NCBI GenBank assembly: GCA_027858995.1
Contig: JAQIBP010000140.1
Location: 1 to 46,809 of the forward strand
Length of the DNA stretch: 46,809 bases
Origin: Deltaproteobacteria bacterium
Lineage (GTDB): Bacteria; Desulfobacterota; Desulfobacteria; Desulfobacterales; Desulfobacteraceae
Reading direction: 5' to 3'
Shown here: piece by piece, positions 1-46,809 of the stretch
Numbering within the stretch: position 1 is the stretch's first letter
How the letters are laid out: each line of letters starts with the position of its first letter
The notes under the pieces: model-generated
The model's database searches: none
Told to the model about the DNA's origin: nothing
The model's input: the letters and a program-made list of their open reading frames with translations, nothing else
Program-made: the position numbers and the translations under genes

Positions 1-246
1 TTTTTTCCCGATAATTATCAGGGCTATGTACGGAGTAACATTGAAAACTAACCAGAAGATTTTGAACAACCCGAGGAACGAGTAAAAAACCAAGTTGAAA
101 TTTTCGTGGGAGATAGGAAGCAATTTGCTTTGAACATTGTATATCAAATCCGGAATCCATATGCACCCTATGATGCTGAATCCCAAAAGGATACCGTTTA
201 TAATTGTGCACCACTTAAAAAAATTTTTTAATTGTTTAATATCCAC
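1..246 (-). CDS. DUF6868-like small membrane protein (cut by window edge)
   Basis: A reading frame on the minus strand opens with GTG at 246 and runs without a stop to base 1, so at least 82 residues are present and the C-terminus is missing. A strong ribosome-binding site (GGGAGGAG) lies a few bases before the GTG. The sequence starts VDIKQLKNFFKWCTIINGIL, has a first hydrophobic segment at about residues 15-35, an amphipathic stretch with SKLLPISHENFN, and a second membrane segment ending IALIIIG. This two-helix pattern matches my memory of the DUF6868 family; function is unknown. It lies downstream of the YajD-like gene on the same strand, 145 bases away, with no obvious terminator between them. 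Confidence 0.7.
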   Translation of the reverse strand, partial: MDIKQLKNFFKWCTIINGILLGFSIIGCIWIPDLIYNVQSKLLPISHENFNLVFYSFLGLFKIFWLVFNVTPYIALIIIGKK

Positions 247-391
247 GATGCTCCTCCCTTAAATTTTCATATCTAACATGGTCGTCGATGTGCAACGTTT
301 ATTCAAATTTACATGATATGTGTTGTGCTGTCGATATATTGAATGATATACGGATAAAGGGTGGCCCCATATTGACCCATATATGCTATAA

Positions 392-769
392 TTATTCAGG
401 CAGTTTACCTTTTAATAAATCTCCGAGTCCGGCAAACGGGTTGGTCCCTCCTTTATTTTCTGATGAAATATCCGGCACATCCTGGTCAAGGGCATCAGCA
501 ACCTGATCCCGTGAGTGTTCATTGTCGTGGCAATAAATACATAAAAGCTCCCAATTGCTACCATCGGGCGGATTGTTGTCATGATTGTGATCTTTATGGT
601 GAACAGTCAATTCTTTCAGGCGTTTTCCCTCAAATTCACGCCCGCAATGACCGCATATCCAGGGAAATAGTTTTAATGCTTTTCCCCGGTAAGAATTTTC
701 CCGTTCCTTTTTAAGGCTAAGTGCTTCTGTGACAGCCAGATTGGGATTGTTTCCGCTTTTTAAAGACAT
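392..769 (-). CDS. yajD: YajD-family HNH nuclease-like protein
   Basis: The 125-residue protein has a CxxC pair (CGHCGREF, about residue 38), then HHKDHNHDNNPPDGSNWELL and a second pair in CIYCHDNEH. This is the zinc-stabilised beta-beta-alpha HNH arrangement, and the HKDHNHDNNP.DGSNWELLC block is typical of the YajD family. The C-terminal tail of about 30 residues is Gly/Pro/Lys-rich and probably disordered. Start at 769 is supported by GGAG upstream. YajD proteins are widespread and often not tied to phage packaging, so a housekeeping nucleic-acid role is as likely as a mobile one; the substrate is unknown. Confidence 0.82.
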   Translation of the reverse strand: MSLKSGNNPNLAVTEALSLKKERENSYRGKALKLFPWICGHCGREFEGKRLKELTVHHKDHNHDNNPPDGSNWELLCIYCHDNEHSRDQVADALDQDVPDISSENKGGTNPFAGLGDLLKGKLPE

Positions 770-1116
770 ACTTATTCTCCAAGAAGTTTTTATGTATAAC
801 TTTAGTAATTATTCAGCACCTATTTTTAGTGGTGTTTAGGTTTTTAAAAAAATTTCCTTGCTTTTGCAATCTAAAAATTACTCATTTAGAAATTTTGGCA
901 GCTTGCCTTCAAATAAAAGACGTTAAAATTAAAATATTTTCTGACAAGTATAATCATAGACTTTTTTCCAGAGTGTTGTTTATAATAAAAATTTGATTTA
1001 AGTGGAAATCTGCCGGGATAATAAAAAACCATCAGGAGATAAGCTTCCTGGACGGGTAAACATAAACTATTTACTTAATATTCCGATATATTATATTCAA
1101 ATATTATTTTCAAATA
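770..1116. other. AT-rich intergenic region
   Basis: No coding frame with a plausible start and ribosome-binding site was seen on either strand. It separates a minus-strand gene from a plus-strand operon, so it should hold divergent control sequences. The only local structure noted is a short weak hairpin (arms 1033-1037 and 1046-1050). I recognise no riboswitch. Confidence 0.5.
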
Positions 1117-1145
1117 TTGACATTATATTTGCTCTGGATTAATAT
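1117..1145 (+). promoter_or_regulatory. Sigma70-type promoter for the carboxyltransferase operon
   Basis: TTGACA at 1117-1122 and TAATAT at 1140-1145 are separated by 17 bases. The pair lies about 57 bases before the ATG at 1203 in an AT-rich stretch, and it is the best promoter match in the upstream region. Confidence 0.6.
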
Positions 1146-1202
1146 TGCCAACACATTTAATGATAATAATATTTTAAAATATTAGGAGTAGGAAATAAGG
1201 CA

Positions 1203-1943
1203 ATGGAAGATAATAATTGTGACCCTTTGAGCCTGGATAAATCCCTGAAAGCTAAATTAATTGTTGACATGGTAACCAGAATTGCAGTCCATTATGGACT
1301 CTGGTTTACTGAAGTCAGACACCAGATGGGAATGGACAAAGCTCTGGACGTTCTTGAAAAAGCAACCGGTAAAAGTATTTCCATTGGTATGAAAAAGATT
1401 GCCAAGGTTCTCGATTTTGAGCTTGAAGATGGCTTGCCAAAGCCATTGCTGGAAATGGAAGAAGAAAAAATTAATGAACTTATGGATGCTGTGGCAAAAA
1501 ACTGGCTTGTGAATGATGGTGTATGGTTCCAGTCTGTTGAATTTGATAATGGCATGAATGATGCCAAAAGATGCAATGATTCATGCTGGGCACAGTTTTC
1601 CCCCTATGAAGCTTTTGCCATTAAAAAATTTTTAAAACTTGATGATAATTGTGGTCTGGAAGGATTGAAAAAAGCATTGAACTTCAGGATGTATTCACTG
1701 ATAAATGAGCAATCAATTGTTGATGAGGGGCCGGATAGTTTTGTGTTTCAAATGAATGACTGCAGGGTGCAGTCTGCAAGAAAAAGAAAGAATCTTGATG
1801 ATTATCCCTGTAAATCAGCAGGGCTGGTTGAATATGAATATTTTGCAAGATCCATTGATAAAAGAATTAAAACCCAGTGCATTGGATGCCCTCCGGATGA
1901 TCATCCCGAGGAGTGGTTCTGTGCATGGAGGTTTACTGTTTGA
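1203..1943 (+). CDS. DUF6125-like cysteine-motif protein
   Basis: The 246-residue soluble protein has no signal peptide. The N-terminal half is helical. The C-terminal half carries a cysteine-rich signature: C..DSCWAQF near residue 125, then MNDCRVQSARKRK, YPCKSAGLVEYEYFA, CIGCPPDDHPEEWFCAWRF. I recall this last block from the DUF6125 family, related to L-2-amino-thiazoline-4-carboxylic acid hydrolase-like proteins, common in Desulfobacterota. The conserved cysteines suggest metal or cofactor binding, but no reaction can be assigned. It is first in the operon, 57 bases before the carboxyltransferase gene, so a role linked to acyl-CoA metabolism is possible (inference). Confidence 0.65.
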   Translation: MEDNNCDPLSLDKSLKAKLIVDMVTRIAVHYGLWFTEVRHQMGMDKALDVLEKATGKSISIGMKKIAKVLDFELEDGLPKPLLEMEEEKINELMDAVAKNWLVNDGVWFQSVEFDNGMNDAKRCNDSCWAQFSPYEAFAIKKFLKLDDNCGLEGLKKALNFRMYSLINEQSIVDEGPDSFVFQMNDCRVQSARKRKNLDDYPCKSAGLVEYEYFARSIDKRIKTQCIGCPPDDHPEEWFCAWRFTV

Positions 1944-2000
1944 AATTTTTTAATTTTTAATTCAAAACTAAAAATTATTTATAAAGAGAGGTTTTAAATT

Positions 2001-3554
2001 ATGGGAGTTACGTCTGACAATATCCAGGAGCTGATAGAAAAAGAGAAGCAGATTAAGGAAATGGGTGGAGAAAAAGCCCTGGCAAAACGAAAAGATCAGG
2101 GTAAGCTCAATGCCAGGGAGAGACTTGATATTCTGTTTGACAAAGGCACTTTTAGAGAACTTGATATGTTTGTTACTCACAGATGCACCAACTTTGGCAT
2201 GGAAGATATTGAAATCCCTGCAGATGGAGTTGTAACAGGACATGGCAAAGTAGACGGCAGAATTATATTTGCCTATGCCCAGGATTTTACTTCAAGGGCT
2301 GGTTCTCTCGGAGAGATGCAGGCCAAAAAGATCTGCAAGGTTATGGATATGGCTTTAAAGTCGGGTGCTCCCATTATCGGCATAAATGACTCAGGCGGGG
2401 CTAGAATCCAGGAAGGCATTGATGCTTTGTCAGGATATGGTGAAATCTTTTTTAGAAATTCAGCAGCTTCCGGTGTTATCCCGCAGATTTCGGCAATCAT
2501 GGGCCCTACAGCCGGCGGAGCTGTCTACTCTCCTGCCATGACAGATTTTATTTTCATGGTTAAAGAGAAGAGTTATATGTTTATTACAGGACCAAATGTA
2601 ATAAAGGCTGTTACCGGTGAAGAAATCACCTTTGAAGAGCTTGGCGGCGCCATGACCCATAATGAGAAATCAGGTGTGGCACAATTTGCATGTGAGTCTG
2701 ATGAAGATGCCATTATTCAGATAAAAAAACTTCTGTCCTTTCTTCCTTCCAATAATATGGAAGATCCACCATTTGTACCCCCCGCAGATGACCCCGGCCG
2801 CACAGATGAATCCCTGGATTCGATCGTACCTGACAACCCGAGCAGGGCATATGATATCAAGGATGTTATTAGATCAATTGTGGATGATGGTGAATTTTTT
2901 GAACCCCATGAGTATTTTGCAAAAAATATTGTGATCTGTTTTGCAAGACTTAATGGACGTTCCATTGGTATTATTGCCAACCAGCCAAATTTTCTTGCAG
3001 GATGTCTTGATATTGATGCTTCTGATAAAGCCACAAGGTTTATAAGGTTCTGCGATGCTTTTAATATTCCCATGCTTACCATTGCCGATGTCCCAGGGTA
3101 TCTGCCCGGAAGCAACCAGGAGTGGGGAGGGATTATCCGCCATGGAGCCAAACTTTTATGGTGTTATTCAGAAGCCACAGTTCCAAAACTATTACTGGTA
3201 ACAAGAAAAGATTATGGCGGCTCCTATCTTGCCATGTGTTCCAAACACCTTGGAGCAGATATGGCCTTTGCATGGCCAAGTGCTGAGATTGCTGTAATGG
3301 GTGCTGCAGGCGCAGCCAATATTATCCATGCAAGGGAAATTAAAAATTCTGAAGATCCTGTACAAAAACGAGCAGAAAAAATAGATGAATACAATGAAAA
3401 ATTTTCCAACCCCTACTGTGCAGCTGCAAGGGGATATGTGGATGCAGTTATAAAACCGTCGGAGACAAGGCCAAGACTTATTGATGCCCTTGAAGCCATG
3501 GCAACCAAAAGAGAATTAAGACCAGCTAAAAAGCATGGAAATATTCCAGTATAA
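2001..3554 (+). CDS. mmdA: Acyl-CoA carboxylase/transcarboxylase carboxyltransferase subunit (12S, MmdA/PccB type)
   Basis: The 517-residue length is that of the propionyl/methylmalonyl-CoA carboxyltransferase beta subunit. Both crotonase-like halves are visible: NARERLDILFD near the N-terminus, INDSGGARIQEG and GPTAGGAVYSPA forming the first acyl-CoA/oxyanion region, and DVPGYLPGSNQEWGGIIRHG plus AMCSKHLGADMAFAWPSAEI in the second. It should move carboxylate between biotin and propionyl-CoA/methylmalonyl-CoA. The 5S-biotin fusion gene downstream favours methylmalonyl-CoA:pyruvate transcarboxylase, the enzyme used in propionate oxidation by several sulfate reducers. A sodium-pumping methylmalonyl-CoA decarboxylase is less likely because no membrane beta subunit is present here. 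A GAGAGG ribosome-binding site supports the ATG at 2001. Confidence 0.93.
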   Translation: MGVTSDNIQELIEKEKQIKEMGGEKALAKRKDQGKLNARERLDILFDKGTFRELDMFVTHRCTNFGMEDIEIPADGVVTGHGKVDGRIIFAYAQDFTSRAGSLGEMQAKKICKVMDMALKSGAPIIGINDSGGARIQEGIDALSGYGEIFFRNSAASGVIPQISAIMGPTAGGAVYSPAMTDFIFMVKEKSYMFITGPNVIKAVTGEEITFEELGGAMTHNEKSGVAQFACESDEDAIIQIKKLLSFLPSNNMEDPPFVPPADDPGRTDESLDSIVPDNPSRAYDIKDVIRSIVDDGEFFEPHEYFAKNIVICFARLNGRSIGIIANQPNFLAGCLDIDASDKATRFIRFCDAFNIPMLTIADVPGYLPGSNQEWGGIIRHGAKLLWCYSEATVPKLLLVTRKDYGGSYLAMCSKHLGADMAFAWPSAEIAVMGAAGAANIIHAREIKNSEDPVQKRAEKIDEYNEKFSNPYCAAARGYVDAVIKPSETRPRLIDALEAMATKRELRPAKKHGNIPV

Positions 3555-3563
3555 GGAGTGAAA

Positions 3564-3782
3564 ATGGATAAAAAAAAACTTGCAGCAGCCATGTCTGCAG
3601 TATTTGCATATATTAAAACCTCAGAAGAGGCAGCTTTTCATGCAGCGCAAGCTCTTGAACCTGCAGAGAAAGCTGGAGCGCAACCGCATCAAGTTATGCA
3701 GCCAGGCAATCTTTGGGGGATATCAGGACGGCAGACACAAATGCAGGCTAATAACATGATGCAACTACGAATATTTAAATAA
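3564..3782 (+). CDS. Small transcarboxylase/carboxylase-associated subunit
   Basis: About 72 residues. A GTG at 3558 is possible, but AAGGAG at 3553-3558 sits 5 bases before the ATG at 3564, so the latter is chosen. The N-terminus (MDKKKLAAAMSAVFAYIKT) is an alanine-rich helix, followed by a Pro/Ala/Gln linker and a C-terminal NLWGISGRQ motif, then a Met/Gln-rich tail. Helix, linker and W..(A/S)GR tail resemble the cytosolic end of the gamma/delta subunits of oxaloacetate and methylmalonyl-CoA decarboxylases and the small epsilon-type subunits of acyl-CoA carboxylases, but there is no transmembrane segment. It probably helps hold the 12S and 5S-biotin subunits together (inference). It lies 9 bases after mmdA. 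Confidence 0.7.
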   Translation: MDKKKLAAAMSAVFAYIKTSEEAAFHAAQALEPAEKAGAQPHQVMQPGNLWGISGRQTQMQANNMMQLRIFK

Positions 3783-3807
3783 AATAATATATTATTGGAG
3801 AAGATCA

Positions 3808-5823
3808 ATGACAGAACACACCCTGGTTAAAATGACAGATATGAATTATGACAAAGATAGACCAAAAGCAGAAAATCCACTTAAAATAGAGGATATATCC
3901 CTGCGCGACGGTCATCAGTCCCTTTTTGCAACAAGGGGAAGAACCGAAGACATGATACCTGTTGCAGAAAAAATGGATGATATTGGTTTCTGGGCAGTAG
4001 AGGTATGGGGCGGGGCCACCTTTGACACCATGCACAGATTTCTTGGAGAAGATCCATGGGAGAGACTCAGGACTCTTAAAAGATATTTTAAGAAGACAAA
4101 GTTTTCCATGCTTTTAAGAGGGCAGAACCTTGTGGGCTACAGAAACTATGCCGATGATGTTGCAAGACTCTTTGTTCAAAAGGCTGTTGATAACGGCATG
4201 GATATATTCAGAACCTTTGATGCTTTGAATGATTATCGTAATTTTGATGCTGTTGTGCCTGTTATCAAGGAGTGCGGAGCACATTTCCAGGGCTGTATCT
4301 GTTATACATTGACTGAACCGAGACTTGGCGGAAAAGTTTACAGTCTTGACTACTACCTGCAAAAGGCAAAAGAGCTTGAAGATATGGGCGCTGACAGTAT
4401 ATGCATCAAGGATATGGCAGGACTTATTGCACCATATGATGCCTATGAACTCGTAAAAGCCTTAAAAGAGAGTGTCAAACCTTTGATCCATCTTCACAGC
4501 CATTTTACTTCAGGCATGTCACCTCTGGCCCATTTTAAAGCTGTTGAAGCAGGAGTTGATATTATTGACACCTGCATGACTCCCTATGCCTACAGAACAT
4601 CCCATGCAGCTCTTGAGCCTTTTGTCATGTCTCTGTTAGGGACAAACAGGGATACAGGTTTTGATATTCATGCCCTTGCTGATATTAATGAAACCCTGGA
4701 AAAAGATGTTATGCCCAAATACAAACACCTTCTTGATGACAGTAAAGTCTCTACTATTGATATCAATGTTCTTTTACACCAGACCCCCGGTGGAATGCTT
4801 TCCAACCTTGTGAACCAGCTTAAAGAAATGGATGCCCTTGATAAAATCGGTGAAGTCTATAAACAGCTTCCAAGGGTTAGAAAAGAGCTTGGACAGATTC
4901 CCCTTGTAACTCCGACAAGCCAGATTGTAGGAACCCAGACCGTAAACAATGTACTCTTTGACACACCTGATGAACGTTATAAAATGATAACAGCCCAGGT
5001 AAAGGATCTTTGTTACGGACTTTATGGTAAAACAACCATACCAATCGATAAAGAGGTGCAGAAAAAAGCCCTGAAGAACTATGAAAGAGGAGAAGAACCC
5101 ATTACTTGCAGGCCTGCAGAGGTGCTTAAGCCTGAACTTGAAAAGGCAAGAAAAGAGATAGGAAGTCTTGCTGCAGATGATGAAGACCTTATAGTTTATA
5201 CCCTTTTTCCTGTTACCGGTAAAAAATATCTCATGCGCAAATATGGTAAGGAAAAAATGCCTGCAAGCATACAACCCATTACCCTTGAAGATGTAAAAAA
5301 ACAGGATATGATGGTTGAAAAGGCAAAAAAAGGGGAGTTGGTTGATAAATCCAGTCTAATTGAAATTCCTGAAAAGAGTGAAAATTCTAGAACATTTAAT
5401 GTTTTTGTTGAAGGTGAATACTTTGAAGTGGGTGTTGATGAAGTAGGAGGCAGCCCTGTTATTACCTATGCAGCACCTGCTGCTGCCCCTGCTACAGCAC
5501 CTGCAGCTCCTGCTCCGGCAGCACCTGCGCCTGGAATTGCCAAACCAGCAGCAAAGCCAGAGGCAAAACCAGCTCCTGAACCAAAAGAGGAACCAGCTAC
5601 TTCAGGTTCTGGAACATCGGTTACTGCTCCCATGCCCGGTATGGTAATTAAATATGGAAAAAATGTAGGTGATTCAATAAATGAGGGAGAAACCATTGTT
5701 GTGATCGAAGCCATGAAAATGGAAAATGCTCTTCCTGCACCTGCAGGCGGTGTTGTTAAGGCCATCAATTTTAGCAGTGGAGACTCTGTTGCCAAGGGCG
5801 ATGTGCTGGCTGTAATTGAATAA
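3808..5823 (+). CDS. Pyruvate carboxyltransferase 5S subunit fused to biotin carrier domain (PycB/OadA type)
   Basis: The 671-residue protein combines three parts. Residues about 25-310 form the HMGL-like carboxyltransferase barrel, with SLRDGHQSL at the start, CIKDMAGL (catalytic Lys) and HLHSHFTSG (metal-binding His). Residues about 310-520 are the conserved carboxylase domain. After an Ala/Pro-rich linker (about 553-605) comes a biotinyl domain with EAMKMEN, biotin on the Lys near residue 637. It should transfer carboxylate from carboxybiotin to pyruvate, giving oxaloacetate, or the reverse. With the 12S gene it forms methylmalonyl-CoA:pyruvate transcarboxylase. Fusion of 5S and carrier matches OadA/PycB rather than the three-gene Propionibacterium arrangement. 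No biotin carboxylase or OadB pump gene lies nearby, consistent with an ATP-independent enzyme. Confidence 0.92.
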   Translation: MTEHTLVKMTDMNYDKDRPKAENPLKIEDISLRDGHQSLFATRGRTEDMIPVAEKMDDIGFWAVEVWGGATFDTMHRFLGEDPWERLRTLKRYFKKTKFSMLLRGQNLVGYRNYADDVARLFVQKAVDNGMDIFRTFDALNDYRNFDAVVPVIKECGAHFQGCICYTLTEPRLGGKVYSLDYYLQKAKELEDMGADSICIKDMAGLIAPYDAYELVKALKESVKPLIHLHSHFTSGMSPLAHFKAVEAGVDIIDTCMTPYAYRTSHAALEPFVMSLLGTNRDTGFDIHALADINETLEKDVMPKYKHLLDDSKVSTIDINVLLHQTPGGMLSNLVNQLKEMDALDKIGEVYKQLPRVRKELGQIPLVTPTSQIVGTQTVNNVLFDTPDERYKMITAQVKDLCYGLYGKTTIPIDKEVQKKALKNYERGEEPITCRPAEVLKPELEKARKEIGSLAADDEDLIVYTLFPVTGKKYLMRKYGKEKMPASIQPITLEDVKKQDMMVEKAKKGELVDKSSLIEIPEKSENSRTFNVFVEGEYFEVGVDEVGGSPVITYAAPAAAPATAPAAPAPAAPAPGIAKPAAKPEAKPAPEPKEEPATSGSGTSVTAPMPGMVIKYGKNVGDSINEGETIVVIEAMKMENALPAPAGGVVKAINFSSGDSVAKGDVLAVIE

Positions 5824-5843
5824 TTAAGGATAAAAAATTAACC

Positions 5844-6521
5844 ATGACCTTTGAAACTAAAGAAGAACTTCTTGAAAAATATATAAAGATGGACAAACCC
5901 CATTGTCCCGACTGTGATACCAATATGACATTATGGGAGGTTCCTTCCATTAATTTCAGCGACGGGCTTGGCTGGGGAACTCCATATCTGTTTGTCTGTT
6001 TTAATGATGAATGTCCAAGCTATAAACAGGGATGGGATCATCTTGATAAAACCATGTCAAGATCTGCATCATACCGGTGCTTTGTTGAGCCGGGTCGGGA
6101 TAATTTTGAGTATATGCCTGTGTTCAGCCCCATGGGAGCCCAGGGTGGAATATTGGATGATGAGATTCTGATCCGTGAAGAGGCAAAAAAAGAGCTTTTA
6201 AAGAAAACCTTTTCAATATTAACAGATTATTATCTCTCAAAAGACTGGGATGAGATTTTAAAGATTTGTCTTGATCCCAATATCCCTCCCAAAGCACGGC
6301 TCAAAGCTGCTGAAATGGTTGGAGAACTTGGTGATGCCGATGCAGCAGAACATTTGATTAATCATAAATTTCCAACTCCTGTACTGCAGGAAGGCGTACA
6401 AAATGCCATTGACCAGCTCCATGAAAGACACTATACCCGTGAATGTCCCTTTTGTGCCGAGATTATTAAAAAGCGGGCTATACTTTGTAAACACTGTAAT
6501 AAAGAGGTGCCCAAGGCTTAA
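5844..6521 (+). CDS. Zinc-ribbon protein with HEAT-like helices
   Basis: The 225-residue soluble protein has an N-terminal treble-clef/zinc-ribbon block (CPDCDTNMTLW at about residue 20, then CFNDECPSYKQGW), a middle helical region with KARLKAAEMVGELGDADAAEHL resembling one or two HEAT repeats, and a C-terminal zinc ribbon (CPFCAEIIKKRAILCKHCNKE). It is 20 bases after the biotin-carrier gene and probably co-transcribed with it. Two zinc-binding ends around a helical scaffold suggest an assembly or interaction role. Function is unknown. Its stop overlaps the stop of the convergent gene by 4 bases, with no terminator hairpin between them. Confidence 0.75.
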   Translation: MTFETKEELLEKYIKMDKPHCPDCDTNMTLWEVPSINFSDGLGWGTPYLFVCFNDECPSYKQGWDHLDKTMSRSASYRCFVEPGRDNFEYMPVFSPMGAQGGILDDEILIREEAKKELLKKTFSILTDYYLSKDWDEILKICLDPNIPPKARLKAAEMVGELGDADAAEHLINHKFPTPVLQEGVQNAIDQLHERHYTRECPFCAEIIKKRAILCKHCNKEVPKA

Positions 6522-7036
6522 ATATTGATTTTATCCATATTAAAGGAGCGGTAGATAATCATTTCCCGCTCTTTTTTATTTTCATCAAAGGGTTGGTATT
6601 CCAAGGATTTAACCATTTCAAACGCCTTTTCCCGGGAAGGAATTGCATTCAAACCCTGGTCATATTTTTTCCCTGTAATCGTATCCATTATAACGGCATC
6701 CCTTGCATCTGTTGAAACAGCAAAAGGGATCTGGTAATCAAAAATCAATCTTGCTCCGCTAAGAATTTCTCTTTCATAGGAGCCAATTGAACCGGCCACA
6801 CAGGTTACAGCCATAAATGCTTTGTCATTGCAGAAAACTATCAGGTCAATCTTTGAAATATAATCTTTTCCCTTAAACTGGACAATAATTTTTTCATCAA
6901 CCTTGATATCTTTTTTTGCCCATCCTTTGTCCTGGACAAGGAATTTTTCAAATATCTGCCTGGTTGCTTCAGGGCCAATATTTTTTACAGATTGTCCTGT
7001 AATATAATCAGTAATAGTATTATCATCTTGGTTCAT
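6518..7036 (-). CDS. HsdR N-terminal-like (HSDR_N_2) protein
   Basis: 172 residues. The core KIIVQFKGKDYISKIDLIVFCNDKAFMAVTCVAGSIGSYERE resembles the HSDR_N_2 domain (PD-(D/E)xK-like fold of type I restriction subunits). The usual catalytic Glu-x-Lys is not evident: the expected E-x-K position reads VTCVAG, so nuclease activity is doubtful. Similar stand-alone proteins are common in Desulfobacterota and are not part of restriction systems. Its ATG overlaps the gpmI stop (ATGA), so it is the last gene of the rplU-gpmI operon. Confidence 0.6.
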   Translation of the reverse strand: MNQDDNTITDYITGQSVKNIGPEATRQIFEKFLVQDKGWAKKDIKVDEKIIVQFKGKDYISKIDLIVFCNDKAFMAVTCVAGSIGSYEREILSGARLIFDYQIPFAVSTDARDAVIMDTITGKKYDQGLNAIPSREKAFEMVKSLEYQPFDENKKEREMIIYRSFNMDKINI

Positions 7037-8586
7037 ATCAGAGATGTTCCTGTCATTTGGGATGGCTGTTCTATATTTAAAATCTTTAAAATTGTTGGTG
7101 CAATGTCACCAAGAATTCCATCTTTTATTGAAGTGTTTTTATAACGATCGCCTGCAAGTATCAGTCGTACAGGGTTTAAGGTGTGGGCTGTATGGGGTGA
7201 TCCATCATTTGCAATCATCTGTTCTGAATTTCCGTGATCTGCTGTGATCAGAGCAGTGCCGCCTGTTGCCCATATTGTCTGAACAACCTGTTGTACGCAT
7301 CTGTCCACGGTTTCACATGCTTTGATTGCAGCTTCAACAATACCGGTATGGCCAACCATATCCATATTGGCAAAATTGAGTATGATAAATTGGAAATCAT
7401 TTGAATCTATTTTTTCACAAGCCTTGTCAGCAACTTTAAAGGCACTCATCTGGGGTTTTTCATCGTATGTTGCAACATCCCTGGGCGAAGGTATGAGTTC
7501 TCTTTTCTCTTTATGAAAAATTTTTTCATCGCCTCCGTTAAAAAAGTATGTAACATGGGCATATTTTTCAGTTTCAGCAATTCTTAGCTGGGAGATATTG
7601 TTTTTGCTCAATATTTCGCCGAGAATGTTATCAAGATGCTGAGGTCCAAAAGCCACAGGCAGATCAAAATTTTCATCATACCGGGTCATGCAAACAAATT
7701 CAGACAGCTTCTGTTTCCTGTTCCTTTTAAATTCAATAAAATCATTCTCCATAAAAGCTCTTGTGATTTGCTTTGCTCTGTCTGCTCTGAAATTAAAAAA
7801 GATTATTCCATCTCCATCTTCAATTGTACCCTGGGGAGAGAATTTTGATTTTTTATCATCACTAAAAAAAACAGGCTCTATAAATTCATCGGTTTTACCT
7901 GAGTCATAGGATTTACGGACTGCTTTGACAGGGTCTTGTTCAATTTTGCCCTGTGCATCTGTATAGAGATTATATGCTTTTTCCACCCTGTCCCATCTTG
8001 TATCTCTGTCCATGGCCCAGTAGCGTCCTACTATGGTGGCAATTTTACCGGATTTTGATTTTTTCAGATGATTTTGCAGTTGCTGGACATAATCAATTCC
8101 ACTTTTTGGTGAAGTATCTCTGCCATCGAGAATGGGGTGAATAAAAAGATTTTCAATATGGTTTTCTTTTGCCATGTCAATGAGGGCAAAAAGATGGGAA
8201 ATGTGAGAGTGAACGCCGCCGTCAGACAAAAGCCCCATAAGATGAAGGCTCTTTCTTGATTTAGAAACTTTTTCCATGATATTTGTCAGCTCTGGTATTT
8301 GGAAAAAAGATCTATCTTCAATGGCCTGGTTGATTCTTACCAAACTCTGTAATACCTTTCTGCCAGCTCCAATATTCATGTGACCAACTTCCGAGTTACC
8401 CATGGTTCCGTCGGGCAGCCCGACTGCACTGCCTGAACATGCAAGTTCGCAGCTTGGAAAATCCTTAATTAAAGAATCCAGAAAAGGGGTCTTTGCAAGG
8501 GCAAAAGCATTGCCCTCTTTTTCTCTGCTTATTCCCCAGCCGTCAAGAATCATTAAGATATTGACAGGATTTGATTTAGAAGTCAT
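7033..8586 (-). CDS. gpmI: 2,3-bisphosphoglycerate-independent phosphoglycerate mutase
   Basis: The protein (about 517 residues from the chosen start) opens with NILMILDGWG and has the phosphorylatable serine in GNSEVGHMNIGAGR. The C-terminal half has metal-binding motifs including NFANMDMVGHTG and ITADHGNSEQM, giving the usual two-domain alkaline-phosphatase-superfamily enzyme interconverting 3- and 2-phosphoglycerate with two metal ions. A longer frame opens with TTG at 8619, but the ATG at 8586 gives the conserved N-terminus and follows an AAAGGA ribosome-binding site. The start lies inside the 3' end of rsfS, implying translational coupling. Confidence 0.93.
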   Translation of the reverse strand: MTSKSNPVNILMILDGWGISREKEGNAFALAKTPFLDSLIKDFPSCELACSGSAVGLPDGTMGNSEVGHMNIGAGRKVLQSLVRINQAIEDRSFFQIPELTNIMEKVSKSRKSLHLMGLLSDGGVHSHISHLFALIDMAKENHIENLFIHPILDGRDTSPKSGIDYVQQLQNHLKKSKSGKIATIVGRYWAMDRDTRWDRVEKAYNLYTDAQGKIEQDPVKAVRKSYDSGKTDEFIEPVFFSDDKKSKFSPQGTIEDGDGIIFFNFRADRAKQITRAFMENDFIEFKRNRKQKLSEFVCMTRYDENFDLPVAFGPQHLDNILGEILSKNNISQLRIAETEKYAHVTYFFNGGDEKIFHKEKRELIPSPRDVATYDEKPQMSAFKVADKACEKIDSNDFQFIILNFANMDMVGHTGIVEAAIKACETVDRCVQQVVQTIWATGGTALITADHGNSEQMIANDGSPHTAHTLNPVRLILAGDRYKNTSIKDGILGDIAPTILKILNIEQPSQMTGTSLI

Positions 8587-8968
8587 TGTCAGTTTCCTTT
8601 GGTGCATAGATCTTTTCAAGTTCTAAAAGATCGACTTTTGGTGCATCAGCCCATAAACCTTCAAGATCAAAAAAGGATTTGGCTCTGGATTCAAAAATAT
8701 GAATTACAGCCTCTCCATAATCCAGCAAAGCCCATTCACTGTTTTTGATACCTTCCATACCAATGGTTTTTATTTTTTCATTTTTTAATTCTTTGATTAA
8801 ATATTCAGCTGTTGAGCTTACCTGGCGCAGTGAGTTGCATTCAATAATTATGAGTGTGTCAGTATAAGAGGAGAGTTGTTTTACATTGACAGCTGTAATA
8901 GATTTAACTTTTCTTTTAAATGCAGGAACAAGGTATTTTTTAAGATCATCTGATATTGGCTCACTCAT
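8576..8968 (-). CDS. rsfS: Ribosome silencing factor RsfS (Iojap family)
   Basis: The 130-residue length and the motifs DTLIIIECNSLRQVSSTAEYLI, EGIKNSEWALLDYGEAVIHIF and RSFFDLEGLW are diagnostic of RsfS, which binds ribosomal protein L14 and blocks joining of 30S and 50S subunits when nutrients fall. The start overlaps the nadD stop by 4 bases, and nadD-rsfS is a classical adjacency. Confidence 0.95.
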   Translation of the reverse strand: MSEPISDDLKKYLVPAFKRKVKSITAVNVKQLSSYTDTLIIIECNSLRQVSSTAEYLIKELKNEKIKTIGMEGIKNSEWALLDYGEAVIHIFESRAKSFFDLEGLWADAPKVDLLELEKIYAPKETDNDF

Positions 8969-9612
8969 TTGTACAACTCCTTTGCTGTAATAATTTTTTC
9001 AACACTTGCCGGCACAAGGTCTTTTATGGGCTTTCTGTTTTTTACTAATTTTCGGATCATGGTTGATGAGATATCAATTTTCGGCACACTGCAAAGTAGT
9101 ATTTTCTGTTTTGTCCTATGTCGAAAACCATTATCTTCTCTATTGAAAATGTACTCCTTTGATATGTTTTCGTCAATAAAAGAGGTAATTGTATCATAAT
9201 TTTGCCAAAATCCCCGGAGCATGATGATAATAGGAACGATTTTAAAGATTTTATCTTTATCTTTCCATGTTGTTATGTCTAAAAAAGCATCAGATCCCAT
9301 TAAAAGATAGAAATGAGTACTACTGTCATGTTCATTTCTAAATTCATTGATAGTATCAATGGTAAACGAGGTACCTTCTCTTGTTAATTCTTTGTCTGAT
9401 ACAAAAAAATCATCAAAGGTTTCAAGGCTTGTTTTTACCATATTAAATCTGTCATTTGCGCAGGCCAGGTTGATATCAGGTTTGTGTGGCGGTGTTGCAG
9501 AAGGTATGAGAAATATTTTTTCAAGTCCGTATTGCTTTTTGACGTGTTCTATGATTCCAATATGGCCATTATGAAAAGGGTTAAAAGTCCCTCCAAAAAG
9601 CCCGACATTCAT
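8965..9612 (-). CDS. nadD: Nicotinate-nucleotide adenylyltransferase
   Basis: The 215-residue protein has the nucleotidyltransferase signature GGTFNPFHNGHI at residues 8-19 and the C-terminal ISSTMIRKLV motif. NadD adenylates nicotinate mononucleotide to deamido-NAD, the penultimate step of NAD synthesis. LMGSDAFLDITTWKD is the typical central block. It starts 2 bases after obgE ends, so it is tightly coupled in the ribosome-assembly/NAD operon. Confidence 0.95.
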   Translation of the reverse strand: MNVGLFGGTFNPFHNGHIGIIEHVKKQYGLEKIFLIPSATPPHKPDINLACANDRFNMVKTSLETFDDFFVSDKELTREGTSFTIDTINEFRNEHDSSTHFYLLMGSDAFLDITTWKDKDKIFKIVPIIIMLRGFWQNYDTITSFIDENISKEYIFNREDNGFRHRTKQKILLCSVPKIDISSTMIRKLVKNRKPIKDLVPASVEKIITAKELYK

Positions 9613-9614
9613 TT

Positions 9615-10610
9615 TTATTCCTCTGCAAGTTTTGAAGATAAAATTTTGACAAGTTCTTTCGTGCCTTTGCCGGTTACAGCTGACAGAGTCAATATTCGAA
9701 AATCCTCTAAGGAGTTTTTAAAGGCTTTGATCTTTTCTGAAGTGTCTGATAAATCAATTTTATTAAGAACAACAATCTGGGTTTTTTTTGCCAGGGTCTT
9801 GCTGTATTTGGATAACTCTTTGTTGATCAGATTAAAAGAGTCAAGAGGGGAATCAGGGTCAATCAGGGAAGAGTCAATTAAATGTACCAGGATTCCGGTT
9901 CTTTCAATATGTTTTAAAAAATTAATACCAAGACCAATCCCTTGGTGGGCACCTTCAATAAGTCCGGGAATATCTGCCACGGCAAAGGGTTCTCCAAAGG
10001 GCGGGTCCACCATGCCAAGGGTAGGGGTCAGTGTTGTAAAAGGGTAGTCAGCAATTTTTGGGCGGGCTGCTGATATGCAGCTTATAAGTGTTGATTTTCC
10101 TGCATTGGGCAGACCCACAAGCCCTACATCGGCAAGGAGTTTAAGTTCAAGTTTAAGTTTAAGTTCAATTCCTGGAATACCTGGCTGGGAATGCCTTGGT
10201 GCCCGGTTGGTGGACGTTGCAAATCTTTTATTGCCCCTGCCGCCTTTGCCGCCGCTGGCAAGAATAAATTCATCTTCAATTTTTGTTAAATCAGCTATTG
10301 TTTCATTGGTATCCATGTTGGAAACAATGGTTCCGGGAGGGAGGGTAATGGTACAGTCTGAGCCGTTTTTGCCATGTTTCTGTCTGCCAAGGCCAGGAGC
10401 GCCATTCTTGGCTTTGAGCAGTTTCTGGCGGCGATAATCGTAAAGGGTGCGTTTACTCTGATCAATCTTCAGAATAATATGGCCGCCATCGCCGCCGTCT
10501 CCACCGTCAGGTCCACCTTTTTCAATATAGCGTTCCCGCCGGAAACTTGTACATCCCCGGCCGCCATCACCGGACTTGACAGTGATAATTGCTTCATCTA
10601 CAAACTTCAC
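9615..10610 (-). CDS. obgE: GTPase ObgE/CgtA
   Basis: The 331-residue protein has the glycine-rich Obg fold at residues 1-158 ([20 protein letters not shown]) followed by the G domain: GLPNAGKST (G1), [16 protein letters not shown] (G3), NKIDLSD (G4), SAVTGKG (G5). It lacks the long C-terminal OCT or acidic extension found in some Obg proteins. It acts in 50S maturation and stress signalling. Its start overlaps the rpmA stop by 4 bases. Confidence 0.96.
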
Positions 10611-10861
10611 GTTTCATAAACACTGACTTTTTTTTTGCTGCGGCCTTTTCTTTCATAGGTTACAACACCGTCAACTTTGGAAAAAAGGGTATAATCTCTA
10701 CCCATTCCAACATTGTTGCCAGGATGAATTTTGGTTCCAACCTGCCTTACAAGAATATTTCCTGCAACAACATTTTCTCCGCCAAATCTTTTCACGCCCC
10801 GATGCTGTGCATTTGAGTCGCGACCGTTTTTAGTACTGCCGGCTGCTTTTTTATGTGACAT
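10607..10861 (-). CDS. rpmA: 50S ribosomal protein L27
   Basis: 84 residues, beginning [19 protein letters not shown] and containing [20 protein letters not shown], the canonical L27 signature. The basic N-terminus reaches the peptidyl transferase centre. No N-terminal cleavage extension of the Firmicutes type is present. It lies between rplU and obgE in the conserved order. Confidence 0.97.
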
Positions 10862-10963
10862 TAGATTTCTCCTTACTATTTTTATATAAAAGAGCCAATT
10901 TAAATTTTATAACTCTTTTAGATTTTATTGTGGCAAATCCTCAATATAGAACGCCTGCGGTGG

Positions 10964-11275
10964 TTAAACTGCAATGGAATCTATTTTGATTTCAGTATAA
11001 AATTGCCTATGGCCTCTCATCCTTCTAAAGCCTTTGCGGCGTTTATACTTGAAGACCAGTGTTTTTTTGCCTTTTCCCTGATCCATGATGTGAGCTTTTA
11101 CTGAAGCACTTTCAACTTTCGGGTCTCCAAGGGTGATGGTTTCACCATCTGAATACATGAGGACATCATCAAATTCAATCTGAGAACCTTCGGTACCTTC
11201 AAGTTTTTCAACCTTCAAGATCTGGTCTTCATGAACCTTATACTGCTTTCCTCCGGTTCTGATAACTGCGTACAT
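10964..11275 (-). CDS. rplU: 50S ribosomal protein L21
   Basis: 103 residues, beginning MYAVIRTGGKQYKVHEDQIL with the C-terminal block KKTLVFKYKRRKGFRRMRGHRQ, typical of L21. AAGGAGAG precedes the ATG. It is first in the minus-strand operon rplU-rpmA-obgE-nadD-rsfS-gpmI. The 102-base rplU-rpmA gap contains a 7-bp inverted repeat (10888-10894 and 10913-10919) that could act as a weak attenuator. Confidence 0.97.
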   Translation of the reverse strand: MYAVIRTGGKQYKVHEDQILKVEKLEGTEGSQIEFDDVLMYSDGETITLGDPKVESASVKAHIMDQGKGKKTLVFKYKRRKGFRRMRGHRQFYTEIKIDSIAV

Positions 11276-11328
11276 TTTTTAACTCTCCTTAAATTTTCAA
11301 TACTTTTCGCAATTCTAAAAAACTCGTT

Positions 11329-11357
11329 ATATTATACTGATTTCCTGAAATTGTCAA
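11329..11357 (-). promoter_or_regulatory. Sigma70-type promoter of rplU operon
   Basis: On the minus strand TTGACA (11357-11352) is followed by overlapping -10 candidates: TAATAT at 11334-11329 with a 17-base spacer, or TATAAT at 11336-11331 with a 15-base spacer. It lies about 55 bases upstream of the rplU start. Confidence 0.7.
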
Positions 11358-11511
11358 CTGTTTGTAAAAGCAAATTTTAAAGAATTTTTAAAAGAGTAAC
11401 AGGAGTGAACAGATGGTAAATCAGTTCAGGCAAAAAGCAATTCAAGGGTTTAAGCAAGGTGATCTGACAAACAAACTATAATAAATTACATTGTATTGCA
11501 CCCAAGACTAA

Positions 11512-13446
11512 TTACCCCAGATACAATTTTAAAAAAATATTGACCACTCCAAGGGCAAATAAGGCTGGGAATAAAATTGCTTTTGATCTCTTTTTTGGGT
11601 CCGGGATCATGCCGTGGAGGGCAAGAGTGGTTCTGTTTAAACCAAAATAGAGACCTGTCAGCAGCAACAAACCTTGAATCAAGGGAATAACCTCAGGATG
11701 AAAGGGGTTGAACTGAACATGGGCAGTGCCGAAAATATTCCATCCATATCCCAGTGGATCAGACAGTACATTCAGCACATAGGAATAATTGACCATGATG
11801 GAAGGCAGGCTGAAAGCAATCCACGCAAAAATACCCACGGGTATCAGCATATAGGAAAGCTGGAGCACAAGATTCTTTACACTGCCTTTAAATCCTGCAA
11901 ATCTTGCTGACAGGCGTGAAAGGAAAATGAATATTCCGGGAAATACAGCCAGTGACATGGTATATAAAACAAAAAGATAAATCAGGAAAGGCAAAACCTG
12001 TTTGGATTCAGTTATATTGGCTGCCTGCTTGATAAATTCCCAGGGTCCAAGCATGGTAATACTGAAAGCTATGGCCACCACCAGCATGATGATGATGTTA
12101 TACATTTCTGAATAATCTTTAATATTCCTGTCAGATCCAAATGGTCTTAAAAAGAACCCTATATTATTTTCCGGACATGTTTTGACGCATTCCGTGCAAA
12201 GTCCACAAAAATTATTCCTATCCATGGTACCGGGATATTGATTCCAGGGGCATCCCCAGCCATCGGGGCTTCCCTTGAGGCAGCATTTATTTTTGTGTTT
12301 TTCACAAACTTTTTTGTCAATGACACGCAGGGCAGTCATGGATGCCATGGAATAATTGCCTAGGAAACCGCCCACAGGGCACAGGTAAAGACAGAATACC
12401 CGGTTTCTGAAAATAAATGCCATAATCAGGGTGGCCGTCAGAATCAGTAAAAACAAAACCGCAGTGGCCACAGGTCTTGTGATCAAAATAATGCCAAAAG
12501 AAATCATTGCCAGGAAAAGGATATTTTGAAGCCACATGTTTCTCAAAGGTCTTGGCCAGTCCAGACCAAGGCCGGTAAAATTGTGATGTTTACCCCGGAT
12601 CGGTTTTTTAATAAATCCAACAGCAGTAAAAGCTTTTCTGCTGATCCATTCTCCTGGTGCAGGCAAAGGGCAGATCTGGCACCAGAGCCTTGCCCCCAGG
12701 GGAACAAAAACAGATTTCAATAGAAACCACCACAAAATCCAGACAATGATAATAGCGATATTATGATTTCCCACGGGTGTACCCTTGAGGCTTGCAATAA
12801 TAAAAAGGTAAAAGATCACAAATCCCGGGAAAACAAGGAAAAACTGGAAACTTCTTCTTTTAAACAGCCATTTGAGACCTGGAATGATATCAAACAGGTT
12901 TACAACTCTTTTTTTTTGGTTTTTTCTGGAATTATGGTTTGCACCAAACCATATGAAGAGGCTTGCAACAAGCCAGATGGAAAGAGATACCATGGTGTGA
13001 TACAAGGTGTTGGGTGCCACAATCAGTTCACCTGTCATGAAAGGATGGAGATTGCCGCAGACCCTGGTACAGCGGAAGATAAACTTGCCTGCCTTGTCTG
13101 CAATAAACTCTATTTCTCTGATTTTATCCCAGTCTGCATGGATGATGCCGTCATCATCTTCCCATTCATATTTCTGGAATGCAATACCTTCTTGTTTGAT
13201 GATAAACTCAACAGGATAACCATCCAGATAAAACCCGTGGGTAACATCTTTTGAAGTGGGTTTGATAATAATGGTGTCACCCTTGTTGGCAAAGATCCTT
13301 CCAGGGGTATACCCATATTTTTTTGCTGTCAGCTCCACAACCCGTGTCTGAGGTTCAATAAATTTTTCTGCAAATAACTTTGGTAATCCAAGAGCGGCAA
13401 AAAAGAGAATCGCAATAATGACAAGCCTTGTAAATTTCAATTTCAT
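11512..13446 (-). CDS. Membrane polyferredoxin with N-terminal CuA-type cupredoxin domain (NosR/NapH/CcoG-like)
   Basis: 644 residues. After a signal-anchor (about 5-27) comes a periplasmic cupredoxin domain with H70 (DVTHGF) and CTRVCGNLHPFM: C126-x3-C130-x3-H134-x2-M137, the CuA ligand pattern of cytochrome oxidase subunit II and N2O reductase. Then follow several membrane helices with polyferredoxin motifs WCQICPLPAPGEW and FCLYLCPVGG, a Cys-rich loop (CEKHKNKCC..GWGCPW), one ferredoxin motif CGLCTECVKTCPENN, and more helices. Such proteins pass electrons from quinol across the membrane (NosR, NapH) or reduce copper (CcoG). A CuA domain fused to this scaffold is unusual. It is last in the copper/haem operon, 36 bases after the thioredoxin gene. 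Confidence 0.8.
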   Translation of the reverse strand: MKLKFTRLVIIAILFFAALGLPKLFAEKFIEPQTRVVELTAKKYGYTPGRIFANKGDTIIIKPTSKDVTHGFYLDGYPVEFIIKQEGIAFQKYEWEDDDGIIHADWDKIREIEFIADKAGKFIFRCTRVCGNLHPFMTGELIVAPNTLYHTMVSLSIWLVASLFIWFGANHNSRKNQKKRVVNLFDIIPGLKWLFKRRSFQFFLVFPGFVIFYLFIIASLKGTPVGNHNIAIIIVWILWWFLLKSVFVPLGARLWCQICPLPAPGEWISRKAFTAVGFIKKPIRGKHHNFTGLGLDWPRPLRNMWLQNILFLAMISFGIILITRPVATAVLFLLILTATLIMAFIFRNRVFCLYLCPVGGFLGNYSMASMTALRVIDKKVCEKHKNKCCLKGSPDGWGCPWNQYPGTMDRNNFCGLCTECVKTCPENNIGFFLRPFGSDRNIKDYSEMYNIIIMLVVAIAFSITMLGPWEFIKQAANITESKQVLPFLIYLFVLYTMSLAVFPGIFIFLSRLSARFAGFKGSVKNLVLQLSYMLIPVGIFAWIAFSLPSIMVNYSYVLNVLSDPLGYGWNIFGTAHVQFNPFHPEVIPLIQGLLLLTGLYFGLNRTTLALHGMIPDPKKRSKAILFPALFALGVVNIFLKLYLG

Positions 13447-13482
13447 ATTTTGTTTTCCAGGATCTTTTTTATCTGTGATGGA

Positions 13483-14040
13483 TTAATAATATTGTATCAA
13501 ATATTTAAACAGATTTACAGATTCTCTGCTGTCCCAATTACGGGCTCCCATTGCCTTTCCCATTAATCCACCATCCCGGCCTAAAATAAATGTGGTTGGT
13601 ATGGAGCGTATTCCAAAAGCCCGGCCCATGCCTCCTTTTTTATCCAGCAGGATTTTAAAGGATAGGTCATGTTTGAGAATAAATTTTTCAACCTTTTGTT
13701 TTGATTCTTTCAAATCCAGAGCAATAATCATTAGATCTTTACTGCCAAGTTTTTTATGGAGTCTTTCAATATCCGGCATTTCAAAAATACAATCCGGGCA
13801 CCAGGTTGTCCAGAAATTTAAGAATAGGATTTTACCCTTGAAATCAGACAGTTTTACGCTGTTCCCTTTCATATCTATCAGATCATCGTCGGCCACAGGA
13901 GCAATTTTTGCCAGCCTGATAATGCCAAGTGCCTTGAACTTTTCTTCAAGAATACCATCTTTGGAATCAGCACACACGGCTTGAACTGAAAGTTGTAAAA
14001 AAATCAATATAAATACAACAGACCGGAATATTAGATTCAT
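13483..14040 (-). CDS. TlpA/ResA-type periplasmic thioredoxin
   Basis: The 185-residue protein has a signal peptide (about 1-24, ending AVCA) and a thioredoxin fold with NFWTTWCPDC near residues 76-84, followed by GIRSIPTTFILGRDG containing the cis-Pro. TlpA/ResA proteins reduce disulfides in apocytochrome c or keep CuA cysteines reduced for copper loading. Both substrates are encoded in this cluster. CcdA just upstream (14 bases) would supply electrons from the cytoplasm. Confidence 0.88.
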   Translation of the reverse strand: MNLIFRSVVFILIFLQLSVQAVCADSKDGILEEKFKALGIIRLAKIAPVADDDLIDMKGNSVKLSDFKGKILFLNFWTTWCPDCIFEMPDIERLHKKLGSKDLMIIALDLKESKQKVEKFILKHDLSFKILLDKKGGMGRAFGIRSIPTTFILGRDGGLMGKAMGARNWDSRESVNLFKYLIQYY

Positions 14041-14054
14041 AGCAATATAAAGTG

Positions 14055-14798
14055 TTAAAGGCTAAATAGGTTGAAAAATGTGAACCAGCCGGTTATGGTC
14101 GCAAAGGAGTCATTGAAAATCAGAATACCTATAAAAATCAGAATCAGACCTGTACCCTTTTCAATGAGCCAGAGATATTTTTTGATTTTATTAAAAAAAA
14201 TGAAAAAATACTGGATAAACAGAGCAGTAAGTATAAATGGAATACCAAGACCTGCTGAATAAATCAACAGGAGTTTTATTCCTGAACCCATCTGATCAAC
14301 TGTACCTGCATAGGTCAAAATAGCACCCAGTATGGGACCGGTACACGGAGTCCATCCAAAGGCAAAGGCCATGCCCAGAATCAGGGAGAAGAATGCACCT
14401 TTTTTCTTGACATCCATTTGAAATCTTGTGTCTTTTAAAAACAGGTTAATCTTGAAAATTCCTGTTTTAACAAGCCCGAAAAAAATAATGATCACACCGG
14501 ATAACTTTGTCAGTACCCCAAGGTTGGTTAATGCAAGGGAACCAAGCCAGGTGACAGAAGCTCCCAGAACAACAAATACAATGGAAAAGCCTGATACAAA
14601 AAGTATGGCATTTAAAAGGATATAGAGACTTTTTTTATCAAACATTTTCGGCTGTTTTTCCGCTCTAGCCATTTCAGTGACAGAAATTCCTGAAATAAAC
14701 GAGACATAGCCGGGTACCAGGGGGAGTACACAAGGTGATAAAAAAGATACAATCCCGGCGGTCAATGCCATGACCATTGATATTTCCATTGTAATCAT
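14055..14798 (-). CDS. ccdA: CcdA/DsbD-type transmembrane thiol reductase
   Basis: 247 residues with about six transmembrane helices. The two conserved cysteines are in SFLSPCVLPLVPGYVSF (N-terminal) and GWTPCTGPILGAIL, the CcdA/DsbD hallmark. It carries electrons from cytoplasmic thioredoxin to periplasmic thiol proteins, here most likely the TlpA-type protein encoded next. Its start abuts the stop of the upstream cupredoxin gene, indicating coupled expression. Confidence 0.92.
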   Translation of the reverse strand: MITMEISMVMALTAGIVSFLSPCVLPLVPGYVSFISGISVTEMARAEKQPKMFDKKSLYILLNAILFVSGFSIVFVVLGASVTWLGSLALTNLGVLTKLSGVIIIFFGLVKTGIFKINLFLKDTRFQMDVKKKGAFFSLILGMAFAFGWTPCTGPILGAILTYAGTVDQMGSGIKLLLIYSAGLGIPFILTALFIQYFFIFFNKIKKYLWLIEKGTGLILIFIGILIFNDSFATITGWFTFFNLFSL

Positions 14799-15419
14799 CT
14801 ATTTATACAGCACCCCGGGTGCTCCCCTTTTAAGCTTGATGGTCATTGATTTGCTCTCAGCCTGGGTCAGGTCCAGAGCAATTTTTCTGTTTTTAAGCTT
14901 TTCATGCCATGTTTTCAGATAGTATTTCCCCGTATCAAGGTCAGTTATATCAATTTTAAAATAACCTTTTTTATCAGTCAGGGCATAGTAGGGGCTTTTC
15001 ATGACAAGGATATAGGCGATCATTTCTGCATGAACATCGCACCGCAGCTCAACAATGCCGGGTTTATCAAAAGTGACCTTGTGGCTTTGCCCTGGTTTGT
15101 AACTGCCGAAATTAAATTTTTTTGTCCTGGAGAGAGAAAACACATTGTGAGCCACCTTGTCACTATTGGGAAAGGAAACTATACCGTTCCTGGGTATTAC
15201 AAGTACATGGGGCAAAAAAGTCAAATTATTCTGGTCCATTACAAATTCATTTTGTGGTGGTCTTGAAAAGTCAGGGGTTTTTGTAAGATATACCAATATG
15301 TTATCAGCTTTTCTCAATCCTTGTGGTGACACTTTGCCTGATAAATCAGCAGCAATTGCAAGTGAGGTTGACATACAACACAATACTATGGTGAAAATGA
15401 ATAGAAACTTGTTGTTCAA
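14799..15419 (-). CDS. Type-1 copper cupredoxin (plastocyanin-like) with C-terminal CnaB/carboxypeptidase-regulatory-like domain
   Basis: 206 residues with a signal peptide (about 1-24). The cupredoxin domain has ligands H91 (VAHNVFS), C127, H130 and M133 (ELRCDVHAEM), a complete type-1 site. After about residue 140 comes a small beta domain (ALTDKKGYFKIDITDLDTGKYYLKTWHEK) typical of carboxypeptidase-regulatory or methylamine-utilisation-like proteins. It is likely a periplasmic electron carrier. It lies 18 bases after the pentahaem cytochrome gene, suggesting the two are partners (inference). Confidence 0.85.
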   Translation of the reverse strand: MNNKFLFIFTIVLCCMSTSLAIAADLSGKVSPQGLRKADNILVYLTKTPDFSRPPQNEFVMDQNNLTFLPHVLVIPRNGIVSFPNSDKVAHNVFSLSRTKKFNFGSYKPGQSHKVTFDKPGIVELRCDVHAEMIAYILVMKSPYYALTDKKGYFKIDITDLDTGKYYLKTWHEKLKNRKIALDLTQAESKSMTIKLKRGAPGVLYK

Positions 15420-15437
15420 TTGTATTCTCCTTTTTTA

Positions 15438-17123
15438 TTACCAGGCCCGGGTGGTGATTATTATATCTTTTATACCCCATTTTTTTATCCTGGCCAGGGA
15501 TTTTATAAATGGTCTGTAAATCAATTTTGCTTCAGCCACAGGTTCATCATCAGGGTTTTTAATTTTAAACTGAAAATTTAAGGTTACAGTGGTTTTAGGA
15601 CGAATTCTTGTATCTTTATCAACAGAATCTGCTTTCCAGAATGGAACATTGATATTTCCCTGTTTATCTTTCAATACCTTTGAAAATACTTTGCCAGGAA
15701 GGCCTGAATAGTTGCCACCGTCTTTGTTCCCGACACCTGTCCATGTTGGCAGGGTTTCACCTTTAATCAATTTCAACTCATGACCCTGGGAATCTGCAGC
15801 AGAGACAAGAAGCATGACCTGGCGCATGGGGTCTCCCGTGGGAATCCAGTGGCCGCCGTTTGTATTTGTAATAAATACCTTTACATTAAGAATATCATTT
15901 TGAATCTCGCCATCAATTTCCAGTGAAAGAGCTGTTTTCAACTGTGTTTCAGTTCCGCCGTCAAAATGATGGGGCCTTATGTTTTCAGGATCACGTTTTA
16001 CCCCCCACATGCTTCTGGCATTACCATCAATTATATAGTTGTCGTAGGGCAGCATCTCTTTGCGCCAGCTCATATGGCAGTCCTGGCATTTTTTGCCCTT
16101 ATTTCCGTCATCGGCAGGCAGGGAATTCTGCCAGCCTCTCCACTCCTGGTAAGTAGTCTGGATTGGAATTATGGTATCATCTCCGATATTAAAATTTTTC
16201 CATTCTGTATCTGTATATACTTTTTTCCTGTCCCAGGAAGTTTTACTCTCTGTTTTCCCAACCTGGCTGTGGCAGGCAGCACAATAATTTCCCTTGTCAA
16301 AAACAGGGCTGTAGGATGCTGACATGACAGGATTGACCACATCATCGTAGGGGCCGAATACCATTATGGAATTTCCTCTATACGGGGTTTGACGTTTCAT
16401 GACAGGTTTAAAAAGGCTTGGCGTATCATTGGTTTTGACTGTTTTCCTGATTTTATGGCAGAAATCGCAGGAAATTCCGTCCCATTCGGTTTTGGGAGAC
16501 CAGAGTGCGGTTTCAATATCCTTTGCACCACCTTTTGTTGCTGCAGCTGAAGGAGCGTGGCACACAGTGCAGTCACCACTTTTATCAGGATTGTCAAGCT
16601 TGAACCCCGGGCCTGCCAGATTACGACCTGTGGCATCTGTGCCATTATACATATTCAGCACTTTTACATTTGAGGTGGTATGGGCCATTTTGGATTTGTC
16701 CCAGTATTTGGCCAGAGTGTTATGACACCGGGCGCAGACAGCCGGAGAAATGAATCGGTAAGCCTGATTGTCCTTGTTTGGTATGGGGTAAAGTCTGATA
16801 TTGGCATTTTGACTTCCAAGCCACACTGAGATAGAATTATTGAACCATCCATCCTTACCTGCTGTGATGGTTAAAGGTTGGCTGGAGAACGAGGGTGTTT
16901 CAAGGACAAACCTCCCATTTTTATCTGTAAGGGAAAAGCTCGAATTTCCTGAAATCCTGACACGGGCATCGGCAACCATTCCAAAGTCAGATGCCACAAC
17001 GCCTGTAATAACGGATATGTTTTTTTTCCTGGAAGACAATGCCGGCGTAGGTATGATCAAAGAAATAGCTATGATCACCAAAGCAACATTAAGCAAAATA
17101 GTACAAAATCCCGTCTTTTTCAT
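15438..17123 (-). CDS. Pentahaem cytochrome c (c554/multihaem family) with N-terminal beta domain
   Basis: 561 residues with a signal peptide (about 1-30). Residues about 36-110 form a carboxypeptidase-regulatory-like beta domain (VRISGNSSFSLTDKNGRF). Five CxxCH sites follow: CARCH (C130), CTVCH, CDFCH, CAACH and CQDCH. Candidate distal haem ligands include MAHTT and RPHHFDGG. The C-terminal region contains GGHWIPTGDPMRQV, a motif I associate with cytochrome c554-like multihaem proteins. No NrfA-type CxxCK is seen. It may be an electron conduit or a reductase; the substrate is unknown. It is the largest periplasmic component and so the best candidate catalytic subunit of the cluster. Confidence 0.85.
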   Translation of the reverse strand: MKKTGFCTILLNVALVIIAISLIIPTPALSSRKKNISVITGVVASDFGMVADARVRISGNSSFSLTDKNGRFVLETPSFSSQPLTITAGKDGWFNNSISVWLGSQNANIRLYPIPNKDNQAYRFISPAVCARCHNTLAKYWDKSKMAHTTSNVKVLNMYNGTDATGRNLAGPGFKLDNPDKSGDCTVCHAPSAAATKGGAKDIETALWSPKTEWDGISCDFCHKIRKTVKTNDTPSLFKPVMKRQTPYRGNSIMVFGPYDDVVNPVMSASYSPVFDKGNYCAACHSQVGKTESKTSWDRKKVYTDTEWKNFNIGDDTIIPIQTTYQEWRGWQNSLPADDGNKGKKCQDCHMSWRKEMLPYDNYIIDGNARSMWGVKRDPENIRPHHFDGGTETQLKTALSLEIDGEIQNDILNVKVFITNTNGGHWIPTGDPMRQVMLLVSAADSQGHELKLIKGETLPTWTGVGNKDGGNYSGLPGKVFSKVLKDKQGNINVPFWKADSVDKDTRIRPKTTVTLNFQFKIKNPDDEPVAEAKLIYRPFIKSLARIKKWGIKDIIITTRAW

Positions 17124-17175
17124 TAACAGCCCCCTGGTTGATATATTTTGATTTGAAAATTAATAAAGTGCAGTT

Positions 17176-17640
17176 CTAAGCTGTAACAATAATTGTCCCA
17201 AACATATTTTCATGATGGCTGCCGCAAATAGCATTACAGGCAAATGTAAAAGTGCCTGACCTGTCCGCTACAAAAGAAACTGTGGAAGGCTTGCCAGGAT
17301 GAATTCCATCATTGATGAATATACCAAATCCTTTGAGGCTGAACCCATGCACAACATCACTGCTGGTCAGCTTGAGTACAACATTATCTCCTTTACGTAC
17401 CCGGATAACCGGCAGAGTTTGTTTTTTGGGAATCAGATTGTCCATGAGGATATCCAAAGCATGAATCTCCCCAAGAACCCAACCTTTCTCTGTATGACCA
17501 GTCAGATGAAAGACCTTTGTCTCCCTGGGAATTTTTTTGCTCCAGACATATCGGTCATAGGCAGATATGCAAAAGGGAAGAGCAGCAATAATAAACACTA
17601 CCAGCAATAAATAGCATAGATCTGCTTTTTTGAGATTCAT
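17176..17640 (-). CDS. Membrane-anchored CuA-type cupredoxin (cytochrome oxidase subunit II-like)
   Basis: 154 residues with one N-terminal membrane anchor (about 9-28) and a cupredoxin domain with H98 (VVHGFS) and CNAICGSHHENM: C135-x3-C139-x3-H143-x2-M146, the full CuA ligand set. It resembles the soluble domain of oxidase subunit II, but no subunit I haem-copper oxidase gene lies nearby. The CuA centre suggests one-electron transfer to a partner such as the pentahaem cytochrome encoded next (52 bases). It is paralogous in design to the N-terminal domain of the polyferredoxin in the same operon. Confidence 0.88.
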   Translation of the reverse strand: MNLKKADLCYLLLVVFIIAALPFCISAYDRYVWSKKIPRETKVFHLTGHTEKGWVLGEIHALDILMDNLIPKKQTLPVIRVRKGDNVVLKLTSSDVVHGFSLKGFGIFINDGIHPGKPSTVSFVADRSGTFTFACNAICGSHHENMFGTIIVTA

Positions 17641-17663
17641 CTCCTTTATCTCCCGGTTATAAA

Positions 17664-18023
17664 TCAGTTTAACAGCATTAGACGGCCTGAGTATTTATCC
17701 ACTCCAAGAAGCTGAACCACTTCATCATTTTGATTGATGATTTCTACCTCAAAAAAACCACCGGCATCATTTACATTGGCAATGCCAAGATCAGGGTTAA
17801 GCTTTTTTATATGATTGGACACAATATTCTTTGCCTGCTCAAGTTCAACGGCTGATGCCGTCTGGTTGGATGAATAAGCCGCTTGTCTCTTTGGCACATA
17901 ATCACTACCCCCGGAATTTCCAAACCCACAGGCCATTGCATTTAAAGGAAGCAAAAAGATTGCTCCGACCAAAAGAAAACCTAAACTTTTTATTATTGTT
18001 AAATTAAAGGTTTTTTTACTCAT
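17664..18023 (-). CDS. Secreted PepSY-like small protein
   Basis: 119 residues with a signal peptide ending near NAMACGFG. The mature part has a Ser/Gln/Ala-rich linker, then a helix (ELEQAKNIVSNHIKKLNPDLG) and beta strands ending VQLLGVDKYSGRLMLLN, reminiscent of a PepSY-type fold. No haem or clear metal motif was seen apart from the single Cys at the mature N-terminus. It is first in the copper/haem operon, 23 bases before the CuA protein gene, so it may be an accessory or regulatory subunit. Function is not assigned. Confidence 0.65.
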   Translation of the reverse strand: MSKKTFNLTIIKSLGFLLVGAIFLLPLNAMACGFGNSGGSDYVPKRQAAYSSNQTASAVELEQAKNIVSNHIKKLNPDLGIANVNDAGGFFEVEIINQNDEVVQLLGVDKYSGRLMLLN

Positions 18024-18082
18024 GATTGTTCTCCTTATGTTTTTTGGTTATTAGTGTAAATCTTTTTTTTAAAATTATATAG

Positions 18083-18098
18083 AGCAAGAACAATACCA
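18083..18098 (-). promoter_or_regulatory. Candidate sigma54 (-24/-12) promoter for the copper/haem cluster
   Basis: On the minus strand the sequence TGGTATTGTTCTTGCT has GG and GC separated by exactly 10 bases, as in the sigma54 consensus (TGGCAC-N5-TTGC). It lies about 60 bases upstream of the ATG at 18023. Just beyond it is an AATTATCATT stretch that could bind a Fur-type regulator. This is a single pattern match. Confidence 0.35.
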
Positions 18099-18276
18099 AC
18101 TCAGGTACAATGATAATTATTTGGCTGTAAGTATTTGAAAATCTTGTATGTTTTTTTATATACTCTCAAGGGATTTTTTTTTAATCAAAAGAGCAGGTAT
18201 CATTTTTTGTAGAATATTCTTCACTTGCCATGGAAAGTGTAACTAAATTATACAAGTTGATACCAGCCTGCATAAA

Positions 18277-19065
18277 TTATGATCCAATCTCATTGTTTTG
18301 TGCCAATGATCTTTTTCCCAGGACAGCCATTAAAATCAATGCTGTGAAAATACCAAAGACCCCAATGGACTGGGCTGCTGAAATATTGCTCAAATAAATG
18401 AGCTTATCTGCTCTGAAATGTTCCACAAATATACGGCCCGAAGAATACAAAATTATATATAACAAGAAGAGGTTGCCCATTGTTTTAATTTTTTTTCTCA
18501 AGATCCATAATACCCCGAAAATAACAAGGTTAAATACCATTTCATAAAGCTGGGTGGGATGAAGAGTTTGTCCAGGAAACATTTGACCGGCCGGGCTTTG
18601 TTGGGAATAAATCATTCCCCACGGCCTATCTGTTGGATAACCGTGGGCATCCCCGTTAAGAAAACATCCGATTCTGCCAATTGCCTGGCCAAGAATAAGT
18701 GACGGAGCAAGAGTGTCTGCAAATTTCCAGAAAGAGATCCTTTGCTGCCTGGTATATACAAAACCGGCAAGCAAGCCTCCTAAAATAGCACCATGTATGG
18801 CCAGTCCTCCTTCCCAGATTGCCAGAACTGAAAGAGGGTTTTCCCAAAACAAAGCTGGCTGTGTAAATGCAATGTAATAAAACCTTGCACCTGCAACAGC
18901 ACAAATCATAGCAATTAAAAAAAAATCTTCAATTTTTCCTTTGGCAATCTGGTTTCTGTCTGCCTCTTTTTTTGCTATCCATAACCCTGCCATGCATGCC
19001 AGGGCAATCATGATACCATACCATCTGAGAGTTAAAGGGCCAATTTGTAAAAAAACCGGGTGCAT
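18277..19065 (-). CDS. lgt: Prolipoprotein diacylglyceryl transferase
   Basis: 262 residues with about seven transmembrane helices. Key motifs are RWYGIMIALA, GRIGCFLNGDAHG (the Lgt signature with the essential Arg and Asn), HPTQLYE and EHFRADK. It transfers diacylglycerol from phosphatidylglycerol to the lipobox cysteine of preprolipoproteins at the inner membrane. A housekeeping gene, separated from the copper/haem cluster by about 250 bases that contain that cluster's promoter candidate. Confidence 0.95.
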   Translation of the reverse strand: MHPVFLQIGPLTLRWYGIMIALACMAGLWIAKKEADRNQIAKGKIEDFFLIAMICAVAGARFYYIAFTQPALFWENPLSVLAIWEGGLAIHGAILGGLLAGFVYTRQQRISFWKFADTLAPSLILGQAIGRIGCFLNGDAHGYPTDRPWGMIYSQQSPAGQMFPGQTLHPTQLYEMVFNLVIFGVLWILRKKIKTMGNLFLLYIILYSSGRIFVEHFRADKLIYLSNISAAQSIGVFGIFTALILMAVLGKRSLAQNNEIGS

Positions 19066-19114
19066 ATAAATTCTCCTGAAGTTTTTTTTCTTATATTGGT
19101 TTGATATTCATTGC

Positions 19115-19456
19115 TTAGTCAAAATCTTTGATGACTTCTCTTTTTGATTCAAATTCAGTTATATTAATCTCTCCTTTTGCAAATCGTTCTTTAAGAATTT
19201 CCATGGCACTTTTTTGAGTTTGGGAACTATTGTTTTTATCTTTAGACAGATTTATAACCCAGCGAATAACAAGAATGAGTATCCAAAGCACCAGGCCCCA
19301 AAATACAAACATCATCCAGCCCGTGCCTGAACCCATCATATGATAGTTCCCGTACATTGTTCCCTGATCCGGCCAATTTGCAAAAGCAGAGCCAAAACTG
19401 AAAAGGGAAAATAAAAAGATAGTTAAAAGTTTAATTATAAAATTCTTATTAATCAT
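19115..19456 (-). CDS. Small membrane protein with SHOCT domain
   Basis: 113 residues from the ATG at 19456, chosen because AAGGAGG lies 6 bases before it; a longer frame to 19474 lacks this site. There is a signal-like segment (about 1-26), a Met/Gly/Tyr-rich exposed loop (GTMYGNYHMMGSGTG) that could bind metal, a transmembrane helix (FVFWGLVLWILILVIRW), and a C-terminal SHOCT motif (AMEILKERFAKGEINITEFESKR). Such proteins often neighbour copper or heavy-metal genes. Here it sits between a YHS-domain gene and lgt. Confidence 0.75.
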   Translation of the reverse strand: MINKNFIIKLLTIFLFSLFSFGSAFANWPDQGTMYGNYHMMGSGTGWMMFVFWGLVLWILILVIRWVINLSKDKNNSSQTQKSAMEILKERFAKGEINITEFESKREVIKDFD

Positions 19457-19511
19457 GTGAACCTCCTTAAGCAAATATTCCTGGCAGCTTTATACCAGGG
19501 ATTTAAAGTCG

Positions 19512-19772
19512 TTAACCACAACATTGAGGTTTCCCTTTGGTAACCTTGTTCAGACGTTTAAGATAATTCTTCCACCATCTTTTCAGAAAAAAAGAACTCT
19601 GTTTTAGATAGGCTTCAGGTGTTTTTTGAAATTTATCACGACAATCCTGAGCACAAAAATAATATGTGTTATTATTCCAGGTAGCTGTGATTTTATTATT
19701 TTTAGAGAAAATATCCATTCCACATACAGGATCTTTCAAAACAACTTTTTGATTTGTGTGTAAATGATTCAT
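19512..19772 (-). CDS. YHS-domain protein
   Basis: 86 residues. The YHS motif is clear: KDPVCGMDIFSKNNKITATW, NNTYYFCAQDCRDKFQKTPEAYL. This metal-binding domain is usual at the N-terminus of copper P-type ATPases or stand-alone near heavy-metal resistance genes. The C-terminus is basic and ends in PQCCG. It lies 55 bases before the SHOCT gene on the same strand and is probably co-transcribed with it. A copper-handling role fits the adjacent cupredoxin cluster (inference). Confidence 0.8.
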   Translation of the reverse strand: MNHLHTNQKVVLKDPVCGMDIFSKNNKITATWNNNTYYFCAQDCRDKFQKTPEAYLKQSSFFLKRWWKNYLKRLNKVTKGKPQCCG

Positions 19773-19993
19773 TTTTTATCTCCCTTTAAATCTGGTTATT
19801 AAAAACAATCTCCTTTTATCAAAAGTTATTTCAACAACCGTGCCATCGTTGTTAATATATTGAAATTATAAAATATAATTTATTTTGGACTCCAGAGCCC
19901 TAATCTGATATGGATAATTATTAGGCAGGTAGGTGGATAAAAATTATTCAGTTAACATATCAATATCTTTTGTTGTATGGTTCCGGGTTTGAT

Positions 19994-21661
19994 TTAATAT
20001 GGGATAAAAATATCAGCAACAGGATCGTATGTTGAAGGAGAGGTTTCAATAAATTCAAGAACCGCTCTGTCATTGGAATTGTTAAGCAGGCTGAAAACAT
20101 AGAACCTGAAGATCTCAAAAGAGTTAATTTTAGGGTTATTAAAAAAGTTTTCAGGGGGTGTGTTAATGCAAAGTTTAGTGCGGGTGTCAAAAATATGCTT
20201 TATTTCATCCTGTAAAAGAAACTGCATAATTTTTGTTTTAATTGGATTTTTTCGTGTATAATCTGATACAGCCCTGAGAAAAAAAGAGGTGGCAGCCAGA
20301 TTAAATGTCTGACACCTGTTTTTTTTGCATAACTTAATATGGATATTGATTTTTTTTAAATACAAAGCTTTTTTGTCCACGGGCATATTTTTGAAATTTG
20401 TATCTGACAGAAATTGTTTTTTCAGGCGTTTTATCACACTCCTGGTCATTTTTTTTCTTTGAAGCCTAGGTTTTTCTTCAAATATGTCAAAGTATTCTTT
20501 AAGGCTTCTCATGCCGGGAGGGGTGAGTTGTTCAGAACCATTGTCAAGGATAATGGATTCAACCTGCACATCAAGAAGATAATCTAAATATTGAATTTCA
20601 TCTTTAAGATTATATCCTTTCAGGGGTTTGAAATAATCAATAAGCAGAGCATCTCTGCCGGTTTGCTTTATTGGGAAAAAATTTGTTTTTGGGGTTATTG
20701 CAATTTTTTTATGGCCAAAAGGGTGCAGAGCACTTGTAAAAGTCGGAATAATTATAAATGCCCCGTCCGGGGTTATTTCAGTGCCATATCCGTCTGTGAT
20801 GGATGGTTTTATGGATATAAAATCCTCGTCAAGCCTGGCAGGGATTAGAAGTTCCTCCAGGTCGTGCTGTTTGCTTAAGGATTTTCCAACGGCATTTTCT
20901 ATCTTTTTGATACGAGTTTTGTTTTTTGCTGTAATGCTTACGGAAATGTTGGCATTGGATTTTAACAGTTTTTCCAATAATAACTCTTTGCCCCTGGGAA
21001 CTTTTGTCAAAATACTATATTCAAGCGACAGATTTTTTAAATACTTGATTATGCGGTTTATATCAGCTTTTTTGCCCCTATTAGTCTCTTCCCAGTCAAG
21101 GGGGTCAGAAGCTCCATAAAGTGAAATTTCATCATTTTGATGTTCAGCCATGAGGTCAAGAATTTTTTGAATGGCATCAAGGGAAAAGTGTGATCTCAAC
21201 TTTGGTAGAGCCCACTCATTACAGCGCCTGCAAAAATTAGAACACCCAATGGTTAACTGAAATGTCATAGCAGTTCTATAGATCAATTTTTTTTGAGCCT
21301 GGTTTAAACCAAGTTTCTGTTCCCATGTCAGAAAATCAATATATGAGATATTGTTTTTGGATTGTTTGGTGGAAGAGAGAATGAACTTTTTTAAAACTCT
21401 GGTATTGTTTTTGAGTTTTAGAAAGTGATGATCTTGAATATCAGGAGCAACTTTTTCAATAATGCAATGAATCTGGTTTAATAATTTTTCTGAGTTTTCA
21501 TCTAATTTTGTTATTTTTTTGATATGCTGGAGAATATTATAAACAAATTGTTCGACTTTTTGATAATTTTTTTCATACATGGCAAGTAGAAGTTCATTCT
21601 TTTTGTCTTCCAGAAAAGAATCACTCTTTAGTACAATATATCTGTCTTGATGTGTTATCAT
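19994..21661 (-). CDS. Divergent radical SAM protein
   Basis: About 555 residues from the ATG at 21661 (a TTG at 21670 would add three). An N-terminal helical region of about 130 residues precedes QLTIGCSNFCRRCNEWALP, which has the radical SAM CxxxCxxC cysteines (C140, C144, C147). NDEISLYGASDPLDWE follows where the SAM-binding GGE-like strand is expected. The C-terminal region (from about 400) is basic with extra cysteines (KLCKKNRC, RTKLC). I do not recognise a subfamily. It follows the DinJ-YafQ pair on the same strand but is probably independent. The substrate cannot be guessed. Confidence 0.75.
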   Translation of the reverse strand: MITHQDRYIVLKSDSFLEDKKNELLLAMYEKNYQKVEQFVYNILQHIKKITKLDENSEKLLNQIHCIIEKVAPDIQDHHFLKLKNNTRVLKKFILSSTKQSKNNISYIDFLTWEQKLGLNQAQKKLIYRTAMTFQLTIGCSNFCRRCNEWALPKLRSHFSLDAIQKILDLMAEHQNDEISLYGASDPLDWEETNRGKKADINRIIKYLKNLSLEYSILTKVPRGKELLLEKLLKSNANISVSITAKNKTRIKKIENAVGKSLSKQHDLEELLIPARLDEDFISIKPSITDGYGTEITPDGAFIIIPTFTSALHPFGHKKIAITPKTNFFPIKQTGRDALLIDYFKPLKGYNLKDEIQYLDYLLDVQVESIILDNGSEQLTPPGMRSLKEYFDIFEEKPRLQRKKMTRSVIKRLKKQFLSDTNFKNMPVDKKALYLKKINIHIKLCKKNRCQTFNLAATSFFLRAVSDYTRKNPIKTKIMQFLLQDEIKHIFDTRTKLCINTPPENFFNNPKINSFEIFRFYVFSLLNNSNDRAVLEFIETSPSTYDPVADIFIPY

Positions 21662-21739
21662 AATTTTCAAATGTCAAATATGGAGTGAGAGCTTGTCAGA
21701 ACCTGCTATGCTATTCAATTACAGTTACCAGGAAGTACT

Positions 21740-22009
21740 TTAATCAAACAATTCAGAATGTGTACCAAGACGGACCGGTCTGAGTTCAAAATCTGAAATT
21801 GTATAAATAAGCAGCCAATCTGATTCAATATGGCATTCTCTGAAATCTATCCATTCGCCTTTTAACTTGTGATCTTTGAATTTTGATGGCAATGGTTCAG
21901 GAATTGATAATTGTTCAAGAATCTGTCTAAGTTTTTTTAAATCACGATTTTGTTTTGCAGCCTTTTTTAAATCTGGTTTAAATTTAGATGTAGGACGGAC
22001 AGGCAGCAT
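21740..22009 (-). CDS. yafQ: YafQ-family mRNA interferase toxin
   Basis: 89 residues of the RelE/YafQ fold. Motifs WIDFRECHIESDWLLIY and VRLGTHSELF contain the conserved catalytic His/Asp and the C-terminal His characteristic of YafQ. It cleaves mRNA on the ribosome when the antitoxin is degraded. Its ATG overlaps the antitoxin stop by one base (TGATG), the usual type II arrangement. Confidence 0.92.
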   Translation of the reverse strand: MLPVRPTSKFKPDLKKAAKQNRDLKKLRQILEQLSIPEPLPSKFKDHKLKGEWIDFRECHIESDWLLIYTISDFELRPVRLGTHSELFD

Positions 22010-22266
22010 CAGATTTTTAAATCTTCAAATAGTGCTTTTATGCTGTGATATTTTTTACCCTTGCCTTTTCGAGCGTCTCTCATTGCCTGGACAGTATCTT
22101 TACTTGGAAGTCGTAAATCAAATGGAATACCATGGTGAGCAATAATCTGCCGGTAAAACATTTCATATGCAGTGGAAATAGAAATTCCAAGTTCTTTAAG
22201 AATAGCTTCAGCCTGATTTTTTATTTCAGGTGTAAGCCTGGCATGTGTCATTGCTGTTTTAGCCAT
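22009..22266 (-). CDS. dinJ: RelB/DinJ-family antitoxin
   Basis: 85 residues. The N-terminal ribbon-helix-helix (TAMTHARLTPEIKNQAEAILKELGISISTAYEMFYRQI) is typical of DinJ/RelB, and the C-terminal tail (SIKALFEDLKI) should wrap YafQ. It neutralises the toxin and represses the pair. A promoter with overlapping palindromic AT-rich sequence lies immediately upstream. Confidence 0.92.
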   Translation of the reverse strand: MAKTAMTHARLTPEIKNQAEAILKELGISISTAYEMFYRQIIAHHGIPFDLRLPSKDTVQAMRDARKGKGKKYHSIKALFEDLKI

Positions 22267-22299
22267 TTTATTTTCTCCTGTTTAATATTGTATACCATA

Positions 22300-22328
22300 A
22301 TGATAAATATTCCTGTTTTATTTGTCAA
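22300..22328 (-). promoter_or_regulatory. Promoter of dinJ-yafQ
   Basis: On the minus strand TTGACA (22328-22323) and TATCAT (22305-22300) are spaced by 17 bases. The GGTATACAATATT region between -10 and the gene contains a GTATAC palindrome, a plausible autorepression operator for DinJ. Confidence 0.6.
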
Positions 22329-22788
22329 CAACTTGTTTGTATTCTTCCTGTTCTCATACTCTGTTTTTCATGATTTTATGCTTTGTACTCATAAAAAGCT
22401 TTTATTTGAATGAAAGAAGATAAAAACTTCAGAGGTGAATAGCGTGCAATGATGGTATATAAGCTCAGAATCTTCTGCTAAATTTCAGTAATTACTGGCA
22501 GATCAATTGAACGCTCATCTCTGAATATTGTAACTCAACAATAATTATCCTAAGCAAAATTATTTTGAAACACAGAACTTAAATCCTCTGTCAAAATTAA
22601 ATTTTGTTTACCACACAAGATATTGGGGTTGGGATTATCTTTTTTGTTCAACTTTATACAAACTTAAGTATAACAAAATATCATACTGATATTCATATTT
22701 GTTGAAGATATCGAGAAAAATAAAATTTACAAATATTCTGAATTAAGTATATTGTTCTTGATAAAAACTGCTGATTTGATAAATCTGC
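22329..22788. other. AT-rich non-coding stretch
   Basis: About 460 bases with no convincing coding frame or RNA gene on either strand. It separates the DinJ-YafQ promoter from the 3' end of dsrMKJOP. Stops are frequent in all frames. It may contain decayed sequence, but nothing was recognisable. Confidence 0.45.
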
Positions 22789-22823
22789 AACATGCTTTTA
22801 CACAAATGGTATAAAAGCATGTT
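22789..22823. repeat. Perfect 12-bp inverted repeat downstream of dsrP (possible terminator)
   Basis: Arms AACATGCTTTTA (22789-22800) and TAAAAGCATGTT (22812-22823) enclose an 11-base loop. It lies about 70 bases beyond the dsrP stop. A second, shorter hairpin (GACCTT at 22850-22855, AAGGTC at 22863-22868) lies between. There is no strong T-run on either side, so it may act as an RNA-stabilising 3' end, a Rho-assisted stop or a protein site. Confidence 0.5.
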
Positions 22824-22893
22824 AACAGGTTTTATCCTTAGTTACGTTTGACCTTTAACCTGAAGGTCAGAAACCCGGTTAATAATTAATTTA

Positions 22894-24051
22894 TTATCCA
22901 TTGACCTCCTCTTTAACCTGTGTTGCAAGTTTGTACAAAATGGTTAACACAAGCAAACCTGTGGCATAAACCGCCAGAGTAATCATGGTTTCAGGAATTG
23001 TCGGGGCATACTCTGTTACATGGTGCAGAGGAGAGGGTACAAATCCTCCTGAGATCATACCAAGGCCCTTGTCAATCCATGTTCCGAAAACTATCATGGC
23101 GCAGATATAAGGCAATAACTTATAATTGCTTCTAAATTTCGGGATCACAAGTAGAATTGCCCCTGTTCCCATTAGTAAAAGACTTGTCCACATCCATGGC
23201 ACAAGCGCAGTGTATCCATGATATCCAAACAATAGATACTGGATATGCGCCTTATGTCCTGGAATATTTGAATAGTAAACCACAAATACTTCACACAGGA
23301 AAAAGAACAGATTGGCAATAATGGCATAGCAGACAATTTTTGAGAGAGTCTGCATGGCTTCCCAGCCCGGATCAAATTTCGTGAATTTTTTAATAATATA
23401 GCACAAAATTATCAAAACTGCAGGACCTGCTGCAAATGCCGATGCCAGAAATCTTGGTGCCAGAATTGCTGTCAGCCAGAAACCACGACCAGGCATCCCA
23501 CAATATAAATATGCTGTAACTGTATGAATACCAATGGCAAAGGGGATGGAAATCAAAACCAGAGGTTTTGTCCACCAGACAGGTTCCACCTGATTTCTCT
23601 CTGCTTCAAGAACTTTCCAGCCAACTATAATGTTTAAAAATAGATATCCATTAAGTACCAGCGCATCATAGAATAATACTGATTTTGGTGATGGATAAAG
23701 AAACATATTCAATAAACGTGTAGGTTGACCTAAATCCACAACAATGAAAAGCAGGCACATGATTAATGCTGCCACTGCGAGAAATTCACCAAGGATTGTA
23801 ATCCTGTGAAATTTTTCATAATCATGGAGATAAAACGGGATAACAACCATTACACCTCCTGCAGCAACACCAACAAGATATGTAAAGTTTGCAATATAAA
23901 AGCCCCATGATACATCACGGCTCATGCCTGTGATCATAAGACCATTCCTGAACTGGTCAATATAAACAATTGCTCCTGCTCCTATCACAGCGAGCAGAAA
24001 GACTATCCATATCCAATAGTTTTTACTTCCTTTAATAGCTATTTCAAGCAT
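22894..24051 (-). CDS. dsrP: DsrP, NrfD-family membrane subunit of the DsrMKJOP complex
   Basis: 385 residues with about ten transmembrane helices. The N-terminal half has DVSWGFYIANFTYLVGVAAGG and DLGQPTRLLNMFLYP, both NrfD/PsrC-family features. DsrP is thought to exchange electrons with the quinone pool. It is last in the dsrM-K-J-O-P order, 12 bases after dsrO. The C-terminal WIDKGLGMISGGFVPSPLHHVTEYAPT is also typical of DsrP. Confidence 0.93.
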   Translation of the reverse strand: MLEIAIKGSKNYWIWIVFLLAVIGAGAIVYIDQFRNGLMITGMSRDVSWGFYIANFTYLVGVAAGGVMVVIPFYLHDYEKFHRITILGEFLAVAALIMCLLFIVVDLGQPTRLLNMFLYPSPKSVLFYDALVLNGYLFLNIIVGWKVLEAERNQVEPVWWTKPLVLISIPFAIGIHTVTAYLYCGMPGRGFWLTAILAPRFLASAFAAGPAVLIILCYIIKKFTKFDPGWEAMQTLSKIVCYAIIANLFFFLCEVFVVYYSNIPGHKAHIQYLLFGYHGYTALVPWMWTSLLLMGTGAILLVIPKFRSNYKLLPYICAMIVFGTWIDKGLGMISGGFVPSPLHHVTEYAPTIPETMITLAVYATGLLVLTILYKLATQVKEEVNG

Positions 24052-24063
24052 ATTTTAGCTCCC

Positions 24064-24888
24064 TTACATGATATAGTAAACAGAAGGCTCGGTACCAAGC
24101 GATTGTTTACGTCTGATTGTATAATGTTCACTTAAAAGTTCCCTGATTTCAGATTCAGGGTTTTCAAGATCTCCAACCACAATTGCACCGTGGGATGCTT
24201 CAACACAGTGGGGCTGTTTTCCAAGAGCAAGGCGTTCAGCACAAAAATTGCATTTTTCCACCACTCCTTTGGTTCTGGTGGGAAATTGCGGTACAGTATC
24301 TTCAATAAAGGGTCTAGGATCCCTGAAGTTAAAACTTCTTGCACCAAAGGGACATGCTGCCATACAGAACCGGCATCCAATACAGCGGTGATAGTCCATG
24401 ATGACAATCCCGTCTTCTCTTTTAAATGTCGCCTGGGTAGGGCATGCTTTAGTACAAGGTGCATTTTTGCAGTGGTTACAGACTACAAGGAATGGAAGAT
24501 CATGAAATCTTTCAGCAAGAAATTCATCTTCCTTGTCAGGAAAGGCATAATGAAAATGCTCTTCCCATATCCATTTAATCTCCTGTTTATGATTTACAGC
24601 CCTTGTCTTTGGATATTTTTTTGTATCAACTTCATGGTTGAAGTCAGGTACGTTATGTTCCTTGTGGCATGCTTCAACAATATTTTCAACAATTTCATGC
24701 GTAATCTTATTGGTATCAATCACCATGCCCCAGCGATGTGCTGAAAGAGCTTCTTTGTTTTTAGCTTTCTTTTTATGGGTTGAAACTTGAGCATCAGATG
24801 AAGCAAAGTTAATTGCACTGGAAGCACCCAACCCCATGGCAGCAATACCTGCTACTTTAAGAAAGCTCCTTTTACTTTTTTTCATCAT
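24064..24888 (-). CDS. dsrO: DsrO, periplasmic iron-sulfur subunit
   Basis: 274 residues. The N-terminus (KKSKRSFLKVAGIAAMGLGAS) is a Tat-like signal with Lys-Arg instead of twin Arg. Ferredoxin motifs follow: CNHCKNAPCTKACPTQ, CIGCRFCMAACPFGAR, and CNFCAERLALGKQPHCVEA, giving the HybA/PsrB-like iron-sulfur relay. It should link DsrP to DsrJ in the periplasm. It starts directly after the dsrJ stop, with GGAG embedded in the end of dsrJ. Confidence 0.93.
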   Translation of the reverse strand: MMKKSKRSFLKVAGIAAMGLGASSAINFASSDAQVSTHKKKAKNKEALSAHRWGMVIDTNKITHEIVENIVEACHKEHNVPDFNHEVDTKKYPKTRAVNHKQEIKWIWEEHFHYAFPDKEDEFLAERFHDLPFLVVCNHCKNAPCTKACPTQATFKREDGIVIMDYHRCIGCRFCMAACPFGARSFNFRDPRPFIEDTVPQFPTRTKGVVEKCNFCAERLALGKQPHCVEASHGAIVVGDLENPESEIRELLSEHYTIRRKQSLGTEPSVYYIM

Positions 24889-25293
24889 TTAATCTCCTTG
24901 GGCTAAATCTTTGGGATTAGTGTGACATTCCCAGCAATAGGGGTCTACGGAAGTATAGGTATGACACTTGTCACAAAATTTTGTTTTATCTTCATGACAG
25001 CCAAGACAGGATTTCTCACCTGTTGAGAGGCTCATATTAAACATATTGCCGTTTGCAGCTTTGTACTGCCGGTCAGCATCCCTTACCACTGAATCTCTCC
25101 ACTCATCAAGAAGAGACATGTGATTGGCTCTCATGTCATATTTGTCTAACACACACTTTTCAGCGTCTTTTGCTTTACCGAGAAGTTCAGGTTCAGGTGC
25201 TGCTTCAGTGGTTGTAATAAAATTGAACCAGAAAGGTGATAGTACTGCCAGGACAAAAATTAAAAGACCTGTGATGATTATACTTTTATTCAT
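24889..25293 (-). CDS. dsrJ: DsrJ, trihaem cytochrome c
   Basis: 134 residues with an uncleaved-type N-terminal anchor (about 4-25) and three CxxCH motifs: CLGCH, CDKCH, CWECH. Upstream of the haem sites is EKCVLDKYDMRANHM; the Cys there matches the conserved residue proposed as an unusual His/Cys haem ligand in DsrJ. The start overlaps the dsrK stop by 8 bases. It acts in the periplasm as part of DsrMKJOP. Confidence 0.93.
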   Translation of the reverse strand: MNKSIIITGLLIFVLAVLSPFWFNFITTTEAAPEPELLGKAKDAEKCVLDKYDMRANHMSLLDEWRDSVVRDADRQYKAANGNMFNMSLSTGEKSCLGCHEDKTKFCDKCHTYTSVDPYCWECHTNPKDLAQGD

Positions 25294-26965
25294 CTTCTTC
25301 TACCTCCTCTTCACAGCCTGGTAAAGGTTCAAACCTCAAGTCTTCCACCCTCTTTTTTTCACCGGGCAGGATTAATGCATTTCCTACAAGTTCGGTAATT
25401 CCGTAGACTTCAACTTCAGGAACCCAGTATTCACACATGGTGGGAAGCGCTGCCCTGTCAATGGCACATATTGTACCAAGGGTGTTAACACCAAATTTTT
25501 CATGGACATATTTTACTGCATTTGCCCTTGGAAGAGCTCCTGCCATTCGAAGTTCCATGTTTTCACCGGCATTTAAACCTGCTCCTGACCCACAACAGAA
25601 AGTTTGTTCTCTAATGGTGTTAGGCGGCATCTCGTAGAAGTGATCACAGACATTCTTAATTATATATCTTGGTTCATCCAGAATTCCCATGCCCCTTGAA
25701 GGATTGCATGAATCATGAAAAGTCATGATCCTGTTGGAATTTCTGGATTTATCAAGTTCAAGTTTTCCGTGTTTGATTAAATCAGCAGTGAACTCTGAGA
25801 TATGAACCATTTTTGTGGATTTTGCATTCTCAAATTTGGTTCCTGTAATTGGGTTTACAGGCTCTTCCATAAAGTCGGCAGGGCCGTTCATGGTGTCCAT
25901 GTATTGATGAATAACCCGCCACATATGACCGCATTCACCACCAAGAATCCATTTTACTCCCAGTCTTTTTGCCTCTGCATACATTTTTGCATTGAGTCGT
26001 TTCATGGTTTCATGGGATGTGAAAAATCCAAAGTTGCCGCCTTCTGAAGCATAGGTGCTCCATGTAACATCAAGGCCGTATTTATCTTTAAGATATTTGA
26101 ACAGGATCATGTATCCTTCACATGTATAGGTTCCTGGATCTGCAAATACATCCCCTGAAGGTGTAATAAAAAGAATATCCGCACCTTTTTTCTGGAACTG
26201 GGGAGTACAGTCAACTCCTGTTACATCTTCAATATCTTCCACAAAAAATTCCAACATGTCTTTAAAGGCGTGGGGTTGGATTCCAAGATGGTTTCCTGTC
26301 TTAAAACAGTTGGAAACAGGGGTTGCAATCCAGTCAATATTAAGTCCGAGAAGGTTAAAGATTTCCCTTGCCATGATAGTGATTTCAGCAGTGTCAATTC
26401 CATAGGGGCAGAATACTGAACAGCGCCGGCATTCTGTACACTGGAAAAAATAGTACCACCACTCCTTGAGAACATCCATGGTCATGGGTCTGGCACCGGC
26501 CAATGCCTGGCCGCCAGGTATCTTTTTTAAGATTTTCCCAGCAGTTGAAAAGTCATTTCTATATACAGATCTTAAAAGCTCAGCTCTTAATACCGGCATA
26601 TTTTTTGGATCACCTGTTCCAAGGAAAAAATGACATTTGTCAGCACATGCTCCGCAACGTACGCAGATATCCATGAATATTTTAAATGTCCGAAATTTTT
26701 CCAAACGCTCTTTTAATCCATTAAAAATAATTTCCTGCCAGTTGTCCGGGAGTTTCCAGTCATCTTCAAGAGGATTCCATGGCCTTGCATTGGGCAGGCC
26801 AAGTGTTTCCACACTTTCAGCCTTTGCCGCATAACAATACATTCCGGGTCTGATCTGGACAGAAGTGTTCATCCAGTTGCCGGATACAGAATCCGATTCT
26901 GCTCCCTTTTGGGGGGCAAAATCAATTTTATCTAGTAATTCATCGGGTTTTAGTTCGTCAGACAT
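25286..26965 (-). CDS. dsrK: DsrK, HdrD-like iron-sulfur subunit
   Basis: 559 residues. There are two ferredoxin motifs (CVRCGACADKCHFFLGTGDP, CTECRRCSVFCPYGID), then two CCG-type halves: ILGGECGHMWR and EQTFCCGSGAGLN, which bind the noncubane cluster used by heterodisulfide reductase HdrD. It faces the cytoplasm and is believed to reduce the DsrC disulfide/trisulfide. It is 3 bases from dsrM. The Glu-rich tail (CEEEVEEDE) is also seen in relatives. Confidence 0.95.
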   Translation of the reverse strand: MSDELKPDELLDKIDFAPQKGAESDSVSGNWMNTSVQIRPGMYCYAAKAESVETLGLPNARPWNPLEDDWKLPDNWQEIIFNGLKERLEKFRTFKIFMDICVRCGACADKCHFFLGTGDPKNMPVLRAELLRSVYRNDFSTAGKILKKIPGGQALAGARPMTMDVLKEWWYYFFQCTECRRCSVFCPYGIDTAEITIMAREIFNLLGLNIDWIATPVSNCFKTGNHLGIQPHAFKDMLEFFVEDIEDVTGVDCTPQFQKKGADILFITPSGDVFADPGTYTCEGYMILFKYLKDKYGLDVTWSTYASEGGNFGFFTSHETMKRLNAKMYAEAKRLGVKWILGGECGHMWRVIHQYMDTMNGPADFMEEPVNPITGTKFENAKSTKMVHISEFTADLIKHGKLELDKSRNSNRIMTFHDSCNPSRGMGILDEPRYIIKNVCDHFYEMPPNTIREQTFCCGSGAGLNAGENMELRMAGALPRANAVKYVHEKFGVNTLGTICAIDRAALPTMCEYWVPEVEVYGITELVGNALILPGEKKRVEDLRFEPLPGCEEEVEEDE

Positions 26966-26968
26966 TTA

Positions 26969-27976
26969 TTACTCCTTTTTATCCACTGGAAGACCAGCTT
27001 CAATCATTTTATCTCTGAAGTGATCTTCATACTCTGCATATGTATGAGTTTTCACATCATAGTTCCAGGGGTTAATATGTCTTTTTGCACGGGTATTGTT
27101 TGCCATATTTCTTGTGGGGCTTAGGAATACTCCACCCATATGCATTAGTTTGCTTAAGGGGAAATATACAAAAAGAATACTTACCAGAAAGATATGGCTG
27201 TAAAAAAGACCGCCAACACCTTCAGGAATTGTGGGGTTCAGTGTTGCAAGACCCATGGTAAGGGTTTTAATGCCTATAATATCAACCTTTGTAAAATATC
27301 TCATGGATATACCTGTTACAGCAATTCCTATGATGAGAAACAGAGGAAAATAATCAGCTGCCTGGGATATATAGTTGACCTTGGCATCAAATATTCTTCT
27401 TGCAAGCAAAAAGAGTGTTGCTGCAAGCAATACAACTCCGGATAAAAAGAGACCTGGCAGTCCCATCTGTACTATCCCATCAAAATATTCAAGCATTTTA
27501 AGGCAGGATGGTACAGGAGATGTAAAAAATCTGAAATGTCTTAAGATTACCACCAGAAAGGAGTAATGAAAGGCAAGGGCGCCTATCCACAGGAAAATTT
27601 CCCAGGAGTAGGACAATTTGTTTGAAGCATTTTTGTTAAAGGCTGCTTTTGTGTTCCGAAACAGAGATCTGAAAAGAAAAATTTCAAGAATCATACGAAC
27701 AAACACACCTGTTGAAGTATCAGGGTTGTCAATGGAGTTTTGTTTTATCCAGGGCAGAGATTTTGCCTGTCCGCAGGTTGTTGGAATCCTGAACGGAACA
27801 GCAGAAGCTGCCCAGCCCATGACTTTGTAAACAAAGCCTGCAATAAAAAAAATCATAGCTGCATATGGAAAAACAATTCCAAAGAACCATTGAAGCCCTG
27901 CTCCCTCAACACCTATGTATGCTATTATAAATAGCAGAAAAACAGCTGTCAGGGGGATCAAGTACTTTTGATTCAT
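26969..27976 (-). CDS. dsrM: DsrM, NarI-like cytochrome b subunit
   Basis: About 335 residues from the ATG at 27976, chosen because GAGGTGG precedes it; a longer frame to 28003 lacks a site. There are two N-terminal helices followed by a NarI-like five-helix region with haem-ligating histidines (LAFHYSFLVVILRHFRF; YSHIFLVSILFVYFPLSKLMHMGG). It binds menaquinol and passes electrons to DsrK. First subunit gene of the complex. Confidence 0.94.
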   Translation of the reverse strand: MNQKYLIPLTAVFLLFIIAYIGVEGAGLQWFFGIVFPYAAMIFFIAGFVYKVMGWAASAVPFRIPTTCGQAKSLPWIKQNSIDNPDTSTGVFVRMILEIFLFRSLFRNTKAAFNKNASNKLSYSWEIFLWIGALAFHYSFLVVILRHFRFFTSPVPSCLKMLEYFDGIVQMGLPGLFLSGVVLLAATLFLLARRIFDAKVNYISQAADYFPLFLIIGIAVTGISMRYFTKVDIIGIKTLTMGLATLNPTIPEGVGGLFYSHIFLVSILFVYFPLSKLMHMGGVFLSPTRNMANNTRAKRHINPWNYDVKTHTYAEYEDHFRDKMIEAGLPVDKKE

Positions 27977-28031
27977 GTTAAACCACCTCATTGTTTTATG
28001 CATGACAAAATTTTAAGTTTTGTCATGCAGG

Positions 28032-28547
28032 TTAAGATTTTTTAGAGCCGATAAGATCTTCTTCTGTCAACTCAGTTACTAAACCTGCCCTTTCAAAAGC
28101 CCTGTGAATCCTTCTTTTACTTTCAGTGGCTTTTAAAAGGAATATTTCTTCTCTGCATTTCATAAACTTGTCAAACGCCGCCAGCGCAATATTATCCACA
28201 AGCTTATCAAATTTTCTTATCAGGCTTGCATCAATAATCTTTTCACCAATCTCTTTTAAGGCAAAAACAAAACTGACAGCTTCTGATGCAGAAAATGATT
28301 GAACAGCTCGAATACGAATTATAGGGTCAAGCTCTTTTTCCAGTGTCTGCTGGGTATAATCTTTTAAAATAAGATTAAATACATTTTCAATGGATTCTCT
28401 TGTGACAGATCCAATAGGATTATCAAACCGGTTGGAATCCTTGCCAAGAATCTTTGCAGTCTGGGCAGGATATGTATCGATTGTAGCCTGAAACCACTTT
28501 TCCACAAACACTGTTTTATTTTTATTCAGTTCTTTTTTTAAATGCAT
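28032..28547 (-). CDS. RsbRD N-terminal-like sensor protein upstream of dsrM
   Basis: The 171-residue, all-helical soluble protein contains KKELNKNKTVFVEKWFQATIDTYPAQTAKIL and RIRAVQSFSASEAVSFVFALKEI, recalling the RsbRD_N domain (PF14361). The C-terminus has CREEIFLLKATESKRRIHRAFERAGL. It lies 56 bases before dsrM with no terminator, downstream of the only good promoter, so it is probably the first gene of the dsr transcript. I recall similar proteins beside dsrMKJOP in other sulfate reducers. A regulatory or assembly role is inferred. Confidence 0.75.
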   Translation of the reverse strand: MHLKKELNKNKTVFVEKWFQATIDTYPAQTAKILGKDSNRFDNPIGSVTRESIENVFNLILKDYTQQTLEKELDPIIRIRAVQSFSASEAVSFVFALKEIGEKIIDASLIRKFDKLVDNIALAAFDKFMKCREEIFLLKATESKRRIHRAFERAGLVTELTEEDLIGSKKS

Positions 28548-28600
28548 TTTTCTATACTTATTATAAAAAATTTACTTGTTTTAAACCAATCTGTTAAATG

Positions 28601-28629
28601 GATATAAACCCCCTTAAATTGTATGTCAA
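28601..28629 (-). promoter_or_regulatory. Promoter of the RsbRD-dsrMKJOP operon
   Basis: On the minus strand TTGACA (28629-28624), a 17-base spacer with a GGGGG run, then TATATC (28606-28601). It lies about 55 bases before the RsbRD start. Confidence 0.6.
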
Positions 28630-28801
28630 GGGTTAATACACATAGAAGAACCAAGATAGGAATGTTGTGAACAGCTTGTGATGATTATGCATAAGATAAA
28701 ATTTTTGTCTTGAATAAATTGAGCCTTTCGTTTAAAAAAACTTGAATATGATAAATCAAATTATTTGAATGTCTCATTTTATAATTATAAAAAGGGTTAA
28801 T

Positions 28802-29323
28802 ATGAAAAAATTTTTACTTTTTGTTTTAAGTCTGGTCTTGTTCTCCAATATTGCCATGGCAGAATCTTCAGGTTATGGGATATCTTTTGGCTATGGAGAA
28901 GCTGATACAGATATAGACATATATCGACTGGGCATTAAAAAAGATTTTACCTCCAAATGGTTTGAATCAAGGTTTGGATATTTTTCAGGATACTTTGAAC
29001 TCTCTTATAATCGTTGGGAACACGATGATGACGATATTAACGCCGTGGCGTTATCCCCTGTGTTTACATACTGTTTTGGCAGTGAATCAAACACGGTAAG
29101 GCCCTATATTGAAGGTGGAATTGGAGTGGCTTATCTTGATGAATACCATATTGCAGACAGGAATCTGTCCACCAATTTTCAGTTTGAAGACAGGATTGGT
29201 ATGGGTATGAGAATTGGGTTTATTGACCTGAATTTTAGATACATGCACTATTCAAATGCCTCCATAAAATCGCCGAATAACGGCATTGACATCTTGATGT
29301 TTACAACAGCAATCCAGTTTTAG
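28802..29323 (+). CDS. PagL-like lipid A deacylase / acyloxyacyl hydrolase family outer-membrane protein
   Basis: About 173 residues from the ATG at 28802, which has AAGGG before it and a proper signal peptide (MKKFLLFVLSLVLFSNIAMA). The mature protein has alternating beta strands of an eight-stranded barrel. The C-terminal part FRYMHYSNASIKSPNNGID has the HxSNA catalytic His-Ser and the motif order of PagL, which removes the 3-O-acyl chain of lipid A. It ends in F, as outer-membrane proteins do. A single-gene unit. Confidence 0.82.
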   Translation: MKKFLLFVLSLVLFSNIAMAESSGYGISFGYGEADTDIDIYRLGIKKDFTSKWFESRFGYFSGYFELSYNRWEHDDDDINAVALSPVFTYCFGSESNTVRPYIEGGIGVAYLDEYHIADRNLSTNFQFEDRIGMGMRIGFIDLNFRYMHYSNASIKSPNNGIDILMFTTAIQF

Positions 29324-29408
29324 TAAAAAGTATTAATATTTTTGACCCTATCAAACAGAAAAAAGAAATTCAAAACATTTATTTAAAATTGCCTGGGAAT
29401 TTAGTGTA

Positions 29409-29474
29409 TGGCGGAGAAAGAGAGATTCGAACTCTCGATGGACTATAACGCCCATACTCGCTTAGCAGGCGAGC
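29409..29474 (-). repeat. 66-nt truncated copy of tRNA-Ser(GCU) 3' end (att-like)
   Basis: These 66 bases are identical to 30558-30623, the part of tRNA-Ser(GCU) from the anticodon stem to the CCA end. The 5' part of the tRNA is absent: the sequence diverges immediately after GAGC. Intact tRNA, about 1.1 kb insert, then a 3' tRNA fragment is the classic signature of tyrosine-recombinase integration. The flank beyond the CCA end also shows diverged similarity to the flank of the intact tRNA. Confidence 0.9.
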
Positions 29475-29687
29475 CTTGCTATTTTTGGAATATCCCTAAA
29501 TACTCCAACATCCTTTAAAATAAGGATTTATAAAATATCATCAAAAAACATGATTTGGTGTTAATTTAACACCAAAGTTAACACCTTGTTTGGGTCCTAT
29601 AATTCAGCATTTTTTATGGCATCTGTGATTCAATATTAATAGCATCTTTGATATCTCAAATTTTTGGATACTATATACATGGGATAA
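29475..29687. other. Islet non-coding segment with palindrome and triple TTAACACC
   Basis: No intact gene is seen. It contains TGGTGTTAA (29556-29564), one base, then TTAACACCA (29566-29574), a perfect inverted repeat, and a third TTAACACC at 29578-29585. Broken minus-strand frames here resemble the Lys/Val/Thr-rich tails of phage-type integrases, but this is not firm. Confidence 0.4.
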
Positions 29688-29855
29688 TTAAGTGCAACTA
29701 AGATTTTGAAGTTTTTTTTTAGCTTTTACAAAGATTATTTGGCCATTTTTCCATACAGGAATTTTTAAATCCAATCTTGCTGCTTTTTCAATTGCTTCTT
29801 TGGATGCACGGTGCATTGCATCTAAAGCCATGCTTGAATATGATTCTTTTTTCAT
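29688..29855 (-). CDS. Small antitoxin-like protein paired with the zeta-like kinase
   Basis: 55 residues: an N-terminal helix (SSMALDAMHRASKEAIEKAARL) followed by a strand (IPVWKNGQIIFVKAKKK). The ATG at 29855 overlaps the upstream toxin stop (ATGA), and GAGG precedes it. Small proteins with an A..A...A helix and a '.P...W.dGk' strand are common partners of zeta-like AAA proteins in many bacteria, so an antitoxin role is likely but inferred from size and position. Confidence 0.65.
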   Translation of the reverse strand: MKKESYSSMALDAMHRASKEAIEKAARLDLKIPVWKNGQIIFVKAKKKLQNLSCT

Positions 29856-30370
29856 ATTTTTTCCTCTAAAATCGATGGCATGTCTCCTGAATTGTCAAAA
29901 ACAACCCAGGCATCGACAAGATCCTTATAATATTTTTGAAAATTTTTCCATCCTCGATGGTACCTTCTTATAATAACATCTTCTGGAACATTATGTCCAC
30001 CCTGGTTGACCCTGAGTTGAACTCGCTTAATCGCCATTTCTTCGTTTGGAAGCTTAAGAAAATATAAAATTATTTCATAACCAATTTGTTTCCATTCTTT
30101 TATGCGATCAATATAATTCAGCCCGCTTAATGTTGTTTCAAATGCAAAAGATTCTTTATTGGAAACGATTACATCCAATCTTCTTAAAAATATCTTACCG
30201 GCTTCCAAAGCAACGCTTTCTGGATTAAATGGGGCCAGACCTCGGGCAATCAAATCAGCATTTATGAAGTTCAGACACTCTGCTTCCACAGGAAGAAAGT
30301 TTCCAGCAAATGTGGTTTTCCCGGCTCCATTTGGTCCTGCAATAATATAGCATTTTATCTTATTTTGCAC
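29852..30370 (-). CDS. Zeta-toxin-like P-loop kinase
   Basis: About 172 residues from a GTG at 30370 (a TTG at 30373 is equally possible). Walker A is GPNGAGKTT near residue 13, followed by FINADLIARGLAPFNPE and FAFETTLSGLNYIDRI, which form the substrate region of zeta/PezT-like UDP-N-acetylglucosamine kinases. KLPNEEMAIKRVQLRVNQGGHNVPEDVIIRRY supplies the Arg-rich lid. It is shorter than classical zeta toxins and lacks an epsilon partner. It lies inside the islet at the tRNA-Ser 3' end. Confidence 0.85.
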   Translation of the reverse strand: MQNKIKCYIIAGPNGAGKTTFAGNFLPVEAECLNFINADLIARGLAPFNPESVALEAGKIFLRRLDVIVSNKESFAFETTLSGLNYIDRIKEWKQIGYEIILYFLKLPNEEMAIKRVQLRVNQGGHNVPEDVIIRRYHRGWKNFQKYYKDLVDAWVVFDNSGDMPSILEEKI

Positions 30371-30557
30371 CAAATATTCTCATTCCAAAAATTTTTAAAA
30401 AAATAATTTTATTAATTTTAATTATATCTATAAAAAGAAAATAGAACAACAAATAACTTGTAAAGAAGCCAAAAAGGTTTTGACACCATTTTTGATCCCA
30501 CTGAAACAAAAAAAGGAATTGAAAGCAGTTGCTTAAAATCCCCAAGTTGTTTGTCAG

Positions 30558-30649
30558 TGGCGGAGAAAGAGAGATTCGAACTCTCGATGGACTATAACGC
30601 CCATACTCGCTTAGCAGGCGAGCGCCTTCAGCCACTCGGCCATTTCTCC
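30558..30649 (-). tRNA. tRNA-Ser(GCU)
   Basis: 92 bases including encoded CCA. The acceptor arm GGAGAAA pairs with TTTCTCC. The anticodon stem-loop CTCGCCTGCTAAGCGAG exposes GCT. A long variable arm (TATGGGCGTTATAGTCCA) and GAGAGTTCGAATCTCTC T-arm follow, all class II Ser features. Integration target of the zeta-like islet. Confidence 0.96.
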
Positions 30650-30661
30650 GCATTGTAATAT

Positions 30662-30749
30662 TGGCGGAGGAGGTAGGATTCGAACCCACGAAGCTTTGAC
30701 ACTTAACGGTTTTCAAGACCGCCGCCTTCAGCCACTCGGCCACTCCTCC
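30662..30749 (-). tRNA. tRNA-Ser(UGA)
   Basis: 88 bases including CCA. The acceptor GGAGGAG pairs with CTCCTCC. The anticodon arm CGGTCTTGAAAACCG exposes TGA, with a long variable arm and a GGGTTCGAATCC T-arm. It lies 12 bases upstream of tRNA-Ser(GCU) and is probably co-transcribed. Confidence 0.96.
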
Positions 30750-30764
30750 GAATTGAACTCGAAT

Positions 30765-30793
30765 CTTATATCATTTTGTCTAAAACAGGTCAA
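30765..30793 (-). promoter_or_regulatory. Promoter of the tRNA-Ser pair
   Basis: On the minus strand TTGACC (30793-30788), 17-base spacer, TATAAG (30770-30765), 16 bases before the first tRNA. Confidence 0.7.
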
Positions 30794-30831
30794 TACTTAA
30801 CTTATCATCTTAAAAAAAATATCTTAATTTA

Positions 30832-30861
30832 TTGACATAAAAACAGGTATTGAGCTATAAT
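30832..30861 (+). promoter_or_regulatory. Promoter of the argS-mutL gene group
   Basis: TTGACA (30832-30837) and a perfect TATAAT (30856-30861) with an 18-base spacer, 38 bases before the ATG at 30900. Confidence 0.7.
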
Positions 30862-30899
30862 AAGAAGTTTTAGATTAATAATTTTACAGGAGATGGTAG

Positions 30900-31349
30900 A
30901 TGAGACAGAAAATAAGGTTTGAGAAAAATGTTAAAAAAAACAGTTTAACTGTTTTTGAGTCAAGTGAGGTTGATCCAGGGGTTGTAATCAAGCTTCTTGA
31001 AGAAGAGTATAATCTTGACGAGATGGTGGAAGCCTCTAAAAAAAGTTATCAGGTTTTTACTCAAGCATTGAGGAAAAAAAGTTTTTTTCCCACTTCAGAT
31101 TGTTGCGCAAAACTTTTTGCTAATTCCATGGAATTTTTTAAGAATAAAAAGGAGATAGAGCTTGTCATTGAATATGATGATATTGAAGCCTTTCCAGGAG
31201 AAGAAGAATTCCAGATAGATGATGATGTAGAGATAGATAAAATTCTGGAAGATGATGGAGATACCAAGGAAGATGAGATGAAGGAGATTGATTCTGACGA
31301 AGATACCCCTAAATTTACTCCTGAAGATACTTCTGAACACGAAAATTAG
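30900..31349 (+). CDS. Hypothetical protein with acidic C-terminus
   Basis: 149 residues. The first 95 form a mixed helix/strand domain ([31 protein letters not shown]) with one Cys pair (SDCCAKLF). The last 50 are strongly acidic and Asp/Glu-rich. AGGAG precedes the ATG. It is 8 bases before argS, so it is translated with it. I do not recognise the family. The acidic tail suggests a protein-protein or RNA-mimic role, which is inference. Confidence 0.7.
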
Positions 31350-31357
31350 AGCTGATA

Positions 31358-33043
31358 ATGAAAGATGCCATTAAAAAAATTGTGGTTGATGCTGCTGAAC
31401 AGGCATTTGAGAATGGGATGCTGCCAAGTGATCAAATCCCGGATATTCAAATTGAAGAGACAAAATATCAAACCCATGGAGATTATTCCACAAATTTTGC
31501 AATGGTCAGTGCCTCCATTCAAAAAATGTCACCCCGCAAAATAGCTCAAAGCATTGTATTGGAAATTGAAGCCGGTAAAAAAGGTAAAAACAGAAGCCTT
31601 GTGGAAAAGGTTGAAATAGCAGGGCCTGGATTTATTAATTTTTTTCTCTCCAATAAAGCATGGCATCCTGTGGTTGACCATATCCTTGACCAGGATAAAT
31701 TATATGGTTCTTCCAATATTGGGAAAAATGAAAAAGTGCAGGTGGAATTTGTAAGTGCCAATCCCACAGGCCCTCTGCATGTCGGTCACGGAAGGGGAGC
31801 TGCTGTTGGTGATTCTGTGGGTAATATCCTCTCCTTTGCAGGATTCAGTGTTCAAAAAGAGTATTATATTAATGATTCAGGACGTCAGATAAAAACTCTT
31901 GGAACCTCTGTATGGCTAAGGCTTTTGCAAAAGAGAGGAGAGCAGATTGATTTTCCCGAAGACTGCTATAAAGGCGATTATATAAAAGAATTTGCCAATG
32001 AGATACTTAAAAAACATGGCAATGAGCTTATTAAACAGGATGAGAAAGATGCCATAACAGTTTGTGCAAGACTTGCAGCAAAGAAAATTCTCCAGGGAAT
32101 TAAAGATGATCTCTCAAATTTTGGCGTTACATTTGATCAATGGTTCAGCGAGCAGAGTCTGTATGATTCAAAAAGAGTTGAAAAAGCCATTGACATGTTT
32201 AAATCAAAAGATCTGATCTATGAAGAAGATGGTGCGCTGTGGTTTAGAACCATGGACTTTGGTGATGAAAAAAACAGGGTGGTTGTAAAAAGCAGTGGGC
32301 TGACAACCTATTTTGCTTCTGATATTGCCTATCACATGGAAAAATATGAGCGCGGCTTTGACAGGATCATTGATGTCTGGGGGGCAGATCATCACGGCTA
32401 CATTAAAAGGATTGACGCTTCTGTTATTGCTTCAGGTAAAAAAAGTGAACAATTTGAAGTCATACTTGTCCAGCTGGTTAACCTTCTCAGAGGTGGCAAG
32501 CCCTTTCAGATGTCAACAAGAGCAGGCCGGTTTGTCACACTGAAAGAAATTGTTGATGAAGTGGGCAAAGATGCTGCAAGGTTTATGTTTTTAAGTCGCA
32601 GTTATGATTCAGGACTTGATTTTGATCTTGAACTTGCCAAACAGAAAAATTCTGAAAATCCTGTATATTATGTCCAGTATGTCCATGCAAGAATTACAGG
32701 TATTCTTCTAAAGGCAAAGCAGGAAAAGATTATCCATGATATTGATTTTAACAGGGGAGAGAATCTAAATCTTTTAAATGAACCGGCAGAAATCAAGCTT
32801 ATAAAGATATTAAATGCATTTAGGGAAAATGTGGAAAAGAGTGCTGTTACCCTGCATCCCCATATTATTTTTACATACCTTATGAACCTTGCTTCGGCAT
32901 TCCATGGCTATTATAACAGACACAAGGTCATTGGTGACGATATAAAAATAGTTAAAGCTCGATTAAGCCTTGTCCTTGCAGTAAAAAAAGTTATCAGAAA
33001 TGGATTGACACTTCTCGGGGTTTCAGCACCCGAAAGAATGTAA
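31358..33043 (+). CDS. argS: Arginyl-tRNA synthetase
   Basis: 561 residues. It has the N-terminal additional domain, the class I HIGH-like motif [18 protein letters not shown] near residue 135, a catalytic core with [13 protein letters not shown], and [13 protein letters not shown] in the KMSKS position (a normal variant in ArgRS). The C-terminal anticodon-binding helical bundle ends [10 protein letters not shown]. Standard length, complete. Confidence 0.97.
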
Positions 33044-33055
33044 CAAAGGACCTCC

Positions 33056-33061
33056 ATGTAA
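33056..33061 (+). other. Start-stop (ATG TAA) in frame with the SPOR gene
   Basis: AAAGGA (33045-33050) sits 5 bases before ATG (33056-33058), which is followed directly by TAA (33059-33061) in the frame that continues open through the SPOR gene. Confidence 0.8.
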
Positions 33062-33112
33062 TATTTTAAAGGTCTTTTAAAATATTCTCTATATATATTT
33101 ATTGCTGCATGG

Positions 33113-33754
33113 ATGTTTTTTCTGGGTATCATAGTTGGGCGGGGAAATTCACCTGTAAAATTTGATACTCAGAAATTTCAAAAAAGACTTGAAACTATAG
33201 CGCACGATTTTGGAGCCCAAAAAAAAATTCCTGATAAAATAGATTTAAAATTTTATGATGTCCTTGACAGACCAGAGCTTGAGGAGGATGCTTCCAACAA
33301 TAAAAGCAAGGCAAAAGGAAAGATTGTAGAGATTCTTCCTAAAAAAGAGGTTGTTACAAATTCAATCCTTATGAAAACAAGCAAAAAAAAAGAGACCTTT
33401 AAAAAAGGGGAGATCAAGATACAGGGAAAAAACAGACCAGAAGTTAAGAAAAGTTTTGAAAAGAGAGATAAAAAGAAGATTATACCCCAAAAGATTCCAC
33501 AAGGTAACTACACTGTCCAGATTGCTGCTTATAAAGATTTTAAAGATGCTGTTACCGAGATGGCAATTTTAGAAAAAAAGGGAATTTCTTCATACAGGAT
33601 TAAAGGGTCCAAAAACGGTGTAACCTGGTATAGAGTCCGATCAGGTTCTTTTGCAGATTTTGATAAAGCAACTGAATTTAAGAAAAAATTGGAAAAAATA
33701 AAAATTAATTCAATAATTATAAAAAGAGATGATAATGAAGATATCAAAGAATGA
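33113..33754 (+). CDS. SPOR-domain protein with disrupted start
   Basis: 213 residues from the ATG at 33113. The C-terminal about 75 residues form a SPOR peptidoglycan-binding domain (YTVQIAAYKDFKDAVTEMAILEKKG...WYRVRSGSF). A long basic linker precedes it. The natural protein seems to begin earlier: the frame continues upstream as YFKGLLKYSLYIFIAAW, giving a full transmembrane helix, but codon 2 after a well-placed ATG (33056) is TAA. From 33113 only half the helix (MFFLGIIVGRG) remains. It is therefore either inactivated at its start, re-initiated, or carries a sequencing error. Confidence 0.7.
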   Translation: MFFLGIIVGRGNSPVKFDTQKFQKRLETIAHDFGAQKKIPDKIDLKFYDVLDRPELEEDASNNKSKAKGKIVEILPKKEVVTNSILMKTSKKKETFKKGEIKIQGKNRPEVKKSFEKRDKKKIIPQKIPQGNYTVQIAAYKDFKDAVTEMAILEKKGISSYRIKGSKNGVTWYRVRSGSFADFDKATEFKKKLEKIKINSIIIKRDDNEDIKE

Positions 33755-34022
33755 AGTAGAAAACATAGCTCATCTTGCCAGATTAAAGCTAGATGACCTG
33801 CAAAAAGAAAAAATGGCAGAGCAGCTGAGCCATATACTTCAATATGTTGATAAACTCAAAGATATCAATGTTGAGAGTGTTAAACCCTCTTCAGGTGCTG
33901 CTTTTATGAATAATGTACTGCGGGACGATCAATTGCAGGAATCGCCCGGACCCGGTGTAACCCTTGCCAATGCACCTGAGAGAGATGAAGATTTTTATAT
34001 AGTTCCCAAGACTATAAAGTAA
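33735..34022 (+). CDS. gatC: Asp-tRNA(Asn)/Glu-tRNA(Gln) amidotransferase subunit C
   Basis: 95 residues beginning MKISKNEVENIAHLARLKL, the GatC signature, and ending with VPKTIK. An ATG six bases earlier (33729) is possible, but AAAGAG spacing favours 33735. It overlaps the end of the SPOR gene and precedes gatA by 12 bases. GatC stabilises the GatAB complex. Confidence 0.95.
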   Translation: MKISKNEVENIAHLARLKLDDLQKEKMAEQLSHILQYVDKLKDINVESVKPSSGAAFMNNVLRDDQLQESPGPGVTLANAPERDEDFYIVPKTIK

Positions 34023-34034
34023 AGGATAATATTC

Positions 34035-35504
34035 ATGGAATTGCATGAACTTAATATATCAAGTGTGAGACAACTGCTTTTAAAGAGAGAAATTACATCT
34101 TTCGACCTGACTCAAGTTCTGCTTCAGCGTATTGAAAAATTTGATGGAAAAATAGGTGCCTTTATCACAATTGATAAGGAAAGAGCGCTTGAACAGGCAA
34201 AAAAAGCAGATGAGGATATTGCCAATAACAATATATCAGTCCTGACAGGGATACCCATTGCCTTGAAAGATCTTTTGTGCACAAAGGGCATTAAAACAAC
34301 ATGCGGATCAAAAATTCTTGATAATTTTATACCCCAGTATGATGGAACTGTTGTCTCAAAATTAAAAAAAAATGGTGCTGTTATTATTGGCAAGACCAAT
34401 CTTGATGAGTTTGCCATGGGATCTTCAACAGAGAATTCTTCCTATCAAATTACCAGAAATCCATGGAACAAAGATCATGTGCCCGGCGGTTCAAGCGGCG
34501 GCTCTGCTGCTGCCGTTACAGCAGGATTCTGCTGTGCAGCACTTGGCTCTGATACAGGAGGTTCCATCAGGCAACCTGCTTCCCACTGTTCGGTTGTAGG
34601 TCTTAAACCAACCTATGGAAGGGTGTCGCGGTTTGGCCTGGTTTCCTATGGATCATCCCTTGACCAAATAGGGCCTATTACAAAAGATGTCAAAGATGCA
34701 GCATTGTTGATGAATGTTATAAGCGGCAATGACAAAATGGATTCAACCAGTGCAAAAATTGATGTTCCGGATTTTTCCAGGGCCTTTGATCAATTTGAAA
34801 AGAATTCATTAAAAGGGATGACTGCTGGAATTCCAAAGGAGTATCTATCTGTGGAAGGGATAGATCCTGATGTTGAAAAAGTTTTCAATGAAGCAAAAAA
34901 GAGTCTTGAAAGCCTTGGTGTTACCATCAGGGAAATTTCCCTGCCCCATACCGATTACGTTGTGGCAGCCTATTATATCATTGCCCCGTGTGAAGCAAGT
35001 TCCAACCTTGCAAGGTTTGACGGTGTAAAATACGGGTTCAGGGACAGATCCACTGATGATCTTATTGAAATGTATAAAAAAACCAAGTCTAAAGGGTTTG
35101 GTCCTGAGGTCCAGAGAAGAATTATGATAGGAACTTTTGCCCTCTCTGCAGGATATTATGATGCCTATTATGGAAGAGCATCTCAGGTCCGTACACTGAT
35201 TATGGAAGATTTTTCCAGAGCCTTTGAAACCTGTGATTTTATCCTCTCTCCTGTGGCTCCCACTCCTGCATTTAAAATCGGTGAAAATATTGATGACCCT
35301 CTGACCATGTATTTAACAGATATTTTCACCCTCTCTGCCAATATGGCCGGGATTCCAGGGATCTCAGTTCCTGCAGGGTATTCTGCCAAAGGACTTCCCA
35401 TTGGCATCCAGATGATGGCAAAAAGATTTGATGAGATGACACTTTTACGGGCAGGGTACGGGTTTGAACAGACAATTAAGTTAGGGGTGAGGTGTGAGTT
35501 ATGA
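34035..35504 (+). CDS. gatA: Asp-tRNA(Asn)/Glu-tRNA(Gln) amidotransferase subunit A
   Basis: 489 residues of the amidase-signature family with the catalytic Lys-cisSer-Ser triad: PIALKDLLCTKG (Lys), GGSSGGSAAAV and SDTGGSIRQPASHC (Ser). It releases ammonia from glutamine for GatB. The last residues (KLGVRCEL) and the stop codon are encoded by a degenerate 7-bp repeat tract that begins at about 35487, so the natural C-terminus has probably been altered. Confidence 0.96.
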   Translation: MELHELNISSVRQLLLKREITSFDLTQVLLQRIEKFDGKIGAFITIDKERALEQAKKADEDIANNNISVLTGIPIALKDLLCTKGIKTTCGSKILDNFIPQYDGTVVSKLKKNGAVIIGKTNLDEFAMGSSTENSSYQITRNPWNKDHVPGGSSGGSAAAVTAGFCCAALGSDTGGSIRQPASHCSVVGLKPTYGRVSRFGLVSYGSSLDQIGPITKDVKDAALLMNVISGNDKMDSTSAKIDVPDFSRAFDQFEKNSLKGMTAGIPKEYLSVEGIDPDVEKVFNEAKKSLESLGVTIREISLPHTDYVVAAYYIIAPCEASSNLARFDGVKYGFRDRSTDDLIEMYKKTKSKGFGPEVQRRIMIGTFALSAGYYDAYYGRASQVRTLIMEDFSRAFETCDFILSPVAPTPAFKIGENIDDPLTMYLTDIFTLSANMAGIPGISVPAGYSAKGLPIGIQMMAKRFDEMTLLRAGYGFEQTIKLGVRCEL

Positions 35505-35542
35505 GTTCTCAGTTCTCAGTCAATTGAATACTGATAACTGAC
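35487..35542 (+). repeat. Degenerate heptamer repeat tract at the gatA 3' end
   Basis: Successive 7-mers GTGAGGT, GTGAGTT, ATGAGTT, CTCAGTT, CTCAGTC, AATTGAA, TACTGAT, AACTGAC. The reverse complement (AACTCAT AACTCAC ACCTCAC) matches the heptamers found in mutL and near 44500. Confidence 0.65.
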
Positions 35543-35571
35543 AACTTTTATATAAAATAAGGAGGCCTAAA

Positions 35572-35766
35572 ATGCCAACAGTAACACCAAAAGGAGAAAA
35601 TCTGAAAAAAGCAATCAAATTCATATCAGAAAAGAGGCAGGAAAATCCTGATATCAACCTTAATAAACTTGTGGATGATGCAGGTCTTCAATTTGATTTA
35701 AGCCCCAAAGAGTGTGAATTTCTGCTAAGGTTTGTAAAAGATGACAACAGTCAAAATACTGCCTGA
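35572..35766 (+). CDS. Small conserved hypothetical protein before mutL
   Basis: 64 residues, beginning MPTVTPKGENLKKAIKFISE; helical with a C-terminal LSPKECEFLLRFVKDD. AAGGAGG precedes the ATG. It overlaps the start of mutL by 26 bases, implying translational coupling. I do not recognise a family. Confidence 0.7.
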   Translation: MPTVTPKGENLKKAIKFISEKRQENPDINLNKLVDDAGLQFDLSPKECEFLLRFVKDDNSQNTA

Positions 35767-37618
35767 AATTCTCTCCAACCAGATTGCAGCAGGAGAAGTG
35801 GTGCAGCGCCCCTCTTCTGTTGTAAAAGAGCTTGTTGAAAATTCCATTGATGCAGGTTCCAAAAGTATTACCATTGAAATTGTAAAAGGCGGCAAATCAT
35901 TAATACGGGTTTCTGATGACGGCTGCGGGCTTGCAAGGGATGATGCCCTGCTTTCCATTGAAAGATACGCCACAAGCAAAATATTTAAAAAAGAGGATCT
36001 CTTTTCCATCTCCACCATGGGTTTTCGCGGTGAAGCCCTGCCTTCCATTGCATCAATATCCAAATTCTGCCTTGTAACAAGGAGAAAAGATTCTGATATT
36101 GGAACCCGAATAGAGATAGTTGGCGGCAAAATAAGAGATGTCTCTGATGCAGGGGCTCCGGTCGGAACAATGGTGGAAGTTAAAAATCTTTTTTTTAACA
36201 CCCCTGCAAGAAAGAAATTTTTAAAAACAGATAACACAGAAACAAGCCATGTTATCGATGCCATATCAGGAATGGCACTGGGAAATCCAGGTGTTCAAAT
36301 CAGACTCTTTTTAAACAACAGACTGCATAAAAGTTTTTCATCATCTGATGATCTTTTTGCAAGATCTGTGAATGTTCTTGGAAAAGATACTGCAGATAAG
36401 CTTTACAAACTGGATTTCATGAGTTCGGCACTGCATATCCACGGGCTTTGCTCCAACCCCTCTGTTACAAGAAGCACCTCATCAAAAATCTTTTTGTTTG
36501 TAAACAACCGCCTTGTATATGACCGGGGTCTTATTTCAGCAATTTTCAGGGGATATCGACAAAGGATTATGAAGGGCAGATTCCCCCTTGGTGTCTTTTT
36601 TATTGATATTGACTTTGACCAGGTTGATGTCAATGTCCACCCATCCAAAAGAGAAATTAAATTTTTCAGTGCCCAAAAAGTGTATGAATCTGTGTCTCAA
36701 ACCATTGAGAACAGACTATCCAGAGAACAGCAAAATGTTACAGCATACTCAAATATAAAAACCATCCCTGAAGAGAAATTTGAATATATTGACAATGCCT
36801 TGAAATTTGACCCGTCTGCAACTGATCATACTGAATTTGACCAAAGAGGTTTAGTTAGAACTGAATTGGAACAGACAAGCAGGGTTGAACAGCCGGTAAC
36901 TGACTGGCAGTCAACTTTTGAACCTGATGTTTCAAGCTCAGCTTTGCAAACCCATATCTCCGCGCCTCACCCTCCATCACCCCTCACAACAAACCCCTTA
37001 CAACTAAAAGCTCACAATTCAAATCTCACAACTCAAATCTCAAATCTAACAATCATCGGTCAGGCAATGGGAACTTACATCATCGCAGAATCACAAAACA
37101 CCTTAATGTTCATTGACCAGCATGCAGCCCATGAACGCATAGTTTATGAAAAACTTAAAAAAAGGTATAAAACCCTTAATGTTCAAAGTCAAAATCTTCT
37201 TGCCCCTGAAACTCTGGAATTAAATTTTAAAGAGACAGATCTTCTGCTGGAAATCCTTGATGATTTAAACGCTCTCGGGATGATGATAGAGCCATTCGGG
37301 GATACAACTTTTGTTATAAAAGCTGTACCATCCATTATTGATGAAAAAGAGGTCAAGCCCATAATTCTTGATATTATTGAAACCGCTTTAAATAAAAAAG
37401 ATAAATTTTCCAAGGAAGCCTGGCTTGATAAATGCCTGATTTCAATGGCATGCCATGGAGCAGTAAGAGCAAACTCTTCTTTGAATCAAAAGGAGATAAC
37501 CCAACTGCTCATTGATCTTGAAAAATGTGAAAATTCAAGGCACTGCCCCCATGGCCGCCCCATTATTGCTGCCTGGACAAAAAATCAGATGGAAAAACTG
37601 TTTAAAAGAGTGTTATAA
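35741..37618 (+). CDS. mutL: DNA mismatch repair protein MutL
   Basis: 625 residues. The N-terminal GHKL ATPase shows NQIAAGEVVQRPSSVVKELVENSIDAG, DDGCG, TMGFRGEALPSIASI and GTMVEVKNLFFNTPARKKFL. The C-terminal dimerisation domain has the endonuclease-type QHAAHERIVYEKL, CHGAVRANSSL and CPHGRPI (no classical DQHAx2Ex4E, but QHAAHERIVYE is close to it). The linker (about residues 411-436) is encoded by a 7-bp repeat tract. The last 10 codons (QMEKLFKRVL) recur as a duplicate at 39357-39389 beyond hipA. Confidence 0.95.
   Translation: MTTVKILPEILSNQIAAGEVVQRPSSVVKELVENSIDAGSKSITIEIVKGGKSLIRVSDDGCGLARDDALLSIERYATSKIFKKEDLFSISTMGFRGEALPSIASISKFCLVTRRKDSDIGTRIEIVGGKIRDVSDAGAPVGTMVEVKNLFFNTPARKKFLKTDNTETSHVIDAISGMALGNPGVQIRLFLNNRLHKSFSSSDDLFARSVNVLGKDTADKLYKLDFMSSALHIHGLCSNPSVTRSTSSKIFLFVNNRLVYDRGLISAIFRGYRQRIMKGRFPLGVFFIDIDFDQVDVNVHPSKREIKFFSAQKVYESVSQTIENRLSREQQNVTAYSNIKTIPEEKFEYIDNALKFDPSATDHTEFDQRGLVRTELEQTSRVEQPVTDWQSTFEPDVSSSALQTHISAPHPPSPLTTNPLQLKAHNSNLTTQISNLTIIGQAMGTYIIAESQNTLMFIDQHAAHERIVYEKLKKRYKTLNVQSQNLLAPETLELNFKETDLLLEILDDLNALGMMIEPFGDTTFVIKAVPSIIDEKEVKPIILDIIETALNKKDKFSKEAWLDKCLISMACHGAVRANSSLNQKEITQLLIDLEKCENSRHCPHGRPIIAAWTKNQMEKLFKRVL
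36971..37047 (+). repeat. Degenerate heptamer tract inside the mutL linker
   Basis: About eleven 7-mers of the form CANNNCT (for example CACAATT, CAAATCT, CACAACT, CAAATCT, CAAATCT). The tract encodes a Pro/Leu/Asn/Ser/Thr-rich stretch between the ATPase and dimerisation domains without breaking the frame. Confidence 0.65.
37584..37616 (+). repeat. Left direct repeat bounding the hipBA islet (mutL 3' end)
   Basis: 33 bases of the mutL 3' end, identical at 32 positions to 39357-39389. Only one base differs (GG versus GA). Confidence 0.9.
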
Positions 37619-37755
37619 AAGATTGGTTAGTGTTTTTTTTCTTGATTCCATAATTATTTTACAATCATATTTTAAAAATTTGGAAGCATCAGATTTTAAA
37701 ACAATCTTGCGGTAAAAGGATTGTGTATGTATTATCTGCCAAAAAATAAATTTTA

Positions 37756-37784
37756 TTGACAATATATTGTTAGTAATATACTAT
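37756..37784 (+). promoter_or_regulatory. Promoter of hipBA
   Basis: TTGACA (37756-37761) and TACTAT (37779-37784) with 17-base spacing. The spacer holds ATATTGTTAGTAATAT, an imperfect palindrome that may be the HipB operator. Confidence 0.6.
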
Positions 37785-37818
37785 TCAACCTATATATTAA
37801 TAATATTTTATCAATAAA

Positions 37819-38118
37819 ATGAATATTTTTTTTAAAACACCTCAGGAAATGTCACTGCAGCTTGCCGGGAAATTAAAGGCTTTGCGTCTTTCAAAAAAAT
37901 GGAAGCAGTCTACCCTTGCTAAACGATCCGGAGTTACACAGGCCTCGCTGAGAAGGTTTGAGCAGACAGGGAAAATATCCATGGAAAATTTTTTAAAATT
38001 GATACATGCACTTGGCCGTCTTGACGAAATGGAATCTCTTATGGAACGGCCGGCAGTTAAGTCTCTGAATGATCTCAGGGCTATGGAAGGCCATACTGCA
38101 AAGAGAGGTTCCATTTGA
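37819..38118 (+). CDS. hipB: HipB-type XRE antitoxin
   Basis: 99 residues with a helix-turn-helix domain: LKALRLSKKWKQSTLAKRSGVTQASLRRFEQTGKISMENFLKLIHALG. It should neutralise HipA and repress the operon. The stop overlaps the hipA start (TTGA). A downstream ATG at 37849 is an alternative start. Confidence 0.88.
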   Translation: MNIFFKTPQEMSLQLAGKLKALRLSKKWKQSTLAKRSGVTQASLRRFEQTGKISMENFLKLIHALGRLDEMESLMERPAVKSLNDLRAMEGHTAKRGSI

Positions 38119-39353
38119 AAGAGTTGAATGTATTTTTTATTTCTTCTCCAAAAGAGAAGCAGCTTGTTGGTCAACTTGCACAAGTTGAGGATAGAATTTT
38201 TTTCGAGTATGCTCCGGATTTTATTGAAAAGTCCCTTTTTTTATCTCCATACAAACTACCACTGGAATCAGGGGTGCATGAGCATAAAGATAAAAATTTT
38301 GGACCGATATTTGGATTGTTTGATGATTCATTGCCCGATGGATGGGGTCTACTTCTGATGGACCGGTTTTTAAGAAAACAGGGAGTTAATGTTGATCGGG
38401 TTTCCGTACTGGATCGTCTTGCATTCTTAGGAATAGCTGCAATGGGAGCTCTAACATATGAACCGGCTGTAAAACATAACAAATTTGATAAGCATGTTAA
38501 GCTGCAATCACTGGCTGATCAGTCCCGCCAGATTATGGAAGGCAAAACAACTGATATTTTACCTGAACTCATGAGAACCGGTGGCAGCCCCGGAGGAGCC
38601 AGGCCAAAAGTATTGATAGGAATCAATAAAAAAACAGATCAAATAATTTCAGGAGAAGAGGATCTTCCGGAATCGTTTGAGCACTGGATAGTCAAATTTA
38701 ATTCAAAGAAAGATTTGCCTGACTCAGGTGCTGTAGAGTATGCTTACTCTTTAATGGCAGAAAAAGCCGGTATTCTAATGCCTGAAACACGCTTATTTAA
38801 ACTAAACTCCGGGGATAGATTTTTTGGTATCAAAAGATTTGATAGAAAAAAAAATCAAAGATTTCATATTCATACATTTGGGAATTTGATCCATTCAAAT
38901 TTTAGAATTCCTGAATGTGATTATGAAACCTTTTTAAAAGTTACAATGGATCTTACTAAAAATTATCAAGACCTTGAACAGGGATTTCACCAAATGATTT
39001 TCAATATTCTGGCAAACAACAGGGACGATCATGTAAAAAATTTTGCTTTTATGATCACTGAAAAAGGGGAGTGGGCTATGACACCTGCATACGACATAAC
39101 GTTTTCCCGTGGGCCTGGTGGAGAGCACTCTATGTCAGTTGCCGGAGAGGGGCGTTCTCCTGGGAAACAGGCGATCTCACGTCTTGGACAGTCAATAGGA
39201 TTTCCTCAAAAAAATATCAACAATATAATTGATCAAACCATTGCTTCTTTAGAACAATGGAGTGAGTTTGCAGGTCAGGCCGGAATCAATGAGCAGACAA
39301 AAGAGTGTATTCAAAAAAAAATTGAAAGAAACATAGCTGTGTTAAAGGATTAA
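38115..39353 (+). CDS. hipA: HipA-family Ser/Thr kinase toxin
   Basis: 412 residues starting with TTG that overlaps the hipB stop. The N-terminal subdomain has PIFGLFDDSLPDGWGLLLMDR. The phosphate loop is GGSPGGARPKVLIG, and the catalytic Asp lies in ANNRDDHVKNFAFM, with AYDITFS as the metal-binding DFG equivalent. E. coli HipA phosphorylates glutamyl-tRNA synthetase, causing growth arrest. The stop lies only 3 bases before the right copy of the mutL 3' end. Confidence 0.92.
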   Translation: MKELNVFFISSPKEKQLVGQLAQVEDRIFFEYAPDFIEKSLFLSPYKLPLESGVHEHKDKNFGPIFGLFDDSLPDGWGLLLMDRFLRKQGVNVDRVSVLDRLAFLGIAAMGALTYEPAVKHNKFDKHVKLQSLADQSRQIMEGKTTDILPELMRTGGSPGGARPKVLIGINKKTDQIISGEEDLPESFEHWIVKFNSKKDLPDSGAVEYAYSLMAEKAGILMPETRLFKLNSGDRFFGIKRFDRKKNQRFHIHTFGNLIHSNFRIPECDYETFLKVTMDLTKNYQDLEQGFHQMIFNILANNRDDHVKNFAFMITEKGEWAMTPAYDITFSRGPGGEHSMSVAGEGRSPGKQAISRLGQSIGFPQKNINNIIDQTIASLEQWSEFAGQAGINEQTKECIQKKIERNIAVLKD

Positions 39354-39356
39354 AAC

Positions 39357-39389
39357 ATCAGATGAAAAAACTGTTTAAAAGAGTGTTAT
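39357..39389 (+). repeat. Right direct repeat: orphan copy of the mutL 3' end
   Basis: 32 of 33 bases match 37584-37616. Read in the mutL frame it encodes MKKLFKRVL followed by TGA, so it looks like the displaced original end of mutL. Confidence 0.9.
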
Positions 39390-39515
39390 GAAATAATGAA
39401 CTTGATAGAACTAACAAGATCTAATTTTTCAAAAGGCTTGTCTGATTATCCATTATAATATATAACCTTGAGACAAAAAATTAATAATTAGAAATTGTAT
39501 TTAAGGAGTAGGATT

Positions 39516-41162
39516 TTGAAATATAATAAAATGATTAAAAACAGCAGAGTGTTTATATTTGCAGTTCTGATTTTAACTCTGTTTTCAGCAGGATCCGGCA
39601 TGTGTGCGGAACCTAAAAAAGTGGCAGTTGTTCCTTTTACAATGAATTCCGCCCAGGACCTGGGCTTTTTGCAGAATGGTCTGTTTGATATGCTCTCCAC
39701 AAGATTGTCAGATCCTGGAAAAGTTGTGGTTCTCGATCGTGAGACCATTGACAATGCAATACAAAAAGCCAAGACTTCCGGTAAAATTAAAGGGAAATTT
39801 AATGAAAGCAAGGCCAGGATCCTTGGAGAGTCCATGGGGATTGACTATGTTCTGTTTGGAAGTCTGAATAATTTCGGTGACAGTGTCAGTCTTGATACAA
39901 GCATGGTGGATATAAGCAGGACAAAACCCACCATAACCTTTTTTAAACAGAGCAATAACATGGGAGATGTGATTCCCATGATTAATACTTTTGCCGGTGA
40001 TATTAACCTGAAAGTTTTTAACCGAAATATTGCCAATGAATTGTATGCCAGGCCTCAACCTCAGGGGCCGCAGGCACCAGGCGCTCTTCAGGATGCAGGA
40101 CAGGGAACTAGAGGGTATGGCGGTGGTTTTGTAAACCTTCAGCAGTCCGGGCAGAAAGGATTTCAAACACATTTGAAGTTCAAGGGACAGATCAATGCCA
40201 TTGCAGCCGGCGACTTGAATAAAGATGGAACTGTCCAGATTGTGACAGCCACAGATTATCAGATTTATATCCATAAACTTAAAGGCAATAAACTCGTAGT
40301 TGACAAAAAGCTTGATTTTGGCTCCACAAACAGGATTATTGCCCTTGATATTGCAGATATCAATAATAATGGGTTCCCTGAAATATTTGTCACCAGCCTG
40401 AATATCCACAGGCAGGGAGTAAACTCCTTTGTACTGGAATATAATGGCAGCAGTTATAAAACCCTGACAGATGATGAGTCATACTATTTCAGGGTTGTGG
40501 ATGGAGAAAACAAAAGTAAAATTCTTCTGGGTCAGAAATCAACTGTTAATCCCTTTAAAGGTGATATATTTACCATGCTGCCTTCAGGGAATCACTATGA
40601 AAAAGATAGAAAGCTTATAATGCCCAGAAGCGCTTCAGTCCTCTCCCTTGCAATGGGGCCGGTAACCTCAAAAGATGCAAAAGAGTCTGTACTGATCAAT
40701 GAGCACGGCCATCTTAATGTATTAAATGACGCAGGCAGCATTGAGTGGGAGGGAAACAGTAAATTCGGCGGTACCGGCCACTATGTTCTTCTCCCGCGAA
40801 ATGATACAGATGCCTCTTTCCAGGAACGTATCTATTTTAATCCCAGGATTCAATTTTATGATATAGGAGATGACAGCAAACTTGAAGTTTTTGCCGTGAA
40901 AAATGAAGAAGTTGGCGGAGGTACTCTGGGAAAATATAAAAGGTTTACAAAGGGAAGCCTTGAAATCCTCTCCTGGGATGGCATTGCCCTTGCTCCAGTC
41001 TTTAAAACACGCTCTGTCCAGGGTTGGATCAGTGATTTTGTAATTGCAGATATTGATGGGGATTCCATTGATGAACTGATTGTCTCTGTGGTGGGCAGAT
41101 CAAAACTGCTTATTAATGTTGCAGATCAGACCTCCAATATTATCTCCTATAAACTGGAGTAG
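39516..41162 (+). CDS. TolB/CsgG-like N-terminal domain with FG-GAP/VCBS-type beta-propeller, exported
   Basis: About 548 residues from a TTG at 39516, chosen because AAGGAG lies 7 bases before it; the frame has no better ATG except at 39531. Signal peptide ends near SGMCAEP. Residues about 40-180 resemble the CsgG/TolB-N fold (KKVAVVPFTMNSAQDLGFLQNGLFDMLSTRL). A Pro/Gln/Gly linker leads to repeated AAGDLNKDGTVQIV, ALDIADINNNGFPEIFV and VIADIDGDSIDELIVS calcium-binding FG-GAP blades. Likely a periplasmic or outer-membrane-associated protein; function unknown. It has a paralog of the N-terminal domain at 44522-45163. Confidence 0.8.
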   Translation: MKYNKMIKNSRVFIFAVLILTLFSAGSGMCAEPKKVAVVPFTMNSAQDLGFLQNGLFDMLSTRLSDPGKVVVLDRETIDNAIQKAKTSGKIKGKFNESKARILGESMGIDYVLFGSLNNFGDSVSLDTSMVDISRTKPTITFFKQSNNMGDVIPMINTFAGDINLKVFNRNIANELYARPQPQGPQAPGALQDAGQGTRGYGGGFVNLQQSGQKGFQTHLKFKGQINAIAAGDLNKDGTVQIVTATDYQIYIHKLKGNKLVVDKKLDFGSTNRIIALDIADINNNGFPEIFVTSLNIHRQGVNSFVLEYNGSSYKTLTDDESYYFRVVDGENKSKILLGQKSTVNPFKGDIFTMLPSGNHYEKDRKLIMPRSASVLSLAMGPVTSKDAKESVLINEHGHLNVLNDAGSIEWEGNSKFGGTGHYVLLPRNDTDASFQERIYFNPRIQFYDIGDDSKLEVFAVKNEEVGGGTLGKYKRFTKGSLEILSWDGIALAPVFKTRSVQGWISDFVIADIDGDSIDELIVSVVGRSKLLINVADQTSNIISYKLE

Positions 41163-41185
41163 GAGAAAAAAAGATATAAAAACTA

Positions 41186-41214
41186 TTGACAAAAGGGTTT
41201 AAACCCAATAAATA
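41186..41214 (+). promoter_or_regulatory. Porin promoter with palindromic spacer
   Basis: TTGACA (41186-41191), 17 bases, TAAATA (41209-41214). The spacer contains a perfect palindrome GGGTTTAAACCC (41195-41206), a possible repressor site. Confidence 0.6.
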
Positions 41215-41225
41215 GTGAAATGTTA

Positions 41226-41260
41226 TGAATTGAGGCATTTAAAAGGAGTGCCTTGATTCA
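41226..41260 (+). promoter_or_regulatory. Leader hairpin exposing a copy of the ribosome-binding site
   Basis: Arms 41226-41237 and 41249-41260 pair over 12 positions with two G-U pairs. The 11-base loop TTTAAAAGGAG is identical to the sequence forming the real ribosome-binding site just before the porin ATG. Confidence 0.6.
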
Positions 41261-41296
41261 GTTAATTCAGGTGTAATATTTTAAAAGGAGAAAAAG

Positions 41297-42349
41297 ATGA
41301 AAAAATTAATTATTATGGCTGCTTCCCTTGCATTGGTTGCAGGTTTTGCAATGACTGCAGCAGCAGCTGACTGGAATTTTTATGGTTCCTCCCGTGTAAG
41401 TACTTTCTGGACGAACGTTGAGGGAATTGGTACTAACACAGCAGATGTAGATCAATTTAACCAGGGTCTTCAGGGTAATGCCCGTATTGGTGCAAATGTT
41501 AAAGTAAGTGATGAACTCACCGGCCGTTTTGAATATGGTTCAGGCGTTAACTTACGTCTTCTCTATGGTACATGGAATTTTGGTTCAGGTGCATTTACTG
41601 TTGGTCAGACTTACTCACCTCTGAATATGTTCACATCTGGCCAGGTGTTTGGTTCTGATACTGGTCTGCTGAACGTTGGTGGTGTTTACAGTGGTCGTGA
41701 ACCAGTTCTGCAGTTGGCATTTGGTGGTTTCAAGGTTGCTTTAGTGGAACTTGATAATGCTGATGCTCTTCCTGGTAAAGTAGCTAATGAAAATTCTATA
41801 CCAGCTATTGAAGCAAGTTACAGATATTCCCAGGATAACTGGAATGTAAAAGTTGCTGGTGGTTATCAGACTTATGAAGCACAAGATGCTTTCGGTTTTG
41901 GAATTGATGTAGACTCTTATGTAGTTGCCCTTAGTGGTGGTGTAAACTTTGGTGCTTTTTATGTAAAAGGTAATGTTTATACTGGTGAGAATGGTGGCAA
42001 CCTGATTGCCCTTAATACTACTACTGCTGGTGCTTGGTCTGGAAGCGGTTTAGCTGGCCTTAATGCAGCTGGAACTGATACTGATGATAATGATATCTTT
42101 GGCTATGTCCTTGTTGTAGGTGGTAAAATCAATGATATGTTCAGTGTTGAAGCAGGTTACGGTTCTGCTGAACAAGAACTTAATTCATCGACTACTGGAG
42201 AAGATGAAGTATCCGCTTATTACTTAAACAGCACAATCACTCTTGCCCCTGGTGTATTTGTTGTTCCTGAAATCGGTATGATTGATGCCGAAGAAGACGG
42301 CCAGACTGAATTAACTTATTTTGGTGCAAAATGGCAGATCAACTTCTAA
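41297..42349 (+). CDS. Outer-membrane porin
   Basis: 350 residues with a clear signal peptide (MKKLIIMAASLALVAGFAMTAAAADWNFYG). The mature protein has alternating beta strands, many Gly/Tyr/Asp residues, NARIGANVKVSDELTGRFEYG and ends AKWQINF with terminal Phe, as in Gram-negative general porins. AAAAGGAG precedes the ATG. It is followed by a strong terminator, so it is a single-gene unit. Likely abundant, judging from the promoter and leader (inference). Confidence 0.88.
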   Translation: MKKLIIMAASLALVAGFAMTAAAADWNFYGSSRVSTFWTNVEGIGTNTADVDQFNQGLQGNARIGANVKVSDELTGRFEYGSGVNLRLLYGTWNFGSGAFTVGQTYSPLNMFTSGQVFGSDTGLLNVGGVYSGREPVLQLAFGGFKVALVELDNADALPGKVANENSIPAIEASYRYSQDNWNVKVAGGYQTYEAQDAFGFGIDVDSYVVALSGGVNFGAFYVKGNVYTGENGGNLIALNTTTAGAWSGSGLAGLNAAGTDTDDNDIFGYVLVVGGKINDMFSVEAGYGSAEQELNSSTTGEDEVSAYYLNSTITLAPGVFVVPEIGMIDAEEDGQTELTYFGAKWQINF

Positions 42350-42400
42350 GTTGATTTGATTTAATTGTAGAAAAAAAGTATAAAATCACCTGAATTTTTA

Positions 42401-42436
42401 AGTCCCGGTATGGATGGTCCATACCGGGACTTTTTA
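42401..42436 (+). terminator. Intrinsic terminator of the porin gene
   Basis: A perfect 14-bp GC-rich stem (AGTCCCGGTATGGA at 42401-42414 and its complement at 42418-42431) with a 3-base loop, followed by TTTT. Located 52 bases after the porin stop. Confidence 0.95.
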
Positions 42437-42540
42437 TATTTAGGGACACTTTACTTAATTACTGTCATCTGTTTTAAACAGCATCCATATCCCATATGCA
42501 AAATAAAAATCATTTTCAACCTCTATTTGGGAATAAGCAA

Positions 42541-42553
42541 TGGACAGATACTA
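42541..42553 (+). repeat. 13-nt copy of the cyclase gene 5' end
   Basis: TGGACAGATACTA is identical to 43317-43329, the first codons of the adenylate cyclase gene. Here it reads ATG GAC AGA TAC TAG, a truncated start. Confidence 0.6.
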
Positions 42554-42608
42554 GAACTCCATAATAAGTTATCCCCAGAAGTTAAGACAGAAATTTTTAT
42601 CAAAATTC

Positions 42609-42637
42609 TTGACATTACAGTAATGCTGTAATACAGT
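42609..42637 (+). promoter_or_regulatory. mazEF promoter with operator palindrome
   Basis: TTGACA (42609-42614) and a weak -10 (TACAGT, 42632-42637). ATTACAG (42614-42620) and CTGTAAT (42626-42632) form an inverted repeat overlapping the promoter, as expected for an AbrB/MazE operator. Confidence 0.5.
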
Positions 42638-42670
42638 TGGCATGTAGTATAAATTAAAAAAGGTGAATAT

Positions 42671-42910
42671 ATGGAACTTGCAATTAATACAAGCAAACTT
42701 ACTTCCAAAAGCCAGGCCACTATACCTGGAAAAATAAGAAAGATATTAGGGGTACGCCCTGGTGATTCCGTAGCGTTTGAAGTTGATGAAAACAAAAAGG
42801 TTATGATCCGGAAAGCGTCACTAATAGATTTTGAATTTGCAAAAGCACTTGAAGGTACACTTTCAGAGTGGTCGTCAAAAAATGATGAAGAGGCATATTG
42901 TGACTTATAA
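42671..42910 (+). CDS. mazE: AbrB/MazE-family antitoxin
   Basis: 79 residues. The N-terminal swapped-hairpin AbrB domain is clear: TSKLTSKSQATIPGKIRKILGVRPGDSVAFEVDENKKVMIRKA. The C-terminal tail (LEGTLSEWSSKNDEEAYCDL) should bind the toxin. AAAGGTG precedes the ATG. The 3' end overlaps the toxin start. Confidence 0.9.
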   Translation: MELAINTSKLTSKSQATIPGKIRKILGVRPGDSVAFEVDENKKVMIRKASLIDFEFAKALEGTLSEWSSKNDEEAYCDL

Positions 42911-43244
42911 AATTTTTGATGTTGTAGTTGTTCCTTTTCCTTTTACTGATCACAATACCGATAAAAAACGACCGGCATTAGTCTTATCTGATCACGATAT
43001 ATTTAATGAGCCAACTCAAAATTGCGTTCTAACCATGATAACCAGCGATAGAAATCCAGATTGGCCTCTTGATGTAAAAATCGGCAGCCTGCAAAAAGCC
43101 GGGCTTTCAGCACCATCCAAGGTTCGCATGAAAATATTTACTTTAGATAGTCGTCTTATTATAAAAAAAATAGGTGGGCTGTCTAACAAAGATCAGAAGA
43201 TTTTGAAAGAAAATCTTAAGAAATTAATGTGTTTGGAGACATAG
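42900..43244 (+). CDS. mazF: MazF/PemK-family endoribonuclease toxin
   Basis: About 114 residues from the GTG at 42900, chosen because GAAGAGG precedes it by 6 bases and it gives the canonical N-terminus (TYKIFDVVVVPFPFTDHN). Further motifs: KKRPALVLSD, NCVLTMITS and LSAPSKVRMKIFTLDSRLI, as in MazF/PemK. It cleaves single-stranded mRNA. ATG codons upstream (42882, 42885) are alternatives. Confidence 0.9.
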   Translation: MTYKIFDVVVVPFPFTDHNTDKKRPALVLSDHDIFNEPTQNCVLTMITSDRNPDWPLDVKIGSLQKAGLSAPSKVRMKIFTLDSRLIIKKIGGLSNKDQKILKENLKKLMCLET

Positions 43245-43315
43245 CATTGCACCTCTTATATTCAGAGAACATCTTTACATAATAATTTAAATAAAAATCT
43301 TAAAGGTAAATAGAT

Positions 43316-44497
43316 TTGGACAGATACTATAAAGAGCGTTTCCATGCTCAAAAAAATCTGATGCACAAAATAGCTGATTTAATGGAAGCAAACAAAATCA
43401 TTGAAACGGTAAGAGAAGAACTTCGCCGTATCATTCCCAATGCCATGGAGGTGTGTATTCTCCTGCTTGATCCTGATGCAGATAAATACACCAGCCCTCT
43501 GCAGTGTGCCCTCTATGACAATCCTGTCAACTGTCAATCATGTAAGCGGGACCGCCCGGCAGTACAAAAAGCCATTTTACAAAAAAAAGCGGTAATCGTC
43601 TCCCAGAGTGAACCAGTACTTCGCATGGACAACTCCCTTGTAGCAGTCGGATCAGAATATGCCATGCCGGTTTTTGTCCATGATAAGGTCCTCGGGGTTA
43701 TAAGTGTGGTGATACAGCCCTTAACCAACTATACCCGCAGGGATTTTTTTTTGATACGTGATTTTGCAGATATGCTGGGCAATATTATATTAAACTCCAA
43801 ACGCCAGTGGGAAATCACACAGGAAAAGATTCATATCAGTAAAAAACTTTCAGATCTCAGCCCTTTTGTACCGGGAACGGTGCGGCAGATGATTGATTCT
43901 AATTCTGACCTGCTGAGTAAAAAGAAAGTCAGAAGGGATGTGACCATCCTGTTTTTAGACCTGGAAGGATATACAAGTTTGAGTTCCAGCCACCCGGAAG
44001 TCGAAGTGAATGCCATTATTGAAAAGATATTTTCAAGTTTTGTCGACCCCATCCACAGATCCCACGGTGATATAAATGAGACAGCAGGAGACGGGCTTAT
44101 GATCATATTCAAGGATCATGATGCAAAGACCAATGCTATCAACGCTGTAAAGGCTGCCTTTGAAATTATCGACCGCAATAGAGCTGTTAATCAATCCTTT
44201 GACCCAGGTGTTGACCCTGTTGAGGTTAACATAGGGATTAATTCAGGTTCTGCTCTTGTGGGAATGACCCGGTTTAAGGGACTACTTGATACACGAATGA
44301 CCTTTACCGCCACTGGAACGGTAACCAATATTGCAGCACGTTTATCAGACCATGCCAAATCCGGAGATATCCTTATCGGCTCAGAGACAAAAAGAATGGT
44401 GGACGGAATATGGCCGGTGTATGATCTGGGCCCGGTCAGTTTAAAAGGGATTAAAGATCAGGTGGTGGTTTTTTCTTTGTTGAGACACCCTGAGTAA
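43316..44497 (+). CDS. GAF-domain class III adenylate/guanylate cyclase
   Basis: 393 residues. A GAF domain (about 20-165) contains a small Cys cluster (NPVNCQSCKRDRP). The catalytic domain (about 200-390) has VTILFLDLEGYTSLS and ETAGDGLMIIF with the metal-binding Asp residues, and FTATGTVTNIAARLSDHA for the transition-state Asn/Arg. It makes cAMP (or cGMP) in response to an unknown ligand. The start codon is TTG; a 13-nt copy of the start with ATG lies upstream of mazEF, suggesting the original start was displaced by insertion. Confidence 0.9.
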   Translation: MDRYYKERFHAQKNLMHKIADLMEANKIIETVREELRRIIPNAMEVCILLLDPDADKYTSPLQCALYDNPVNCQSCKRDRPAVQKAILQKKAVIVSQSEPVLRMDNSLVAVGSEYAMPVFVHDKVLGVISVVIQPLTNYTRRDFFLIRDFADMLGNIILNSKRQWEITQEKIHISKKLSDLSPFVPGTVRQMIDSNSDLLSKKKVRRDVTILFLDLEGYTSLSSSHPEVEVNAIIEKIFSSFVDPIHRSHGDINETAGDGLMIIFKDHDAKTNAINAVKAAFEIIDRNRAVNQSFDPGVDPVEVNIGINSGSALVGMTRFKGLLDTRMTFTATGTVTNIAARLSDHAKSGDILIGSETKRMVDGIWPVYDLGPVSLKGIKDQVVVFSLLRHPE

Positions 44498-44499
44498 TG

Positions 44500-44527
44500 C
44501 TCACCTCTCATAACTCAAATCTCAAAA
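44500..44527 (+). repeat. Degenerate heptamer repeat between convergent genes
   Basis: 7-mers CTCACCT, CTCATAA, CTCAAAT, CTCAAAA. It lies just after the cyclase stop and contributes the stop codon of the convergent TolB/CsgG-like gene. Confidence 0.65.
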
Positions 44528-45163
44528 AAGGTGTTTCCATATTTTCCACCCATAAGACTCCTCTGAATTTTCCAAATGGCGTTTTTTTATCAAATATTCC
44601 GGATTTTGGCGTTTTAACTTATTGATATATTCCTGTTTTTCCATCTCCATTCTTTTCCAGCTGACTGTAACACGGTCAAAGATTTTTTTATTGATTGTAG
44701 CTGCGATACGGTCTGTTTTTTTAATCAGGTCATCAATTTTTTTTGAGTTTTCAAAAAATGTCATATATTTCATGTTTTCAATATCATAGACCTTGGTATC
44801 AATACTAAAGGAACCGGACAATTCAGTAACAATGCAGGAGAGGGCAAAGTCGCTGTGGGTCTGTTGTGCAATTTCCTGGATAAGTTTGGCTTTGGAAATG
44901 TGATTAATTTCTTTAATCTGGTTTTTTATCCGGTCCCCTGAAATCACCTCTACCTTTTTGTTCCAGGAGAGACGGGAATCAAACATTTGAACTATCCCTT
45001 TTTTGATATAATCCAATTCCTGGGTTGAATTGACATGAACAGGGAGAACAGCAATGGTCTTGACTGTTTTATCAATTGCAAAAGCCTGTTCTGCTCCCAG
45101 AAAGGCTGTAAGTAAAATAAGCATTGCAAGTGTTATGCAATAAATTTGAACAGTTTTTTTCAA
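44522..45163 (-). CDS. Exported TolB/CsgG-like protein
   Basis: 213 residues with a signal peptide (about 1-29, ending EQAFA). The core KTIAVLPVHVNSTQELDYIKKGIVQMFDSRLSWNKKVEVISGDRI aligns by eye with the N-terminal domain of the 39516 protein. The C-terminal 60 residues are helical, basic and rich in Lys/Glu. Function unknown; probably periplasmic. It follows gatB by 13 bases and is co-transcribed with it. Confidence 0.75.
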   Translation of the reverse strand: MKKTVQIYCITLAMLILLTAFLGAEQAFAIDKTVKTIAVLPVHVNSTQELDYIKKGIVQMFDSRLSWNKKVEVISGDRIKNQIKEINHISKAKLIQEIAQQTHSDFALSCIVTELSGSFSIDTKVYDIENMKYMTFFENSKKIDDLIKKTDRIAATINKKIFDRVTVSWKRMEMEKQEYINKLKRQNPEYLIKKRHLENSEESYGWKIWKHLF

Positions 45164-45176
45164 GGTTAATCTCTCC

Positions 45177-46604
45177 TTAGAGTTTGGAGTTTAATAATTT
45201 TGTTACAATCCCGGGATCAGCCTTGCCCCGGGTTTTTTTCATGATCTGTCCCATGAAAAAACTGAAAAGTTTGGTTTTGCCGTTCCTGTATGCTGTTACC
45301 TCATCAGGGTTTTTTTTGATGATTTTATCAACCATTGCTTCAAGTTCTGATTGATCAGACAGCTGTTCAAGCCCTCTCGCCTTGACTATGGTTTCTGGAC
45401 TTTTTAAGCTTGAAACCATCTCTTCAAACACTGTTTTGGCAGCATTGGTATTGATTGTTCCAGATTCAATAAGAGATAAAAGCCTTGAAAATGATTCAGC
45501 CAAGACAGGTGACTGACTTATGCTTATTCCTTTTGCATTGAGCATGCCAAGCAGAGTTGTCATGATCCAGTTGGCAGCCTGTTTTTTATCCTTCAAAGGT
45601 GCTGCTGTTTTTTCAAAAAAGTCGGCAAGTTCAATGGATGAGGTTAAGACCCAGGCGTCATCACGGCTTAGTTTATACTCTTTCATGAATCTTGAAACCT
45701 TCTCATGGGGCAGTTCAGGCATTGTTTTATTAACTGAGCTTATCCACTCATCATCTACAATGAGCGGCACAAGATCAGGATCGGGAAAATATCTGTAATC
45801 ATGTGCCTCCTCTTTGCCTCGCATGGATATTGTCCTGTTTTTTACAGGATCCCACAACCTTGTCTCCTGGATGACTTTATTACCTTCTTCAAGTACATAG
45901 GTCTGCCGTTCAATCTCATAACTGATAGCTTTTTCAACATTTTTAAAGGAGTTAAGGTTTTTAAGTTCAGCTCTTGTACCAAACTCTTTTTGTCCGGCAG
46001 GCCTTAATGAGATATTGGCATCGCATCTGAAACTGCCCTGTTCCATATTGCCGTCACACACATCAATATACTTTAATATGGCATGGAGTTTTCTTAAATA
46101 TGCACCTGCCTGAAGGGCAGTTCTGATGTCAGGTTCACTTACAATCTCTATTAAAGGCACCCCGGTCCTGTTTAAATCCACCATGCTTCTCTGCCTTGCC
46201 GGATCATGGATAAGCTTTCCTGCATCCTCTTCCATGTGTATACGCGTAATACCTATTTTTATTGAATTTCCCTTTTTATCTTCAATATCAAGCCAGCCGT
46301 ATTCTGCTATTGGAAGAGCATATTGAGATATCTGATAGCCCTTTGGAAGATCTGGATAAAAATAGTTTTTTCTATCAAAACGGCTCTCCTTGTTTATTGT
46401 GCAGTTTGTGGCAAGAGCAGCTTTAATGGCAAAAGAGACAGCCTTCTTGTTTAAAACAGGAAGCATACCGGGCATGCCAGTACACACAGGGCAGGTATTG
46501 GCATTGGGTGGTTTTCCAAACTCGGTGGAGCAAGAGCAGAAAATTTTGGTTTTGGTCTTCAGTTGTGCATGGACTTCAAGCCCGATAACAGGTTCAAATT
46601 TCAT
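45177..46604 (-). CDS. gatB: Asp-tRNA(Asn)/Glu-tRNA(Gln) amidotransferase subunit B
   Basis: 475 residues. [42 protein letters not shown] (zinc-binding cysteines), [19 protein letters not shown] and [13 protein letters not shown] are GatB hallmarks, and the C-terminal YqeY-like tail ends TKLLNSKL. GatB activates the misacylated tRNA and transfers ammonia. It is not adjacent to gatCA (33.7-35.5 kb), which lie on the other strand. Confidence 0.96.
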
Positions 46605-46643
46605 ATATTTGTCTTTTATATTTTAGTTTAACAATAACCTGTT

Positions 46644-46672
46644 TTTATACCCTTGATATGTATATTAATCAA
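46644..46672 (-). promoter_or_regulatory. Promoter of gatB
   Basis: On the minus strand TTGATT (46672-46667), 17 bases, TATAAA (46649-46644). It lies 40 bases before the gatB ATG. Confidence 0.5.
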
Positions 46673-46809
46673 TATTTTTTTTATTGTGTTCCTGACTATT
46701 TACCATAAGGTTTTCTGCTTCTACATTATTGGGCAATACAAAAATTTTTATATGTAAAACCAACAACTTGATGAACATATTTTTAAGAAATTTCAAAATA
46801 GTACCATAT

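Follow-up and report, generated by a model that had tools for sequence, protein, structure and literature searches.

A CuA–NapH-like membrane fusion protein encoded beside a pentahaem cytochrome in Desulfobacterota: a candidate electron-transfer module

The window analyzed here, a stretch of 46,809 nucleotides (contig JAQIBP010000140.1 of assembly GCA_027858995.1), comes from a member of the Desulfobacteraceae that is probably a sulfate reducer. Between positions 11512 and 18023 the ORF check places seven genes, all on the minus strand and separated by gaps of 0–52 bp. An earlier note on this DNA had described at this place a one-stranded redox cluster with short gaps, containing two CuA domains, a cupredoxin, a pentahaem cytochrome, CcdA and TlpA, and both the ORFs and the metal ligands are as it stated. 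The seven genes and three neighbors are:

17664..18023, minus strand: small protein, exported, 119 aa; its gene opens the cluster, with relatives at the same place in Desulfobacula loci
17176..17640, minus strand: membrane-anchored CuA protein, 154 aa, with a COX2-like periplasmic domain (PF00116, 35.3 bits, cut-off 22)
15438..17123, minus strand: pentahaem c-type cytochrome, 561 aa, PHC-like, with an Ig-like C-terminal domain (five CxxCH; 5ZE8 match)
14799..15419, minus strand: type-1 cupredoxin, 206 aa, TTG start (ligand set and PDB blue-copper matches)
14055..14798, minus strand: CcdA/DsbD-type membrane thiol-disulfide transporter (PF02683, 43.2 bits)
13483..14040, minus strand: TlpA/ResA-like periplasmic thioredoxin, WCPDC (PF00578, 84.2 bits)
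11512..13446, minus strand: fusion of a CuA domain with a NapH-like membrane Fe-S protein, 644 aa (CuA PDB matches; Fer4_5)
18277..19065, minus strand: Lgt, a neighbor of uncertain cluster membership (PF01790, 255 bits)
19115..19474, minus strand: SHOCT-domain small membrane protein, a neighbor that recurs around the cluster in relatives (PF09851, 28.2 bits)
19512..19772, minus strand: YHS-domain protein, a metal-associated neighbor that recurs close to the cluster (PF04945, 40.6 bits)

Pfam and NCBIfam assignments in the cluster comprise COX2 (the small CuA protein), DsbD_TM, AhpC-TSA/ResA, c-type haem families and Fer4_5. The Pfam search gave no match for the product of the first gene, which is PepSY-like by reading only, nor for the cupredoxin. 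Lgt also lies close to the cluster in two other genomes (G005 and G014), and a broken piece of it in a third (G011). Promoter and terminator scans gave 30 against 27.5 in shuffles and 14 against 8.7, respectively, and carry no weight in what follows.

The 644-aa protein has the CuA motif C-x3-C-x3-H-x2-M at residue 126, the 154-aa protein at residue 135. The ligands of the fused protein (H70, C126, C130, H134, M137) are invariant in all 25 aligned members, and those of the small protein (H98, C135, C139, H143, M146) in 9 of 9. Over the 69 related loci that were mapped, the motif was present in 111 of the 159 ORFs best matching the fused-protein or CuA profile and in none of the 784 others, the ORFs being chosen mechanically so that small or frameshifted genes can be missed. 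This is more than chance would give. Many of the 48 motif-less profile ORFs are membrane-only pieces or weak matches. The small protein has the CuA ligand set that marks the COX2 domain and matches oxidase CuA domains in the PDB (6ptt, E 8.2e-19; Thermus 2cua, E 1.2e-17), with 47.8 bits against a CoxB cut-off of 147.7.

The other CuA domain, fused N-terminally to the membrane Fe-S protein, has PDB matches by both sequence and fold (structure model of the fused protein with pLDDT 78 and pTM 0.84). The Fe-S motifs CQICP (256), CLYLCP (352) and CGLCTECVKTCP (414) follow, and their cysteines C256/C259, C352/C356 and C414/C417/C420/C424 are invariant in 25 of 25 fused proteins. Membrane segments, the CX2-3CP pair and 4Fe-4S cysteines, the features of the NapH/NosR superfamily, are all present. 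The 644-aa protein matched Fer4_5 with 22.4 bits and the NapH/MauN model with E 0.0018 (17.8 bits, cut-off 213). At E 0.01 the latter model matches 24 of the 25 fused proteins and the NapH quinol-dehydrogenase model 23, the window protein not being among these. The polyferredoxin membrane scaffold of the earlier note is upheld in that the membrane part appears NapH-like by homology. No FMN-binding Pfam domain was detected in the 25 members at E 0.01, and NapG was not found in the cluster. Among plasmid records the fused protein had 3 weak matches, the pentahaem protein 1 and the CuA protein 25.

In the cupredoxin the type-1 ligands H91/C127/H130/M133 are invariant among the nine aligned proteins, and its PDB matches are plastocyanin and blue-copper proteins (best E 1.8e-6). 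The TlpA-like protein matches the ResA subfamily with E 1.4e-29, below the cut-off of that model.

The five CxxCH motifs of the cytochrome (residues 130, 185, 219, 281 and 346 of 561) are invariant in 17 of 17 pentahaem proteins. Its likeness to 5ZE8 is carried mainly by the sequence match (E 7.8e-12), since the fold match (E 3.6e-11, TM 0.25/0.35) was obtained with a weak model of mean pLDDT 54, too poor for deriving haem ligation. The ExtKL model matched with E 3e-11, but with 42.5 bits against an equivalog cut-off of 250. The PHC-type features, i.e., five haems and an Ig-like domain related to 5ZE8, are present, and by its sequence the cytochrome is similar to a family already described, the pentahaem (PHC) proteins 5ZE8 and ExtKL. 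Outside the CxxCH motifs only three histidines are invariant for five haems (H148, H385 and H425; 17 aligned), while six methionines that could ligate haem are invariant in all 17. The available part of PMC11976967 classes PHC proteins as potentially catalytic on account of their five-coordinate haems, and reports a proposal that one member, ExtKL, acts in extracellular transfer.

The whole set was found in 7 of 26 Desulfobacula genomes; of 291 genomes sampled across the order, 14 have the pentahaem gene. In 12 of those 14 the fused protein is encoded on the same contig; the two without a good fused protein are G633, on a 3.1-kb contig, and G561, with a broken arrangement. Among the 19 pentahaem loci the cupredoxin is present in 18, TlpA in 15, the second CuA protein in 14 and CcdA in 9. 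CcdA and TlpA are thus not constant companions, and “dedicated”, as the pair had been called, is too strong a word. The gene order is kept in Desulfobacula and in other Desulfobacterota. With the exception of one qNOR gene near locus L065, no cox or nos genes adjoin the cluster in the mapped pentahaem-type loci, and the conserved synteny without them that the earlier note proposed to test for holds there.

The copper part of the cluster is a wider module: a NapH-like Fe-S membrane protein with CuA fused or nearby, often together with a second CuA and a cupredoxin. Its relatives extend to Acidobacteriota, Planctomycetota, Myxococcota and two archaeal MAGs, a wider range than the earlier note supposed. 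The 69 related loci represent fewer than 69 genomes, as some share one (L038/L103, L043/L052, L044/L059, L053/L061 and L068/L078), and companion genes were counted in 68 of them, L103 (broken pieces on the L038 contig) being left out. Some related modules adjoin Cyc2-like porin-cytochromes (11 of 69 loci), octahaem cytochromes (4), AioAB (AioA over cut-off in 4), NosZ (2, with one match over cut-off and the other divided between two ORFs) or NapA (1). By sequence, related modules have exchanged their partner cytochromes or enzymes. The module tree was built by a quick method, with no bootstrap and with partner labels set by hand; the partner matches of L099, L082 and L104 are weak or fragmentary, the pentahaem piece of L065 is only 121 aa long, and five rows of the 31-row clade have no visible partner, several of them at contig ends.

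In 10 loci the Cyc2-like gene, scanned for as F.R or P.F before a single CxxCH, is located <1 kb upstream of a cupredoxin gene; in L086 it follows the second CuA on the downstream side. Their 11 products have no Pfam or NCBIfam match, and a PDB search with their alignment gave one weak lipoprotein match (E 0.0039). The Cyc2 motif, given in the available part of PMC8406198 as AXPXFAR[Q/K][T/Y] preceding a single CXXCH that is followed by PXL, was found by eye in strict form in 4 of the 11 and in 8 allowing R for Q/K, with PXL in 9. One genome (G479), a MAG with 7% contamination, has both the pentahaem module and a Cyc2-like module.

We consider the cluster, with a probability of roughly 55%, to be an electron-transfer module of the NapH/NosR type, with CuA as the periplasmic exit and serving a PHC-like cytochrome. 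Menaquinol or a cytoplasmic donor would deliver electrons to the membrane Fe-S protein, and from there to its own CuA domain, to be relayed via the cupredoxin and the second CuA protein. The pentahaem cytochrome would then take them for a high-potential periplasmic acceptor or pass them outward, while CcdA-TlpA would hold the CuA cysteines reduced for copper loading. Ligand sets, homologies, conserved gene order and partner exchange are what the sequences themselves provide; direction, acceptor, carrier order and the CcdA-TlpA role are what we infer. For NapH and NosR, a role in transferring electrons from quinol to reductases in the periplasm has been proposed (PMC5928378, partial text). We count in favor of the electron-transfer reading the kept gene order, the recurrence of the fused protein, the cupredoxin and the second CuA protein with the pentahaem gene, the NapH-model matches of the fused proteins, the periplasmic redox enzymes beside related modules (NosZ, AioA, NapA, octahaem and Cyc2-like) and the presence of both module types in G479. 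With the reservation that the six methionines could ligate haem as well, we also count the few spare invariant histidines together with the five-coordinate haems of PHC. Against it we count the score of the window protein below the NapH cut-off and the absence of NapG and of an FMN domain. The poor pentahaem model, G633 and G561, the patchy CcdA and TlpA and the contamination of G479 weigh in the same direction. The flow may also run inward, because AioAB and Cyc2 act as donors in known systems. More tentatively, the CuA polyferredoxin might be the core of an undescribed and widespread respiratory complex (at least four bacterial phyla plus archaea) that, standing in for a haem-copper oxidase or cytochrome bc1, serves Cyc2-like, pentahaem, octahaem, arsenite-oxidase or N2O-reductase systems as their partner in the membrane. 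In Desulfobacula it would have the PHC cytochrome act as terminal reductase or as a wire to the outside.

Electron uptake or extracellular exchange, in which the pentahaem cytochrome takes electrons from outside, much as Cyc2 draws them from Fe(II), and passes them to the cupredoxin and CuA to be led inward to the Fe-S protein, seems to us unlikely. The positions of the Cyc2-like genes, the AioA-bearing related loci, the role proposed for ExtKL and the order cyc2-cyc1-cup-coxB-coxA of the Acidithiobacillus rus operon (PMC10654088, partial text) would all suit it. However, a Cyc2-like gene is absent from this cluster and from 17 of the 19 pentahaem genomes. Moreover, by textbook potentials the transfer from high-potential copper to menaquinone requires energy, and no gene here visibly pays this cost.

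Still less probable is copper homeostasis, i.e., a set that senses, reduces or stores copper and does not respire. Near single or several copies of the cluster there are YHS and SHOCT proteins, an HMA-domain P-type ATPase, an RND pump, multicopper oxidases and cation efflux and heavy-metal-resistance proteins (occurrence only), and CcoG, another polyferredoxin, is a cupric reductase. Yet copper genes are also expected near a copper-demanding redox chain, those modules that adjoin NosZ, NapA or AioAB are in keeping with respiration, and the copper-resistance systems familiar to us do not need a five-haem cytochrome and two conserved CuA centers.

A role for the cluster as accessory to, or electron-input arm for, a haem-copper oxidase or N2O reductase whose genes lie in another place is very improbable, and as a general rule we rejected it: COX1, not found in the cluster, has no family match in 3 of the 19 pentahaem genomes (G004 and G005, 95 and 97% complete, and G041, 79%), and NosZ is over cut-off in only one (G622), on a different contig from the cluster. 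The qNOR gene near L065, this NosZ gene, an N-terminal NosZ piece in G492 (135.6 bits, below cut-off) and the frequency of COX1-family genes in the order sample (12 of the 14 pentahaem genomes and 118 of the remaining 277; Fisher p 0.0018, uncorrected for relatedness or genome size) speak for such a role. However, the COX1-family types are mixed among the pentahaem genomes, and within the genus the family occurs in 5 of 7 genomes with the cluster and 9 of 19 without it (p 0.39). In the source genome NosZ has no match and the oxidase was read from the ORFs as cbb3-type, a kind without CuA. The earlier note would have given up its proposal for a catalytic subunit always co-occurring or for a lack of synteny; synteny is conserved and, over the 19 pentahaem genomes, neither of the two catalytic subunits searched for, the COX1 family and NosZ, is constant, so neither of these grounds applies. 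Black Sea sulfate-reducer MAGs, including Db. maris, encode terminal oxidases and otr (PMC8359478, partial text); the word CuA is absent from the available part of that paper.

In the open-licence literature, among the titles and abstracts of the matches listed, we found no description of such a CuA/NapH-like module. Standard accounts place CuA centers in oxidases and in N2O reductase. A CuA-NapH-like fusion without an adjoining oxidase would be a new connection of the quinone pool or cytoplasm to periplasmic cytochromes. PHC-like cytochromes, which are related to the PHC proteins of cable bacteria, would gain a candidate membrane partner, and for anaerobes a connection of Cyc2-like proteins to the inner membrane is suggested.

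Several known systems share parts of this arrangement. Like COX2 (CoxB) and the CuA domain of NosZ, the cluster has the CuA ligand set and fold, but it lacks CoxA or NosZ, and its small CuA protein scores below the CoxB cut-off. The rus operon of Acidithiobacillus also has a cytochrome adjoining a cupredoxin and a CuA protein (PMC10654088, partial text); here there is no coxA, a polyferredoxin stands in its place, and Cyc2-like genes appear only in related loci. NapH (with NapG) and NosR are, like the cluster protein, membrane proteins that combine a pair of CX2-3CP motifs with an Fe-S region of the ferredoxin type. The cluster protein, far below the NapH model cut-off and, like the other fused proteins, without the N-terminal FMN-binding domain of NosR, bears a CuA domain in place of the NapG partner or FMN domain. 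Finally, the PHC proteins (T. tepidum c552, i.e., 5ZE8, the best PDB match by sequence and, on the weak model, by fold; ExtKL; and the sPHC and lPHC of cable bacteria) have the same five CxxCH and Ig-like C-terminal domain, whereas the cluster cytochrome has ca. 125 residues before its first haem, an extra domain by reading, and is accompanied by CuA and cupredoxin genes.

The seven ORFs of the cluster lie on a single strand, with intergenic gaps of 0-52 bp:

17664-18023, minus strand, small protein
17176-17640, minus strand, small CuA protein (154 aa)
15438-17123, minus strand, pentahaem cytochrome
14799-15419, minus strand, cupredoxin
14055-14798, minus strand, CcdA
13483-14040, minus strand, TlpA
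11512-13446, minus strand, fused protein (644 aa), a CuA domain followed by a NapH-like membrane Fe-S part (polyferredoxin)

All the metal ligands described in the earlier note were found in place, i.e., the CuA motifs of the 154-aa protein and of the 644-aa protein (residue 126), the type-1 Cu ligands H91/C127/H130/M133 of the cupredoxin and the five CxxCH of the cytochrome. The fused protein also has three Fe-S cysteine motifs, and the Pfam/NCBIfam names obtained were COX2 (small CuA protein), DsbD_TM, AhpC-TSA/ResA, c-type haem and Fer4_5 families. The copper ligands were invariant in all aligned rows (25/25 fused proteins, 9/9 small CuA proteins and 9/9 cupredoxins). Over 69 related loci, retrieved by a scan with the fused-protein alignment, the CuA motif appeared in 111 of the 159 ORFs best matching the fused-protein or CuA profile and in none of the 784 others. 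Upstream of the cluster there are YHS and SHOCT genes, and single relatives are accompanied by a P-type ATPase with HMA domains, an RND pump, multicopper oxidases, a cation efflux protein or a heavy-metal-resistance protein, neighbors that would be expected for copper supply and for copper defence alike. Elsewhere in the window, two tRNA-Ser genes (GCT, TGA) are adjacent at 30558-30749.

The CuA domain of the fused protein matches those of Thermus ba3 oxidase and NosZ, both by sequence and by fold (AlphaFold model with pLDDT 78 and pTM 0.84). At E 0.01, the NapH/MauN model was matched by 24 of 25 fused-protein members and the NapH quinol-dehydrogenase model by 23, the window protein being outside those 23 and reaching 17.8 bits on NapH/MauN against a cut-off of 213; the NosR model was matched by two. 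A passage of PMC5928378 presents NapH and NosR as the proposed route of quinol electrons to periplasmic reductases. We infer that the fused protein is an electron donor of this type with a copper exit.

The best solved relative of the pentahaem protein is Thermochromatium tepidum c552 (5ZE8), with a sequence E of 7.8e-12 over two stretches; the fold match had an E of 3.6e-11, yet TM was 0.25/0.35, from a poor model. The match to ExtKL was under the cut-off. ExtKL, GSU2801 and the cable-bacterium pentahaem proteins are grouped together in PMC11976967, which notes their resemblance to the T. tepidum protein, assigns the latter no clear role and places the cable-bacterium proteins among potentially catalytic cytochromes on account of five-coordinate haems. 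In 17 relatives of the window protein we found only three invariant His outside CxxCH (H148, H385, H425), together with six invariant Met, so that open haem sites are possible.

The copper and Fe-S module of the cluster proved to have a wider reach than the earlier note had supposed, since the 69 loci belong by title to Desulfobacterota, Acidobacteriota, Planctomycetota, Myxococcota, Aminicenantes, FCPU426 and two archaeal MAGs. Of the 68 usable loci, 37 have CuA and the membrane part in one ORF and 31 do not; 58 encode another CuA protein and 41 a cupredoxin. The pentahaem gene was present in 19, every one among those 37. When the membrane part was placed in a quickly built tree, 31 rows, mostly Desulfobacterota by title, formed one clade (SH-aLRT 100, no bootstrap), with pentahaem (19), octahaem or trihaem (6), molybdoenzyme (1) or no visible (5) partners. 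Three loci have, close to the cluster, another polyferredoxin that gives no CuA motif match (L021:15760-17769, L023:3846-5858 and L050:7112-8956); in the first two, a PCYCGC-type protein and TlpA-like fragments accompany it.

The host genome (3.98 Mb, 97% complete) is presumably that of a sulfate reducer, judging from its genus, and the closest fused-protein relatives in the named collection are six records at 80-83% identity, four of them titled Desulfobacula, from which the genus is probably Desulfobacula. Within the genus, 7 of 26 genomes, this one among them, encode a full-length fused protein. All seven retained the CuA protein, pentahaem cytochrome and cupredoxin (split over two contigs in G018), and six the CcdA and TlpA genes, the pair not being at the cluster position in G014. 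In G021 a piece of the fused protein lies at a contig end. Broken pieces inside contigs of G011 (L034:3531-3827) and G003 (L035:6083-6689, besides an intact copy) indicate that the set is also being lost. In the order, 14 of 291 genomes had the pentahaem gene, sharing a contig with the fused protein in 12 (incomplete in G161, where the contig ends); the other two were G633, on a 3.1 kb contig, and G561, with a broken arrangement. In the phylum sample 3 of 395 genomes matched the fused-protein alignment at E 1e-80. TlpA reduces thiols for CuA. From this biology and the loci that hold both genes, CcdA and TlpA would be the thiol reducers for CuA. The earlier note had taken the pair as dedicated; it is not constant, as the 19 pentahaem loci (some cut by contig ends) contained TlpA in 15 and CcdA in nine, next to 18 with the cupredoxin and 14 with the second CuA protein.

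A catalytic subunit was sought in 19 pentahaem genomes, the 14 of the order and five further Desulfobacula. COX1-family genes were found in 16, being missing from G004, G005 and G041, and NosZ above cut-off in one (G622), on a contig other than that of the cluster, so neither always accompanies the pentahaem gene and, for these two enzymes, the claim of no constant catalytic subunit stands. By best score and ORF length the COX1-family genes sort into three kinds (466-494 bits in six genomes, 254-293 in nine, and one of 182 bits in a 761-aa ORF), which we labelled aa3, cbb3 and qNOR. In G003, G013, G014 and G018 the terminal CuA part of the NosZ model is matched separately, about 1.5 kb from the 466-494-bit gene. 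The own-genome gene (L117, G000:C118:33000-45000) reads as a cbb3-type oxidase, and the genes around it look like CcoO, alternative complex III and a P-type ATPase. In G492 a fragment of the NosZ N-terminus scored 135.6 bits. The NosZ of G622, a Desulfobacterales-order MAG, stands behind genes reading as alternative complex III (L141, G622:C439:10000-24000), away from the pentahaem cluster. Across the order COX1-family genes were commoner with the pentahaem gene (12/14 vs 118/277, Fisher p 0.0018), within the genus 5/7 vs 9/19 (p 0.39), an enrichment that hints at a life with oxidants and names no partner.

The related modules do have enzymes as neighbors. Of the 69 loci, two near-identical ones from Acidobacteriota contain NosZ, namely L080 (873 bits vs a cut-off of 625) and L083, where the protein is divided between two ORFs, of which the first scores 438.6 bits and the second carries its propeller repeat. 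NapA was above cut-off in L060, and AioA in L076, L081, L090 and L101, with AioB above cut-off in L076, the only locus scored, and detected by BLAST in the other three. Octahaem cytochromes (L056, L057, L059, L095) and DMSO-reductase-type molybdoenzymes under cut-off (L061, L078, L102, L105) were also present. In L065 (13176-15449) the opposite strand carries, some 1.3 kb beyond the fused protein, a gene for nitric oxide reductase with a NorB cytochrome-c-like domain and COX1. Cyc2-like porin-cytochromes occurred in 11 of 69 loci, four with the strict and eight with the loose form of the Cyc2 motif given in a part of PMC8406198; some are adjoined by NosL-, FtsX-, ABC- or FtrD-like genes, which would fit copper supply. 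Cyc2-like genes were absent from 17 of the 19 pentahaem genomes, and in G479, a MAG with 7% contamination, the pentahaem and Cyc2-like modules lie apart, on C305 and C277 respectively. A rubrerythrin/ferritin-like gene (tested with Pfam in L090, by BLAST elsewhere) lies beside the Fe-S membrane gene and a separate CuA gene in L072-L076, L081, L084, L086, L090 and L101, in Acidobacteriota, Planctomycetota and FCPU426.

In the relay that we propose, the membrane Fe-S protein would release electrons by way of its own CuA, the cupredoxin and second CuA would carry them to the pentahaem cytochrome, and the last step would deliver them to a high-potential acceptor or to the exterior. We give this whole sequence a probability of roughly 0.55. 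Inward flow is allowed by the AioAB and Cyc2-like partners, while the reductases NosZ and NapA favor the outward direction, which taken alone we consider somewhat more probable than not. Our targeted literature search found no description of the cluster or module. Compared with NapH and NosR, the fused protein is alike in the NapH-model matches of most members and differs in its CuA exit and in the lack of any FMN-binding match among the 25 members. The cluster is a variant within the NapH/NosR kind, with a partner like the described pentahaem cytochromes, and not a categorically new enzyme.
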